A stretch of DNA of 64,000 nt, from assembly GCA_964036665.1 (NCBI GenBank), contig OZ038529.1, positions 21,834,060 to 21,898,059 of the forward strand, given 5' to 3'. The notes under the pieces are model-generated. The model was not told the DNA's origin and did no database searches. It saw nothing but the letters and a program-made list of their open reading frames with translations. Position 1 is the stretch's first letter. The number at the start of each line of letters is the position of its first letter. Shown here one piece after another: positions 1-64,000 of the stretch. Both the position numbers and the translations under genes were made by a program. This DNA is from Gordius sp. MW1. Taxonomy: Eukaryota > Nematomorpha > Gordioida > Gordea > Gordiidae.

Positions 1-154
1 CCTTTTTTCTTGATGTTTAATAGGTATTAACAAATCATGTCATAACACCAATTTTCTTTTTTATGTCTATTAGATACGCCAGGCGAGTTTTAAAGAGCGA
101 CATGGAAATAGTTGCCGAGCCTAAAGAGGTTGCGGTAGAGGTCCCCTCTGAATC

Positions 155-400
155 GGTAATGCTGACGCGGTAGCCTCAATGGCTCGTCAAGCATACAAAT
201 TTGCCAGTATGAATATCCTAAAGGCACAACAAGTGCAAAAAAAATCATACGAAAAAAGGCATAAAACGTCTTATGCCTTTAAAAAAGGGGATGTTGTACC
301 CGGTTACAACCTTAGAAGGGCCGATAGGAAGGGAGATAAAACGGCGCCTTCTTGGTTGGGGCCCTATAAAATAGTCGATAATTTCAAAGGTATGAGACAA
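155..400 (+). pseudogene. integrase C-terminal remnant (Ginger/gypsy type)
   Basis: The frame open from about 155 to 463 encodes a segment rich in Lys and Arg ending in a W-L-G-P-Y-K-I-V box. In Ginger DNA transposons and gypsy elements this box marks the small C-terminal domain just after the DDE integrase core. The preceding N-I-L-K-A-Q-Q-V-Q-K-K-S-Y-E-K-R-H stretch fits the usual linker. No catalytic core is present, since the window begins inside the element. The frame decays after about 400. An OTU domain about 700 bp downstream on the same strand suggests one old Ginger1-like transposon, because some Ginger1 elements carry OTU proteases. A gypsy integrase tail is the alternative. Confidence 0.55.
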
Positions 401-1037
401 GTTATATTATTTATTATTATTAAGGTACATATTCACATGAAAACATGTCAGGGCAAAGCTTAAAAAAAAATTCACGGGAGTTCTCAATAAATTTAGACAA
501 AATTTGGATGGGGGTATTTAATATTACATATATATTAATAAAATATAAAAGATTTGCCTAGCGACCTTTGGACCAAATCTGATTCTTTGATAAAAGGAAC
601 AGGTAGCTAAATGAACCTTTATAACGTTCAACAGATTATGTTTAATATTTATAAAACTTGTAACCCATTTTATTGTAGCCAAAAAAAGCCATCTAAGATG
701 TGAATTTTATGTTGGATTTTTATATTACATCTTTTTGTAAATTCTATAGGAGCCGAAAATGATGGAAATATAGGGGGAAATCGCTAAGTTGACGCATGAT
801 GATGGTAAAAAAATAATTAAAACATAGGATATTATATTGCTTATTATATTATTATTAAATTAAATATTTTATAGACGTAATTTACAAGTCGTCGATAGTG
901 GAATTTAAGCTATCGTTTATTTTGCCAGACGTTTCTTGGAAAGAAAGGGCTATGGCTAGGTAATTTAATGTATAACGGCGATTAAATTATTAATAATTAT
1001 TTTTTAGATTGGGTTATACATGCCCAATTGGCCATCA

Positions 1038-1472
1038 AACCCAACCTCCGAAGAAATTAGAACCCAATTTTGGGGTTTTTAAGTCGAAGGCGACGGTAAT
1101 TGTTTTTACCGTTGCATAAGCAAAGCAATCTATGATGATCCAAATCATCATTCATTAATCCGCAATTATATTTGTAATTATTATTCTTCAGCTCCTCCAC
1201 CTCCAGAGGTGAAGGCTATGGTCGCACCAGAGACTATAGCAGAATATATTATTTCTCATAAATTAAATATTTTAAAAACTTGGTCTACACATATCGATAT
1301 TTTATTATTTTCTCATGCATTTAATATTTCAATTCATGTTTATACCTGGCAGAGGCAATTAAACAAATGGGTATGGTTTTCTTACCCTCATTGTTTTTCT
1401 CCAGATAATTACGCAATTTATTTACAACATAAAATTAATTATTTCAACTTTATTTACGATTGTTGTTTATAA
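1038..1472 (+). pseudogene. OTU-family cysteine protease domain, broken
   Basis: Translation from 1083 gives V-E-G-D-G-N-C-F-Y-R-C-I-S-K, the catalytic Asp-Gly-Asn-Cys box of OTU (ovarian tumour) deubiquitinase-like proteases, and the frame stays open to a stop at 1470. An in-frame TAA at 1080-1082 directly before this box interrupts the domain; upstream codons from 1038 continue the same frame. Near the end, where OTU domains have a catalytic His followed by an aromatic residue, the sequence reads I-N-Y-F, so the His seems replaced by Asn. It was probably part of the same transposon as the integrase tail at 155-400. Confidence 0.6.
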
Positions 1473-1740
1473 TGTTTTCTTGTTATGTTACGCGTTTTAT
1501 TATCTATACGATTTTGTTTATAATTATTGTTATACGTTCTACAATAAAGTTTTTATATATTACAAATATAGTAGCAAATTTTTTATTAGTATATGATAAT
1601 AACTTAAATTATAATTTAAAAGTTGATATATTTTATATAAATAACAAATATATTTAATAAATATTAAAACAAAAAAATATTCCATAAAAATAAAATATTT
1701 AATGAGCTTAATTTATAACCTTTATTAAAAAATCTATTTT

Positions 1741-1830
1741 TGATTGACATTTATACCAGCCTATAATAATCTTTTACCAGTTTGATTGACATTTATACCA
1801 GCCTATAGTAATCTTTTACCAGCCTATAAT
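1741..1830. repeat. 42-bp tandem repeat, two copies plus partial
   Basis: The unit starting TGATTGACATTTATACCAGC at 1741 recurs at 1783 with one substitution. A shorter third piece of its CCTATAATAGTC part follows. No coding potential is seen. Confidence 0.75.
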
Positions 1831-2055
1831 AGTCTTTATTGCAATTATAGTGCAAAAATACATGATTGACATGTTTGATTGACTTACGCGATATCAAACG
1901 ATACGCGAATTGAACATTACACCGGGCCGTGCAGGTGTCTAGTCTGTACATCAATACATTGCTGGCTCGCCTTTTTATTGTTAAATCCCCACACCTTATC
2001 TCCCTTCTCCTGGAACTTAAATCAACAAATACAACACTATAATTTTAAATTTTAG

Positions 2056-2222
2056 CTTGGGCGTAGCCAGGAGGAGGCAGAGGGGGGGCGGCTGCCCCCT
2101 CTAAATCCATAAATATTATATACTTTCATATAATATTATGGCTAAATTTAAATAAAATTTCATTTTGCCCCTTCCTAAATGATAATTGCACCCCTCTAGT
2201 TCCAATCCTGGCTACCCCCACG
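2056..2222. mobile_element. hAT-type MITE, GGGCGTAGCCA family, decayed
   Basis: The left end reads GGGCGTAGCCAGG and the right end TGGCTACCCCCA, with the G-rich left and C-rich right subterminal parts typical of better copies at 43672, 49339, 50583 and 58743. Target duplications are not convincing here. A further isolated terminus of the family, CTGGCTACGCCC, lies at 2744-2757. Confidence 0.55.
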
Positions 2223-3532
2223 ATTTTCAATAATCTATGATTTGTCAACTAGCTTCTTTTAAAATGTTTATTAATTCTATTAACAAACAATAATTATTTA
2301 AAACTATGCAAAAGGCCACACTTCAATAAAAATGTAATATTATACTTTTTCATAAAATATTAACATTGAAATTAAGTATTTTTTGATAACCCTCCTATTC
2401 GCAATAATTAAACCATAATAAATTAAAAATTTTAAATTAAAATGTTTTTTAATTTTAGAGTTATATCAGGGTAAACTGATAAATAAATTTTTTACATGAC
2501 CCCTAAAGTAACACTTACAAAGTATTATTTTGTTATAAGCCAAGTGGCAGTGGCCCCTCCTCTTGAATTTGAAAAGTCATTGAGTGTATTTCAGGCGAAA
2601 GCTATTAAAACTATTTATCCGAAGGAATTCTTTAGATAATAAAATCAAGTGAACATTTTTATTTAAAAACCTAAAAATTCTTTCAACAAAACATAATTTC
2701 TTAACAAATAAAAATTGGGGTAAGGTGGGCTGTAATTTTTTTTTCTGGCTACGCCCTTAGTTAGACAATTGAGAAACTTATATATGCATAATTGCTTTTT
2801 TATTTTAATATTACACAATTCAGAAAATCACCATGGAAATTGTAAAATCTAATACAATCTCAATCCATGGCTCGATGCCAGCTCATTAATTTAATATATT
2901 TTAGCATATAACATAGAAATAAACTTCTATCGGCAATAAAAAATTAGAGAAATTTGAATTGTTCTAGAAATTAGAATTGTTTTATTTGAACTATATAACC
3001 ATCAATGACATAAATTTTCTGATTTGAGATTCAATATATGATAGTTGTGCTATTAATTATCAATTATAATTGAACTGACTTTTATGAATTATTAACTTCA
3101 TTAAAACAAGTAATATATAATAGATATAAATGATAGATATAAAGAATTTTGGATATAACTAGATTTTCACAACCAAAACTCCATATATTTTTTATATAAA
3201 AATTAGTATTACTTTTCTTCTAATAATGTAATATCATAAATAAAATGAAATTGTACTAGTTTTATTAATATAATATTTAATCAAATAATATACTTATTTT
3301 CTAATTTCTAAATATGGGCAATTGCCTAAAATTCAAATGTTGCAAGTCCAAAAAAACCCCCGAACTACCTTCAGCAACGAACTTTTAAATTTTTTCCATA
3401 TAATTATTTTAATTGCGCTAATTTTTGCTTGCTTATAAAATTACAAAAAAATATTTAAAATAAAAGCAAATATATTAATTAATATTTAAAAGTTTTTTAG
3501 GGTCAGCATTGTACTTATATAAAAAAAATATT
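2223..3532. other. AT-rich stretch, no gene seen
   Basis: There is no convincing open frame or repeat beyond the MITE terminus near 2750. Base composition is very AT-rich. Confidence 0.5.
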
Positions 3533-4082
3533 GAAGATATCATTGGCAACCACAGTTAAAGAATTTGAAACAAGATCTTACACACCCTCAAGTGGTTCCT
3601 TACTTAGTACAATATAAAGATTTAAATATTTTAATAAATTTTATTATAAATTTGTAAAATCAAAATATATAATAACAAAATAATTTTTTTAATTTATATA
3701 TTTTGAAAACAAAAATTATATATTTTAATTTTTTTACAAATAAGAAAGGCGTAGAAAAGTTGTTGTCGCGCTATACAATTACAACGGACTGCCGGATGAC
3801 ATTAGTTTTGCTAGGGGTATCATATGCTTGTTTTAGACTACAAGTAAAATTATTAAAATAATTTAATTTTATATCAAAAATTACTAAATAAGATGTATAT
3901 ATATGCTAAAAATATTAAAAAGACATGATCGTAATAAACATGTTAACTAAAAAGCAATTTTATTAAATAAATATACTGATAGAAAATAATTTACATTACC
4001 TAATAATAGCTTCCCTCTGACTTTAAAAATAATTTAAATTCTAATTCATAGCGAAAATGATTGGTATATTTTGTGAAGCATT

Positions 4083-4408
4083 TTACTTTACCAGCAAACA
4101 TATAAAGGTTTGGTTCCCAAATCATTTGTAGAGGACAATAAATCAATTGAGAAAGAACTGTTTTTTAGCCATTTTATACATTTTTATATTTTTCAATTAT
4201 AAATAAGATTTTTAACTACATCTTTACCAAATAGTTAAAAAATATTTGTTTAATTTAAAAAAATTTATAGTTTCTTTTACATTTTTAAAATGGTATTTTT
4301 ATTTTGAAAAGCTAGCAAGGAAATAAGCTAAAATACTAGTGCTGGATAAAAATATCTTTTTAGGCACTTTTTGATTGGGACAACAGAGAAAGATGAATGT
4401 ATACCTAT
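4083..4408 (+). pseudogene. SH3-SH2 exon fragment, left arm (Src-like kinase)
   Basis: Around 4104-4165 the translation K-G-L-V-P-K-S-F-V-E-D-N-K-S-I-E-K-E matches the end of a Src-type SH3 domain, where a G-Y-V/I-P-x-N-Y-V strand leads to the SH2 linker. From about 4342 the frame reads L-D-K-N-I-F-L-G-T-F, then a stop, where an SH2 domain would continue as the F-L-V-R phosphotyrosine-binding motif. The pieces are separated by AT-rich non-coding sequence and the second contains a nonsense codon, so this is a broken copy. Family assignment is by motif only. Confidence 0.5.
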
Positions 4409-4439
4409 ATTTCTCTATTAATTGATTGCATTTTATTAT

Positions 4440-4960
4440 CATCTTGTATGTGGTCTTCTTCGGGATGAATTTGCTATCTTGTCCCCGGATCGACAAACAA
4501 AAACAGTCCAAGAAAAACTAAATATAATTAATAAAGAGTACAATAATATAAACAAGATAATAATAATAAAAAGCAATTAAAAAGTAGATAATTTTTTTAT
4601 CAATGCTTTCATTTTTCTCTGCTGTCCGAACCAAAAAAGTGCCCAATAAGAGACTCTCATCTAGCAATAATTTTTCATTTTTCTCCTTGCTAGTCCGAAA
4701 TACCGACTTGAATAAATCATAGAAATTATTACAATTTTATAAATTAAAATAATATTTTTTAACTACATCTGTAACAAATGTGATAGCTAATAATAAATTT
4801 ATTTATAATTAAAAACTATATAATTGTATAAATTTGCTTAAATACTCTAGTATCGCAATGGATTTCACGTCCTCCACATAGCTTTTGGGGACGTAACCTT
4901 TGTGTTTGCTGGTTAAATGCTTGACAAAATAGCAATCACTAAAAATGTTAATTTGAATTA
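4440..4960 (-). pseudogene. SH3-SH2 exon fragment, right arm (Src-like kinase)
   Basis: On the minus strand from about 4950 the frame reads H-L-T-S-K-H-K-G-Y-V-P-K-S-Y-V-E-D-V-K-S, close to the last strand of a Src-family SH3 domain. Further along, at about 4690-4620, comes L-D-E-S-L-L-L-G-T-F-W-F-G, a decayed SH2 G-T-F-L-V-R segment. At 4511-4455 follows C-L-S-I-R-G, resembling the next SH2 strand. The order matches SH3 then SH2 in cytoplasmic tyrosine kinases. It mirrors the fragment in the left arm and is not a functional gene. Confidence 0.5.
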
Positions 4961-5490
4961 TTTTTAAAGTCAGAGAGAAGATATTTTTTAGGTTTTGTAA
5001 ATTATTTTCAATTAATATATTTATTAAATAAAACGGCTTTTTAGTAAACATGTTTACTATACCAATTATGTTTTTTTTGATATTTTTAGCATATATCCAT
5101 ATTTTTAAGTATATTTTGATATAAAATTTAATATTTTCACTTATTTAACTTATCGTCTAAAACAAGCATACGATATCCTTAGGCTAATGTCATCCAGCAG
5201 TCCATTGTAATTGTATAGCGCGATAGCAACTTTTCTATCGCCTATCGTATTTGTAAAAAAAATAAATATATAAGGTTTGTTTAAAATTATAAAGCAAAAT
5301 TAAAAAAATATTTTCATTTTATATAATTATATTTTATAAATTTATAATAAATTTATTAAAATATTTAAATTATGTTGTACCAGGTATGGAAACTCTTGAG
5401 AGTGTGTGGATCTTGTTACTTCTTTTTTGACTCAGGTTGCCAATGATATCTTTCATAATCATTTTTATACAAACACAATGCTAAATCTAA

Positions 5491-6732
5491 TAACTTTTTT
5501 TTGACCTATATCATCGTTGTTATAATCACTTTACTTCATTTTTATTTTTTGAGACTTCATCTCCTCTTTTTTTTTCCTGAAGATGGACCATAAGTGTCCG
5601 AAATATGGCGTTCCTTTCCCCTCTACCTACGCTATCAATCCCATTCCACCGATTTTACACAATGATATATATACTTATAATATAAATTTTATTGTTAAAA
5701 CATTATAAATAAAATAATCAATGGATTTTATGTATAGAGAAGGGTTGAAGGGGCTGTATAGAAGAATGTATGTGAGATGGACATCTACTAATTTGCTTTC
5801 TTTTCACTATTTTCTACTTCCGTATTTTCTAATAATGTCTCGACTTTAGACGCAGAATCTCCTTTTTTTACCGTTGTTTCCATTCTACTTAAGCTTCTAG
5901 TTCCTTCTTTAACCGTTCTTTCCATTGAGCTAATTCTTCTCGTTCGGCTACGTCTCCTTGTTGTGGCATGATTATGAGAGCATCCTACCGAACTTTCGGA
6001 GGACTTACAAGAAACATTTGAGCGTCGACGTTTTTTTGAATTGTTTTTATTTGGGTTGTTTGTATTTTTTCCTCCATTTCCTTATGATTAAATTTCTGAG
6101 AAAGTTAATCATAAGGAAATGGATGAGAAAGTTAATCATAAGGAAATGGAGGAAAAAATTACAAACAACCCAAATAAAAACAATTCAAAAAAACGTCGAC
6201 GCTCAAATGTTTCTTGTAAGTCCTCCGAAAGTTCGGTAGGATGCTCTCATAATCATGCCACAACAAGGAGACGTAGCCGAACGAGAAGAATTAGCTCAAT
6301 GGAAAGAACGGCTAAAGAAGGAACTAGAAGCTTAAGTAGAATGGAAACAACGGTAAAAAAAGGAGATTCTGCGTCTAAAGTCGAGACATTATTAGAAAAT
6401 ACGGAAGTAGAAAATAGTGAAAAGAAAGCAAATTAGTAGATGTCCATCTCACATACATTCTTCTATACAGCCCCTTCAACCCTTCTCTATACATAAAATC
6501 CATTGATTATTTTATTTATAATGTTTTAACAATAAAATTTATATTATAAGTATATATATCATTGTGTGAAATCGGTGGAATGGGATTGATAGCGTAGGTA
6601 GAGGGGAAAGGAACGCAATATTTCGGACACTTATGGTCCATCTTCAGGAAAAAAAAGAGGAGATGAAGTCTCAAAAAATAAAAATGAAGTAAAGTGATTA
6701 TAACAACGATGATATAGGTTAAAAAAAAGTTA
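5491..6732. repeat. 1.24-kb near-perfect palindrome
   Basis: Positions 5491-6091 and 6133-6732 are reverse complements over about 600 bp with only scattered differences, for example G versus T in the GAAATATNGCGTTCC block. The loop is about 41 bp and holds an extra copy of a 19-bp arm sequence. The arms carry mirror copies of one Ser/Arg-rich ORF. The close identity points to a recent event, to gene conversion between arms, or to a fold-back assembly artefact. Confidence 0.85.
6119..6436 (+). CDS. unknown basic Ser/Arg-rich ORF, 105 aa
   Basis: This ORF fills the right arm of the palindrome. It starts with a Lys/Glu-rich repeated K-V-N-H-K-E-M-E-E-K motif. A K-K-R-R-R-S basic patch follows, then a Ser/Cys stretch and T-T-R-R-R-S-R-T-R, and a charged tail. 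The composition suggests a disordered, nuclear or nucleic-acid-binding protein, but no family is recognised. The mirror copy in the left arm has lost one T in a run near 6063, which shifts its frame. A third copy of the core lies at 7435-7606 on the minus strand. Function unknown; it may belong to a mobile element. Confidence 0.35.
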   Translation: MDEKVNHKEMEEKITNNPNKNNSKKRRRSNVSCKSSESSVGCSHNHATTRRRSRTRRISSMERTAKEGTRSLSRMETTVKKGDSASKVETLLENTEVENSEKKAN

Positions 6733-6889
6733 CAAAAACTGGTTATAGCGGGAAATTAACAATAGCGATTGTAGGGATGGATGTTTTTATGAGAATAGAG
6801 TAGATACGCATGGAGATAGGACAAAGGTGCGAAAAAGATGAATAGCTAATAATAATAAGAGAAAAGGGGGGAACATAGTTATTTAATAT

Positions 6890-7260
6890 ATAAAAATAAT
6901 AACTGTGTTTGATAAATTATAGTATTGAGTAATGAACGGGCAGGTAGACATAGTGAATAATATAAAAACATGTGTAGATGTTTGGGCTTGTGGTAATGAG
7001 ATTGGATGGGCTAATTGTTGATTTTGTTTGTTTTTTGGGCTTGACGCGGTCGATAAAACGCTTTCTATGAATTTCCTTTGTTGTTTTGCGCTTTCCTTTG
7101 TTGTATCGCGCTCTGTGAATGGCAGTCGGGTTGTCCAAATCTGCAATGTTGAATCTTTAACGATAGTTAGGCCAAGGCGGAGTAGGTCGCGCATCTTTTG
7201 CAGCTTTGTGTCAATGTTCTTTCTTTTTTTTGTTGTTGTTGTTTCTCCAAGTCTAAAAAT
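6890..7260 (-). other. unidentified open stretch beside the SR-rich ORF
   Basis: Minus-strand frames at 6883-7194 and 6917-7138 overlap. The first reads as a polar segment starting M-R-D-L-L-R-L-G-L-T and continuing through K-Q-Q-R-K-F-I. A Gln-rich piece (E-K-Q-Q-Q-Q-K-K-E) precedes it at about 7250. No domain is recognised and the frames are not joined. It lies directly downstream of the third copy of the SR-rich cassette and may be part of the same element. Confidence 0.25.
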
Positions 7261-7320
7261 TGATAGAAATCGACACAGGAGAATATATAAATTAAAATTA
7301 GAGTATTATCTGTTAAGATA

Positions 7321-7692
7321 TTATAAAGGTAGGTGAGGATGGGTGTGCTTGTAGCTTCGAGATTGGCCGGGTTGGTCGTTGATTTTTGGCTTGAGGCGAT
7401 CGACCTGGATGGAGTGAGTAGGTTTTTCTTCGTCTCTCGTTCGGCTACGTCTCCTTGTTGTGGCATGACGATGAGAGCATCCTACCGAACTTTCGGAGGA
7501 CTTACAAGAAATATTTGAGCGTCGACGTTTTTTTGAATTGTTTTTATTTGGGTTGTTTTTAATTTTTTCTTCCTTTTCCTTATGATTAACTTTCTCCATG
7601 TTAAGGGGGATGGAGTGAGTAGGTTTTTCTTCGCCGTTTTTGTTCTCTTCTGTTTTATTAAAATTATAGATAAAATAATTGTTTGTGGCCAT
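7321..7692 (-). pseudogene. third copy of the SR-rich cassette within a 123-aa ORF
   Basis: Residues from about 32 on (M-E-K-V-N-H-K-E-K-E-E-K) match the palindrome ORF at 6119-6436 through T-T-R-R-R-S-R-T-R, with only a few substitutions. The motif E-E-K-P-T-H-S-I occurs both before and after the shared core, encoded by a 26-bp direct repeat. The ORF then ends in unrelated sequence. Whether it is expressed cannot be told; it shows that the cassette is dispersed and that its reading frame survived copying. Confidence 0.4.
7407..7633. repeat. 26-bp direct repeats flanking the SR-rich cassette
   Basis: An identical 26-bp sequence beginning GGATGGAGTGAGTAGG lies at 7407-7432 and 7608-7633, bracketing the 175-bp segment shared with the palindrome. 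This could be a target duplication or a tandem duplication product. It is longer than usual for DNA transposons. Confidence 0.75.
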
Positions 7693-7967
7693 CGCAATAA
7701 CCCGTTTTTCTAGGATTTAGAAAATTTTATTTAATAAAATATATAAAACTTAAAGTTATAGCAACATTGCAACAATTGCCTTCTAAAACGTCATCTTATA
7801 TATAAAAACTAGATGAACCCGGCAAACGTTGTTTTGCCATTTACCCGGGTGTATTAGCAGAATATATATCATCTTATAGGTAAATTTCAATAGATTAAGA
7901 ATATATCAAATATAATTGGTAAATGTTTATTATGCAAAATTTTTGAAAGAAATAGTTAAAGAGGTGC

Positions 7968-8665
7968 TGCTATAAATGAACCTGACCGGGAAATGTCCGA
8001 TATTTTTAAAACGAAAAGGTATTTTAGGAATCTGAAAAAGCTATTTTACCCCTGGCCTCACTGAGCATCTACGGCTAAATTTTCGCGCGAATCGGGCCGG
8101 TAGTTTCAGAATTTAGCCCTTTTTTAAAACTAAAAGGAATTTTAGGATTCTGCAAAAGCTATTAATTTAAATTTTATTTATTTAATTTAAATAGTTTGTT
8201 AAATCCCAGTAATTTTGACCGTATACTGTAACATTTTTATTATACTTTTAAATATCTAATTCGAGAAAACTTCAGCCTTGTATGTATGACGTCATTATTG
8301 TATATGCTGCTATAAATGAAACTGGCCGGGAAATGTCCGATATTTTTAAAACGAAAAGGTATTTTAGGAATCTGAAAAAGCTATTTTACCCCTGGCCTCA
8401 CTAAGCATCTAAGGCTAAATTTTCGCGCAAATCGGGCCGGTAGTTTCAGAATTTAGCCCTTTTTTAAAACGAAAAGGCCCATATTTTTAAAACTAAAAGG
8501 AATTTTAGGAATCTGAAAAAGCTATTTTACCCCTGGCCGCCCTGGGAACCTACGGGTAAAGTTTCGCGCGAATCGGGCCGGTAGTTTCAGAATTTAGCCC
8601 TTACATACATATATATATACATATATACATACACTTTACTTTATATATATAGATAGCATTAGAGG
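7968..8665. repeat. reiterated retroposon-tail-like segment with (CATA)n end
   Basis: A block containing GGGAAATGTCCGATATTTTT, a C-rich ACCCCTGGCC piece and TTCGCGCGAATCGGGCCGG followed by TAGTTTCAGAATTTAGCCC occurs near 7968, 8307 and 8470. The last copy ends in a CATA/TATA microsatellite at 8604-8665. The A/C-rich end and simple-repeat tail resemble 3' ends of RTE-like non-LTR retrotransposons, but no coding part is present. Just upstream, 7808-7860 has a separate inverted CCCGG motif. Confidence 0.5.
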
Positions 8666-8915
8666 GGGGACAATTAATGTTAAAAAACGATTATGAAATA
8701 TTAATTGATTTCGGAACCTACAAAAAAATTTGCCGAAATTCCCTGGTATGTGCGTGGTATAACAAAGAGATGCAATTGAATTAATTATGATTTTCTTTTG
8801 GTAATTGCTCCACTCCCAATTTAATCAATAAACTTCGCCTTTTGCAAACAAATAAAAGCGTTTAATAATAAATACACAATCATACAAGTATATATAAATA
8901 TAAAAAATAGCGTAA

Positions 8916-8993
8916 CTGGGGGCTTCGCCCCCAGACCCCCTTGGGGGCTTTGCCCCCAAACCCCCTGCTGGGGGCTCCGCCCCCAGACCCCCG
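8916..8993. repeat. array of three GC-rich hairpins
   Basis: Three perfect hairpins, CTGGGGGCTTCGCCCCCAG, TTGGGGGCTTTGCCCCCAA and CTGGGGGCTCCGCCCCCAG, are spaced by A-C-C-C-C-C linkers. The outer pair changes from C-G to T-A together, so pairing is kept. A related array of five lies at 55500-55640 in another element. Confidence 0.85.
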
Positions 8994-10017
8994 GGAAAGT
9001 GGGAGAAGGAAGGGAGGACGACTCATCTATTCTCCGTATAAATGTAGCATATTTGCTATGCAATTTATGGGCGAGAAAGGTGAGAAGGGGCGAGAATGCC
9101 TATAGGGGAGGATAATTGCTAGGGTTTCCCCCTTGGCAAAGACAGCAAACTACTAGGTTTTCTATGAAATCACAATCTAATTAAACGAAATATATTAACC
9201 CAATAAAAAAATATATATGCTTTTATAAGGAAGAAAGGTGGGAACGGGCGAAAATGCCTATAGGGGGTAGGATAATTGCTAGGGTTTCCCCCTTGGCTAC
9301 TACTCCCATGCTAGTTACACAACATAAAAATCTACTTTTTTGTCCAAAAAAAATAAATGAAAATTCATTTAAATTTAAACCCTCAATTTTACTCGCCGTT
9401 TTATAACGTATGTTTTGCATGTGATAAAAATTTGAAGAAGAAAAAGATAGTTTTTTTTTTTAATTTGGCAGAAGCTGGCTATGTAACAAGGGATTGTTTT
9501 TTAAAATAAAATGTGAACATTAAATAATCAAATATACTTTAAAAATTCTATTATTAATTCAAAAATCCATATTGTCGTAAAGAATGTTTCCAGTTATAAC
9601 AACAATTATCCTCGTCTAGGTTAGGCTTTCTTTAGTGTATTACTAATTTTATATTAATTTATTTGCTAAAATATTCGAACCCAAAAACTGGTTAAATTAA
9701 CAAAAATTAAAAGTAAACAAAACAAGACATTCGGTGCTCATTTTTTTTATTGGTCAGCACCCAACGGACGGCCAAAACGTCCTATTATCAATGGTAGTAA
9801 CAAGAACAATCATAATAGTCGAAAAAAAACGAAAAAATAAACTTAGATTCACATTTTGGCCAATGGTCATTTTTTCCATCGGTCAGCAGCCAACGGACGG
9901 CCAAAAAGTCTTATTGTCAATGGTAGTAACAAGAACAATCATAATAGTCGAAAAAAAACGAAAAAATAAACTTGGATTCACATTTTGGCCTTTGGTCATT
10001 TTTTCATTGGTCAGGAC

Positions 10018-10535
10018 CAGGGATTTGTCCCGAACCCGAACCCCTGAACCCGAACCGGGTAAAACCCGATGTTTTACAGAACCCGAACCCAACCCCGAAC
10101 CCATTTTTAAAGATACTTTTAAAACCCGAACCCGAACCCGATGAATACAAAAAAGGGTTCGGGTTCGGGTTTTTAATTCAAAAATATATTGTGAATTGAA
10201 TATCTCAGTTTTCTCTATCATGACAATGTAACGAAAACCATACGATTGTAATTTCAATATTTTTATGTTTCCGGCATTTTTCATTTATTAATCCATACTA
10301 ATTATCTCAAGAATTATTTGTAAGTATTATATATATAATTGATATATATTAGTTATGGTATGGTTTAAAAATGTATTATTAGTATAATATAATTTCTTGA
10401 ACCCGAACCCGAACCTGTACCCGAACCCAAACCCAATTCCTTAAACTCGAACACGAACCTGAACCCGATTTCAAATATGCCAAACCCGAACACGAACCCG
10501 AACCCGATTTTATTTTTGGCCGGTTCAAACCCCTG
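10018..10535. mobile_element. hAT-type element with CCCGAA arrays
   Basis: The ends are imperfect inverted repeats, CAGGGATTTG on the left and CAAACCCCTG on the right. They are flanked by an 8-bp target duplication with one mismatch, GTCAGGAC (10010-10017) and GTCAGCAC (10536-10543). Subterminal parts are degenerate arrays of AACCCG on both sides, and the centre is AT-rich and non-coding. It is inserted in a satellite unit of copy B; removing it rejoins GTCAG-CAACC of the unit. Confidence 0.8.
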
Positions 10536-11356
10536 GTCAGCACCCAACGGACGGCCAAAAAGTCATAATAGCAGTGGTAGTAACAGGAACAATCATAATA
10601 GTAAAAAAAAACCCGGGATTCGAACCCAAAAACTAGTTAAATTAACAAAAATTAAAAGTAAACAAAATAAGACATTCGGTGCACACTCGGTGCGTGATTG
10701 AACAGCGTGACCGAACAGCGTGACAAACAAATCAATGGTAATAACAAGAACAATCATAATAGTCGAAAAAAAACGAAAAAATAAACTTAGATTCACATTT
10801 TGGCCAATGGTCATTTTTTCCATCGGTCAGCAGCCAACGGACGGCCAAAAAGTCTTATTGTCAATGGTAGTAACAAGAACAATCATAATAGTCGAAAAAA
10901 AACGAAAAAATAAACTTGGATTCACATTTTGGCCATTGGTCATTTTTTTCATTGGTCAGCACCCAACGGACGGCCAAAAAGTCATAATAGCAGTGGTAGT
11001 AACAGGAACAATCATAATAGTCAAACAAAACCCGGGATTCGAACCCAAGAACTAGTTAAATTAACAAAAATTAAAAGTAAACAAAATAAGACATTCGGTG
11101 CACACTCGGTGCGTGACCGAACAGCGTGACCGAACAGCGTGACAAACAAATTGGAAAGTGAGCCCATAAATTGCATAGCAATTAATATAATCATCAATCT
11201 TTTTGTGCATCATACAAGCGCAAAATTTTTTTAAGCTCAAGGTCAATTCTGTGGGGGTAGGTTAGTGGGTAAAGGAGATTAGAGAATGAGAACAGGGGGG
11301 ACCAAGATGTAGAAATGATGAATGACAAAGACCATCACTCTGTATACCTATGTCGT

Positions 11357-11512
11357 CATGGGCGTAGCCAGGATTGGATTCAAAAGGGAGAATAACGATT
11401 TAGGGAGGGGAGGGGCAAAATGATAATTTTGTAAAATTTTGGCCATAATTATTTATAAATTCAAGGAATTTCCAAATTGGGGGGGGGGCAGCTCCCCTAT
11501 TACAGCATGAAT
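11357..11512. mobile_element. GGGCGTAGCCAGG MITE, 3'-truncated
   Basis: The left terminus CATGGGCGTAGCCAGGATTGG and the G-rich run near 11480 identify the family. The right terminus is missing. Confidence 0.6.
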
Positions 11513-11514
11513 AC

Positions 11515-12475
11515 GATCATGGAGCACCTCACGAATTGTGTTAAATACGAAATGGGACCAAACGCTTTCACTCAATTATATTTCAACGAAGGTTTCTATT
11601 TTTGTTAATTGTTTTATTAGTGCTAAAGCTCTCAGCAAACTTTAAATTTAAAAATACGGCTAACATTTTAAATTAATTGAATTGTTATTTGTGCATTTGT
11701 ATTCGCCGTGATCACATTATTTTGATGATAAAATTTATCATTGAGATTTTATATTTATTTAGTTACACACCTTCACAACCTTAAGGCAAAGGAAGATATT
11801 GAAGAATGGTCATTCTTAGTGAAAAGCCAGCCTCCGAAAAACTTTGCCAAAACATGGTTTTCCAACTACGACGTAAAGATGTCAAACTTTTATTCGAAGT
11901 TCAAAATCTTCCAAAATATATATTTAAACAACAGTTATCACTCCACCATGCAACGAACAATCTTGTTATTATAAATTCCGAAATGGTTGTATAAAAATTT
12001 ACACCGGATTTTACATATTCATGAAATATACCAAAGTAAATAAATTTTTTTTAATAACAAGATTCGTTTAGATGACTTAAGTTGATAGCGTGTTTGAAGC
12101 AAAACATAGCTCTGGGATAACGACCTTTTGTTATTACTATAAAATTATAATGCTCATCCTTTTTCTATTATTGTTTGTTTTATATCCCCTATTGTAATAT
12201 TTGTCTTTCTGACCCCTTTCCTCAGCGATTATTAACTTAGAAAGTTTAATCAATCCTACAATTTACTGTTCCTAATGACGAAATATAAAAATGAAGTTTA
12301 TCTTCAAATATAGTCTAATTAAATTAGAGAGCGGCACGCTGACCAGACTTGAAGGGGCTTCTCCTTTAAAAAAACGATACGGCCCTAATATGGCCTAAAG
12401 GCGCGTTACAAACTCTCTTAAATTTTTATTTGTGAATTTAAATAAAATATAAATAAAAGTTTATTATAATTGTTT
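11515..12475. other. AT-rich stretch, no gene identified
   Basis: Overlapping short frames at 11741-11994 (77 and 62 codons) encode polar peptides with no recognised domain. They share sequence in two frames, so neither is convincing. The remainder is featureless. Confidence 0.35.
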
Positions 12476-12476
12476 T

Positions 12477-13882
12477 AATTGCTATGCAATTTATGGGCTC
12501 GCTTGTGATTTTGTTTACCGACCTCTTACCGACGACCTCAGCGACCTCTTACCGACGACCTCTGTTTAGCGACCTCTGACGTCACGCTGTTAGCTTTTAA
12601 TTGCTATGCAATTTAACTAGTTTTTGGGTTCGAATCATGGGTTTTTTTTGACTCTTATGATTGTTCTTGTTACTACCATTGATAATATGACTTTTTGGCC
12701 GTCCGCTGGCTACTGACCAATGGAAAAAAATGACCATTGACCAAAGTGTACATCAAAATTTTTTTTTCGTTTTTTTTGGCTAACATTGACTTATAGAGTA
12801 TCTGTTGGTACTGATTTTTTTTCGTTTTTTTTTGACTTTTATGATTGTTCCTGTTACTACCATTGATAATATGACTTTTTGGCCGTCCGCTGGCTACTGA
12901 CCAATGGAAAAAAATGACCATTGACCAAAGTGTACATCAAAATTTTTTTTTCGTTTTTTTTTGACTCGTATGTATTTATAGACCATCTCTGGGTACTGAC
13001 CAATGGAAAAAAATGACCATTGGCCAAAGTGTGAATCGAAATTTTTTTTTGTTTTTTTTTGACTCTTATGATTGTTCCTGTTACTACCATTGATAATATG
13101 ACTTTTTGGCCGTCCGCTGGCTACTGACCAATGGAAAAAAATGACCATTGACCAAAGTGTGCATCAAAATTTTTTTTTGTTTTTTTTTTGACTCGTATGT
13201 ATTTATAGACCATCTCTGGGTACTGACCAATGGAAAAAATGACCATTGGCCAAAGTGTATATCGAAAATTTTTTTTCGTTTTTTTTAACTCTTATGAATT
13301 TATATCCACTTTTACCGTGTCCTGGCTGCTGACCAATGGAAAAAATGACCTTTGGCCAAAATGTGAATCGAAAATTTTTTTTTCGTTTTTTTTGACTCTT
13401 ATATATTAATAGACTGTCTCTTGGTACTGAACTGACCAATGGAAAAAATGACCATTTTATATATGACAATAAAAATTATTGTAAATGCATATTAACTTAT
13501 CATAAAGCATTTAATCTAACCCTAACCCTAAAATATATAGGCAGAAATAAAAAATTTGAACTTCATATATTATATGCTTAATATGAAAGAAAATATATAT
13601 GTAAGACGAGACAGTGTTATTAGTTAGCATCAACCTCCCAATTTTGAATTTTTTACTTTTAAGTTTTCTTATAAGCATGTAAAATTTGTATAAATAATTG
13701 ACTAATCATTTTGCAGTTAATACCCCCTATAGGCATTCCCTTCCCACCTTTCTCGCTCATAAATTGCATAGCAAATACACTACATTTATACGGAGTGTAG
13801 ATGAGTCGTTCCCCCTTCCCTTCCCCCTTCCCTTCCCCCATTCCTTCCCCCCACCCCCTTCCCACGAGGGCCGAAGGCCCGA
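12477..13882 (+). mobile_element. Helentron-like satellite element, copy C
   Basis: It starts with AATTGCTATGCAATTTATGG at about 12480 and carries a GGGTTCGAAT box at 12625. Alternating satellite units of about 110-130 bp follow at 12640-13460, then CTAACCCTAACCCTAA at 13517. The 3' module (13720-13882) has a CCCCCTATAGGCATT motif, the internal inverted motif AAATTGCATAGCAAA, a C-rich tract and the terminal hairpin CGAGGGCCGAAGGCCCGAG. At 1.4 kb this is the most compact complete copy in the window and defines the layout. Open frames on its minus strand come from the repeat period, not from a gene. Confidence 0.65.
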
Positions 13883-15229
13883 GTTTTATATTTAATTGCC
13901 GCTTTTTTCGTTTTTGCCCCGATTTGCCAACGTCAGATTGACGTCATATTTCGTCGTGTTTAGGCTTGGGATTTAAATTAAGACATCCTGGTACGATACC
14001 CTGAGCCCCTCTTACAAGGGCATATGCCACTGATATGAGTCCGAATAACGGTGAGGGCAAATATTTTTGCTATTTGTTAATTTTTTATTATTGATAATAT
14101 ATTGTTTTTTTATTACATTGATAATATTGGCTTTTCGGGCATCCGCCTACCGACCAAAGGAAAAAATGACCATTGGCCAAAGAAGTGTGAATCAAAATTT
14201 TTTTATTCTTTATATTTGGCTCTTATCTATTTACATCCTTTAAAACCGTTTCCTGGCTGCTGACCAATTTAAAAAATGACCTTGGCCAAAGTGGGCGAAA
14301 TTTTTTTTCGTTTTTTTTTCATGCCTAATTGACCACCTGTTATATTTGCCTTATTTAAACCTTAAAATTTCTGCGCCCCCCCCCTTTGCGGGGCTTCTAC
14401 TATTATGAGTTCGAACCTCGGTGAGGGTACAATTTTTTGCTTATCCTATATTTTGCATTGATAATATATTGTTCTTGTTAATAAGATTGGCTTTTTGGCC
14501 GTCTGCTGGCGGCTACTTACCAATGAAAAAATTGATTGCCCAAAGTATGAATTAAAATTTTTTATACTTTTTTTATATTTGGCTCTTATGTTATAATTAT
14601 AGGCTATTTGGCCGTCTTCTGACCAATGAAAAAATGACCACTGCCAAAGTGTAAATTAAATTTTTTTATATTTGGCTCATATCTATCTATATATGTAAAA
14701 ATGTAACTCCGTTTTCTTTGTTGTCTAATAACTCCTAAAGTTCTCGACCGATTGCCACCAAAATTGGCTAGATCATTGCTTTGGCATCCTAGATGGTTTA
14801 TATAAACTTTTTATCGACCTGCGACAGCTGTAACTCTGTTTTTTATAGTGCTTACCGCCATACTTATTTATCGTTATGGTGCTACTTATTGCCTTAAAAA
14901 GCTTTTCCACGATTGCTTTGTCGTTTGTGTCTCAATTTTTTCTCCTACGCCCGTATTTTTACAATATATAAGCCTGTGACACATAAATATTCTCGACACC
15001 CTAAAACATCACCATTTTCTCAAAGAAAAATAACGCGCGCCTTTGCAAACATTCTCACATTTCGTTCTTTCTTCGTATTTTTACGAAATTTGGTTACTAA
15101 TATTCCAAGTACAAAACATTACTTTAACATTAAGATGATTAATGCAGACAATGATTAATTGACAAACTTAAAATACAGTGCTATGAGGTAAAATTCCTAA
15201 AAAATAATGCTTCGATAGCACGAAGAAAA

Positions 15230-15590
15230 TCATATTTAAAATGCCGCCAACTATTCCATCGATAGCTTGTAGATAGGTATAACAAAATAGAATCGGAACG
15301 TCTGCTTTACATCCGTTTAAATCAGACCAAACTTCGCTCAGAAGAATATGTTCAATTGCGAAATGCAGCTCTTAACGACGCTAATACAATTAACGTTAAG
15401 AAACTATTTATTTTGCCCACATCATATGCATGAATACGCCCAAGATTCGATTGCGTATGTTTCTAACTACGGTCGTCCATCCCTATTAATTACATTTACA
15501 TGCAATCCTGATTGGCGCGGGGCTCAGGAGCTCTTATTTCATTGCGCAAAATCATCATGCTGACATAGCTTGATGAACGTTGTTAACGTT
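15230..15590 (+). pseudogene. Helitron Rep-helicase protein, N-terminal part, frameshifted
   Basis: The first frame gives R-Y-N-K-I-E-S-E-R-L-L-Y-I-R-L-N-Q, followed by K-L-F-I-L-P-T-S. After a frame change near 15425 it continues as H-E-Y-A-Q-D-S-I-A-Y-V-S-N-Y-G-R-P and L-I-T-F-T-C-N-P-D-W. These are hallmark blocks of the Helitron_like_N domain ahead of the HUH nuclease motifs. The HUH active site itself is not seen. The frame ends at about 15560, and the LTR element is inserted about 120 bp further on. Confidence 0.85.
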
Positions 15591-15705
15591 GTATCTGGGG
15601 GATTTAAGGCCATTTTGTTGACATTTACATTTGTGAAATAAACGCGATGCCCATTTTATAGATGTACAATTACGTGAATCATAGCAGGACTCCGTTCATG
15701 GATAG

Positions 15706-16388
15706 TGTGGTAGTTAGGTAATTTTTACGTTTATTTGGTTACTGCGGCAGCCGTAGAGTTAACTCTTTGGCTAGCCTATGCTAATGAGATAGCGTCGGGA
15801 ATAAAATATAATGTTTTTGTTATGTGAATAGAGGTGAACTAATTAGAAGCAGACGTCGAACAGTCGGCATCCCTCATGCAAATTGAGGAGCGCATCGACA
15901 AGGTTTAAATAGCGAGAATTTGACCATGATAGAGAGTTATTTAATTTATTATTTAGTCCTGCTAGAGGAGATATTTATTTTGCGTTCAGGACACGTTAGT
16001 CCTGCGGGGGGGGGGAGATGTTTCCTCATTTTAGACACGTGGGCCCAGCGGCAATTATCTAACAAGAGCCAGACGTTCCTTAATCCGATACCTTCCTTTC
16101 GCCGGAGACGGAATCGAATTCTTCTCTTCTTCTCTGCTAGTAACTGCGATTGTCCACGAAGTAACAAACGGCCCTAACTCAATACCTTATTTGTTAACCG
16201 TTTGACGTCCCTCATTCTAACCGATTGGTTACGCGAACACCGCTTCTCCACGGCCATCGTTTATTCCATACGTTTATATATATCGAGAAACTTTATCTGA
16301 TTCCTTATTGACTTATATTGTATAACCCAATCGTACAATTTGACTTATTAAAATAAAGGATTCAAAACGAGAAGTTGCGTTTATAAAA
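15706..16388 (+). repeat. 5' LTR of the element in the Helitron
   Basis: Contains a TATATATCG segment near 16275 and AATAAA near 16353, fitting promoter and poly(A) signals, and a run of G at about 16006. It is a direct repeat of 17642-18326. Confidence 0.85.
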
Positions 16389-16776
16389 TTGGTAGCACGA
16401 GGAAAACCCTCGAAAGACAAACGAAATTGGTAGGACAAGCAAAAACAATCCGAGGGACCGTCATAGATGCATCGCGTAGAGCAAGTTTACAGGATCTCTA
16501 CCGTCGATCCCAACCAACAGGATTGGTGACGTTAGACGTTCGAAGTGCTTACAAAAGAAAAGAAAAAGGACCACTACCTCCCGTAGATGAACTTTAATTA
16601 AATTGTGGGTGTCAACGCTATAAATTTATTTTCTTTATTTTGGTGCGATCACTTATCGTATTTTTATGAACATGTTTGGGCCGAAGGCTTCATGTAATTT
16701 TATTAATTTTGGCCATAAGTGTGTCGGGGCCACGCAGGAAAATTCTTTTAATCCTGGGCCGCGTTACTTTAATTGA

Positions 16777-17280
16777 TGCTCATTGGCGCTGACAGCTCTT
16801 AATTCTTCACAAACTCCGGCGGTTTATTTAAATATTAAGGGTAAGCAAATAGATTTTTTGGTAGATTCTGGGGTCTCTATTTCTGTTATAAGGAAGTGTA
16901 ATTGTTTAAAATTATGGCCTTTTAAAAGCATTAATAAAAGGCATGTTTTAGTAGAATAATTAGACGGTTGGAAGATTAAACTTGTCGGGAATACTAAAGT
17001 TCGAGTATGTGCAAACGAGGAAGTTTTAGAATTAAAGTAATTCGTTTTCGATGAGAAATTAGATAATATTATGGGTCCTATGGTTAATTGGCGGGACATT
17101 GGTAAAAACTATAGAGATAGAAATATGAAAATCAATTGTTTAATTAATAATGCTGATGGCCATGCAACACCCGGTTTCAAGGTAGCATCTATGCGTAAAT
17201 CCTTGGTTGTTATTAATAAGGCAATGGACTCGGTTAATGAGCCAACCTTCGGTTTCAGGGGCAAGGGTTTTTGATAATAA
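16777..17280 (+). pseudogene. retroviral-type aspartic protease remnant
   Basis: The frame through 16819 reads I-D-F-L-V-D-S-G-V-S-I-S-V-I-R, with D-S-G in place of the usual D-T-G-A active site followed by the I-S-V-I strand. In-frame stops occur near 16958 and 17038. After these the frame continues in a segment of unknown type (M-G-P-M-V-N-W-R-D-I-G) to 17272. It is a decayed pol fragment of the LTR element; the clade cannot be set without reverse transcriptase. Confidence 0.65.
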
Positions 17281-17641
17281 GCCTACGACCCCTGGTTGGG
17301 TTGATTGTGATGGTCAGTACGTCGGGAGACTGTGGCATTAGAGCATTGATAGAATTAAAGTGGAATATAGTTAAATATTTTTCGTGAGAGATTAGGTTGT
17401 TTGAATGATAACGTTTTTTCGATAAGGGTTCACTCAGATGCAATTCCTCGATTTTGTCCCACCCGTCTAATACCTTTTATTTGAGTTTATAAGGTCAACA
17501 ACGTTATAGTAATAGATGTTTAATACCCCCTACTTAGAATCAAAATAGTTTTAGCTAATTAAAGATGTCTAAAACGGAAGCACTACAGTAACTTTCCCTG
17601 GGCACTAATAAGGAGGTGCCAGAGAAGGTAAAAAGGGAAGG

Positions 17642-18326
17642 TGTGGTAGTTAGGTAGTTTTTACGTTTATTTGGTTACTGCGGCAGCCGTAGTTAGGTAG
17701 TTAACTCTTTGGCTAGCCTATGCTAATGAGATAGCGTCGGGAATAAAATATAATGTATTTTGTTATGTGAATAGAGGTGCACTAATTAGAAGCAGACGTC
17801 GAACGGTCGGCATCCCTCATGCAAATTGAGGAGCGCATCGACAAGGTTTATATAGCGAGAATTTGACCATGATAGAGAGTTATTTAATTTATTATTTAGT
17901 CCTGCTAGAGGAGATATTTATTTTGCGTTCAGGACACGTTAGTCCTGCGGGGGGGGGGATGTTTATTCCTCATTTTAGACACGTGGGTCCAGCGGCAATT
18001 ATCTAACAAGAGCCAGACATTCCTTAATCCGATACCTTCCTTTCGCCGTAGACGGAATCGTATTCTTCTCTTCTTCTCTGCTAGTAACTGCGATTGTCCA
18101 CGAAGTAACAAACGGCCCTAACTCAATACCTTATTTGTTAACCGTTTGACGTCCCTCATTCTAACCGATTGGTTACGCGAACACCGCTTCTCCACGGCCA
18201 TGGTCCATTCCATACGTTTATATATATCGAGAAACTTTATCTGATTCCTTATTGACTTATATTGTATAACCCAATCGTACACTTATTAAAATAAAGGATT
18301 CAAAACGAGAAGTTGCGTTTATAAAA
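17642..18326 (+). repeat. 3' LTR of the element in the Helitron
   Basis: A direct repeat of 15706-16388 with a few differences, among them a 10-bp local duplication near 17690 (AGTTAGGTAG) and a changed G-run length. It is preceded by a purine-rich tract. Confidence 0.85.
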
Positions 18327-18329
18327 GAT

Positions 18330-18650
18330 AGGAAAGGATATAATACGCCATATAGCTTCATTGCTGCTTGTATATCTTGTACCAATTAAATCTGCTGCGA
18401 TACATTTGATGTAGACCTACATCGTGGACAAAATTGCAACCAAGGTGATCTTATGTCTTATGTGAAATTTAATGTTCCATAGCTAACGACGCAACAAAAA
18501 GCCGTTTACGGTGAGATTTTGCTTGCTGCTAATAAAAATTATGGAGAAGTCTTCTTCTTAGATGCTCCTGGAGGAACTCGTAAAACTTTCTCACTGACAT
18601 TGCTCCTGGCAACTATTCGTTCTCAAAATGATGTCTTGGACGATTCATTT
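18330..18650 (+). pseudogene. Helitron helicase fragment with altered Walker A
   Basis: The frame near 18485 reads T-T-Q-Q-K-A-V-Y-G-E-I-L, then V-F-F-L-D-A-P-G-G-T-R-K-T-F and L-L-L-A-T-I-R-S-Q-N. This is motif I (Walker A) of the Pif1-like helicase of Helitrons, normally G-G-T-G-K-T; here the last Gly is Arg. An in-frame stop occurs just upstream, near 18481. Most of the helicase is missing downstream. Confidence 0.85.
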
Positions 18651-20114
18651 TGAAGTATTTATGCTTAGATTTTTTACTATTTAAATTTTTGCACTTACCA
18701 TTCATTATAGGACAATTACTTATAATTAGAACTCACCTATTAGTTATTATTATTTGCATTCATTAGAGCAAGGCATGGAACGGTAAATATTTATCACATT
18801 AAATTGATTTTTGTTTATCTAAAGGCATACATGTCTGCGATGTATTGGTGGAATAGAATCAGCTATTATAAAATATAATTGGATATAAAAGGGGGTCAGA
18901 GCTTCGATGAATGTCACACACTTCGGAGAACGCACCGTGGTATAGCTTTAATTAATATAATACTTATTCGAATTTAATGGAATAGCCTGCATAACGCTTA
19001 ATCAAGTAAAATTGCGTTAAATTTATTTTAACGTTTGTACCATAAAAATTTTAGCATCTGTTACTTAATCCTAAGACCGCCTTTGCCACGCTAATTAATA
19101 CAACAGAAGACTCAGTGTTAGATGATTTAAAGTATGTATGATTTTTTAGGAGCATTCACTTGAGCAAGGCTTGGAAAGATTGATTTAAATACTTTTTTAT
19201 TTATAAGTGAATTGTGCATTTTTAAATTATATACCTCCTTAAATCATCGTTTTAACGTATTTAACCTACACAACAAACTTACCACGCTAACTATATTAAT
19301 CTTCCACCTTTATCCTAATAACAACTTTTTAGGTAAACTTAAATACATTTTTTCCTTTACCATCAAAATATCTATAAATTTAAATATATTTTATCACCTC
19401 TCAGCAACGTGAAAACCGTATGTGTACATTCGAATTATTCATATACCATAAGTCCGTATCATCATTTATGCCTTCAACTACACCTGAAGTTTGAAACTTA
19501 TATATATCAAGTTATTATATTCTACTTTTTTAGCCGTTTTCTTCATACTGGTAACACCTTAATTTGATCAAAACTTTATTATGTATAATAATACAACTAT
19601 ATTTCTAAGAAAATTTTCTACATAAATATTTCGCTTTCATTGTTTCGCGGAAATTTTTATTATTTCCAATTAATTCTGATTTAACCAAATATTGTAAAAT
19701 CCCTCATAACCAAATTTGAAGGACATTATTTGATATCTCTTCATTTTGATACTATAGATTTTAGGCTATGACATTACACTTATAAACTCTGTATTAAAAT
19801 ATTTTCTCCCCATTGTCGAACATTATAATTGACTTTAATACACCAGTGGTTTATAATTTTGTCACCCAATTATGCATATTATCGTTTACATCGCACATTT
19901 TAACCTATAAAATTAATAAATACCTTATAAGTATTTAAAACTGTTACAAATCTATTTAATTATGAATAAATATGCCTTTTTCTATTTAATTAAATAATAT
20001 TGATTTCAATAATATAGCATATATTTTTTACACCAAAAACACTCCTACAGATGACTCAAATTTTTTCAAATATGTTCCATTAATTCATACTAATTATTTA
20101 GCTAATTAGGGACT

Positions 20115-20147
20115 AAGCCCAAGCAACGCTTGGCCGGGCACAGCTAG
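20115..20147 (+). other. Helitron 3' terminal hairpin and CTAG end
   Basis: CCAAGC-AAC-GCTTGG forms a 6-bp stem with a 3-nt loop, 11 nt before the terminal CTAG at 20144-20147. This is the terminator structure used in rolling-circle transposition. Confidence 0.85.
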
Positions 20148-20310
20148 TGTATTTATACCCTTTTTGCCCGACTGCTGGCCAATAGATGTGAACCAAATTT
20201 TTTTATTTTTTTAAATATGGCTCTTATGCATTTATTCGCTTTTTGCCCGTCTGCTGACCAATGCGCAGTCGGTACAGGCAATAGCGGAACTATTGCCTGC
20301 AACGACTAGC

Positions 20311-21716
20311 ATGTTTAAAGCGTCATGCCGCCACTTTTGGCAAACAGGCATTAGCCTTCTTTAAATTGATAGGAAAGACATCTCCCGAAGGAAAATACTC
20401 AGCAAGTTTTCTTTTGCGCCAAAAAATAGGAATTTTAATAGCCAAATACAATTATAAGGCATTTTCCGACACCTGGCCTCTGACCCTCGATGAAGAGTAG
20501 TCTCGCTTTTTATTTATTCATTGATCGTGTTTTATATTTTTCATATACAATATATAGATTTTGTCTAATAAAGATTTTTAATAAAAAAAAATCTTTCCCA
20601 CGTCTCACCGCACCCCTCCCTTACAAGGGCATTTACTTCCATAAATAGGCTATTTATAGCTTTAGGCCCCACATTTTTGTAAACCAACGCGAACCTGACC
20701 CGAAAGCATAATATTTTCTATTTTCGACTAAATAGCATATCACAATTTTCAAAGTATTCATGTTAATAACATTAATAATTGACCGTCTGCTCGCTACTGA
20801 GCAATGGAAAAATGCTCATTGGCCAAACTGTGATTAGAATAAATTTTATTTTGTATAAACGGAGCCTCCAGGGTGGGGTTAGGGGCGAAATAACTAACAA
20901 TTAATTTACTTTAGCAACTATCCCTGCATTCCGGACTGCACACAAGTCGGGCATGAAAATACCTCACGTTCAACCCCTTCGCCTTTTTCAACATTTAATT
21001 CTCCACGATGCTCATCTCAATTTAATCATAAATTGCATAGCAAATGTGCTTTGTTTATACGTAGTATTATGTTAATTTGAGAGATATGTGAAGCAGTCAC
21101 TGTGTTTGGCTAAGCGGAAGTCTAAGGGCGGAGCCCCAACAGTGGGCTTAGGGGGAGGAGTCCTCAATATTATTTTGTTGATATATTTTACCTTTCAAGA
21201 GTCAAATTTAAATTTGCGTCCAAATTAAAACATTCACATCAACTGAATGAATGACCTTCAAATATACATTTCGATATTAATCAAAAATATTATACATAAT
21301 GGCATTAATTTAAAAGACATGTCCAGTGTATTTTGCAAGGGGGGAGCCCTCTAAATCCAATTTTCTTTTAAATTTTAGCTAAAATTTTAAAAAATAATCT
21401 TTTTGCCCCTCCATAAATGAATAACCCCTCTATGCTAGCTACGCCCATGGTATTAAGTATTATATTTTTAATTTTCCATGGTCAAAAGAAGATAACCAGA
21501 CCTTTTACATGGTTAATGCCAATAAATTCCAGTATTAAAATAAGTTGATCAAGAAAGTGCATGGAAAATTACATAATAAACTTATTTTGTAGTTGAACTC
21601 ACAAAGTCAATTGTTGACTGGCACTGAAATGGTGGAAAATGAATAAAATTCTTTAATCATCAAAACTAGACAAATAATATATAACTCAATGAGATAATAA
21701 CGAGAGCAGAAAAATC
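20311..21716. other. intergenic stretch with a MITE remnant
   Basis: Holds a partial satellite unit at about 20790-20850 and a copy of AAATTGCATAGCAAATG near 21030, and a right-truncated GC-rich module around 21110. A MITE right half ends in CTAGCTACGCCCATG near 21435-21449. No gene is seen downstream of AGK here. Confidence 0.5.
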
Positions 21717-21722
21717 TTTATT
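21717..21722 (-). promoter_or_regulatory. poly(A) signal overlapping the AGK stop
   Basis: On the minus strand AATAAA spans the TAA stop codon of AGK (TCA AAA TAA AGA). If used, the 3' UTR would be about 15-30 nt, matching the compact introns. Confidence 0.45.
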
Positions 21723-23637
21723 TTGATATGTCAACATTTTTATGTAAAATATTGAATGTATGAGGTAAAATTTCCATGTCTATCTTTTTAGATATATAAC
21801 TCAAATTATGATCCTCAGGTGCGGATTGCATTCTTGATTCACTGTTTAAATTAACATCACTTTCTGCTCTGTCATCATTATTATGTTTGATTATTTTTAT
21901 TTCAATGTGTTTAACATCTTCTTTGTACAAATGCAACAAATTATAAGCCAGTTCTTCTTTAGATGCACTACCAAATATTTAATAATTATTATTAATAGCT
22001 TACCTGATTGAATTAGCCTCACTTATAACATTCTCTAAAGCTTGTATAGAATTTATTTGTGAAGGATATCCAATAATTTGTACATCAGTGTTTTCTGAAT
22101 CTGGTCTAAATTTTGCAGTAATATGTGTAGTCTCTAAGTAAGATGTTTCAGGATGTTTATGGTGGGGTGATATGGGTATAGATTCTTCTAGACATTATTA
22201 TTTAATAATTAAGAATAATTAATAAATTACTTGGATAAAAATAGTCCAGAAATTTGGATACTCCCAACAATTTATAAAATGTTTGAAGAAATGTTAAAGT
22301 ATTAGTGTGACAAGCTGAGCATGGATTTTCTATGGCACATGGATTATACCAAAAGGTTATTTCTGCATTAAATGGATCAGGTGATTTGTAGTCCTTTAAT
22401 AATTTAAATTTTATAAAAAATTATTTTGACATAAAATAATACTTTTACAGTGGAGGATATTTTATGTTTTAACTCATAATATATTTGTTTAATCTGATAT
22501 AGGATATCTTTATCAAAATGCAGAGCAAACACATCTTTCATTTTTCTACCCCACAAATAAGGTACATTGTGAGAGTAAGTATCATTATTCCCAATATCAA
22601 CTTGTTGGAAAAAACAGGCATCATTTTCTAGAATTAGTTTGTTATCACATAGTATATCATTTGTTTTTTGGTCTGCCTTGTTATCAAATTTTTCACAATG
22701 TATTTCAACAAGGTTTATTAATTTTGCAGATACTTTAGATATCGTATCATTTTGAACGTCTTTTTCAAAGTAAGACATTTGATAACCATTACATCCTATA
22801 CCCAATGCTGTATCAGTTAGATTGTATAAAGGGATATCATTTGTTTTAGGCTCACACTTCTGCTTTGTCGGGTTACCCCATAAAAAATTAAGATTTGATA
22901 TTAATGTTGAAGAGATTGGTTTATATGATGACCATTTGGTTTTGAAAAATTTACTTTCAGAAACACCAAAATCAATCCATGCAAATTGAATTTTTTTAAT
23001 TATTTTACCAAAATCTGAATTGCTAATAGTTTTGAGGTACTTTACAAACCCTGATACAATATTTTCACTACCCAATATAATAACCCCAAGGGATTGATTT
23101 GAATTACTACTGAAAGGAAAATCATATTGAATATTAGTTGCAGAAATCTGTTTTATAAAATAAGGTAGCTCCTTATCGATTACACTATCTTTTAAATGAC
23201 TACTAAAATCATCATTTGAAATCTATAAAATATTATAGCACAATATGTTGCTAAATACCTTGATTATATCAACTAAAACGCCAGCAGAATGTAAGATAGG
23301 GGCTACATAGTTATTATAATATTTAAATGTAGAATGTCTGTATTTGTCATTCGTTTCATCCAGTAAAACAAACACTTTGCGTGGATCATCGTGTGGACTT
23401 ATTTTCAGGTCACCATATTTCTATACTATTTGATATAAATAACAATTTGATTAAATTTTACCTGTGCATTTAAGCAATAGGCTTTGACTATCTGATTTTC
23501 ACTAAAATACATGTATTTTATGAATAATATATTTACCTATACAATTGATGCAAATATCGTACACCCCCTAAAGATAACACTCCAAAGAAACATACCTTTT
23601 TCCAATTATTTCTTATTTTGAAAAATACATTTTTCAT
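21718..23637 (-). CDS. AGK: acylglycerol kinase, mitochondrial (AGK), seven exons
   Basis: Exons on the minus strand: 23637-23537, 23501-23462, 23420-23259, 23222-22449, 22393-22231, 22187-22004 and 21967-21718. All introns are GT-AG and 36-55 bp, phases fit, and 557 codons are open. AGK is a mitochondrial lipid kinase and, in vertebrates, a kinase-independent subunit of the TIM22 carrier translocase. Matches to the family: the start M-K-N-V-F-F-K-I-R-N-N-W-K-K with a following hydrophobic segment; A-Q-K-Y-G; V-A-P-I-L-H-S-A-G-V-L-V-D-I-I-K (about 86-101); a Cys cluster at C378, C384, C387; and the E-I-L-P C-terminal strand. The V-I-I-L strand at 148-151 leads into G-S-E-N instead of G-G-D-G-T, and the nucleotide-loop segment after V-F-V-L-L is also altered, so catalysis is doubtful. 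It is longer than the 422-residue human protein through an insertion in exon 4. Confidence 0.82.
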
Positions 23638-23680
23638 TTTATGAATGAAGCTTAACCCACACCTGCTTAAAGGAGGAGCC

Positions 23681-23876
23681 TTAGTGTTGTAAAAACGGCT
23701 GGTTTTGTTTGTCCGACCTTTAGTTTTAGTCGACTAATCAACAAACCAAAGATTTTTTGGTCTGTTTTTCTTAGTCGCATAAGTAGACCAAAGATTTGAG
23801 CAAAAAACCTTTGGTCTATTTATGTTTAGTCGACCAAAGGTCGATCAAACAAAACCCAGCCCTTTTTACAACACTA
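23681..23876. mobile_element. hAT-type MITE, TAGTGTTGTAAAAACGG family, at AGK 5' end
   Basis: Terminal inverted repeats are TTAGTGTTGTAAAAACGGCT and its complement. The whole 196 bp is close to a palindrome around GGTCGACC and AAACAGACC motifs. It is flanked by an exact 8-bp duplication, GAGGAGCC, at 23673-23680 and 23877-23884. It sits 44 bp upstream of the AGK start codon, inside the likely promoter or 5' UTR. Confidence 0.88.
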
Positions 23877-23936
23877 GAGGAGCCGAAGCTTAAATTTGTA
23901 AAATCGACATGTTTATATTTAGTCTATTTATATACT

Positions 23937-24129
23937 TATTACAGTTGGGGATCTTTATTTACTACAGACAGGTTTCGAAGCGATACAATAATAGAAAGTG
24001 AGTAAAAACGTGTATATTCAACGTATGTAATACATTCCACATATAATCAATTAACGATAATTTGATTGACAACACATCGGTAAATAACATATCCCCTAAG
24101 GCACTTCGCACTCCAATTACAGCTCTACA
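23937..24129 (-). repeat. 3' LTR of the gypsy element
   Basis: 193 bp, uninterrupted. It carries AATAAA (AGTAAATAAAGATCCCC) near its end. Comparison with the split 5' LTR fixes the edges of the 1.8-kb insert there. Confidence 0.85.
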
Positions 24130-24227
24130 GTTCCCCCCTTTTCACTGACAAAATCCTTAAGGAATGCTGGCGGTTTCCGACTACGCTGCTGGTATCTAGG
24201 TTCTTCTCTAGGCGTTCCTGACTATTT

Positions 24228-25163
24228 TTAAATTTGTTCCCTTCTAGGTTCTTCTCTGGGCGTTTCTGACTGGTTTTGCATTTGTTCCCTTATAGCACTT
24301 GTTCCCCCTTCCCTTTCTGATGATATCCTTTGCGGCCACCGGTTCTCTTGTCCCAGTGTGGTCCAATCCAAGATTTTCCGTTTCCTTACTTGATCCACGT
24401 GTCGGTGGTGTTTTCTTCCCTGTGCCCATACAACGTAGGACCGACTACCGTGCTTGGCTTTTATCGTGCCTTTTACCCATTTACTTGGTCCTAAAAACAT
24501 ACGTACCCAAATCAAGTCTCCTACGTTGAACATCTGCGGGTTCCCGGTCTCTACCCATTGTTGTGGTACGGTTTCCCTCAATACCTCCCATTCGGTTCGC
24601 ATACGTCTTTTTAGCATCACCTCTGCTGGGCCTTTATTGGTTGTGGGGTGTTTTGTAGATCTGTAGTTTTCTAAACATCTACTTAGCTCTACTTCCGACT
24701 CGTTTCTAATAATTTCTTTAATTAATCGTACATATCTTTCTGCCAGACCGTTAGACGCAGGATGGTAAGGAGCTGTCCATCGCTGATTAATCCCTCTCAT
24801 CTTGCAAAAATTCTGTAATTCCTGCCCTTTGAATTGCGGGCCGTTATCTGATATTAACCATGGCGGATTTCCAAATCTAGCAAACGTTTCGGCAAGTTTT
24901 TTTATAATGGTGGTCGCTGTGGTGTCTTCTAATTTAAACACCTCTACCCATTTCGAGCTATTCTCCACCATCACCAGGTATGACTTACCCTTGAGAGGAC
25001 CCATGATATCGATATGCTGAACCCACGGTCTATGGCTAGGTTGATACTCTATCAACGGTGCCTTCTTCGCCGCCGCGACAGTGTAATTGCAATTCCGGCA
25101 CCCTTTCGCTACGCTCAATAAGTCATCGTCGAGAGTAGGCCACCATATATACTGCCCCGCCAC
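24228..25163 (-). pseudogene. gypsy integrase, core intact
   Basis: Reading begins inside the zinc-binding region (C-R-N-C at about 22-25). The catalytic triad is present: D52 (H-I-D-I-M-G-P), D106 (L-I-S-D-N-G-P-Q-F) and E142 (S-N-G-L-A-E-R), giving D-D-35-E. The C-terminal part keeps V-G-D-L-I-W-V-R-M and a V-x-Q-V-R-K-R-K tail, then a polar extension to 311 residues. A single in-frame TAA just before this segment separates it from the H-x-G-H-V-G-I-K-R-M zinc-finger half in the upstream frame. Catalytically competent by residues, but unlikely to be made in place. Confidence 0.88.
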
Positions 25164-25960
25164 TTATTGCATCCGCTTGATACCCACGTGGCCCCTATGT
25201 AATCTTTGGAGTACCGCTCCTCGTAACTTAGCCGGAATTAATATTCGTCGTCCTTTGTAAAATATTATGCTTTTGGCTTCGTGTAACTTTGGCAGGTGTT
25301 TTTCGTAGGAGCGTTTTAGCCCATACGTGACCCTTGTGTTTTGTTTACCTCTAATCCACTCTTTTAATTGTCGCAGCCCCGGGTCGTCCAAGGTGTGTTG
25401 TCTTACTACGTCCAATGATATAAACGGATTCGTCGAGTCTTCTGGCATTTCCTCGCTCACCTGATACGCGTTTTCGTTCGGTTTTCTAGACAAGTAATCT
25501 GCCGCGTTTTGGGATCCCTTGTTGTACACAAACTTGGTCGTGTCTGATACCATGAGCGCCCACCTAGTTAGACGTGGTGACCATTGTTCCTTGCCCCTTT
25601 TGCTCTGATCGAATATATATACTAGGGGTCTATGTCATGATTGTAACGCTTCGTCCTTGTATATATTCATTGAACTTTTTTATTCCATAAACCACCGCAA
25701 GGGCCTCTCGTTCGATCGTCAAATACTAGCTTTCGCTATCGTTTAACGCTCTTGAAGCATAGGCCACCACTCTCCAATTCTCCCCTGGTGCTCGTTGCTG
25801 TAAGATGGCCCCTAACCCTGTACCCGAGGCGTCTATTTTTTCATGAGTTTCTGAATCGGGTCCACGATTTTGGCGTAGTCCTTAATAAACTTTGAAAAAT
25901 ATGCTGTTAACCCCAGGAACGATTTTATTTCATTTTTGTTTGTTAAATTTTTCAACTGCT
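25164..25960 (-). pseudogene. gypsy RNase H and connection, frameshifted
   Basis: The frame at 25553-25164 covers the end of RNase H (N-A-A-D-Y-L-S-R-K) and the zinc-finger half of integrase (H-R-G-H-V-G-I-K-R-M). Upstream pieces read D-A-S-G-T-G-L-G-A-I-L-Q-Q and E-A-L-A-V-V-Y-G-I-K-K-F, with stops between them. Relative to gypsy elements about 35-40 codons are missing between the P-I-Q-K-L-M-K-K segment and D-A-S-G, so part of the thumb/RNase H junction is deleted. Confidence 0.8.
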
Positions 25961-26027
25961 TAACCAGTTCGGCTTTATTGTCGTTGATTTGAATTCCCTT
26001 GTTACTTATTTACGTATCCCAAAAATG

Positions 26028-27158
26028 TTACTTCCTTCGCCCACAAGATGCTCTTGGAATGTTTGGCACGAAACCCCATTTTTGTAACGTTTCTAGTACT
26101 TTGAGTAACCGCTCGTTGTGAATTTCTTCCGTTTCCCCCGCGATTAGTATATCATCGATGTATACCGCTACCCCCTCCATGCCTCCTAATATCTGATCCA
26201 TTGTTTTTTGGAAAATCGCCGCGGCGCAATTTAAGCCAAAAGGCATTCGGTTAACTTTAAATAGGCCCTTGTGCGTGGAGATAGTCAATCGTTGGCTCGT
26301 TTCTGGACCTAATTCGAGTTGTAAGTACGCTTTCGTTAGGTCTAGCTTAGTAAAACAACACGCGTTATCGAGTTTATTTAACAAATCGTCGATTTTGGGT
26401 AAGGAGTACAACAATCCTTGAGCGTATTTGTTTATAGTAAACCGGTAATCAATACATAATCGAAGAGTCCCATCGCTTTTTTTCACGGGTACCACTGGAC
26501 TGGCCCATCTTGAGAAATCGATCGGTTCTATCACCCCGTCTCTGACCCATTTGTCCAGCTCTTCTTCTACTTCTTTCTTCCACGCCATCGGCACCCTTCG
26601 TGCGGGGATAAATACGGGATCTATGCCCTCTTTTAACGGTACTTCCACCCTTATTCCCTTGACTGCTTTTGAAAATTCGTTTAGCTGGCCCTCCCATTGC
26701 TTCATCACGTGCCGGATCGCTGACTTGGAATCCTTCGGTCTTTCTACGTAATTTACCGCGAACCGTTCCGCCGCAGCTCTGGAGTTCCAACGAATTCGTC
26801 GCCAAATTTCGGGCTCAAATTCTTGGATCTAATCGATCCCACACAACGGCAGCTTAGCTACGTCTACTATCAATAACGACAGCTGTTTTCTCGTGTCCCC
26901 CATTCGGACATCAGCTTGTACCTTGGCTACGATCTTTATTTCCTCGTGGCCGTACGCGTACACCGTCGGGACGGGCTTTTTGTTGCGTGGGATCTCCTTC
27001 GCCCATCTTCGCGCCGGTATTATCGATACCGTGGCGCCGGTATCGAAGATGCATTGGAATAATTCGTTATTAATATACAGATCTACAGTTAACACATCTA
27101 AAGCATGTTTTAACCTGGGAATTCGGACCGGCCCAAGCCACGCTTCTCGTCTCGCCAC
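26028..27158 (-). pseudogene. gypsy protease and reverse transcriptase
   Basis: Protease at 27158-26829 has C-I-F-D-T-G-A-T-V-S-I-I-P (D39 of this segment). A TAG near 26829, probably from a Trp codon, separates it from the reverse transcriptase in the same frame. The polymerase shows L-D-L-T-K-A-Y and V-Y-I-D-D-I-L-I-A, so all three catalytic Asp are kept, plus M-P-F-G-L. The frame shifts after L-Q-K-W-G-F near 26070. Tether sequence before P-V-F-I-P-A-R-R is normal for gypsy. Confidence 0.88.
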
Positions 27159-27706
27159 TACGCTCCACGCCTCTTCGGACCCGTTTTACAAAGTGCTTAG
27201 CCCCCACCCCCCCCCCCCCCCCGTTTATCGTCTCGGCCGTTAACGCCAGCTCGCGTTGGCGGTCCCATTTAATGTCATTTTCTGCCAACAGTCTCGTAAG
27301 CTTCTATCGCGCAATCCTATACTGAATTGGTCGACGATTCTGTTCTGCAATTCTTCGTTTCCGAAGTTGCAACTGTTAGCTCCGGCCTTGAGTCTATTAG
27401 CGTACGTGTCTATCGTCTCTCTCTGGCCTTGTCGGAATTTTGAGAATTCATACCTCTTTGCCCTCGCGCATGAATTCCCTTGGAAATTTTTTTTTAACGA
27501 TTTCTAGCTTCTTCATATGTAATTCCTATCAACTCTTGAGGTCTATAATCCTCTAGTATTAATTGGAATGCTTCCCCATCAAGGCAGGTTAATAATAGAG
27601 CTGCTTTTTGCTCATCTGTCTCCGTTTTATTGCTCCTTAGGAATAGCTCAAATTGTGTTTTAAAAGCGTCGATGTTAGCCGTTGTTTTATATTTCTGCAT
27701 TACCAC
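27070..27706 (-). pseudogene. gypsy gag, frameshifted
   Basis: The first part (27706-27494) has a capsid-like helical pattern with F-L-R-S-N-K and A-L-L-L-T-C-L-D-G-E-A-F. A second frame continues with R-E-T-I-D-T-Y-A-N-R-L-K and R-I-V-D-Q-F-S-I-G-L-R-D, typical of gypsy gag. The downstream part includes a long G run (poly-C on the plus strand at 27206-27223) and a single C-x-x-C in place of a full zinc knuckle. Confidence 0.7.
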
Positions 27707-27731
27707 GTAAGCTTTCCCTTTACGTCACCAC

Positions 27732-27792
27732 TATTAAAGTTGGGGATCTTTATTTACTACAGACAGGTTTTGAAGCGATACAATAATAGAAA
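27732..27792 (-). repeat. 5' LTR of the gypsy element, distal piece
   Basis: Matches 23937-23997 of the 3' LTR. The LTR resumes at 29618-29752 (matching 23998-24129). The 1.8 kb between is an insertion. Confidence 0.88.
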
Positions 27793-29617
27793 CTCGGGCC
27801 TTCGGCCCTCGTGGGAAGGGGGAGGGGAGAAGGGGAGGGGAGAAGGGAAGGGGAGAAGGGAAGGGGGGACGACTCATCTTTACTTCGTATAAATGTATCA
27901 TATTTGCTATGCAATTTATGGGCGAGAAAGGTGGGAAGGGGCGAGAATGCCTATAGGGGGGTATTAAATGCCTAATAATTAATTAATTATTTATACAAAT
28001 TTTCCATTTATAGGCAAAATGTAATATAGGCAAAATGTAATATAGGCAAGGGTTAGGGTTAGATTTAGTGTTTGCATCTAGTTGCGTATTACATTAGTTT
28101 TTACGGCCTTTAGTGATTATGGGTCTAACAAACATTATATTATAAAACATCACAATGTTAAGAATTTGCAGAATTGTTGGGAGAAATTTTTGTTGAATTT
28201 GAACAATTTTTAATTAAAAAAATCAAAAATTTGGCGAATGGTCATTTTTTCTCCATTGGTCAGTACCAACAGATACTCTATAAGTCAATGATAGCTAAAA
28301 AAACGGAAAAAAAAATTTGATGCTCACTTTGGCCAATGGTCATTTTTTTCCATCGGTCAGCAGCCAGCACACGGTAAAAATGGATATAAATTCATAAGAG
28401 TAAAAAAAACGAAAAAAAAATTTTCGAATCACATTTTGGCCAATGGTCATTTTATTCCATTGGTCAGCAGCCAGGACACGGTAAAAGTGGATATAAATTC
28501 ATAATAGCCAAAAAAAACGTAAAAAAAAATTTTCGAATCACATTTTGGCCAATGGTCATTTTATTCCATTGGTCAGCAGCCAGCGGACGGCCAAAAAGTC
28601 ATAATAGCAATGGTAGGAACAAGAACAATCATAATAGTCAAAAAAAAACGAAAAAATAATTTCGATTCACATTTTGGCCATTGGTCATTTTTTCCATCGA
28701 TCAGGAGCCAGCGGACGGCCAAAAAGCCTTATTATCAATGATAGTAACAAGAACAATCATAATAGTCAAAACTAAAACGAAAAAAAACTTGGAATCACAT
28801 TTTGGCAAATGGTCATTTTTTCCATCGGTCAGCAGCCAGCGGACGGCCAAAAAGTCATAATAGCAATGGTAGTAACAGGAACAATCATAATAATCAAAAA
28901 AAAACGAAAAAATAAACTTGGATTCACATTTTGGCCAATGGTCATTTTTTTCATTGGTCAGCAGCCAGCAGACGGCCAAAAAGTCATAATAGCAATGGTA
29001 GTAACGGGAACAATCATAATAGTCAAAAAAAAACGAAAAAATAAACTTGGATTCACATTTTAGCCAATGGTCATTTTTTCTTTGGTCAGCAGGGACGGCC
29101 GAAAAGTCGTATTAGCAATAGTAGTAACAGGAACAATCATAATAGTCAAAAAAAAAGAAAAAATAAACTTGGATTCACATTTTGGCCAATGGTCATTTTT
29201 TTCATTGGTCAGCAGCCAGCAGACGAGTCTTATTATCAATGGTAGTAACAAGAACAATCATAAGAGTCTAAAAAAAACCCGAGATTCTAACCCAAACCCT
29301 TCTAGTGGAGGGCATAGGGTAATTATAGCAATTAATATCAATGTTACCCAATTCAAAAACGAATAGATATACTTATGCATTAATTTAACGTAGCAATTAA
29401 AACCCGACCCCGCCCGAAAGCGAGGGAGATAGAGATGAGGGGTGGGGCACCTCTTAATTTAAAAAATAACACAGCGAGGGAGATAGAGATGAGGGGTGGG
29501 GCACCTCTTTTTCATGCATTAATTTAAAAAATCGATAACCTAATTTACCCAATGCAAATAGATAGGGATGGACGGACGGACAACCAAAAAACGAGCCCAT
29601 AAATTGCATAGCAATTA
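27793..29617 (-). mobile_element. Helentron-like satellite element, copy G, inside an LTR
   Basis: The ends are known from the uninterrupted LTR at 23937-24129. On the minus strand it starts at 29617 with AATTGCTATGCAATTTATGG and ends at 27793 in the hairpin CGAGGGCCGAAGGCCCGAG. About 110 bp before the 3' end is the inverted 5' motif (27905-27920). The middle holds about nine satellite units (28225-29270) and GGGTTAGGGTTAG at 28037. The target lies in a TTT run on the minus strand, and only As are repeated at the junctions. This fits Helentrons, which insert between T residues. No protein is encoded. Confidence 0.75.
28225..29270. repeat. satellite array, about 129-bp units
   Basis: About nine head-to-tail units. 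Each contains TTTTGGCCAATGGTCATTTT and a partner ATTGGTCAGCAGCCAG, so CCAAT boxes face each other over about 10 bp. Two unit types alternate: one with GGACGGCCAAAAAGTC and GTAACAGGAACAATC, one with CACGGTAAAAGTGGATATAA. Related arrays lie at 9734-11020, 12640-13460, 14100-14680, 51960-53340 and 60140-60960. Confidence 0.9.
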
Positions 29618-29879
29618 AAAGTGAATAAAAACGTGTATATCCAACGTAGATAAAACATTTAGCATATAACCAATTAACGATAATTTGATTGACAACACAT
29701 CGGTAAATAACATATCCCCTGAGGCACTTCGCACTCCAATTACCTCTCTACAATAATAATCCTTAATACCAAAGAGGCCTAACTGAAAATCAGCTTAATC
29801 AATTTACTCACGACTTTAAATGTTTTATAGCAATAGTAAATAAATTTTGAACTTTTTGTTGTAGATAGCAAATAAAAAT

Positions 29880-30480
29880 TTAATAATTAGGCGTGAAAAA
29901 CTAATTATCGTCTGCGATTAAGGGTTTGTTTAAAGCACTAATCGGAAATTAATTATCGTCTGCGCGATTCATAATTAAGCGTGAGAAACTAATTATCGTC
30001 TGCGATTAAGGGTTTGGTTAAAAGCACTAATTGGAAGCAGACGAATTTGTAAAGGGCATTTTCTCGTTGAGATGTGCAGTACATCGAACTTTCTGCATCT
30101 CTCATGCAAATTGAGAAGGGGATGTACAGGGTATATAAGGATGAATTTGTACTTTACATTTAATCGTTATATTTTTATTTCTGTATCTAGCAAAACCGTT
30201 CGAAAGAAGTCTAAAGTCCTATAATCCCATACCGTAATTTACCCATAGGCACCACCAGTTCTAGTCTATTGATTGCACGAATCCCCCTTCGCCATCTTCA
30301 TACATCGACATTTTACTTTAATCCTGAAGATCATTATACGATCGATAATTTGTTTATTGGATTTATAATTCAAATTCGCCCAATATTGTTTTATATTAAT
30401 TGCATACCTAAATAAAGGAGTTCAATCGAAATCTACTTACAATCATTAATTACAAATATCACACTGGTAACGCGGACATA
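29880..30480 (+). repeat. solo LTR remnant
   Basis: The segment CTCTCATGCAAATTGAGAAG near 30095 and the following TATATAAGG parallel the LTR at 15706-16388 (CCCTCATGCAAATTGAGGAG, then TATATAGCG). The end has AATAAAGGAGTTCAATCG like AATAAAGGATTCAAAACG there. A roughly 90-bp internal direct repeat (CTAATTATCGTCTGCG) lies at 29899 and 29988. It is a diverged relative of that LTR family without an internal region. Confidence 0.6.
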
Positions 30481-30636
30481 TCTGTGATAGTACTTACAAA
30501 AACCTACTTACTATATCTTATCTGATAAAATACTTTTAAATGTATATGAGAAGTAAGTAAATGAATTGCGGGTTTATCGATAATAATCAGAAGATAATAA
30601 TTACCCCTTTCAGGAGTGCCGCAATTAACTTAAATA

Positions 30637-30750
30637 TTTACCCTAATTAGCGCCATCTATCGGCGATTTTAATTAGAGACTAATTAGACCTATATAGTTC
30701 AAATTAGTCTCTAATTAAAATCGCCGACAGATGGCGCTAATTAGGGTAAA
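30637..30750. repeat. 114-bp palindromic MITE
   Basis: Arms TTTACCCTAATTAGCGCCAT and onward (30637-30685) pair with 30702-30750 with one or two mismatches around a 16-nt centre. Flanking target duplications are unclear. Confidence 0.8.
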
Positions 30751-31606
30751 CTTTTAAATGTATGTTGCTATATGATACAGATTTTTAAGAAAACAAAAAT
30801 TTTATGACTACGTGAAGTTGAAACAAAACTACACCGCTTATCATCTTAAGGGAAAAGCTTGAATAATCATAAAATTATTAAATTTAAATCCACTCTCCTT
30901 TCTTCACCATACTCCCTTTATGTGTGCTTGGCTAGATATAAAGGCGGGAGTGGAGAGGTAAAAGGGAGAGAGTAATGTGTTGGAAAACATCGCATATTTA
31001 GTATCTAATCTGGTACTCTGTTTTTCATAGTGATAAGAATTTTGATAAAGGGGAGCGGTTTACGTGAACGCAAATAAATTAAAATAAAGGAGTGAAACAG
31101 AAAAATAAAAATAATATGCCGCGGCATTATAGCCCCAAAAAAGGTTAAAATGTGCATTTTTTTACCTTCAACCTCGATAATCTAAAAAACCGGAAGTTTT
31201 GGGAAAAAATTAAAAACAGATTATTATTCAGCGCAAAATTCTCTAACAGAAATAATAGTCTGATTGTAGTATAATCACAATGTCAATAATTATTGTTCTG
31301 TGTTATTGAAGTTGGGTTATCATGTAACTAATTATATTAATTTAGAGTCGTTTCTGTTTAAATCGCGACAACAGATATGCATACTCCCCAATCTTTAGCT
31401 TAAATTATTATTTCCTGCTATTTGGACGGAAACCGTTAAAACAAACAAATCCAGTCCGCCTTATAATGTTATGCCCAAAAGATTAAAGACTGATTATTAA
31501 AGTCTTTCAGATGATCATGACATAACAAACGTTATTAATAGTTGGCATATAAAAGTATTTTAAAAACCAAATGGAAATTATGATATTCTTATATATGAAA
31601 CTTTTA

Positions 31607-31713
31607 CACACGTTACACTAACGTGGCCTGATGCGCCATTTGGCGTTAGAAGGGGTCAACCTTAGATTGCACTAACTAAGCTCTTGGGCGTCTTCGCGAC
31701 AAACATACATACA
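31607..31713 (+). mobile_element. short retroposed segment with 17-bp target duplication
   Basis: TATATATGAAACTTTTA occurs at 31590-31606 and 31714-31730, flanking 107 bp that end in CATACATACA. A direct duplication of this length and a simple-repeat tail indicate target-primed reverse transcription of a 5'-truncated non-LTR element or SINE. No coding sequence is left. Confidence 0.7.
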
Positions 31714-31730
31714 TATATATGAAACTTTTA

Positions 31731-32950
31731 ATATAGTTTTTAAAACCAATATTTAAAAATAGATACCTGCACGGCTCGGCACCCAGGCCGAGATTATTAT
31801 TTGAAAACGAATGCAGGGCGACCTAACGGGCTTAAGATAACCAAGTGGCAGGATTTTTTCAATTTTCGCAATAACGCTTTAGTCAATATTAATTTTTTCT
31901 CATCAATTATTTATAAAATTTGCAATTTTTAAATTGGTGGACCCCGTTAAGATTTTTTTTAATGTGGTATTAAATTAAAAATAAATTGCTTTGATAAAGT
32001 TTTAAATATATAGATGATTGTATGCGGGTCCAGGAGCTAGTAAATGTCTTGTGGGGAATATCCAAGAAGAATCTCGATTTCGTCTCGACAAGACTGAAAA
32101 ATTGAGTCGAGATCGAGACAAGAATATTAATCTCGAGACGAAACGATATTTTTATTAATTATTTACATCATAATCATAATATATTAATTTAGTTGTGTAT
32201 TTTTAATTCTGTGATTAACACTTGAGATGATAAATGTAAATTAATATACTTTGATATTGATTAATTTACACACCCATGTAGACATTTAAAATTTGGCTTA
32301 TTGATATGCTTAACATTAATATACAATATAAACATACACATTTAAAATAAGTTCTGATGAAGTAGAAAAATTGCTAAAGCATCATCTAATTTCGCAACAA
32401 TTACATTCTTCTGTCTGATGTGATGATATTTTATAATAATGTAAATTTGCCACAATGGCTCAAATATTTTAGCACCGCAACCACTTGCGTGCCTACAGAA
32501 CGATGGTAAATTATGAGTTAACCAGGAGTTTGATAAGTTTGAACTCAGGGTAAACCTCTGAAATTCTCAAGTCATTAATTACATTATTTATTCGATCGCC
32601 TTTTACATTTCTTTTATAAAAGTAATGTTTGGTGAATTCAAACTGTGCGATTTTGCATTACTCTAAATTCTAAAATATATAAGCATAGACTCTATTAACA
32701 ATATTTTATGACAAAATTATTTTAAAGATGGATCAAGTAAATATTTAGGGACATTATGAGGTCATACACCTTATAAAGTCGTTTACTTTTTAAATGTGAA
32801 AAAAGTATAAGTTTGAAAATTTAAATATGTAATTTATCAAAAACTTCAAAATTATATGTTCCGATTTCAATAACACTCATACTTTTCTTGGTGTTTTTAC
32901 AACTTTGCAATACGTACAACACTTATGTTATAAATAACAATATAATTAAC
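31731..32950. other. AT-rich stretch, no gene
   Basis: A segment at 32065-32150 has repeated GTCGAGA/CTCGA motifs, similar to 39448-39530, and may be terminal sequence of a degenerate transposon. Nothing coding is recognised. Confidence 0.4.
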
Positions 32951-33329
32951 ATGGGATTGCTAAGAATAGCAGAATACCGATTTTATTAACGCGATATATT
33001 TTATTAACGCGAAATAACAGCGAGCGTAAGTAAAGCGAGAATGATACTGGAATAAGGTGATGCGAAAATAAAATGATGGAGCAAAGTGGTGGAATGTAGC
33101 ATAGTTAGGAAGTTGAGTCAAAATCTTCTGGTGAAGAATGAATTCCGATTATTATAGACGGAACGATGGATGGCCTATATATCTATCTTTCTAGAAAAAT
33201 GTGAAGGTTTTAGCAGTGTTTTCGATACATTAATTTTGTCAACTCGCCAAAATAACCCACCCTTCCTAGACGTAAAGCGCTAAATAAAATTAAAAAAATT
33301 ATTGTATGGCTTGACATAGTGTTGGTTGA

Positions 33330-34330
33330 GGTGGTTTTAGATGTAGAGGTAGAAGGTTTAGCTGTAATAGTTGGACATTTTGTGAGTGGTTTGGTGAAAC
33401 TGACTCGCTATAGACTGGTTTTAAACGGTCAATCGATATATTATCTTGTATCCCGTTTCTTTCTATCACAAAATATTTAGCTTGTCTCTCAATTACTTTA
33501 AAGGGACCTTCTTATGGTGGAGATAAACTTTTGTTAACTTTACCTGTCCTAATAAAAATGTAGGGGTTGTAAACAAAGCCGCAGGGATTTGTTGTTTAAT
33601 GTTTGACGAACGTGGTGTTGAGAAACGGACACTGACCAAGTGGTGTCGAGTCATTGTAAAAATTGGTAGCATTTATGTCGTGTGACGAGCCTTGTATAAA
33701 CCTGGGAGCCCTAAGAAAGTACCATATACGAGTTCAGAACTAGAGCATGCTAATCTTCCTTGACTGTGGTTCTAATGCCCATAGTGTTAAAGGAAGTAGC
33801 TCAGAACATCTGTTAACATTGTCTTTTGCTATATTAGAACTCTTTATTGTCGGTGGAAACGTTCTACTAGCCTGTTGGCTTGTTGGTGATATGCGGTTGC
33901 TGTTATATGATGCTAACCGAGAAGTTAAGAAAATTGTCTGAAGAGCACCGATTGGAACTGAGGTCCTCTATCCGTTGTTATTGTGGTTATTATGCCAAAA
34001 TTTTCTATCCAATGTTTTAAAAAGGTACTGTTCACGGTTTCGGCTGATGTATCTTTAATAGGAATTGCTATTGGCCACCGGTTGAATCAATCTGGCTGTA
34101 AAAATGTATCAATACCATTAGATGGCGGTAATGGACCAACGATGTCTAAGTGGACAAGGCTAAATCCAGCATTCGGTTGGGTAAATGTCCCTAGAGGATA
34201 GATAACATGTTTATGTACCTAGCTAAACTGGCAATTATGACAATGCTAAACATTTTCATACGTCATGGTTCATTTGCTAGACAAAACGTTTGGAAATGAG
34301 TTAAGGGTGTAGCGGACACCAGGATGTAAT
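33330..34330 (-). pseudogene. CsRn1-like integrase remnant
   Basis: Separate frames give L-D-I-V-G-P-L-P-P-S-N-G (first catalytic Asp) near 34135, N-R-W-P-I-A-I-P-I-K-D and F-L-K-H-W-I-E-N-F-G further on, and S-I-D-R-L-K-P-V-Y near 33440, the usual end of gypsy integrases. Frames are shifted between these blocks. Confidence 0.75.
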
Positions 34331-34495
34331 ACCATGATATTGGTCGAAAACGGGTTGTCATATGGTAGGAGGTATCAGAGGTAAAGGTGCCGTTTGAGAA
34401 ACATCACAAATGATATTTAGGTTTAAACCGGGTATTGGGAATTGTTCAAGTATTAAAGATTTGGTTTCAAAATTTGTGTAACTTTCGACTTACTG

Positions 34496-34981
34496 TCACG
34501 TAGCTATAAGCTCTAGCAATGACTGTAATGCATGAATTTGGACTGTATCGATGTCTGTATGAGGGATGTTGGTCTTACCCCGGATGTATAGAATGTCCGT
34601 GAAATGTAGTCTAACTGACGGATTCTCGGAGTGAGTATTTATCATATTTAGTAACAAATGCACAGGAGAGAGGTTTGTGGTCTGTATAAATCGTAAAGTC
34701 ACGTCCTTTTAAAACATGTCAATGTTTGATAGAGAGGTAAATTGGGAGTAATTCTCTCCCAAATGTGTTGTAACGTGTTTGTGCCTTGATTATTTAAAAG
34801 AAAAAAATGATTGAGGGCTACTTTCTCCATTTACGTTTTGATGCAAAACGGCGCCGATGGCGGTGTTTGACGCATTAGTTGTTATTGAGAGAGTGGCGCC
34901 TTCTACTAGAGGATTCAGGGTCGTTATCTCATTATGCGCTTTTTTAATATTATGGAATGCATTATGTGCGTTCTGCGTCAA
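34496..34981 (-). pseudogene. CsRn1-like RNase H and connection
   Basis: Two frames: L-S-I-T-T-N-A-S-N-T-A-I-G-A-V-L-H-Q-N (34981-34790), where the catalytic Asp is changed to Asn, and D-I-L-Y-I-R-G-K-T-N-I (34702-34496). A stop and frame change separate them. Confidence 0.8.
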
Positions 34982-35139
34982 GATCAGGGGTCATTTTAAT
35001 TTATTGAGGAGGTCAGTCAGTGGCGAGAGGAGGAGTGCGCAGCTGGGTATAAAGGTCGGTAAAAATTTATTATACCTACGAAGCGACGAAGTTGCGTGAT
35101 GGTTGTTAGGGTGGCAAAATTTTTGATAGCTGAGATTTT

Positions 35140-35700
35140 ATGTGGTACCGGAGTTAAACCTTATGGTGATACATGATGCCCTAGGAAATCTATTAAAGTC
35201 CCCACTCACATTTATTTAAATTAATAAGGTCAAACTCACGTAGATGTTTGAAAACATGACGTAGATGTTCTATATGTTCGGTGGCTAATAAACTAGCGAT
35301 TAAGATATCATCCAGGTAGGCATATGTAAAGTTTAAACCGCGAAAGGCTTGGGCGAAAAATCGTTGAAAGGTTTGAGCGGAGTTACGTAATTAAAAAGGC
35401 ATGCGCCAATATTCGAAAAAACCGAAAGGTGTGGTAATTGCTGTCTTTTTTGATGTTTTCATGGGCTACGGAGATTTGATGGTAAGCTTGGACTGCTGTA
35501 GATTGCTGTGGCGGCTAGGTTGAGCGAACGTAGAGGTGTGGTAGAGGATATCGATCTGGTACGGTTTGAGTGTTAAGACTCTGTAAATAACGCATGGTCG
35601 CCAATCTCCGGGTAATTACTTTGAGATCATATGGAGAGGAGATGCCCGGGGACTGTCCGATAGTTGGATTATACTTAATTCAGCATATGAGTAAATTCTT
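35140..35700 (-). pseudogene. CsRn1-like reverse transcriptase remnant
   Basis: Near 35320 the minus strand reads A-Y-L-D-D-I-L-I-A-S, the catalytic Y-x-D-D box, followed by H-L-R-H-V-F-K-H-L-R-E-F. Other parts are disrupted. Confidence 0.8.
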
Positions 35701-35879
35701 ATTTGGCTCTTTTCAATTTAACGGGGTCTAAGCGTCTAGGCTTGGCCTAAGCGGGTGTAGTGTTTATGTGATGGACAATATGATGCTTTACGTTGACTTT
35801 ATAATTAGGGGGGGGGGGGGGGGTATAAATTTCAGGAAAGTTTTAATAATCAGGCGAATCCACTTTTTGCGCATTATAC

Positions 35880-36205
35880 AAATTCGAGCTAGTGAAATGG
35901 CCATACGGTTTTAATCTAGTGGTGGGGTCCAAAAGACACTGCCGTCGAATATCCACGAGGAGATTGAAGTTGTTTAGGAAATTTGCTCCGATGATCGGCG
36001 CTTCATCAATTGTAAATACCCATTGGAAGTTTTAGGCAACCCTAGGTGCAGTCCTAAAGATTTTTGACCATAAGTCTCAATGGTACTGGTGTTGGCTGCC
36101 TGGAGGCAGGTGTGTGAGGGTTTAAGGCGATGGTTGGGCGGGGGTGGTATTGGACTAATTTTGGCACCAGTATCTATAAGAAAACGAAGTTTAATAGATT
36201 TTCAA
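35880..36205 (-). pseudogene. CsRn1-like aspartic protease
   Basis: Near 36170 the frame gives L-R-F-L-I-D-T-G-A-K-I-S-P-I-P-P, followed by N-T-S-T-I-E-T-Y-G and later, in another frame, a V-D-I-type strand. The D-T-G-A box and T-Y-G motif are typical of this gypsy group. Confidence 0.8.
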
Positions 36206-36269
36206 AAATGAAAAAATTACGACTTCTTGACACGCCTAGGCCAGGCGTCGCAGGTTCTGGGTGGCCTAT

Positions 36270-36808
36270 TACTTTGACATTATGACTATTGTGTAGCTGC
36301 AGGGTGGTTGGCATATTAAGGCCTTGTGTTTGAAATGATAATGATACCAGCACCAGTCACGGGGAACGCCAGCGGGGGTTCTGGAGGGCGACCGAGAACG
36401 CTTGGTAAAGATATCGTCTTTGCTTGTCGAGATGTTGACGGAGGCGATGCTCAAACTAAGTTTGTCGATCATGCCACGGAACATGTCGGTTTCATTGTTT
36501 GTTTTAGGAATGATATTAGATACTTGAAGGGTGTGATAAGTTTCAGCGATCTTATCTGCTGTTTAAGCCGATTTGGATAGAAATTGATCGCCCGATGGTT
36601 AAGATGCTATCCATATTGGTGTCCAGCTTGTCTAACCACATTTGTTTCAGAATGGCCTCATCCATCTTTGCTGAACCTAGGAGTGCCTTCATATGCCAAA
36701 GTTAGGACGGCATACGATCGCCCAATTTTACGCTAGAAAGCAGATCCTGCAATTTTGCTGAATCCGACTTGGTTGTACCGTCTAAGATGGCTGTTCGGAT
36801 CGTAGTGC
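36270..36808 (-). pseudogene. CsRn1-like gag, C-terminal part
   Basis: The minus-strand frames read I-L-D-G-T-T-K-S-D-S and L-L-S-S-V-K-L-G-D-R, then M-W-L-D-K-L-D-T-N. They end with W-C-W-Y-H-Y-H-F-K-H-K-A and C-Q-P-P-C, the unusual Cys/His knuckle of CsRn1-type gags. Stops lie between blocks. Confidence 0.75.
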
Positions 36809-37788
36809 CAACCCGAACCCGACCCAAATGCGTTTAACACCGTACCCCACCCGACCCGAAACGTTTAAAATATTTCAACCCGAGCCCGACCCTAAAGCGT
36901 TTTAAATTTTTCAACCCGAACCCGACCCGATCCAAAAGTAAAAAAAATTATTGGTGTAAAATGGATTTTGATGGTTTTCAATGGCAAAAATTGTTATCTT
37001 CCCCAAAAAACAACATATTTTTAAAACATGTTTACCAGAAGTGAAAGAATTAGAAAAGCAGAAATTTATAAATGTTTTTTAGTACAGTCCACCCATAGTA
37101 TCTCTCTTAACGAGTAATTTATCTTCAGTAGACACCTTAAAAAAAAAATGCAGATATTCTTAGCTAAATTAAAATGAGTCTCTGTATTATCAAGCAATTT
37201 TTTCAGGCTAATAATGGTTGTGGCAATATTATGCGTTAGAGTTTGATCACTTTTTTCAAAAGACTCTAACTTTTTAAATCATGTGTGTAAAAGAATTTTT
37301 TTTTACATTTTAATCATTCGTTTAATAAATAATCTTGATAATTTTCTTTTATTCTAGTGTATATGTTAGGCGGTAATACATGTTGAGACATTATCACTTA
37401 AAAAAATGGGAGTTCATAAAATCTTTAATAAGTTTTGTGACCTCAATTATATGTATATCATCGTTTATAGCGTAAATCAAAATATTTTAACTTTCTGAGT
37501 TCGAAATTGCGCAAATCCAAAAATCGCATGTGAATTAAAAGGAAATAATATAAATAAATAAATAAATGAGATAATTTAATTATACATTTTGTTATTATAT
37601 AATATTATATAGAATGGCATCAATTTAAAAGATATGTCTATTATACAATGTAAGATTCATAACCTTCAACCCCACCCGGACCCGAAAGCATCTTAAAATT
37701 TTCAACCCGAACCAGAAGACATTTAAAGTTTTTTAACCCGAACCTGACTCGACCCGAGGTCACCCGTGCAGGGCTCTAAGTGTAGTTC
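36809..37788. mobile_element. hAT-like element with CCCGAA subrepeats, in gag
   Basis: Both ends hold three or so units of AACCCGAACCCGACCC alternating with AAAGCGTTTTAAA. The right end reads CACCCGTGCAGGGCTCT. Flanks CGTAGTGC and TGTAGTTC match at six of eight positions, a possible old target duplication. Gag coding resumes on either side, which shows that this is an insertion. Confidence 0.55.
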
Positions 37789-38211
37789 TACCGGTATATT
37801 CTCCAAAAATCTTGGATCTCGGTTGTTACTTCTTAGGGAAGAATTTGATTTACATATCTATAACGAATAGATAAAATACATGTAATTTATTCATAAAATC
37901 ATATGTTTTTGTTTGATTAAAATTAATTTTATTTTGTAGTGCAAATTTAATAAAGGTTATATAGGTCTCCATCAGTATGTAGCCCTCCTCCCAGATAATT
38001 TGTTCCTTCTCCACTAGCAATCCATACACCCCCCCCCCCTTATAATCGGCCCTCATTCCCCCTTCAAACACCCAGCATCCTATAACAGCGCTGGAGCTGG
38101 TTATGTTGGACACTATTCAGGTCGCGGTCAGCCCTGAGGAAGAAATGCATTTATTGGAGAATACCCCAGGGCGGGACAGCACGGACATGGTGGGTACTTA
38201 ATTTGAGAGGA

Positions 38212-39042
38212 TGAGGTGTGAGGATCCGTGACCAGCGGAGAACTCCAAGCCTTATTTGTTTATTAGTTTTAATTGTATACATGAATGAGTTACATGTATT
38301 TATCTATTCGTATCCTAGTTCACTTTCTGGATTGATGTTGGAGGACCCTAAGCTAGCATATTCCATCGCCCTTAGACTAGGAATTTTTTATTCAAAGGAA
38401 TATTCCTGCCGCAACTGCTCCCAGGAGGTAGACATTCATGCAAGGCAAACCCTATACTGCCTTTGTGATAAATTTAAATACATAAGGCGCGAAAAGGTGA
38501 ATAGCATTATCCAAGCCGCTCTTAAAAAAGCCAATATTCCGTCTGTTTTTAAGCATGCGACCAGACGGCTCTACCCTGATCCCTTGGCAAAATGGTCTAC
38601 CCCTTAAATGGGATTTCACCTGCATAGACATTTTCGCCCCCTCTAACTAAACTACAATGCTCTGACCCTCGCTGAAGACCGCAAAACGGTAAAATACCAG
38701 GCTCTCCTACCCTCTAATATATTTACCCCTATCGTTGCCTCGTGCTCTGGGACTTTTGGTCCGGCCGCCACTAAGCTTTCCAATTAAATCAGCCGTCGCT
38801 GCCCGCCCTCTAAATATTCTACCAATTACTTAAACAAAAAATTAGTATTTTTATAACATAGTACAAATTTAAATCCCTGGCCGGCAGCTGGCCACTTTTT
38901 TATTTGTTTTATACCCGCTCTTATATGTTTTCAATTTTAACTTCGTTTTTATATTGTTTGTACGTCAAAAACAACAAATATAAAAAAATTAATAATAAAA
39001 CAAATAACGCTTGGAGTTGTCCGCTGGTCACGGATCCTCACA
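38212..39042. mobile_element. element with inverted ends carrying a LINE fragment
   Basis: GAGGATCCGTGACCAGCGGA at 38219 is repeated in inverted orientation at about 39023-39042, and the match extends for about 50 bp inward through CTCCAAGC and TTATTTGTTT. Between the arms is a broken non-LTR retrotransposon ORF. The unit interrupts the gag region of the second gypsy element. Confidence 0.6.
38308..38800 (+). pseudogene. non-LTR retrotransposon ORF2 C-terminal fragment
   Basis: The frame includes L-A-Y-S-I-A-L-R-L-G, then C-R-N-C-S-Q-E-V-D-I-H-A-R and [13 protein letters not shown] shifted frame continues with [13 protein letters not shown] and K-Y-Q-A-L. These blocks are common after the reverse transcriptase in a widespread group of invertebrate LINEs. 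The Cys pair and His suggest a zinc-binding nuclease-like fold. The reverse transcriptase itself is absent. Confidence 0.75.
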
Positions 39043-39059
39043 TATCCAAGTTTGGTAGC

Positions 39060-39193
39060 TTCAGATCTTATCCGGCGAATGGTAAACAGGGCCTCAATTT
39101 GGACAAACCAAGGGGGTTCAGACGATTAAAGGGGGGTAGTTTGAAAAACATGGCATTTTCGGGTTTAAAGATATCACTGGTTCTGTCCATGGC
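39060..39193 (-). pseudogene. CsRn1-like gag start
   Basis: From the ATG at about 39193 the frame reads M-D-R-T-S-D-I-F-K-P-E-N-A and F-F-K-L-P-P-F-N-R, matching the N-terminal L-P-P-F motif of this gag type. It stops near 39085, shortly before the element at 38212-39042. Confidence 0.6.
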
Positions 39194-39659
39194 GGAATCT
39201 TGGACTGGGGTTTGTGTTCATGGAGGGTCATTAATGTTGAGAGTAGCAGAAAAATATATAACTCAATATATTTTATTAAGGCGAAAACAGCGTCGCAATC
39301 CTTTGAAGATGAATGAATTACGATTATTTTGCCAATGCTGACTGGGGCTTCCAGGTAGCTTAAAAATGGAAATGAAATTTTTATAAAGAAAAATATTTCA
39401 TAATAATATAAATAAATAAGAAGAAAAAGTTTGATAAATATATAATTTTTTTAGTCGAGACATGTCGAGATTTCTCGTCAAGACGAGAAAATTTTAATAG
39501 GCCGAGACTAGACGAAGTCAAAACAATATATAAGTCAAACAGTGGGTTGCCTGTTTGAATAAATAATAAGCTTGTTAAGATGATAATTGTAATATACGAG
39601 TAAGCAACCCTACGAGTGGCTGTCATCGATCCAGCCTGTCTCTGAATAAATGATTTAAA

Positions 39660-41727
39660 TATGTGTCAATTTAGACAAGCATACGACTTTAAAACCAACC
39701 TTAGTTTCAGAAGATGATATCGATTACAAGCTTTCTCCGATTAAATGATGCAATAATATGTCAATTCAGAAAAGGACAATTATATAATATTACCACACTA
39801 CTATGAGAAAAGCGGTCAACCTCATTCTTCAAAATACTTAATACAGTGATTTTGCCAACTAAAAAAGAAGAAAATTTAAAAACCAACTCTAATATAATAG
39901 GCCGTCATCAATCACAAGACTGCTTATTAAATGATGCAAGTTGTAAATTTCTAAATTATCTTGCCCTAGCCCCCCCCCCTCCCCTTCTACCCTTTAAATA
40001 TAAAAGAAAGGAGACCGCGTTCACACACTCAATTTAAATTTTAGTTTTACAAAATATAAATTTCTCATAAATCCCCTACGGTTTTATATAGGTAGGCTAA
40101 AACTTCTGCCACATATTCTCGTTTATTATACGCGCGTCAGTTATTTAATTAAAACTAATCTTTCCCTCGTCCATAAGTAATTAGATTTATTGTTGTTTGT
40201 CATGTCTACAATGAAACGATCCTTATAAGGAAGGCTGACGGGATACGAGGAAACAGCGGGCCTTAGATGAGGAATTGGCTCCGAAAAGTGAGCTAAGGAC
40301 GTAAGAAGGTTACCGAAAATCTAATCTGGGATTTTACAGACTATAAATTAAAAATTGGCCAGAGAAACGTAGCGGATAACTAAAACTGTCATCAGAAGAT
40401 TCCAAAATCCTTATAAGCCAAGGGCCATCCATCAAAAGTTGGCGAGAAAAAATAGGTCCAAGAAGCGAAAGGAATTGTAAGGATAAAATACAAACCAGAA
40501 AATAAAAGCTATGAAAGCCCCGCGGTAATCGATAAAATTTAGAACGTTGTTTTTCGAACGTTTCTCCGGAAAGTTTTTTCCCAGACGTTTTCTCAGCCTG
40601 GTTTTTCCCCGAACGTCTCCAAATAATTAATTTTCAGAATACACCATACCTCGTAATACCCGAATAATTTTTCCGAGACCTTATCCCTCTCTAAAGGTAT
40701 ACCCCCGCACCTTATAGTTTTCTGGACTGGTAAAGAGAGTAGTCTTCGCCATTGTTATAATTTGTCGTCCTTCATTTCCTCCCCCCCCCCCTCGTAACTC
40801 CGTATATATATCTGTCGTCTTGAACTTTATAATATTATCGATCATAATCCTGTGTCATATTTGGAACGAATAAAGTGTGATAAGTAGATTTCAAGAAGGA
40901 AAGTATCTATTAGGCAAACGCTATTAAGTCCTATCCTCCCACCGATTCACATTCACAAATTATAAAGGTGACCATCCCCATTCTTAGAGACCCCAATCCG
41001 ATAAATTAAGACGCAAAAGCGATACTTCCCTCCCGCAGTCCCCGTCCGAAAACGTAAAGTGCTCCCGAAGATAAAAGCAATACCCCCTTTCCCAGATCCT
41101 TTTTCCCGAAAACTCAAAATGTTATTGAAAAAAATATATATGATAGGATGCAATTGCTTTAAATATAAAGCAGCCAACAATAAAGAATATTTTCAGGATG
41201 GGTTCAAGCTGAGCTCGAGCTTTTTAGAGCCTAGCGGCTTAGGTTTTTAGACTATAATTCATAATCGTAAGGGGCTCAGGACCGAATCTTGGTTTCAAAA
41301 TTTTTCCTACTGGTAGGTCCCAAACTATGCTCTGTTGGCATATTTAGAAAAAATGAAAGGGGCTTTTTGTAATTGTGGTCTGGTAGAAGAGATAGGAAAT
41401 ATGATCCCAAAATTAAAATAAATTAATTGTTAATGCTATTTCAAATTAACTAAATATAAGTGTATCAATATTTTATCAAAACCAATCAGGTACAGGTATA
41501 AATTTTTAAACAATTTTTGTTTATAAAATTAATCAAAAATTTTAGACATAAAAATAATTACGCCCCCCCCCCCCAGCGACGTTCTTTGGGGATGGATGGC
41601 GATCTTATCCAATGTAGTTTCAGTACCAAAACCGAAATGGTATTCATCGTACATAACACCTGTTAAACGTTGAATGACATTATTTTTAACATAAAAAAGG
41701 TTTTATTAAAGAGTCTAAAAGACTCCT
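39660..41727. other. stretch upstream of SIK3, LTR-like remnant, no clear gene
   Basis: The part at 40745-40890 resembles the end of an LTR (TATATATATC, then AATAAAGTGTG at 40869) without a recognised partner. 40200-40560 is purine-rich and may be a decayed leader or gag. The last 130 bp before 41728 are presumably SIK3 5' UTR and promoter, but no TATA box or initiator can be assigned. Confidence 0.4.
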
Positions 41728-41859
41728 ATGGATAATACATCATCCCATTCCAAAGGCCATGCCGGTCCCAGAGTAGGCCCATATATTTTAGAACGAACCA
41801 TAGGCAAGGGTAATTTTGCTGTTGTCAAATTGGGAGTTCACTATCACACCAAAATTAAG
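41728..41859 (+). CDS. SIK3: SIK3-type kinase, exon 1 (start and glycine loop)
   Basis: Codons 1-44 begin at ATG 41728 and end at donor AAG|GTAATA, phase 0. After a short Ser/Gly-rich leader, V-G-P-Y-I-L-E-R-T-I-G-K-G-N-F-A-V-V-K-L holds the ATP-binding glycine-rich loop in the exact form seen in salt-inducible kinases, which belong to the AMPK-related group and phosphorylate CRTC and class IIa HDAC proteins. The start is chosen because the leader length fits invertebrate SIKs and no earlier in-frame ATG is nearby. Together with exons 2-4 the best match is SIK3 rather than SIK1/2. The gene continues past the window. Confidence 0.85.
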
Positions 41860-43671
41860 GTAATATTTTTTACGCTTTACATTAATGATACTATTTTAGC
41901 ATATATGTATGTTTTAAATTTGTTAACCACAATTATATCATATTTTAAACCATTGCTCCTTAAAAGCTTTATAAATTTCAATATATGTTATAAAACTTCA
42001 CATAGCATATAAAGTATTGATGATATATTGTATCATTTATACCTCTAGTATCCAACTATTAATTCTAAACACCATTTAATTTCTTAAAGCTCAATATACA
42101 ATATATAAATAAAGGTAAACAATATGAAAATATTGTACCATATTTATATCACTATTATAATGTTATTATCTATTTACATTAAATTTTCTCCCAAATAATC
42201 AATTAATTTTTGAGAAGTCTAATACCATTTTTTTATCAAATATTTGTTTAAAAACTTTGTTCTTGCATCACGCTACTATTGATTTATATGACTCAACACA
42301 TCCCTAAATTTTGCCCCATCATTTAGTTAGAAAATCTTTGTTGATTCATTGAAATCTATTAGATATGCATAATTTTTACTTAAGAAAATATCCATTTCTA
42401 ATGATTTTGATGAGCATTAATGTTTCAAAAACAAAAGAAGGATAATGCAGAAAATCTTTTGCACCATTTAAATAAAAATATTATTTGGTACAATTTATAA
42501 TTTTACATTATGTTTAATCTTGATGGTGAAAATGAATATGTGTTATTCCATTAGTTGTCAAAAACTACTGTGACACCTATAAAAATTTCTGACACTTGTA
42601 GAAATTACCTTTAAATTGTGCTGAAATTTCTCAATTTTTTCATAAGAACACATATTTTAATTTATAAATTTTTATTTCTTAGTTATAATCTTTTGGAGAA
42701 TATATAATATGTTAATAATAATAAAAAAATTTAAATAACTATAAATGTAACATGCCCATTTTATTTATTTGGTCAAACCCTCCATAACACATCATGAACA
42801 CCCAACAATTATGCAGTACATAGAGTTTTTTTGGCTTATTTTAGCATTTGGATTAAAGACTATTTTAATTGTTGTTCAAATAAAAGTGTTAAAAATACTT
42901 TAAATTAAATTTATGAGTTCACCACTTGGACTTATTTTGTATTCAGATAAGACCAAACTAAAATTTGGCATACATTGGGGTTTAAAATGCATACTTTTTT
43001 TATCCTCTAAATGGATATAAATAAATTTAGAAATTTATAGTTTAGATGAACTCACACTTACCCATCTTAATGCGATTTCAATTTGAACCAATAGTTTTTT
43101 AAAATGGCCACTTAAAATGGTAGAGCCGAAATTACAGTAAACAGGAAATGTTTGTTGAACCTTTTTAAACGCCTTTCCACCCCTAAAAACCCATTTTAAT
43201 TTTGAAAATAAAATAAAAATTCATTTCAAATTACGTAATTTAGGCTTAAAAACCCATTAAATCACCACTCTATCTTCCCCCTGCATGAAACTTTTAAGCT
43301 TTAAAAGATAGACGTTTTTCTTGATTTTACGTGTTCATTTGGAAATTACGCGGGTGGTGACCAAGGTCATATGCGTACCCAAAATTTAAATTTATGGGGG
43401 GGAGGGGGCAAAATATTTTTTGAAATTTTGACCTTAATTTTTATAAATCTTGGATTTATGGGGCGGGGGTGCAATTGTGCCCCTCAAGGCTATATTTGCC
43501 AGATGACCCACACCTCATTCCGCATTTCTAAAAACTCGGCAAATATTAGTTGAGGATAGCGAGAGAGTGGTAATATTATATAAAATAATACGTGTCCCTC
43601 TATAATTTATCCCTCAACAAACACACCAACTGACCAATGGGTGCAATTAAGGAAATTGGTTCAGTTTTATT

Positions 43672-43848
43672 CATGGGCTTAGCCAAGGCGGGGGGGGGGG
43701 GGGGGCAGGGAGGGGCGTAGCCCCCCTCGAGACCCACAAATTTGTTGCTATTTATTGAAATTATGGCTAAAATTTAAGAAAATATTCATTTTGCCCCTAC
43801 AGAAATCACTTTTGCCTCCTTTTAATTCCAATGCTGGCTACGCCCATG
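43672..43848. mobile_element. GGGCGTAGCCA-family MITE
   Basis: Termini CATGGGCTTAGCCA and TGGCTACGCCCATG. The 8-bp target duplication is GTTTTATT (43664-43671) and GTTTTAAT (43849-43856). It has a long G run near the left end. Confidence 0.8.
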
Positions 43849-44330
43849 GTTTTAATCATTTTTGACAATTTCAAACACTTTTTTGCTTGGTTGACAGGAT
43901 TAATTTTGAATCCAGTCGAACGGTTCGAATTTCCATCCCTTCGAATGGTTTAACAAAGTAGACAATAAATCTAAAGCGTAAAATAATATTAAAAATTAAT
44001 TGTATGTAAAAATTTAATTTATATTAAACAACTATATAAAGGTTTTATAATAACAATGTGATATTAAAGAGTTGCCTGTCAAGACTATAGATATGAGCAG
44101 TTTATTATAAATAAATAAAAATATATTAGTTTGTTATATATAAATATATGATTTTAGTTTTTAAAATATACGATCATGTATAAAGTTTATATCAAAAAAA
44201 CTGATATTTATGCGATTGTATTGTATATAATGTATTACCTTGTTTTGACACTTTTTTATTTGACAGTGTAAATTTAATTTTACTTAAATTTTATAAATAA
44301 TTATGTAGTAGTTTTTTTAAGGATAAAATA

Positions 44331-46275
44331 TTGTAAATTAAATAATATATAGTTTTATATCAATTAATTAAAATGATTGCGTAGACAATTTTACTATCAA
44401 CTTAATTTTTGAAATTATTGCTAATCAACACAATTTGATGATTATTTTAATTAATATAATTTTGCCTATTACATGTGAACAAAATGCTTAATATTGTGGA
44501 TAATCTTATATTATTTGTATAAGTATAGCAATGGCTTATCTAAATTCGCACAAACCTATTACTATCTTCTTCTTATATATTTTTGTAATTATATGTGTAG
44601 TTTTTATATAATATTTTATAATGTTCTATATTAGCACAAGATCTGGAGAAGGAAAAAAATGGCAGTTTTATAATAATATATTCTTTATGAAAAGGGTTTG
44701 TAAGGAAACACCCATTATAAGATATAGAGGATTCATAGATATTGAGAAATGTAAGTGCTTAAACGAGGAGGAACGTGACATGTTGTCATTGAAAACTCTT
44801 TTGTCAGATACCCAATACTTTTAAATAATGGAAAGGTACAAATTTAAAGAGTGCATTATAAAAATTGTTTTGTTAAGAAATAATGTTACTTTAACATTGT
44901 AAATAAACTATTTGCTTGCATTCTATATGTATATAGCATACATTGATATTGTTCTCAAAGTTTTTAGTATTTAAGACTTTTTGACTCTTATATTTATATG
45001 TTGCATGAAATTTGAAATACATGATATTCATATATAACAATCATATGTATGTCAAAACATCCAAATTCAATTTCTTCTAACTCTAAAAATTTATTCATGT
45101 GTCAATTTTATTCTTAGAGGATATACCCAAAAATTATCAAATAATTTAGATGATATAAGACAAATAGTATAAGTTATGGTATAAAATACAATTATCATAT
45201 ACTTTAAATTAATGAAGAGTTAATTAATAATTATAATTGTAAAACAACTCAATTTAATTTCTTTTTCACTCACTCTTAAAATTTCCCATCTTTCATTCAT
45301 GAAGTAATCTTACTTAATAATTCTCTGTTTTTGTTTATATTTAGTTTGTTTATTTACTTAATAAAATTAATTTAGACTATATAGTTACATTATAAATCTT
45401 TGTTTTACCTTTAAATTTGTATGTTTTCTGTTCCAATTCACTTAAAAAATCTCTGTTTTACCTTTATTTTTTTATGTTTTGTCTTTAGATATTCTTAATA
45501 TATATCTGTTTTATGTTTAATTTTATAGATCATATAATTTGGTGGAAATAAATTTATCATTTCCCATCATATAAGTTTATTATATGAAATAAATTTTTAT
45601 TTTTTAATATGAAAAAGACAGATTTTCTTTTTAAGTAGGCTCTTTGATTTATGTCAAATCCAGGCTTCTCATATTCCTCTATGTATTTAATAATATATAA
45701 GCATCAGCATCATATTCTCCGAGCTTGTAGACCTAAAAAGCATATAAATATAAAAGGGTTATATACTTGGAGAAGCAAATTGTTGGGCTTGAATTAGCAA
45801 ATTAGTTTGAGGAGGAGCTATTGCATGTATTCTCCCAGCTTGTGGACTTAAAAAGTACAAAAAAATGCAAGGGTTATATACTTGGAGAAGCAAATTGTTG
45901 GGCTTGATTAGCCCAGGCAAAGTTATTCTAGGAGGTGTTGTAATGAGACACATTCTCACAACATTTAGAGAAACCCTTTTATAAAGATTGTACTATTATA
46001 AAACTGCCATTTTTTTCTTCTCCAGATCTTGTGCTAATATAGAACATTATAAAATATTATATAAAAAACTACACATATAAATAAATATATAAGGATAAGA
46101 TAGTAATAGGTTTGTGCAAATTTAGATAAGTCATTGCTATACACATATACAAATCATATAAAGTTAAGCACGATATTAAGCATTTTGTTCACATGTTATA
46201 GTTAAAATTACATTAGTTAAAATGATCATTTCAATTTATAAAACTATATATTATTTAATTTACAATATAAATTTA
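44331..46275. mobile_element. element with about 300-bp terminal inverted repeats
   Basis: The left arm (44331 to about 44700) and right arm (about 45978-46275) are reverse complements with short gaps, from TTGTAAATTAAATAATATAT to AGATCTGGAGAAGGAAAAAA and onward. The left arm can encode a hydrophobic N-terminal stretch (from the ATG at 44531, broken by a stop) and then 44621-44824, a polar 67-residue frame with no known domain. The centre (45700-45960) has a roughly 115-bp direct duplication containing ATATACTTGGAGAAGC. It resembles a foldback or long-TIR DNA element; no transposase is seen. Confidence 0.7.
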
Positions 46276-46311
46276 AGTACAACTAAATTTATAATGACTC
46301 TTAATATGTTA

Positions 46312-46735
46312 GCATATGAGGCATTATTGCACAAGATCTCACAGAATAAATTTGACCTAAAATGTATAATAAATTCAATGCTAATATACTTGTGGGAGCA
46401 AATGTTTGGACTGGAACTCGTATGGGCATATGAGGCATTATTGCACAAGATCTCACAGAATAAATTTGACCTAAAATGTATAATAAATTCAATGCTAATA
46501 TACTTGTGGGAGCAAATGTTTGGACTGGGAATTGTATAGGCATATGAGGCATTATTGCAGAAGATCTCACAGAATAAATTTGACCTAAAATGTATAAATA
46601 AATTCTATGCTAAAATACTTGTGGGAGCAAATGTTTGGACTGGGGATTGTATAGGCATATGAGGCATTATTGCACAAGATCTCACAGAATAAATTTGACC
46701 TAAAATGTATAAATAAATTCAATGCTATATACATT
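46312..46735. repeat. 114-bp tandem repeat, 3.7 copies
   Basis: Units start with GCATATGAGGCATTATTGCA at 46312, 46426, 46540 and 46655; the first two are exactly 114 bp and the third 115 bp. Because 114 is a multiple of three, the first two stay open on both strands, giving repeated 38-residue peptides, but the 1-bp insertion in the third breaks this. The array begins 37 bp after the inverted-repeat element. Confidence 0.92.
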
Positions 46736-47204
46736 ATTATTACCAATCGATTGCCGTTTTGATGTTTGGGGAATTGCAGAAAATTGCATATTGCTAAAAT
46801 CCTATCAAATCGGAAAGATAGATTAGCCGTTTAATGTAAAAATATAAAATAGGAACACTTTAGCTATAATATGATTGGTTGCGCAAGGTTTATGTTATGG
46901 CACTTACCGGTAGTGTTATGACCATAATGCTAGTCTTATGACATCCCTCTGAGCAAATATTCGCGTGAATTTGATTGGTCTTCGAATCGATAGAGATTCG
47001 AACGGCTGTGCAGAAGCGTTAATTTTCTTATATCTCGCTCGGTATAACTTTTAAGTTTTAGCTAGTTTAACTTACTCACACCCATTTTTACCTGTTTCGC
47101 CCTGTTTCGCGATTTAAATCAATAGTTTATATATTTTTTAGGCCTTAGAACTAAACTACTATAAGTCTCAGAAGCGATAACTATGAAAAAATAACTATGC
47201 CACC

Positions 47205-47331
47205 TAGCGTTGTAAAAACGGCTGGGTTTTGTTGGGTCGATCTTCGGTCCTTAGTCGACTAAACAGACCAAGATCTGTTTATGCGACTAAGGACCAAATG
47301 TCGACCAAACAAAACCCAGTCTTTAACACTA
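47205..47331. mobile_element. TAGTGTTGT-family hAT MITE
   Basis: Ends TAGCGTTGTAAAAACGGCT and TTTAACACTA. Target duplication ATGCCACC (47197-47204) and ATGCAACC (47332-47339). The internal part is a near palindrome. Confidence 0.85.
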
Positions 47332-47538
47332 ATGCAACCTAGTGATTTTTTTGATTTAAAAATGGATTTTGTCCGAATTATTTATGGACGTTTTAAAAAG
47401 TTGTTTTTGCCGGCCCAATAAGAGCGATCCTAATGCGGCCTCGAGGTTTGCTGGTGTTAGCGATCATATTTTTAATTAAGTTGTTTAAATGGAAAGAGCC
47501 CGATTTCATTATTTTCCAAACGCGACGCAAGTCTCGTT

Positions 47539-47907
47539 AGGGCTTGCCCTAATATCGGATTTTTCTGCGCAGCAAAAATCGTCGTACGGGTCATAACACA
47601 GCCGTGTCTTGATTTCAAATTCACAGCAGATTTACATTTCAGACGCATAACATACCCGCGATTTTGTAAGATGCCAAAATTTTTCCTAAGCTTAAATGTT
47701 ATATGTTTTTAAATTTTGGGTATCATCAGCAAAGTTTAGAAATAATCTCAAGAGTTTAGATAAACAAAAAAATGGTTTTTAAATATCTTAAAACAAAATA
47801 ATAATAATTACAACCGAGTTTGCCTCATGAAATTGAATCGGATATTTAGACAAAGATAAATTTGCGCGATTTTAATCTGAATCCGCTATTATTCCCTAAT
47901 TGCCCTC
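47539..47907. mobile_element. PIF/Harbinger-like MITE, diverged
   Basis: Similar throughout to 50995-51284, including TGCGCAGCAAAAATCGT and ATTTACATTTCAGACGCATA. The right terminus and target site are degraded. Confidence 0.6.
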
Positions 47908-48659
47908 ATTTTTTGTCTGGCCATGTTCTTACCAACAACTTTTATGTGGAATGGCTGCTTGTATAATATTTTAAAATAACCACACGTCCGGGCGGCTTTA
48001 TGGGCGCGGCTGAGTTTTATTATTTTACCCCACTGCCTGCTTGTTCCAGGTCTTTTATACACTGGACTATTAAATGAAATTCATCGATAAAAGTTTAGTT
48101 GGTAAATTGATCGGTGTTCAAATCATTTTTTTGATCCAAATAATGCATACAATTTCGGGCCCTATAATTAATTAAATTTGGGAGAGGCCGAGCAAAACAA
48201 TAAGATATAGCGGGTTTCGTGTCCATATGAGACGTTGGCATAAATATGCGACAAGATTATTTTTTTTTATTAATAATTTTTATTAGATTGAAAAATTTGT
48301 TAAACGCAACTACTTTTTTTAAAAATATTTAAATAGCCGGGCCTCCATGTAAGATTTAAAAAAATACAGGGCAGTGCAACTTGTTAATTTTACCTAACCC
48401 ACACCCGACCCAACCAATTTCTTTTTTAATTTTTAACAGCTATATTTCTTCAATCAGCTGCGAATTTGATTTTAATTAACAATCGATGGATTATACCTTA
48501 ATTTTATTTTGTAACATTTAAGCTATTCTAATGCAAAGCATTATATTTGTACTTTTTTTAGAAAAAGTTTATAAATAGGTATATTATCGTATAAACCTTT
48601 TTGTTTACGTAAAATTAAATATGAAGCGGTGTTTTTGTTAAGAATGCGATGCACAAACT

Positions 48660-48938
48660 CAGGCGCGTAGCCAAGGGGGCAGAAGCGGGAATCTTCTACC
48701 CCCTTGACCAAAATTTGAAATTTTTTTTGAAGGTCCATGTCTTTTTTAAGGTGTAAAATCGATAGTAAATGCTCTAATTAATGAAGAGAAGAGATTTTTC
48801 CAAAGCTGGTTGTAAAGCGCTATGAAGTTTCGCATATATTATGACGCGAAGTTTACTTTTGTTACATTATAAATAAATGTGTCGAAACATTTTTTTGAAT
48901 TTTTCTTTCCCTTTGAAAAAATCCTGGCTACGCGCCTG
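48660..48938. mobile_element. hAT-type MITE, CAGGCGCGTAGCCA ends
   Basis: 279 bp with inverted ends CAGGCGCGTAGCCA and TGGCTACGCGCCTG and an exact 8-bp target duplication, CACAAACT (48652-48659 and 48939-48946). It starts with CAGG, as hAT ends often do. It is a longer relative of the CATGGGCGTAGCCA copies and fixes that family as hAT-like. Confidence 0.88.
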
Positions 48939-49338
48939 CACAAACTATTTTGAGGAAAACCCGAATTTTTTATTATGCGCCTTGAAAATTTAGTAAACGC
49001 ATAACCTTTTCGCTCCTTTTGGAGTGGTCATCTCCAATTCTTTAGTAATTGCATAATAAGGATTTTGAACTATTTTGCTCGTTTTTTTACAATCTTTTTT
49101 TATTTAATTAATTTATTTTAATTTATCTATTTAGTCTTTAAAAAATACCTATTTTGTTAAGATGAATTGTATCATGACTACTATACTATGTGACTCGAAG
49201 ATTAATTATGGCTTATAAAAGAGAAGCGAAAATGTTTTGTGTCTGCCTTGAAAATTTTTTTTTAACCATATGAGTTTATAAGCTAAAAGTTTCTCTGAAT
49301 CTCCCATTATTAAATATAAGTTTATAATGAGCTATTGA

Positions 49339-49460
49339 CATGGGCGTTGCCAGGGGGGGGCAGGCAATTTATTGAATTTTATTAAATTATGGCTAAAATT
49401 TCAAAAAATGATCATTTTGTCCCTCCCTAAATCATTATTGCTTCCCTCTATACGCCCATG
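49339..49460. mobile_element. GGGCGTAGCCA-family MITE, short
   Basis: Termini CATGGGCGTTGCCAGG and TATACGCCCATG; duplication GCTATTGA (49331-49338) and GCTGTTGA (49461-49468). Confidence 0.82.
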
Positions 49461-50582
49461 GCTGTTGATGTTATTGTATCACCTATGGTTCGCTAAATGA
49501 TTAGTCTATTTCTATGTCCAGTTAGCCGGCTTCAATTTATTTGCACACCATGCAAACAATATTTGTTGTTTCGGAATCGCTCAACATTTGGATTTCCTCC
49601 TTTAAAAACTTGGAATAACACGGTTATTATTTTAAATCGCGAAAATTGATGTCTTGACGTGGACGCGCCTTAAAATTTATGAGTATTTTGTTCCCAAATT
49701 TAACAATAAGATTTTTTTATGCATTATTATAATGTTTAAGTTACCAACACCTTTATATAATTTTTTTGCAGTTTTGATCTAAAAAGGCTCTGCATAAATT
49801 GAATATATTTGACTTTTTAAATTCGCTTTTTGGTCATCTCCATTATATGTGTTCTCCCAATGCCACTTATTATCTTATTGAATTGCAATATTGAAGTTGA
49901 AAATCGCATGTTAGAACTTTAAAATTAGTTTTTACAATTTTAGCAATTATAATTTAAGGAAATTCATTATGAAAAAATGATTGAAATAATTTCTTACTTA
50001 CTTTAGCGTTATGAATAATAAAATATGTGGGAATTCCCAAACGATTTTTATGAGGCGTCTAATTGAAAATTTTAAATTGACCACATCGCAGTTTTAAAAT
50101 GACCCCCTTAAATTACAAAAGTTTTAAAAGACATTTTTTGATTTGCAAGGTAATTTGTTGTGAGACATTCCATTCTGATTCTTAAATAACTTACAACTTT
50201 CAGCAAATTAATTTTTTTTATTATTGTGTTTTTTATTTTTGATTAGCCTCAGATTTGTTTTTTAGCGAGGAACTTGATCCGACTTGACAGATTTCTAAAT
50301 TATTTCAGATATCGCTGATATTGTTATATAATGGTTAAATTTGCCATGAATTTAATTCAGCCATAATTAACCTTAATCCCTAATTAATGTTTAAAAGTCA
50401 ATAAAATAAATTGACTATTTTAAAGGTTGTTTAGGACTTAGTCCATAAAGTACTATTTTGGCCGACGTTGTGTTAAAATTTTTTAAAAGCCGTTTGGGCT
50501 ACACATGACTACAAAACTTGATAAATTAAGGAATATATCCACGCTAAGCCTGAAATGGTGCTAGTTGTTAAATGCGCCGATT

Positions 50583-50749
50583 CATGGGCGTAGCCAAGGG
50601 GGGCAGGGAGGTGCGGCTGCCCCCCTCTAAATCGAAAAAATTGGTGAATTTTATTATAATTATATAGCTAAAATATCAAAAAAATGATCATTTTGCCCCT
50701 CCCTAATCATTTTTGCCCCCCTCTAATTCCAATGCTGGCTACGCCCATG
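50583..50749. mobile_element. GGGCGTAGCCA-family MITE
   Basis: Termini CATGGGCGTAGCCA and TGGCTACGCCCATG, 14 of 14 paired; duplication CGCCGATT (50575-50582) and CGCGGATT (50750-50757). Confidence 0.85.
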
Positions 50750-50994
50750 CGCGGATTTTATTTATATACTGTTGTAACGTTTTTAGGCATAAAAGTAGTG
50801 GTCTTTTCAAAGAATTTTGGACCGCATTAGATTACTGTAAAGTAAAGTCAGATTTTTCATTCTTGAAACAATTAGAAAAAAAACACCAGCATTACTCAAA
50901 GTGCATTGTTAGGTTATGCTCAATAATTTGTGGGAACTGTACCCAATTTTTTTGAATTTTTTAATCCGGTTACGGGCAGGGATGTGAATGCTTA

Positions 50995-51284
50995 GGGCTT
51001 GTCTTAATATCGGATTTTGATGCGCAGCAAAAATCGTTGTACGGGTTATAACCATGTTATAACATAGCCGTGTCCAAACTTCGCATTCACAGCATATTTA
51101 CATTTCAGACGCATAAGATAACAGGGATGCATCTCAAGAGTTGAAATAAACAAAAAAACGGTTTTCTATCAAAAAACAAAATATTAATAATTAAAACCGA
51201 GTTTAAAACATGAAATTGAATCGGATATTTGATAAAGATAAATTCGCGCCATTTGGAATCTGAATCCGATATTAAGACAAGCCC
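50995..51284. mobile_element. PIF/Harbinger-like MITE
   Basis: 290 bp with inverted ends GGGCTTGTCTTAATATCGGA and its complement, flanked by TTA on each side (50992-50994 and 51285-51287), the 3-bp target typical of PIF/Harbinger. Non-coding. Confidence 0.78.
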
Positions 51285-51781
51285 TTAGACGAACAAAAAA
51301 TTTTCTATGAACCTTGACAAAAACTTGATTCGGATACCATGTAATTGTTATTAGAATTTTGTTTTTAACTGTTTACGGTATTATATAAATAAAATTAAAA
51401 AATTGGTTTTATTAAAACAATGTTTTAAATCGGCATAACTATTTAATCAATAATACTTGTCTCAAATCATTTTGTTTTTTAAAAGTTACTTAATACTTGA
51501 AATCTGAATAGTTGTAAAAAATAGCCAAAATTTTGATAACCATTGTGGGTTATGTTTTTCCTGTAAGAGAGCAAGCGATTTTTCGTGTTGTGTAAAAATT
51601 TATTTATAAACACGGCGTACTCCTTGCGTACTTTGACCTTTTGAGATCGTCTGCTTTACCCGCACGCGCACCTTTAAACCCAAAAAATCAATGAACTTGA
51701 ACTTCTCTTTAAAAACATTCCAAATTCGTTAAATTATAAAATGGTTTCAGAATTTACATTTTGTAAAAAATTCAACTTATA

Positions 51782-53345
51782 TTAATTGCTATGCAATTTA
51801 TGGGCTCACTTTCCAATTTGTTTTGTCACGCTATTCGGCGTGCGCGCCGAACGTGGATGTCACGCACCGAATGACTTCGGCTTGTTTACTGCTAAAACCG
51901 CTTGGAATTCGAATATTAATGTTAATTTAACTAGTTTTGGGGTTAGAATCCCGGAGTTTTTTTGACTTTTATGATTGTTCTTGTTACTATCATTGATAAT
52001 AAGAATTTTTGGCCGTCCGCTGGCTGCTGACCAATGAAAAAAATGACCATTGGCCAAAATGTGAATCGAAATTATTTTTTCGTTTTTTTTTGACTATTAT
52101 GATTGTTCCTGTTTCTACCATTGTTATTATGACTTTTTGGCCGTCCGCTGGCTGCTGACCAATGTTATATAATAAACATAAATAAAAGTTGTTTACTTTT
52201 AATTGCTATGCAATTTAACTAGTTTTTGGATTAGAATCCCGGAGTTTTTTTTGACTCTTATGATTGTCCCTGTTTGTTCTTGTTACTATCATTGATAATA
52301 AGAATTTTTGGCCGTCCGCTGGCTGCTGACCAATGAAAAAAATGACCATTGGCCAAAATGTGAATCGAAATTATTTTTTTCGTTTTTTTTCGACTATTAT
52401 GATTGTTCCTGTTTCTACCATTGCTATTATGACTTTTTGGCCGTCCGTTGGCTGCTGACCAATGTTATATAATAAACAGAAATAAAAGTTGTTTACTTTT
52501 ATTTGCTATGCAATTTAACTAGTTTTTGGGTTAGAATCCCGGAGTTTTTTTTAACTCTTATGATTGTCCCTGTTACTACCATTGCTATTATGACTTTTTG
52601 GCCGTCCGTTGGGTGCTGACCAATGAAAAAAATGACCATTGGCCAAAATGTGAATCCAAGTTTATTTTTTCGTTTTTTTTCCGACTATTATGATTGTTCC
52701 TGTTACTACCATTGATAATAAGACGTTTTGGCCGTCCGTTGGCTGCTGACCAATGAAAAAATTGACCATTGGCCAAAATGTGAATCCAAGTTTATTTTTT
52801 CGTTTTTTTCGACTATTATGATTGTTCCTGTTACTACCATTGATAATAAGACGTTTTGGCCGTCCGTTGGCTGCTGACCAATGAAAAAATTGACCATTGG
52901 CCAAAATGTGAATCCAAGTTTATTTTTTCGTTTTTTTTCGACTATTATGATTGTTCCTGTTACTACCATTGATAATAAGACGTTTTGGCCGTCCGTTGGG
53001 TGCTGACCAATGAAAAAATTGACCATTGGCCAAAATGTGAATCGAAATTTTTTTTTTCGTTTTTTTTCGCTAACACTGATTTATAGACCATCTGTTGGAA
53101 CTGACCAATTAAAAAAATGACCATTGGCCAAAATGTGATTCGAAAATTTTTTTTTTGTTTTTTGTTTTGACTCTTATAAATTTATATCCACTTTTACCGT
53201 GTCCTGGCTGCTGACCAATGAAAAAAATGACCATTGGCCAAAATGTGATTCGAAAATTATTTTTTCGTTTTTTTGACTATTATGAATTTATAACCACCTC
53301 TACCCTGTCCTGGCTGCTGACCAATTAAAAAAATGACTTATATCA
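51782..53345 (+). mobile_element. Helentron-like satellite element, copy D, 5' part
   Basis: It starts TTAATTGCTATGCAATTTAT and carries the CACCGAATG segment shared with copies B and E. About ten satellite units follow at 51960-53340; the central four are 128-130 bp apart. Internal AATTGCTATGCAATTTAACT starts at 52200 and (with one change) 52500 show repeated duplication of the 5' module. The matching 3' module is at 55362-55655, so 53346-55360 may be inside the element or a later insertion. Confidence 0.65.
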
Positions 53346-55361
53346 TTTTTGAATATCTATACTATTTTATTTTTAGATATCTTATTAATAAATCTAATTA
53401 TTATTACATCTTATTTTTAAAAGTCATATTTTTTAATATCTAACGCATTTTTATATATTTAAATTTTATTTTCAAAAATTTTTATTATAAGCCACAAATG
53501 ATTGTTCTTGTTCCTACCATTGATAATAAGCCTTTTTGGCCGTCCGTTGGCTGCTGACCAATAAACATTTTTGTAAGAATTTAATGTTTTCAGACATTTA
53601 TCCATTTCTAGACTTAAAAAAACCTTATCAATAACAAATTATTCCCAAACATATTAACATTTAGTTTTTGTGTTATCAAAATTAACTCATAAAACTAGTT
53701 TTTATGTATTCAAAAGCTTTAACTACTTGATTGAAATCACAATATCTTTATTTCCTATTTCTAATGATTGCTAAAATAACAGATAAAATATTGCCTTTCA
53801 ACAACTTACTGATAATTAAAAAAAAGGGGGGAGGATAGCAATTCGTAAGTTTCTGTTTATACTCTTTGAAAAGGTCACATGTGTTCACTTAAGTTACCAT
53901 ATAGTCGTGTCCATTTCGCCCTTTTAATGATAACGCATCTGTTGTTACCATGTTTCAGTTTTACAAGTATACCGTCGTTACCTAGAAAAGAATTTAACCT
54001 TTACTATTCGAGCATTCAAAACCTCACTATTTATGTCCAATGTAAGTTTTTATTTTAAATTTGTTTTTTGAATATTATTTATTTTATTTTTATATTGATT
54101 ATACGTTAAACCCCTACCCCTCCCTATCTTACCCTTCCACCGCTGAGTTGGTATTATTAGGGGGCGGGAGTGGAGGAGATCATCCCTCAACCCCTTTTTA
54201 TTATTATTGATTTTTATATGCTTTTGGCAAATTAACGGAGGGAAAGGGGGGATAGTGTGTGCGTTTTGTTTTAACGGAGGGAAAGGGGGGGGGGGAAGGA
54301 GGTAGTTACTCTTCTATTCCCCCTCACTTCAGGCAAATACACTTAGAGCGCCAAGTCAGCTGTTTATATCATCAAATATTTATTTATAGGGCTATTTATT
54401 TTTAAATCTTTTAAATTAGAAAATTAATCTTTAATTTAATTAACTGCGAATTAGGGCATACTAATTTAAAGTTTTCCTTTACTTACAATAACGTTCCACT
54501 AGATTTTGTTTTGGTTCAAACAGTTTAACTTAAAAATGAAATGGTTGCATTTTTTCTAGCTTTGTATTTTAATGTATTCAATCTTCTCGGAACTTTTGGT
54601 AATAATCCAGCCTCCTTATGCTGACCCCACTTCTTATGTATATACCTTATCTAATCTCTGTTATTTAACGCCTCTTTTATCATTTAATAAACATTAATCT
54701 CTCCTTCAATAATTTAATCTTTCATTTAATAAACATTAATTTCTCCTTTTTAAATACATTTTTAATATATTCCAAATGTCTTTGTATAATGTTATGTTTT
54801 CCATATGAACCTATTATAAATGACGTCTAACTCTATAATTCAGTACACTTTTAAAAAACATTTTATCGTAAAAATATGTTTATCAAAAATGAAATTTAAT
54901 TGATCAGACAGGTACATGGACGTAGCCAGGTTTTGGTTTGGGGGGGGAGGCGAAACGTTTAAAATTTCAATCAGGGGGGGGGGCCAAACCTACAATTTTT
55001 AATTTTTACGGGTTTTTTCATTGAAAAATTTTATTTTCGTCATTTAGGGGCTAAAGGTCGACCAAGCAAAACCCAGGCAAAACTAGTCCCCCCCCCCACT
55101 AAATGACAAAAAATTTCAATAAAGCTTCCTCCAAGAGTTACATTTTAGCCCCTTCACCCTCCTAACCTAAAATGTTTAACCTAATTTCATTAATTAAAAA
55201 ATAAAAAATAGAGATGATATTTATATACTTTATCCAGCCGACATTATACACTTAACTCATTTATATTTTCCCGCTTCGTCAAATTGTAAATCAAAATAAA
55301 ATTTTACGTTTTTTTGGCTAACATTGATACCTACCTATGCCCGTCAGTCCAATTCTTTTGC

Positions 55362-55655
55362 ATTTAATACCCCCCTATAGGCATTCTCGCCCCTTCTCAC
55401 CTTCTCGCCCATAAATTGCATAGCAAATAAGCTACATTTATACGTAGAATAGATGAGTCGTCCCCTCTTCCCTTCCCCCCCCTTCCCTTCTCCCCCTTCT
55501 CCGGGGGTCTGGGGGCGGAGCCCCCAGGAGATGGGGGTTTGGGGGCAGAGCCCCCAACGGGGGACTGGGGGCGGAGCCCCCAGCAGGGGGTTTGGGGGCG
55601 AAGCCCCCAAGGGGGTCTGGGGGCGAAGCCCCCAGTTACGCCCGAAGGGCGTATT
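55362..55655 (+). mobile_element. Helentron-like 3' module with five GC hairpins
   Basis: The module starts at ACCCCCCTATAGGCATTCTC and has the internal motif AAATTGCATAGCAAATAAGC, then C-rich repeats. Five hairpins of the GGGGGC-N3/4-GCCCCC type occupy 55500-55640, and a last one, ACGCCCGAAGGGCGT, ends the module. The order is the same as at 13720-13882 and, inverted, 8910-9110 and 27793-27965. Confidence 0.75.
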
Positions 55656-56890
55656 ATTTAAACTGCTATATTTTTAAAGTTTCATTAAGCTTTTTTGTGG
55701 TAAACCACCTTTTACGCAATTTTCGCATAAATTTCTTAATATATTTAAGCTGAGTATCAACCATATATAAAAATATTTTTGTAAGGTATGCATGGGAGTA
55801 GCCAAGGGGGCAAGGAATGAGCTGTCCTCCTTATCAAACAATTTATTTGATATTTTAAATACCATTAAATAATGATTGGTTTTGAGTTTTGAAATAAATG
55901 CGTACAGCAGGGTGTTTAAAGCTTATGAGCTTAGTTGGTTATTTAAAGCTCTATTGCCTTAATAACTTCGGAGTAGAAGTGTTAAAGAATACTGCTATTG
56001 GCTTACTGCGAATATTTTGTTTAATTTAGACGTTACTTTGAAATATCCTCTCCAAACTTAATTTTTTTTTGGTATTTAATTTAAACCGTTAACTAATTAT
56101 AAATCATTCAGCATCATATTGGATTTAGTTGTGTTCTGGGAAAATAGAGATTATAAATCTCGTTTTTTTGGCCTGGTCCAGCCAGAGCTAAACTGACTCT
56201 CAGCGTCACGCGATTTGATTTAGATCCTTTTCGCAATAAATGATGTTGTTTGCGCGTGCATACTAGAATATGACAATAATAAATATCGTTGACATTAATA
56301 TTAGGTAAGGTTTAGCTAGTCATCCTTGTTTTGTATCCAACATGTTTTTTTAATGATTTCATTATCGTATTACAACTGCCGAGGCCCATAGTTATGGGTA
56401 AGCAACCTTAAAGTTATAAATTTTGCACGGTACATGATCGAATAAAAGCTTGGGCCTGATTAGGAGGAGTAGATTGATTAATCTCAAAATCTGCCATGTT
56501 TTTTTAACATATTTCACAAATTAGGTAAAAATAAGGGTTAACTAAATTATCATTATCGCTTACCATATTAATCAATTTAAAATTCAATATTTTTGTCCTA
56601 AACCAATAGTGGGACTATCTAACTTGTCGATATCAAAAACGAACATTCCACCTCCCTTTCTTTCAAGTGCCCGTGATTTCGCTTATCGTCGCTACATAAT
56701 TAGGCTAGATTAGGAATTGACACAATTCAGCATACCAACTTTGTCATGTCACCCTGCACCCCCCCCCCCCCCCCCCAATCTCTTTTATACCACGCCCTTC
56801 ATTGTCATTAAAATTTCTGGGGGTAGGGTCGGTCCCTTCAAAATACATTATATCGCTATTCGATACATATGCTTTGCTTACAAACAAAAT

Positions 56891-57144
56891 CATAGGCGTA
56901 GTTAAGGGGGGGGGCAGGGAGGGACGGCTGCCCCACTTTAAAGCTAAAAATTCTCAAAAATGTAATATGATTATGCTGAGATTTAATTGCTCCTGTTAAT
57001 AAATCTCTTAAAAGTACTCTACTAGGGACAAAAATTAAGTTATTGAATATAATTATGGCTTAAATTTTTAGAAAATTACTATTTTGCCCCTTCCTTAAGC
57101 ATTATTGCCCCCCCCCTCTAGTTTCAATCCTGGGTACGCCCATG
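56891..57144. mobile_element. GGGCGTAGCCA-family MITE, diverged
   Basis: Left CATAGGCGTAGTTA and right TGGGTACGCCCATG; flanks AACAAAAT and TACATAAT agree at six of eight positions. Confidence 0.65.
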
Positions 57145-58742
57145 TACATAATAAATAACAAATAGGGGTTTTCCTCAGTGTGAGTGCCTTTAGCGCAATC
57201 AAGTCGATGCATTATGGGTGTATGTATGTGTGTGTTTTAATTGGGTATCTTATTTTTTTGTCATCTAACGACATGACTATTTTATATACACATACACGCG
57301 AGCTCCCTTCACGATCTCTTTATATTGATAGTAAATTAATGTTTGTTCGTGTGTGAATGCTCGCTCCTATGGTTTCAATAATATCGATTTTATTAGAAGT
57401 AACTATAGCGGTCCCTTTTAGCTTGATTGTGTTCTAAAGGCCTTTCTCAAAGTCAAGGTTACCTGAGATGTCCACAGCTGAATTTACTTCTTTGTTATCT
57501 GTGTTTTTTTCTAACTAATTACAGCAAAAAATAATATATATTTTTGCGATTTTTTAATGATGAGAGGGTTAGGGCCCTGCGATTGAGATGAGCGTAACCA
57601 GGTTTTGGATGGGGGGGGGGCAAAACATATTTTTTTTTAATTATTAAGGGTTTTTGCATTGAAAACTTTTTTTCGTCATTTAGGGGGCGGGGGCTGGCTA
57701 CGCCCTGAGATATTATTTTATGAAATATCGAAATTTGTGTTGTAATCAAAAGATTGAACCAGCATGACTCGGTTGCTCTAGTAATTAAATATTTATTTAG
57801 GATGATACGATGGTTTAAGAATAAGTTTTAATTCCTGTGGCCCCTAAATTTTTGTATTAGTAAATCAAAATCATCTAACAGCTATTTTAGATAAATCTTT
57901 CGTTTTTACAACACACAAATCTTTTATAGCTATATTTGTGGGTAATTTTTGGAAATTGGTTGTGAATAGAATTATACTTATCAAAACTCAGAGTTGTGTA
58001 GGTTGAAATTAAGTTGATTGCAGCTTGAAACTCAAATATTATTATCACCAATATTATTTAGGAACTAACTTAAAAAAGTGGTAAAGAAAAGAGCCCTTAT
58101 GGTTTTTTTATCATTTTAATTTGGTCAATTCTCAATTTCACTTAAGTTAATTTGACTAATTTTTAACTACCTTCTCAATTTTAAATCTTTGCTTTTATCG
58201 TTGTATACCACCTCGGGCCATATGTTTTCTTAGAATCAATTAATATATTTACAGTAAAAAATTGTTAATAATGACAAATTCGTATTTTGATTTACTATAG
58301 TATAGGCAACAATTTCTAGCCGTTCGTTCATTTTAATCGTCTGCTTTTTCCTTTTTTCGAAATTTTAGAATTTAATCCCATATAATTTGTAAGAATAACT
58401 ACTCCATGAAAAGGTTATTTAGTAATTTATCAAGATCTACAAACATTATTTTATTAAATTTTATGCGATTATTTAGCTTCATGCTTAACACCAAAATCGG
58501 TGCCTTCTTTAGAAATTTAGAGGGTGCCTTATTTAGAATATGTAGATATTTAACATGACCCTTTTGTATTTGTAGCTCTAAAATCAATATTTATATCGAT
58601 TTTAAAGTAATATTTACCTAGTTTAATTTTATAAAATGTAAAAACAAGGTTAAAACAGGAGAAATTAAGAATCATCAACGTTTAGCATCTAATAAATGGT
58701 TTTGCTCGATGTATACTATACATATTAACCAAAACCAAAGCA

Positions 58743-58908
58743 CATGGGCATAGCCAGGATTTGAATTAGAGTGGGGTAAGAATGATTTTGGGAAGGGCAA
58801 AATGCTATTTTTTTGAAATTGTAGCCATATTTATATAAAAATTTAAAGAATTTTTTGATTTAGAAGGGGACAGCCGCCCCTCCCTGCCCCCCTCTGGCTA
58901 CGCCCATG
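58743..58908. mobile_element. GGGCGTAGCCA-family MITE
   Basis: Ends CATGGGCATAGCCAGG and TGGCTACGCCCATG. It is inserted in the opposite orientation to the copy at 50583. The last five bases of the flanks agree (AAGCA). Confidence 0.75.
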
Positions 58909-59465
58909 ATTAAGCACATATGTATCGCATGAAAACTTCATTTTTAACAAAGCATTACTTTGGCACTAACTACCCGATTTATTCGATACTATGTTAATGA
59001 ATGATATTATTTTTAAATTTAATTCGTTTTTAAATTGTGTCGATTTTTACAATCCTTTAATAAAATTTGCAGAATTATGAAACACTTGTTTCACATTTTA
59101 ATTTTATTAATTCACTAAAACTTTATTAATTCATTAAAACTTAAAAAAAAACTCGAGGTTTACTCTTTTCCCCTAGTCTAACTTTAATTAATGCTAAGCA
59201 CTACCAAACATTTTTTTAAAACAAGTTGCTCACGTCGCGGTTAATGACAATGCCTCCATTGTATGTGATTTAGTATGTGTCCCCCTTTTCTAAAAGACCT
59301 TACTCGCAATTTGCTGGGACCGTGATTTTTCGATATAAGAATTTATAGACAATTTTAAAATAAATATGAAATGGCTTACAAATTTTATTTTTTTTATTAC
59401 CGATCACGCTTATTGCTATTCAATTTATGGGCTCACTTTCGATAAAATTGTCCTGTCTTTATAAA

Positions 59466-59575
59466 TCTGCACGGGTGACCCGAAACCCCACCCGAAATTT
59501 TGAAATGGCTTTGGGTCGGGTTCGGGTGGTTAAAATTTTATAATGCTTTTGAGTCGGGTTCGGGCTGAAAAAAGT
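59466..59575. repeat. CCCGAA-type hAT-like fragment
   Basis: CTGCACGGGTGACCCGAAA followed by GGGTCGGGTTCGGG units matches, inverted, the right end of the element at 36809-37788. It is short and interrupts a satellite-element start at 59412. Confidence 0.55.
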
Positions 59576-59682
59576 GACTTTGCAGTTCTCTTCTACCTGT
59601 CTTGTTTGTGATTTGTCCAACTTGCTGGTTTATAATGTCTGGATTAGTTTTCTACCTTTTGCCAAAGCGCAAAACCGTTTTT

Positions 59683-61045
59683 TAATTGCTATGCAATTTA
59701 TGGGCTCGTTTTTGGTTGTCCGTCGTCCATCGTCCACCAAGTTTTTGGCGCCAGCTTTGTGACCTGGAGGTGTCGGGTTCAAGCCAGGGAGGGGACGAAT
59801 TTTTTTTTAATTTTTTTAAATTAAATTAATATTTTGTTCTTGTTTTTTATTTAGTTTTGACTTTTCATTAGATAGATGATTTAAGTGCCTATTTTCCATT
59901 TTTTATAGGTGTCAATGTCATTAATATAGGCAAAAGCCTCTTATATTTAAAAATAACCATATTTTATATTAATTGCTATGCAATTTATGGTCTCACTTTC
60001 CATTTTGTTTGTCCGCCATTCGGCGTCCGCACCGAACGTGGATGTCTTGCACCGAATCTTGCACCGAATGTCTTTTTTGTTTACTTTTAATTTTTGTTAA
60101 TTTAACCAGTTTTTGGGTTCGAATCCCGGGTTTTTTTTTGAATATTATTATTGTTACTGTTACTACCATTGATAATAAGACTTTTTGGTCGTCGGCTGGC
60201 TGCTGACCACTGGAAAAAAATGACCATTGGCCAAAATGTGAATCCAAGTTTATTTTTTCCTTTTTTTTTTGACTCTTATGATTGTTCCTGTTACTACCAA
60301 TGCTATTATGACTTTTTGGTCGTCCGCAGGCTACTGACCGATGGAAAAAATGACCGTTGGCCAAAATGTGAATCCAAGTTTTTTTTTCGTTTTTTTTGAC
60401 TATTATGATTGTTCTTGTTACTACCTTTGATAATAAGACTTTTTGGTCGTCCGCAGGCTACTGACCGATGAAAAAAAATGACCATTGGCCAAAATGTGAA
60501 TCAAAAATTTTCTTCTCCGTTTTTTTTTGACTATTATGATTGTTCCTGTTACTACCATTGATAATAAGACTTTTTGGCCGTCCGCTGGCTACTGACCACT
60601 GGAAAAAAATGACCATTGGCCAAAATGTGATTCGAAAATTTTTTTTTCGTTTTTTTTTGACTCTTATGAATTTATATCCACTTTTACCGTGTCCTGGCTG
60701 CTGACCAATGCAAAAAAATGACCATTGGCCAAAGTGTGAATTGAAATTTTATTTTCATTATTGTTTTGACTCTTATGTATTTATATCTACTTTTAACGTG
60801 TACTGGCTGCTGACCGATGGAAAAATGACCATTGGCCAAAATGTGAATCGAAATTATTTTTTTCGTTTTTTTTGACTCTTATGAATTTATATCCACTTTT
60901 ACCGTGCCCTGGCTGCTGACCAATGAAAAAAATGACCATTGGTTAAAATGTGGTTGAAAAAGTTTTGATATCCTTACAATACCTGTGTCATTTTTAGGTG
61001 TACGGTCGTAACAGGCAATAGCGGAGCTATTGCCTGTCGCTGCTT
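59683..61045 (+). mobile_element. Helentron-like satellite element, copy E
   Basis: Two 5' modules (TTAATTGCTATGCAATTTATG at about 59684, a variant at 59970) are followed by GGGTTCGAATCCCGGG at 60115, about seven satellite units (60140-60960) and a perfect 12-bp hairpin, ACAGGCAATAGC-GGA-GCTATTGCCTGT, at 61014-61040. The hairpin matches the one at 20276 and differs from the GGGCC type of copies C and G. It ends about 115 bp before SIK3 exon 2. Confidence 0.65.
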
Positions 61046-61139
61046 GTTACGTCGCAAGTCCATTATTATTATTCAATTAAATTTCATATTTCTCCATTAT
61101 GTATTATTATTTTTCTTTATTATTATAAAATTAAATTAA

Positions 61140-61427
<288 letters not shown>

Positions 61428-62716
61428 TGACCTTAAAATTAAAAGGTTTTCAATTTTCAAATGTCTTGGAAAACAAAGTGTTTTTTTTACCCCAAAATTA
61501 ATTTTGTGAAAGGAGGACCCCTTCTATTCTATAAACAACCGTAGCCCCTTTGGTTTCGAAATCATGTTAGGTATGCTTGAAAAACGGTGACCTTTTAATT
61601 AATAGTGGACACGACAGCAAATCGCCTCAAGATTGTTGTTCGATTTGCCCGGATTTTATTGTAAAGGAACATTATCTTTTATCGTAAATTTTTTTGAATT
61701 AATTTCCAACCCGAAGTCGGTCCAAAAGTATAATTTAATATCTATCAGAACCCGACCCAATTACCGTTAGTAATCTAAACTCGTTCGAATATGACCAATT
61801 TTAATTCCTGAAAAATAAGAAAACTTCAGTGTTTTGTATAAATGTTACGCTACAAAAGTTACAATTTTAATTCGTGCCCGCCGGTGATGCATGCTTAAAA
61901 ATATTCCCCCCCCCCTTCCAATCGACTGGAAATGTATGTGGCGGCTTGTTGTCTTTTTTTGCGTATTTGAGTTTTTTGAAATAAAGTCGTGATGTAAAAA
62001 GGGGCTGGGTTTTGTTTGGTTTACCTTTGCTTTTATAGTCGACTTAATATATGGTCTGTTTCCGTTTCTGTTTAAACTAAAAGCTGTTCATTTCACAAGC
62101 TAATATAAAATGCTTGATGTCTTGTGGGGTCAGGGTTGTTAGGGCAAGGGTTAGGGTTCTCAATTAGATTTGCTTGGATTTTGAAATGATCAGCTTTTAG
62201 GTTGAATAAGAATTTCTGTTTCTCTTAGTCGCGACGTCTAATGAAATTTATCTAAAAATGTTTAAAACCCATTAACTGTATAAAATGAAAGATTTTAGGG
62301 TTCGATTTTTTAAATCTCATCAATTTTTTTCACCCATGTATTCCCTAAATAATATTTTAAATTTCATAAATGTTTCCTATTTTATAAAACCCTTTTCACA
62401 ATACTACTTAAAGTTTGTGAGAAACAATGCTCGCTCTTAAAATATAAAACTGGGGTTTTAATATTAACCGTTTGGTAAGGAAATTCTCGTAAACGAAAAC
62501 GTTAAAAAGAGCGATATATTTTGGGAAATATATGGGTGCTTTGGGATGGCGGGTCGGGAACCCTTCCCCTTTGTATCATAAAATCTTATTTAATTAACAA
62601 AATCTTAGGCTAAAATTGGAAAACGCCATTTTATCCTGCCCCCCCCCCAATCATATTTAGTATCATGCCCGAGCGTCTACTTTCTACTATAGCAAAATGG
62701 TCTCTCTTGTCATTCG

Positions 62717-62850
62717 TTTTTTCAAAACGGCTGGGTTTTGTTTGGTCGACCTTAGACCAAATATTTGAATGCGATTATGAAAGAAAACTATGTTCAGTCG
62801 ACGAAAACCGAAGGTGGACCAAACAAAACCCAGCAGTATTTCCAACACTA
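62717..62850. mobile_element. TAGTGTTGT-family hAT MITE, worn left end
   Basis: AAAACGGCTGGGTTTTGTTT on the left pairs with CCAAACAAAACCCAGC on the right, which ends CAACACTA. Flanks GTCATTCG and GTCAGAAG share five of eight bases. Confidence 0.7.
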
Positions 62851-63035
62851 GTCAGAAGAGTACAAAAAAACATAAAAATATCATCAAAATTTATAGCGAT
62901 ATATTTGCGTCGCCTTATTAGGTCCTCAAATGTAAATCATTGAAAACCCCGGTTTAATGCTTATATTAGTTGTTATCATAGTTTTTTTCGATGGGCCACA
63001 TATAAATGTAATTTATATATGAATGTGTGTGGTGG

Positions 63036-63190
63036 TAGTGTTGTAAAAACGGCTAGGGTTTGTTTGGTCGCGACTTCTGGTTTAAGTTGACTAAACATAA
63101 ACAGACCAAACTTTTTTTTGGTCTGTTTATGTTTAGTCGACCTCTAGGCTTAGTCGAAATTTTAAAAACTGACCAGCGTCGACAACACTA
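63036..63190. mobile_element. TAGTGTTGT-family hAT MITE in SIK3 intron 2
   Basis: Ends TAGTGTTGTAAAAACGGCTA and GACAACACTA; duplication TGTGGTGG (63028-63035) and TGTGGTAG (63191-63198). It lies 82 bp before exon 3. Confidence 0.85.
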
Positions 63191-63272
63191 TGTGGTAGTA
63201 TAAACAACAAGTATTATGAATAATTAATTTTTTTGTGTGCGAACTTTGTGCGGCTTCGGGATTGTTGGATAG

Positions 63273-63336
63273 ATAATGGAGACGGAGAAAGTTATTTACC
63301 TGGTCATGGAATACGCCAGCGGAGGCGAAATATTCG
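63273..63336 (+). CDS. SIK3: SIK3-type kinase, exon 3 (hinge)
   Basis: Residues 84-104 plus one base. Acceptor ATAG|ATAATG, donor TTCG|GTAAAT, ending in phase 1. I-M-E-T-E-K-V-I-Y-L-V-M-E-Y-A-S-G-G-E-I-F matches the SIK3 hinge closely, including E-Y-A-S-G-G-E-I-F, which separates SIK3 from SIK1/2 (usually N-G-E or Q-G-E). It is followed by a 444-bp intron. Confidence 0.9.
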
Positions 63337-63743
63337 GTAAATTTCATCATTTTTTTATCCGTAAAAAGCAAATAAGCATTATGATTATGGAGATTTTCCA
63401 ATATAATCTAAATCTTAGCTGTTGAGTGAGCTGTACTTTTTTTGATACAAATCACACCATTTTGCCCGGTTAGTTTTATTTAAATCTATTTGCACAGCAT
63501 AAAAAACTCTTTTAATTCCTATGCAATTTATATATTAATATATATTTATATTTAATTCCTGTCTTGACCATGGCATAATCATAGACCGAACCTTAAGGGT
63601 ATTAATTCTTTAAAATTTATTTTATACTTCTTACGTTGGTTGAGTTGTTTTTATAACAATATAAAAATTCACATTTTTGGCGTAAATTTTAACGCCACAA
63701 TGAGACGATTTAAATGCAATTTTATTTGATTGCAATTTTTTAA

Positions 63744-63971
<228 letters not shown>

Positions 63972-63984
63972 TAGTTCGGTATAA

Positions 63985-64000
63985 TAGTGTTGTAAAAACG
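63985..64000. mobile_element. start of another TAGTGTTGT MITE, cut by window edge
   Basis: TAGTGTTGTAAAAACG, identical to the terminus of the copies at 23681 and 63036, begins 42 bp into SIK3 intron 4. Confidence 0.75.

Follow-up and report, generated by a model that had tools for sequence, protein, structure and literature searches.

An AGK-like gene with no recognisable lipid-kinase signature and its possible place in the TIM22 translocase

The gene and its surroundings

The window, the whole 64 kb stretch of DNA that was analysed, contains an AGK-like gene whose seven exons join in phase (Table 1). The spliced coding sequence is 1674 nt long and specifies 557 residues plus a stop codon, with zero internal stops, and each of the six introns (35, 41, 36, 55, 43 and 36 nt) begins with GT and ends with AG. 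A run of 557 open codons would arise by chance, at the local base composition, with a probability of about 8e-22, the remaining five frames of the spliced sequence hold 30–85 stops each, and base composition is uneven between codon positions. The open spliced frame, its low probability by chance and the stops in the other frames indicate, as far as can be judged by sequence, that this is a real coding gene. The preliminary description of this DNA had proposed an intact, open gene of seven exons, and in this it was correct. The open reading frame also suggests that the gene has been kept under selection.

Table 1. Coordinates, in window positions, of the AGK-like gene, its exons and other open reading frames (ORFs).
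Feature	Positions	Strand	Content
AGK-like gene	23637-21718	-	Seven exons in phase; ATG at 23637, stop codon ending at 21718
Exon 1	23537..23637	-	ATG and N-terminal anchor (MKNVFFKIRNNWKKVCFFGVLSLGGVRYLHQLY); aligned to human AGK from residue 3; donor GTAAAT
Exon 2	23462..23501	-	ENQIVKAYCLNAQ; aligned to AGK DNLLRRAACQEAQ
Exon 3	23259..23420	-	KVFVLL (probable first beta strand), DETNDKYRH loop, VAPILHSAGVLVDIIK; AGK similarity significant up to here
Exon 4	22449..23222	-	Expected continuation of kinase domain; contains GVIILGSEN; no DAGK_cat similarity found
Exon 5	22231..22393	-	No recognisable family
Exon 6	22004..22187	-	No recognisable family
Exon 7 and stop codon	21718..21967	-	EILPHTF resembles AGK KLLPRKL by eye only
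Retrotransposon integrase and reverse transcriptase ORFs	24228-25163 and 26028-26828	-	Upstream, about 600 bases from the AGK-like ATG
OTU-like cysteine protease ORF	1083-1472	+	Pfam OTU, 31 bits
Repeat-derived ORF	9701-10144	+	Common translated unit like GQQPTDGQ.VLLSMVVT.TIIIVEKK, by eye
Repeat-derived ORF	52706-53080	-	Same unit
Repeat-derived ORF	59993-60457	-	Same unit

Outside the window, the mitochondrial contig (C12) comprises 14,798 bases, with TGA codons in COX1 and a gene order that we take to be ecdysozoan in appearance. This order differs from the two kinorhynch orders given in PMC5068742. COX1 matches 24 places in the genome: a single one lies on C12 and the other 23 on nuclear contigs, among them one near full length. 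The nuclear places (C8:2829490-2830827 and others on C1, C3, C4 and C5) have the look of mitochondrial DNA that was copied into the nucleus. A genome search with the arthropod cuticle family PF00379 gave no match, nor did its controls.

Similarity to AGK and Tim54, and the missing kinase motif

The solved structure that best matches the predicted protein is human AGK (7cgp_B; E 2.7e-7, residues 4-105). The second match, and the last at E up to 1, is yeast Tim54 (6lo8_B; E 0.012), and residues 102-557 yielded zero PDB matches at E up to 10. A profile was built from 82 AGKs, picked by length among the best 120 of 721 matches to human AGK; the named entries among those 120 are vertebrates. This profile scored 37.6 bits over the whole sequence, whereas none of 2000 shuffled copies and one reversed copy exceeded 4.3, and it aligned with residues 2-103 only of the 557. 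The protein therein has an AGK-type N-terminus, consisting of the anchor and the first alpha/beta unit. Our own profile of the AGK C-terminus found no match in the protein. Blocks aligning with AGK had been described on both flanks; the N-terminal one holds for residues 2-103, and the C-terminal one is not borne out by the profile.

The sole Pfam match at E up to 10 (a limit within which the HMMER filters remove most matches above about E 0.1) was to Tim54 (PF11711; 25.9 bits, residues 11-100), which does not reach the gathering cut-off of 34.7. Neither DAGK_cat (PF00781) nor AGK_C (PF19712) matched the protein in that search. Two real AGKs, from frog (P0106) and chicken (P0041), had DAGK_cat scores of 94 and 85 bits, AGK_C scores of 342 and 384 bits, and Tim54 scores of 16.9 and 19.3 bits. 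The Tim54 score of the AGK-like protein is thus above that of either of these AGKs, and the protein has no match to the kinase domains. No relatives were found in the protein database, either for the whole protein at E up to 1 (5730 candidates) or for residues 1-104 at E up to 10 (31 candidates). A predicted structure of exons 3-4 (P0121), made without relatives, had a pLDDT of 34.6 and was rejected as a query for fold search.

The GGDG motif is not encoded in any of the six frames of the unspliced window, and neither G-x-D-G nor GG-x-G is present in the spliced protein. These two scans make the absence of GGDG(T) independent of any alignment, and with the lack of a DAGK_cat match they bear out the absence of GGDGT claimed previously. 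A GGDGT exon hidden within an intron can be rejected, as the introns are at most 55 nt long and none of the six frames contains GGDG; at the level of sequence, then, there is no such exon to be spliced in. The first phosphate-binding loop, NPAACKGKA in AGK, is DETNDKYRH in this protein, a replacement that falls inside the aligned region and supports the change that had been noted after VFVLL. The further proposal that GSEN occupies the position of GGDGT is not supported. Past residue 103 the profile alignment scored 13.7 compared with 12.4 (SD 9.8) for shuffled sequences at one gap setting, and 26 of the 60 shuffles scored as high. GVIILG was placed under a later AGK loop, GFIPLGETSS, at two of three gap settings, and GSEN under GGDG at the other one; likewise, the pairing of GSEN with GGDGT was present in one MAFFT alignment and absent from another.

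A candidate role and its alternatives

That this is an intact, AGK-derived gene without a kinase signature is well supported by the sequence. We give a probability of about two in three to the reading that it is an AGK orthologue without the lipid-kinase active site, kept as a non-catalytic subunit of TIM22 in the manner of Tim54. We infer orthology from residues 2-103, about 100 of the 557. According to this reading, the AGK orthologue of this animal would have lost the lipid-kinase active site together with most of the recognisable sequence of the kinase domain. With the kinase motif absent, the gene is probably retained for the job of AGK in protein insertion at the inner membrane, and its product would belong, as a non-catalytic component, to TIM22, the carrier translocase of mitochondria, with a role in carrier import. 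Through its conserved anchor and first alpha/beta unit the protein may sit next to Tim22 and Tim29, in much the way that fungal Tim54 does. That it is non-catalytic, resides in mitochondria, belongs to TIM22 and docks in this manner is predicted.

The expected partners are encoded in the genome. Tim22 and Tim17 loci are present, the two being recognised by eye; Tim29 was found with an E value of 2.7e-33, and small Tims gave seven matches at E up to 0.01, which were read as five loci. In PMC7523481, no Tim29 homologue was found outside Holozoa, so that its presence here marks the genome as that of an animal or a close relative of animals. The presence of Tim22, Tim29 and small Tims speaks against a different mitochondrial role for the retained N-terminus, for instance in support of complex I and not TIM22, and so does the location of the match to Tim54, a TIM22 subunit, in this same N-terminal part. 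Mouse-liver AGK reportedly binds subunits of complex I, and its action there is said not to depend on the kinase activity (PMC9065199); exons 4-7, moreover, have no PDB match. Both points leave room for such a role; we nevertheless regard it as unlikely.

Another explanation is that the locus is a paralogue, and that the true AGK was missed, lies in an assembly gap or has its GGDGT codons split by an intron. The genome (211.8 Mb in 12 contigs) was searched for a second AGK. The AGK-like protein, at E up to 10, matched its own genome in four pieces, all at the known locus, and the AGK-like DNA, at E up to 0.1, matched only itself. DAGK_cat found four places, all of which looked by eye like ordinary diacylglycerol kinases (DGKs). 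The GGDGT codon pattern occurred at 43 sites as against 126 for a reversed-pattern control, fewer than chance suggests, and translation of all 43 revealed no AGK context by eye; three were recognised as DGKs (L029, L030, L063) and two as NAD kinases (L027, L042). Another of the translated sites (L057; G000:C8:2787637-2790050) has GGDGT in a frame recognised by eye as PEPCK-like. The pattern GGDGxxxE occurred at 49 sites (85 for the control), none of them AGK-like by eye, where 14 were picked by eye and translated, one (L037) was among the 43 GGDGT sites and 34 were judged from eight residues. No second, GGDGT-bearing AGK copy was therefore found by protein, DNA, DAGK_cat or pattern searches, all within limited sensitivity. 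Codon-pattern searches are blind to a motif that an intron divides, and Xenopus AGK as a query produced no candidate and missed the known locus as well, so that an equally divergent second AGK may escape. AGK_C found no match in the genome, and its positive controls gave none either. Sphingosine and ceramide kinases are expected in most animals. Neither turned up in this genome with DAGK_cat or at the GGDG pattern sites, which means that the genes have been lost or that the searches are insensitive, and the negative result for a second AGK is weakened accordingly. Given that the protein and DNA queries match this locus only, that the DAGK_cat places look like DGKs and that no translated pattern site is AGK-like, we consider a paralogue quite improbable.

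It might also be supposed that the protein is a very divergent yet active kinase, with rewritten active-site loops and ATP bound by other sequence. The region past residue 103 has diverged beyond recognition, and absence of the motif alone is thus no proof of inactivity. However, G-x-D-G and GG-x-G occur nowhere in the protein, the first phosphate-binding loop is altered as well, and a single change, G126E, is stated to eliminate the kinase activity of AGK (PMC9065199), so that an active enzyme appears very unlikely. Finally, a decaying gene or fast-evolving pseudogene whose frame is still open by chance would fit the adjoining retrotransposon ORFs, but in view of the 557 codons free of stops, the six short and clean introns, stops throughout the other frames and the uneven codon-position composition it deserves hardly any credence.

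Comparison with known systems

Mutations in AGK lead to Sengers syndrome. The human protein is described as having two jobs, phosphorylation of lipids and support of TIM22. In human cells, a lack of the kinase activity is said to upset both the ultrastructure and the respiration of mitochondria (PMC7408425), an argument against the idea that the activity can simply be dispensed with. For the G126E form, TIM22 integrity is said, from earlier work, to be maintained, and the livers of G126E mice on a chow diet were normal (PMC9065199). Among the papers listed by searches of an open-licence library, no title or abstract opening concerned an animal AGK without the kinase motif. An AGK relative without a kinase domain is already known in fungal Tim54 (PMC7523481), and the general point is not new. 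The more specific proposal is that AGK in an animal lineage independently lost its kinase and is now a purely structural subunit of TIM22, leaving the animal without an AGK-type mitochondrial acylglycerol kinase; to this we would give even odds. If it is true, there is a parallel with fungi: an animal would have been able to do without the enzyme activity of AGK on an evolutionary time scale, and the import role alone would be able to preserve an AGK gene outside fungi. A natural, kinase-less animal AGK would separate the lipid-kinase and import jobs in evolution, and would single out the N-terminal 100 residues of AGK as relevant to import.

In its first 100 or so residues the AGK-like protein resembles human AGK (7cgp_B) in the FFK..RN.WKK start, the DNLLRRAACQEAQ-like helix, the KVFVLL strand and APILH..G. 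It differs in having no GGDGT, DAGK_cat or AGK_C, in the altered first phosphate loop and in its length, 557 residues compared with 422. Kinase-dead G126E AGK provides an engineered counterpart, an AGK without kinase activity that is stated to leave TIM22 intact (PMC9065199). There a single engineered change stands against what would here be a natural loss accompanied by wholesale divergence. The protein also resembles Tim54 (PF11711; 6lo8_B), which both the Pfam and the PDB searches matched. This TIM22 subunit of fungi is described as a divergent AGK whose kinase domain has been lost or is unrecognisable (PMC7523481), and is thus likewise an AGK relative with no detectable kinase domain. The two differ in that the match lies under the Pfam cut-off and that Tim29 is present in the genome that carries the AGK-like gene.
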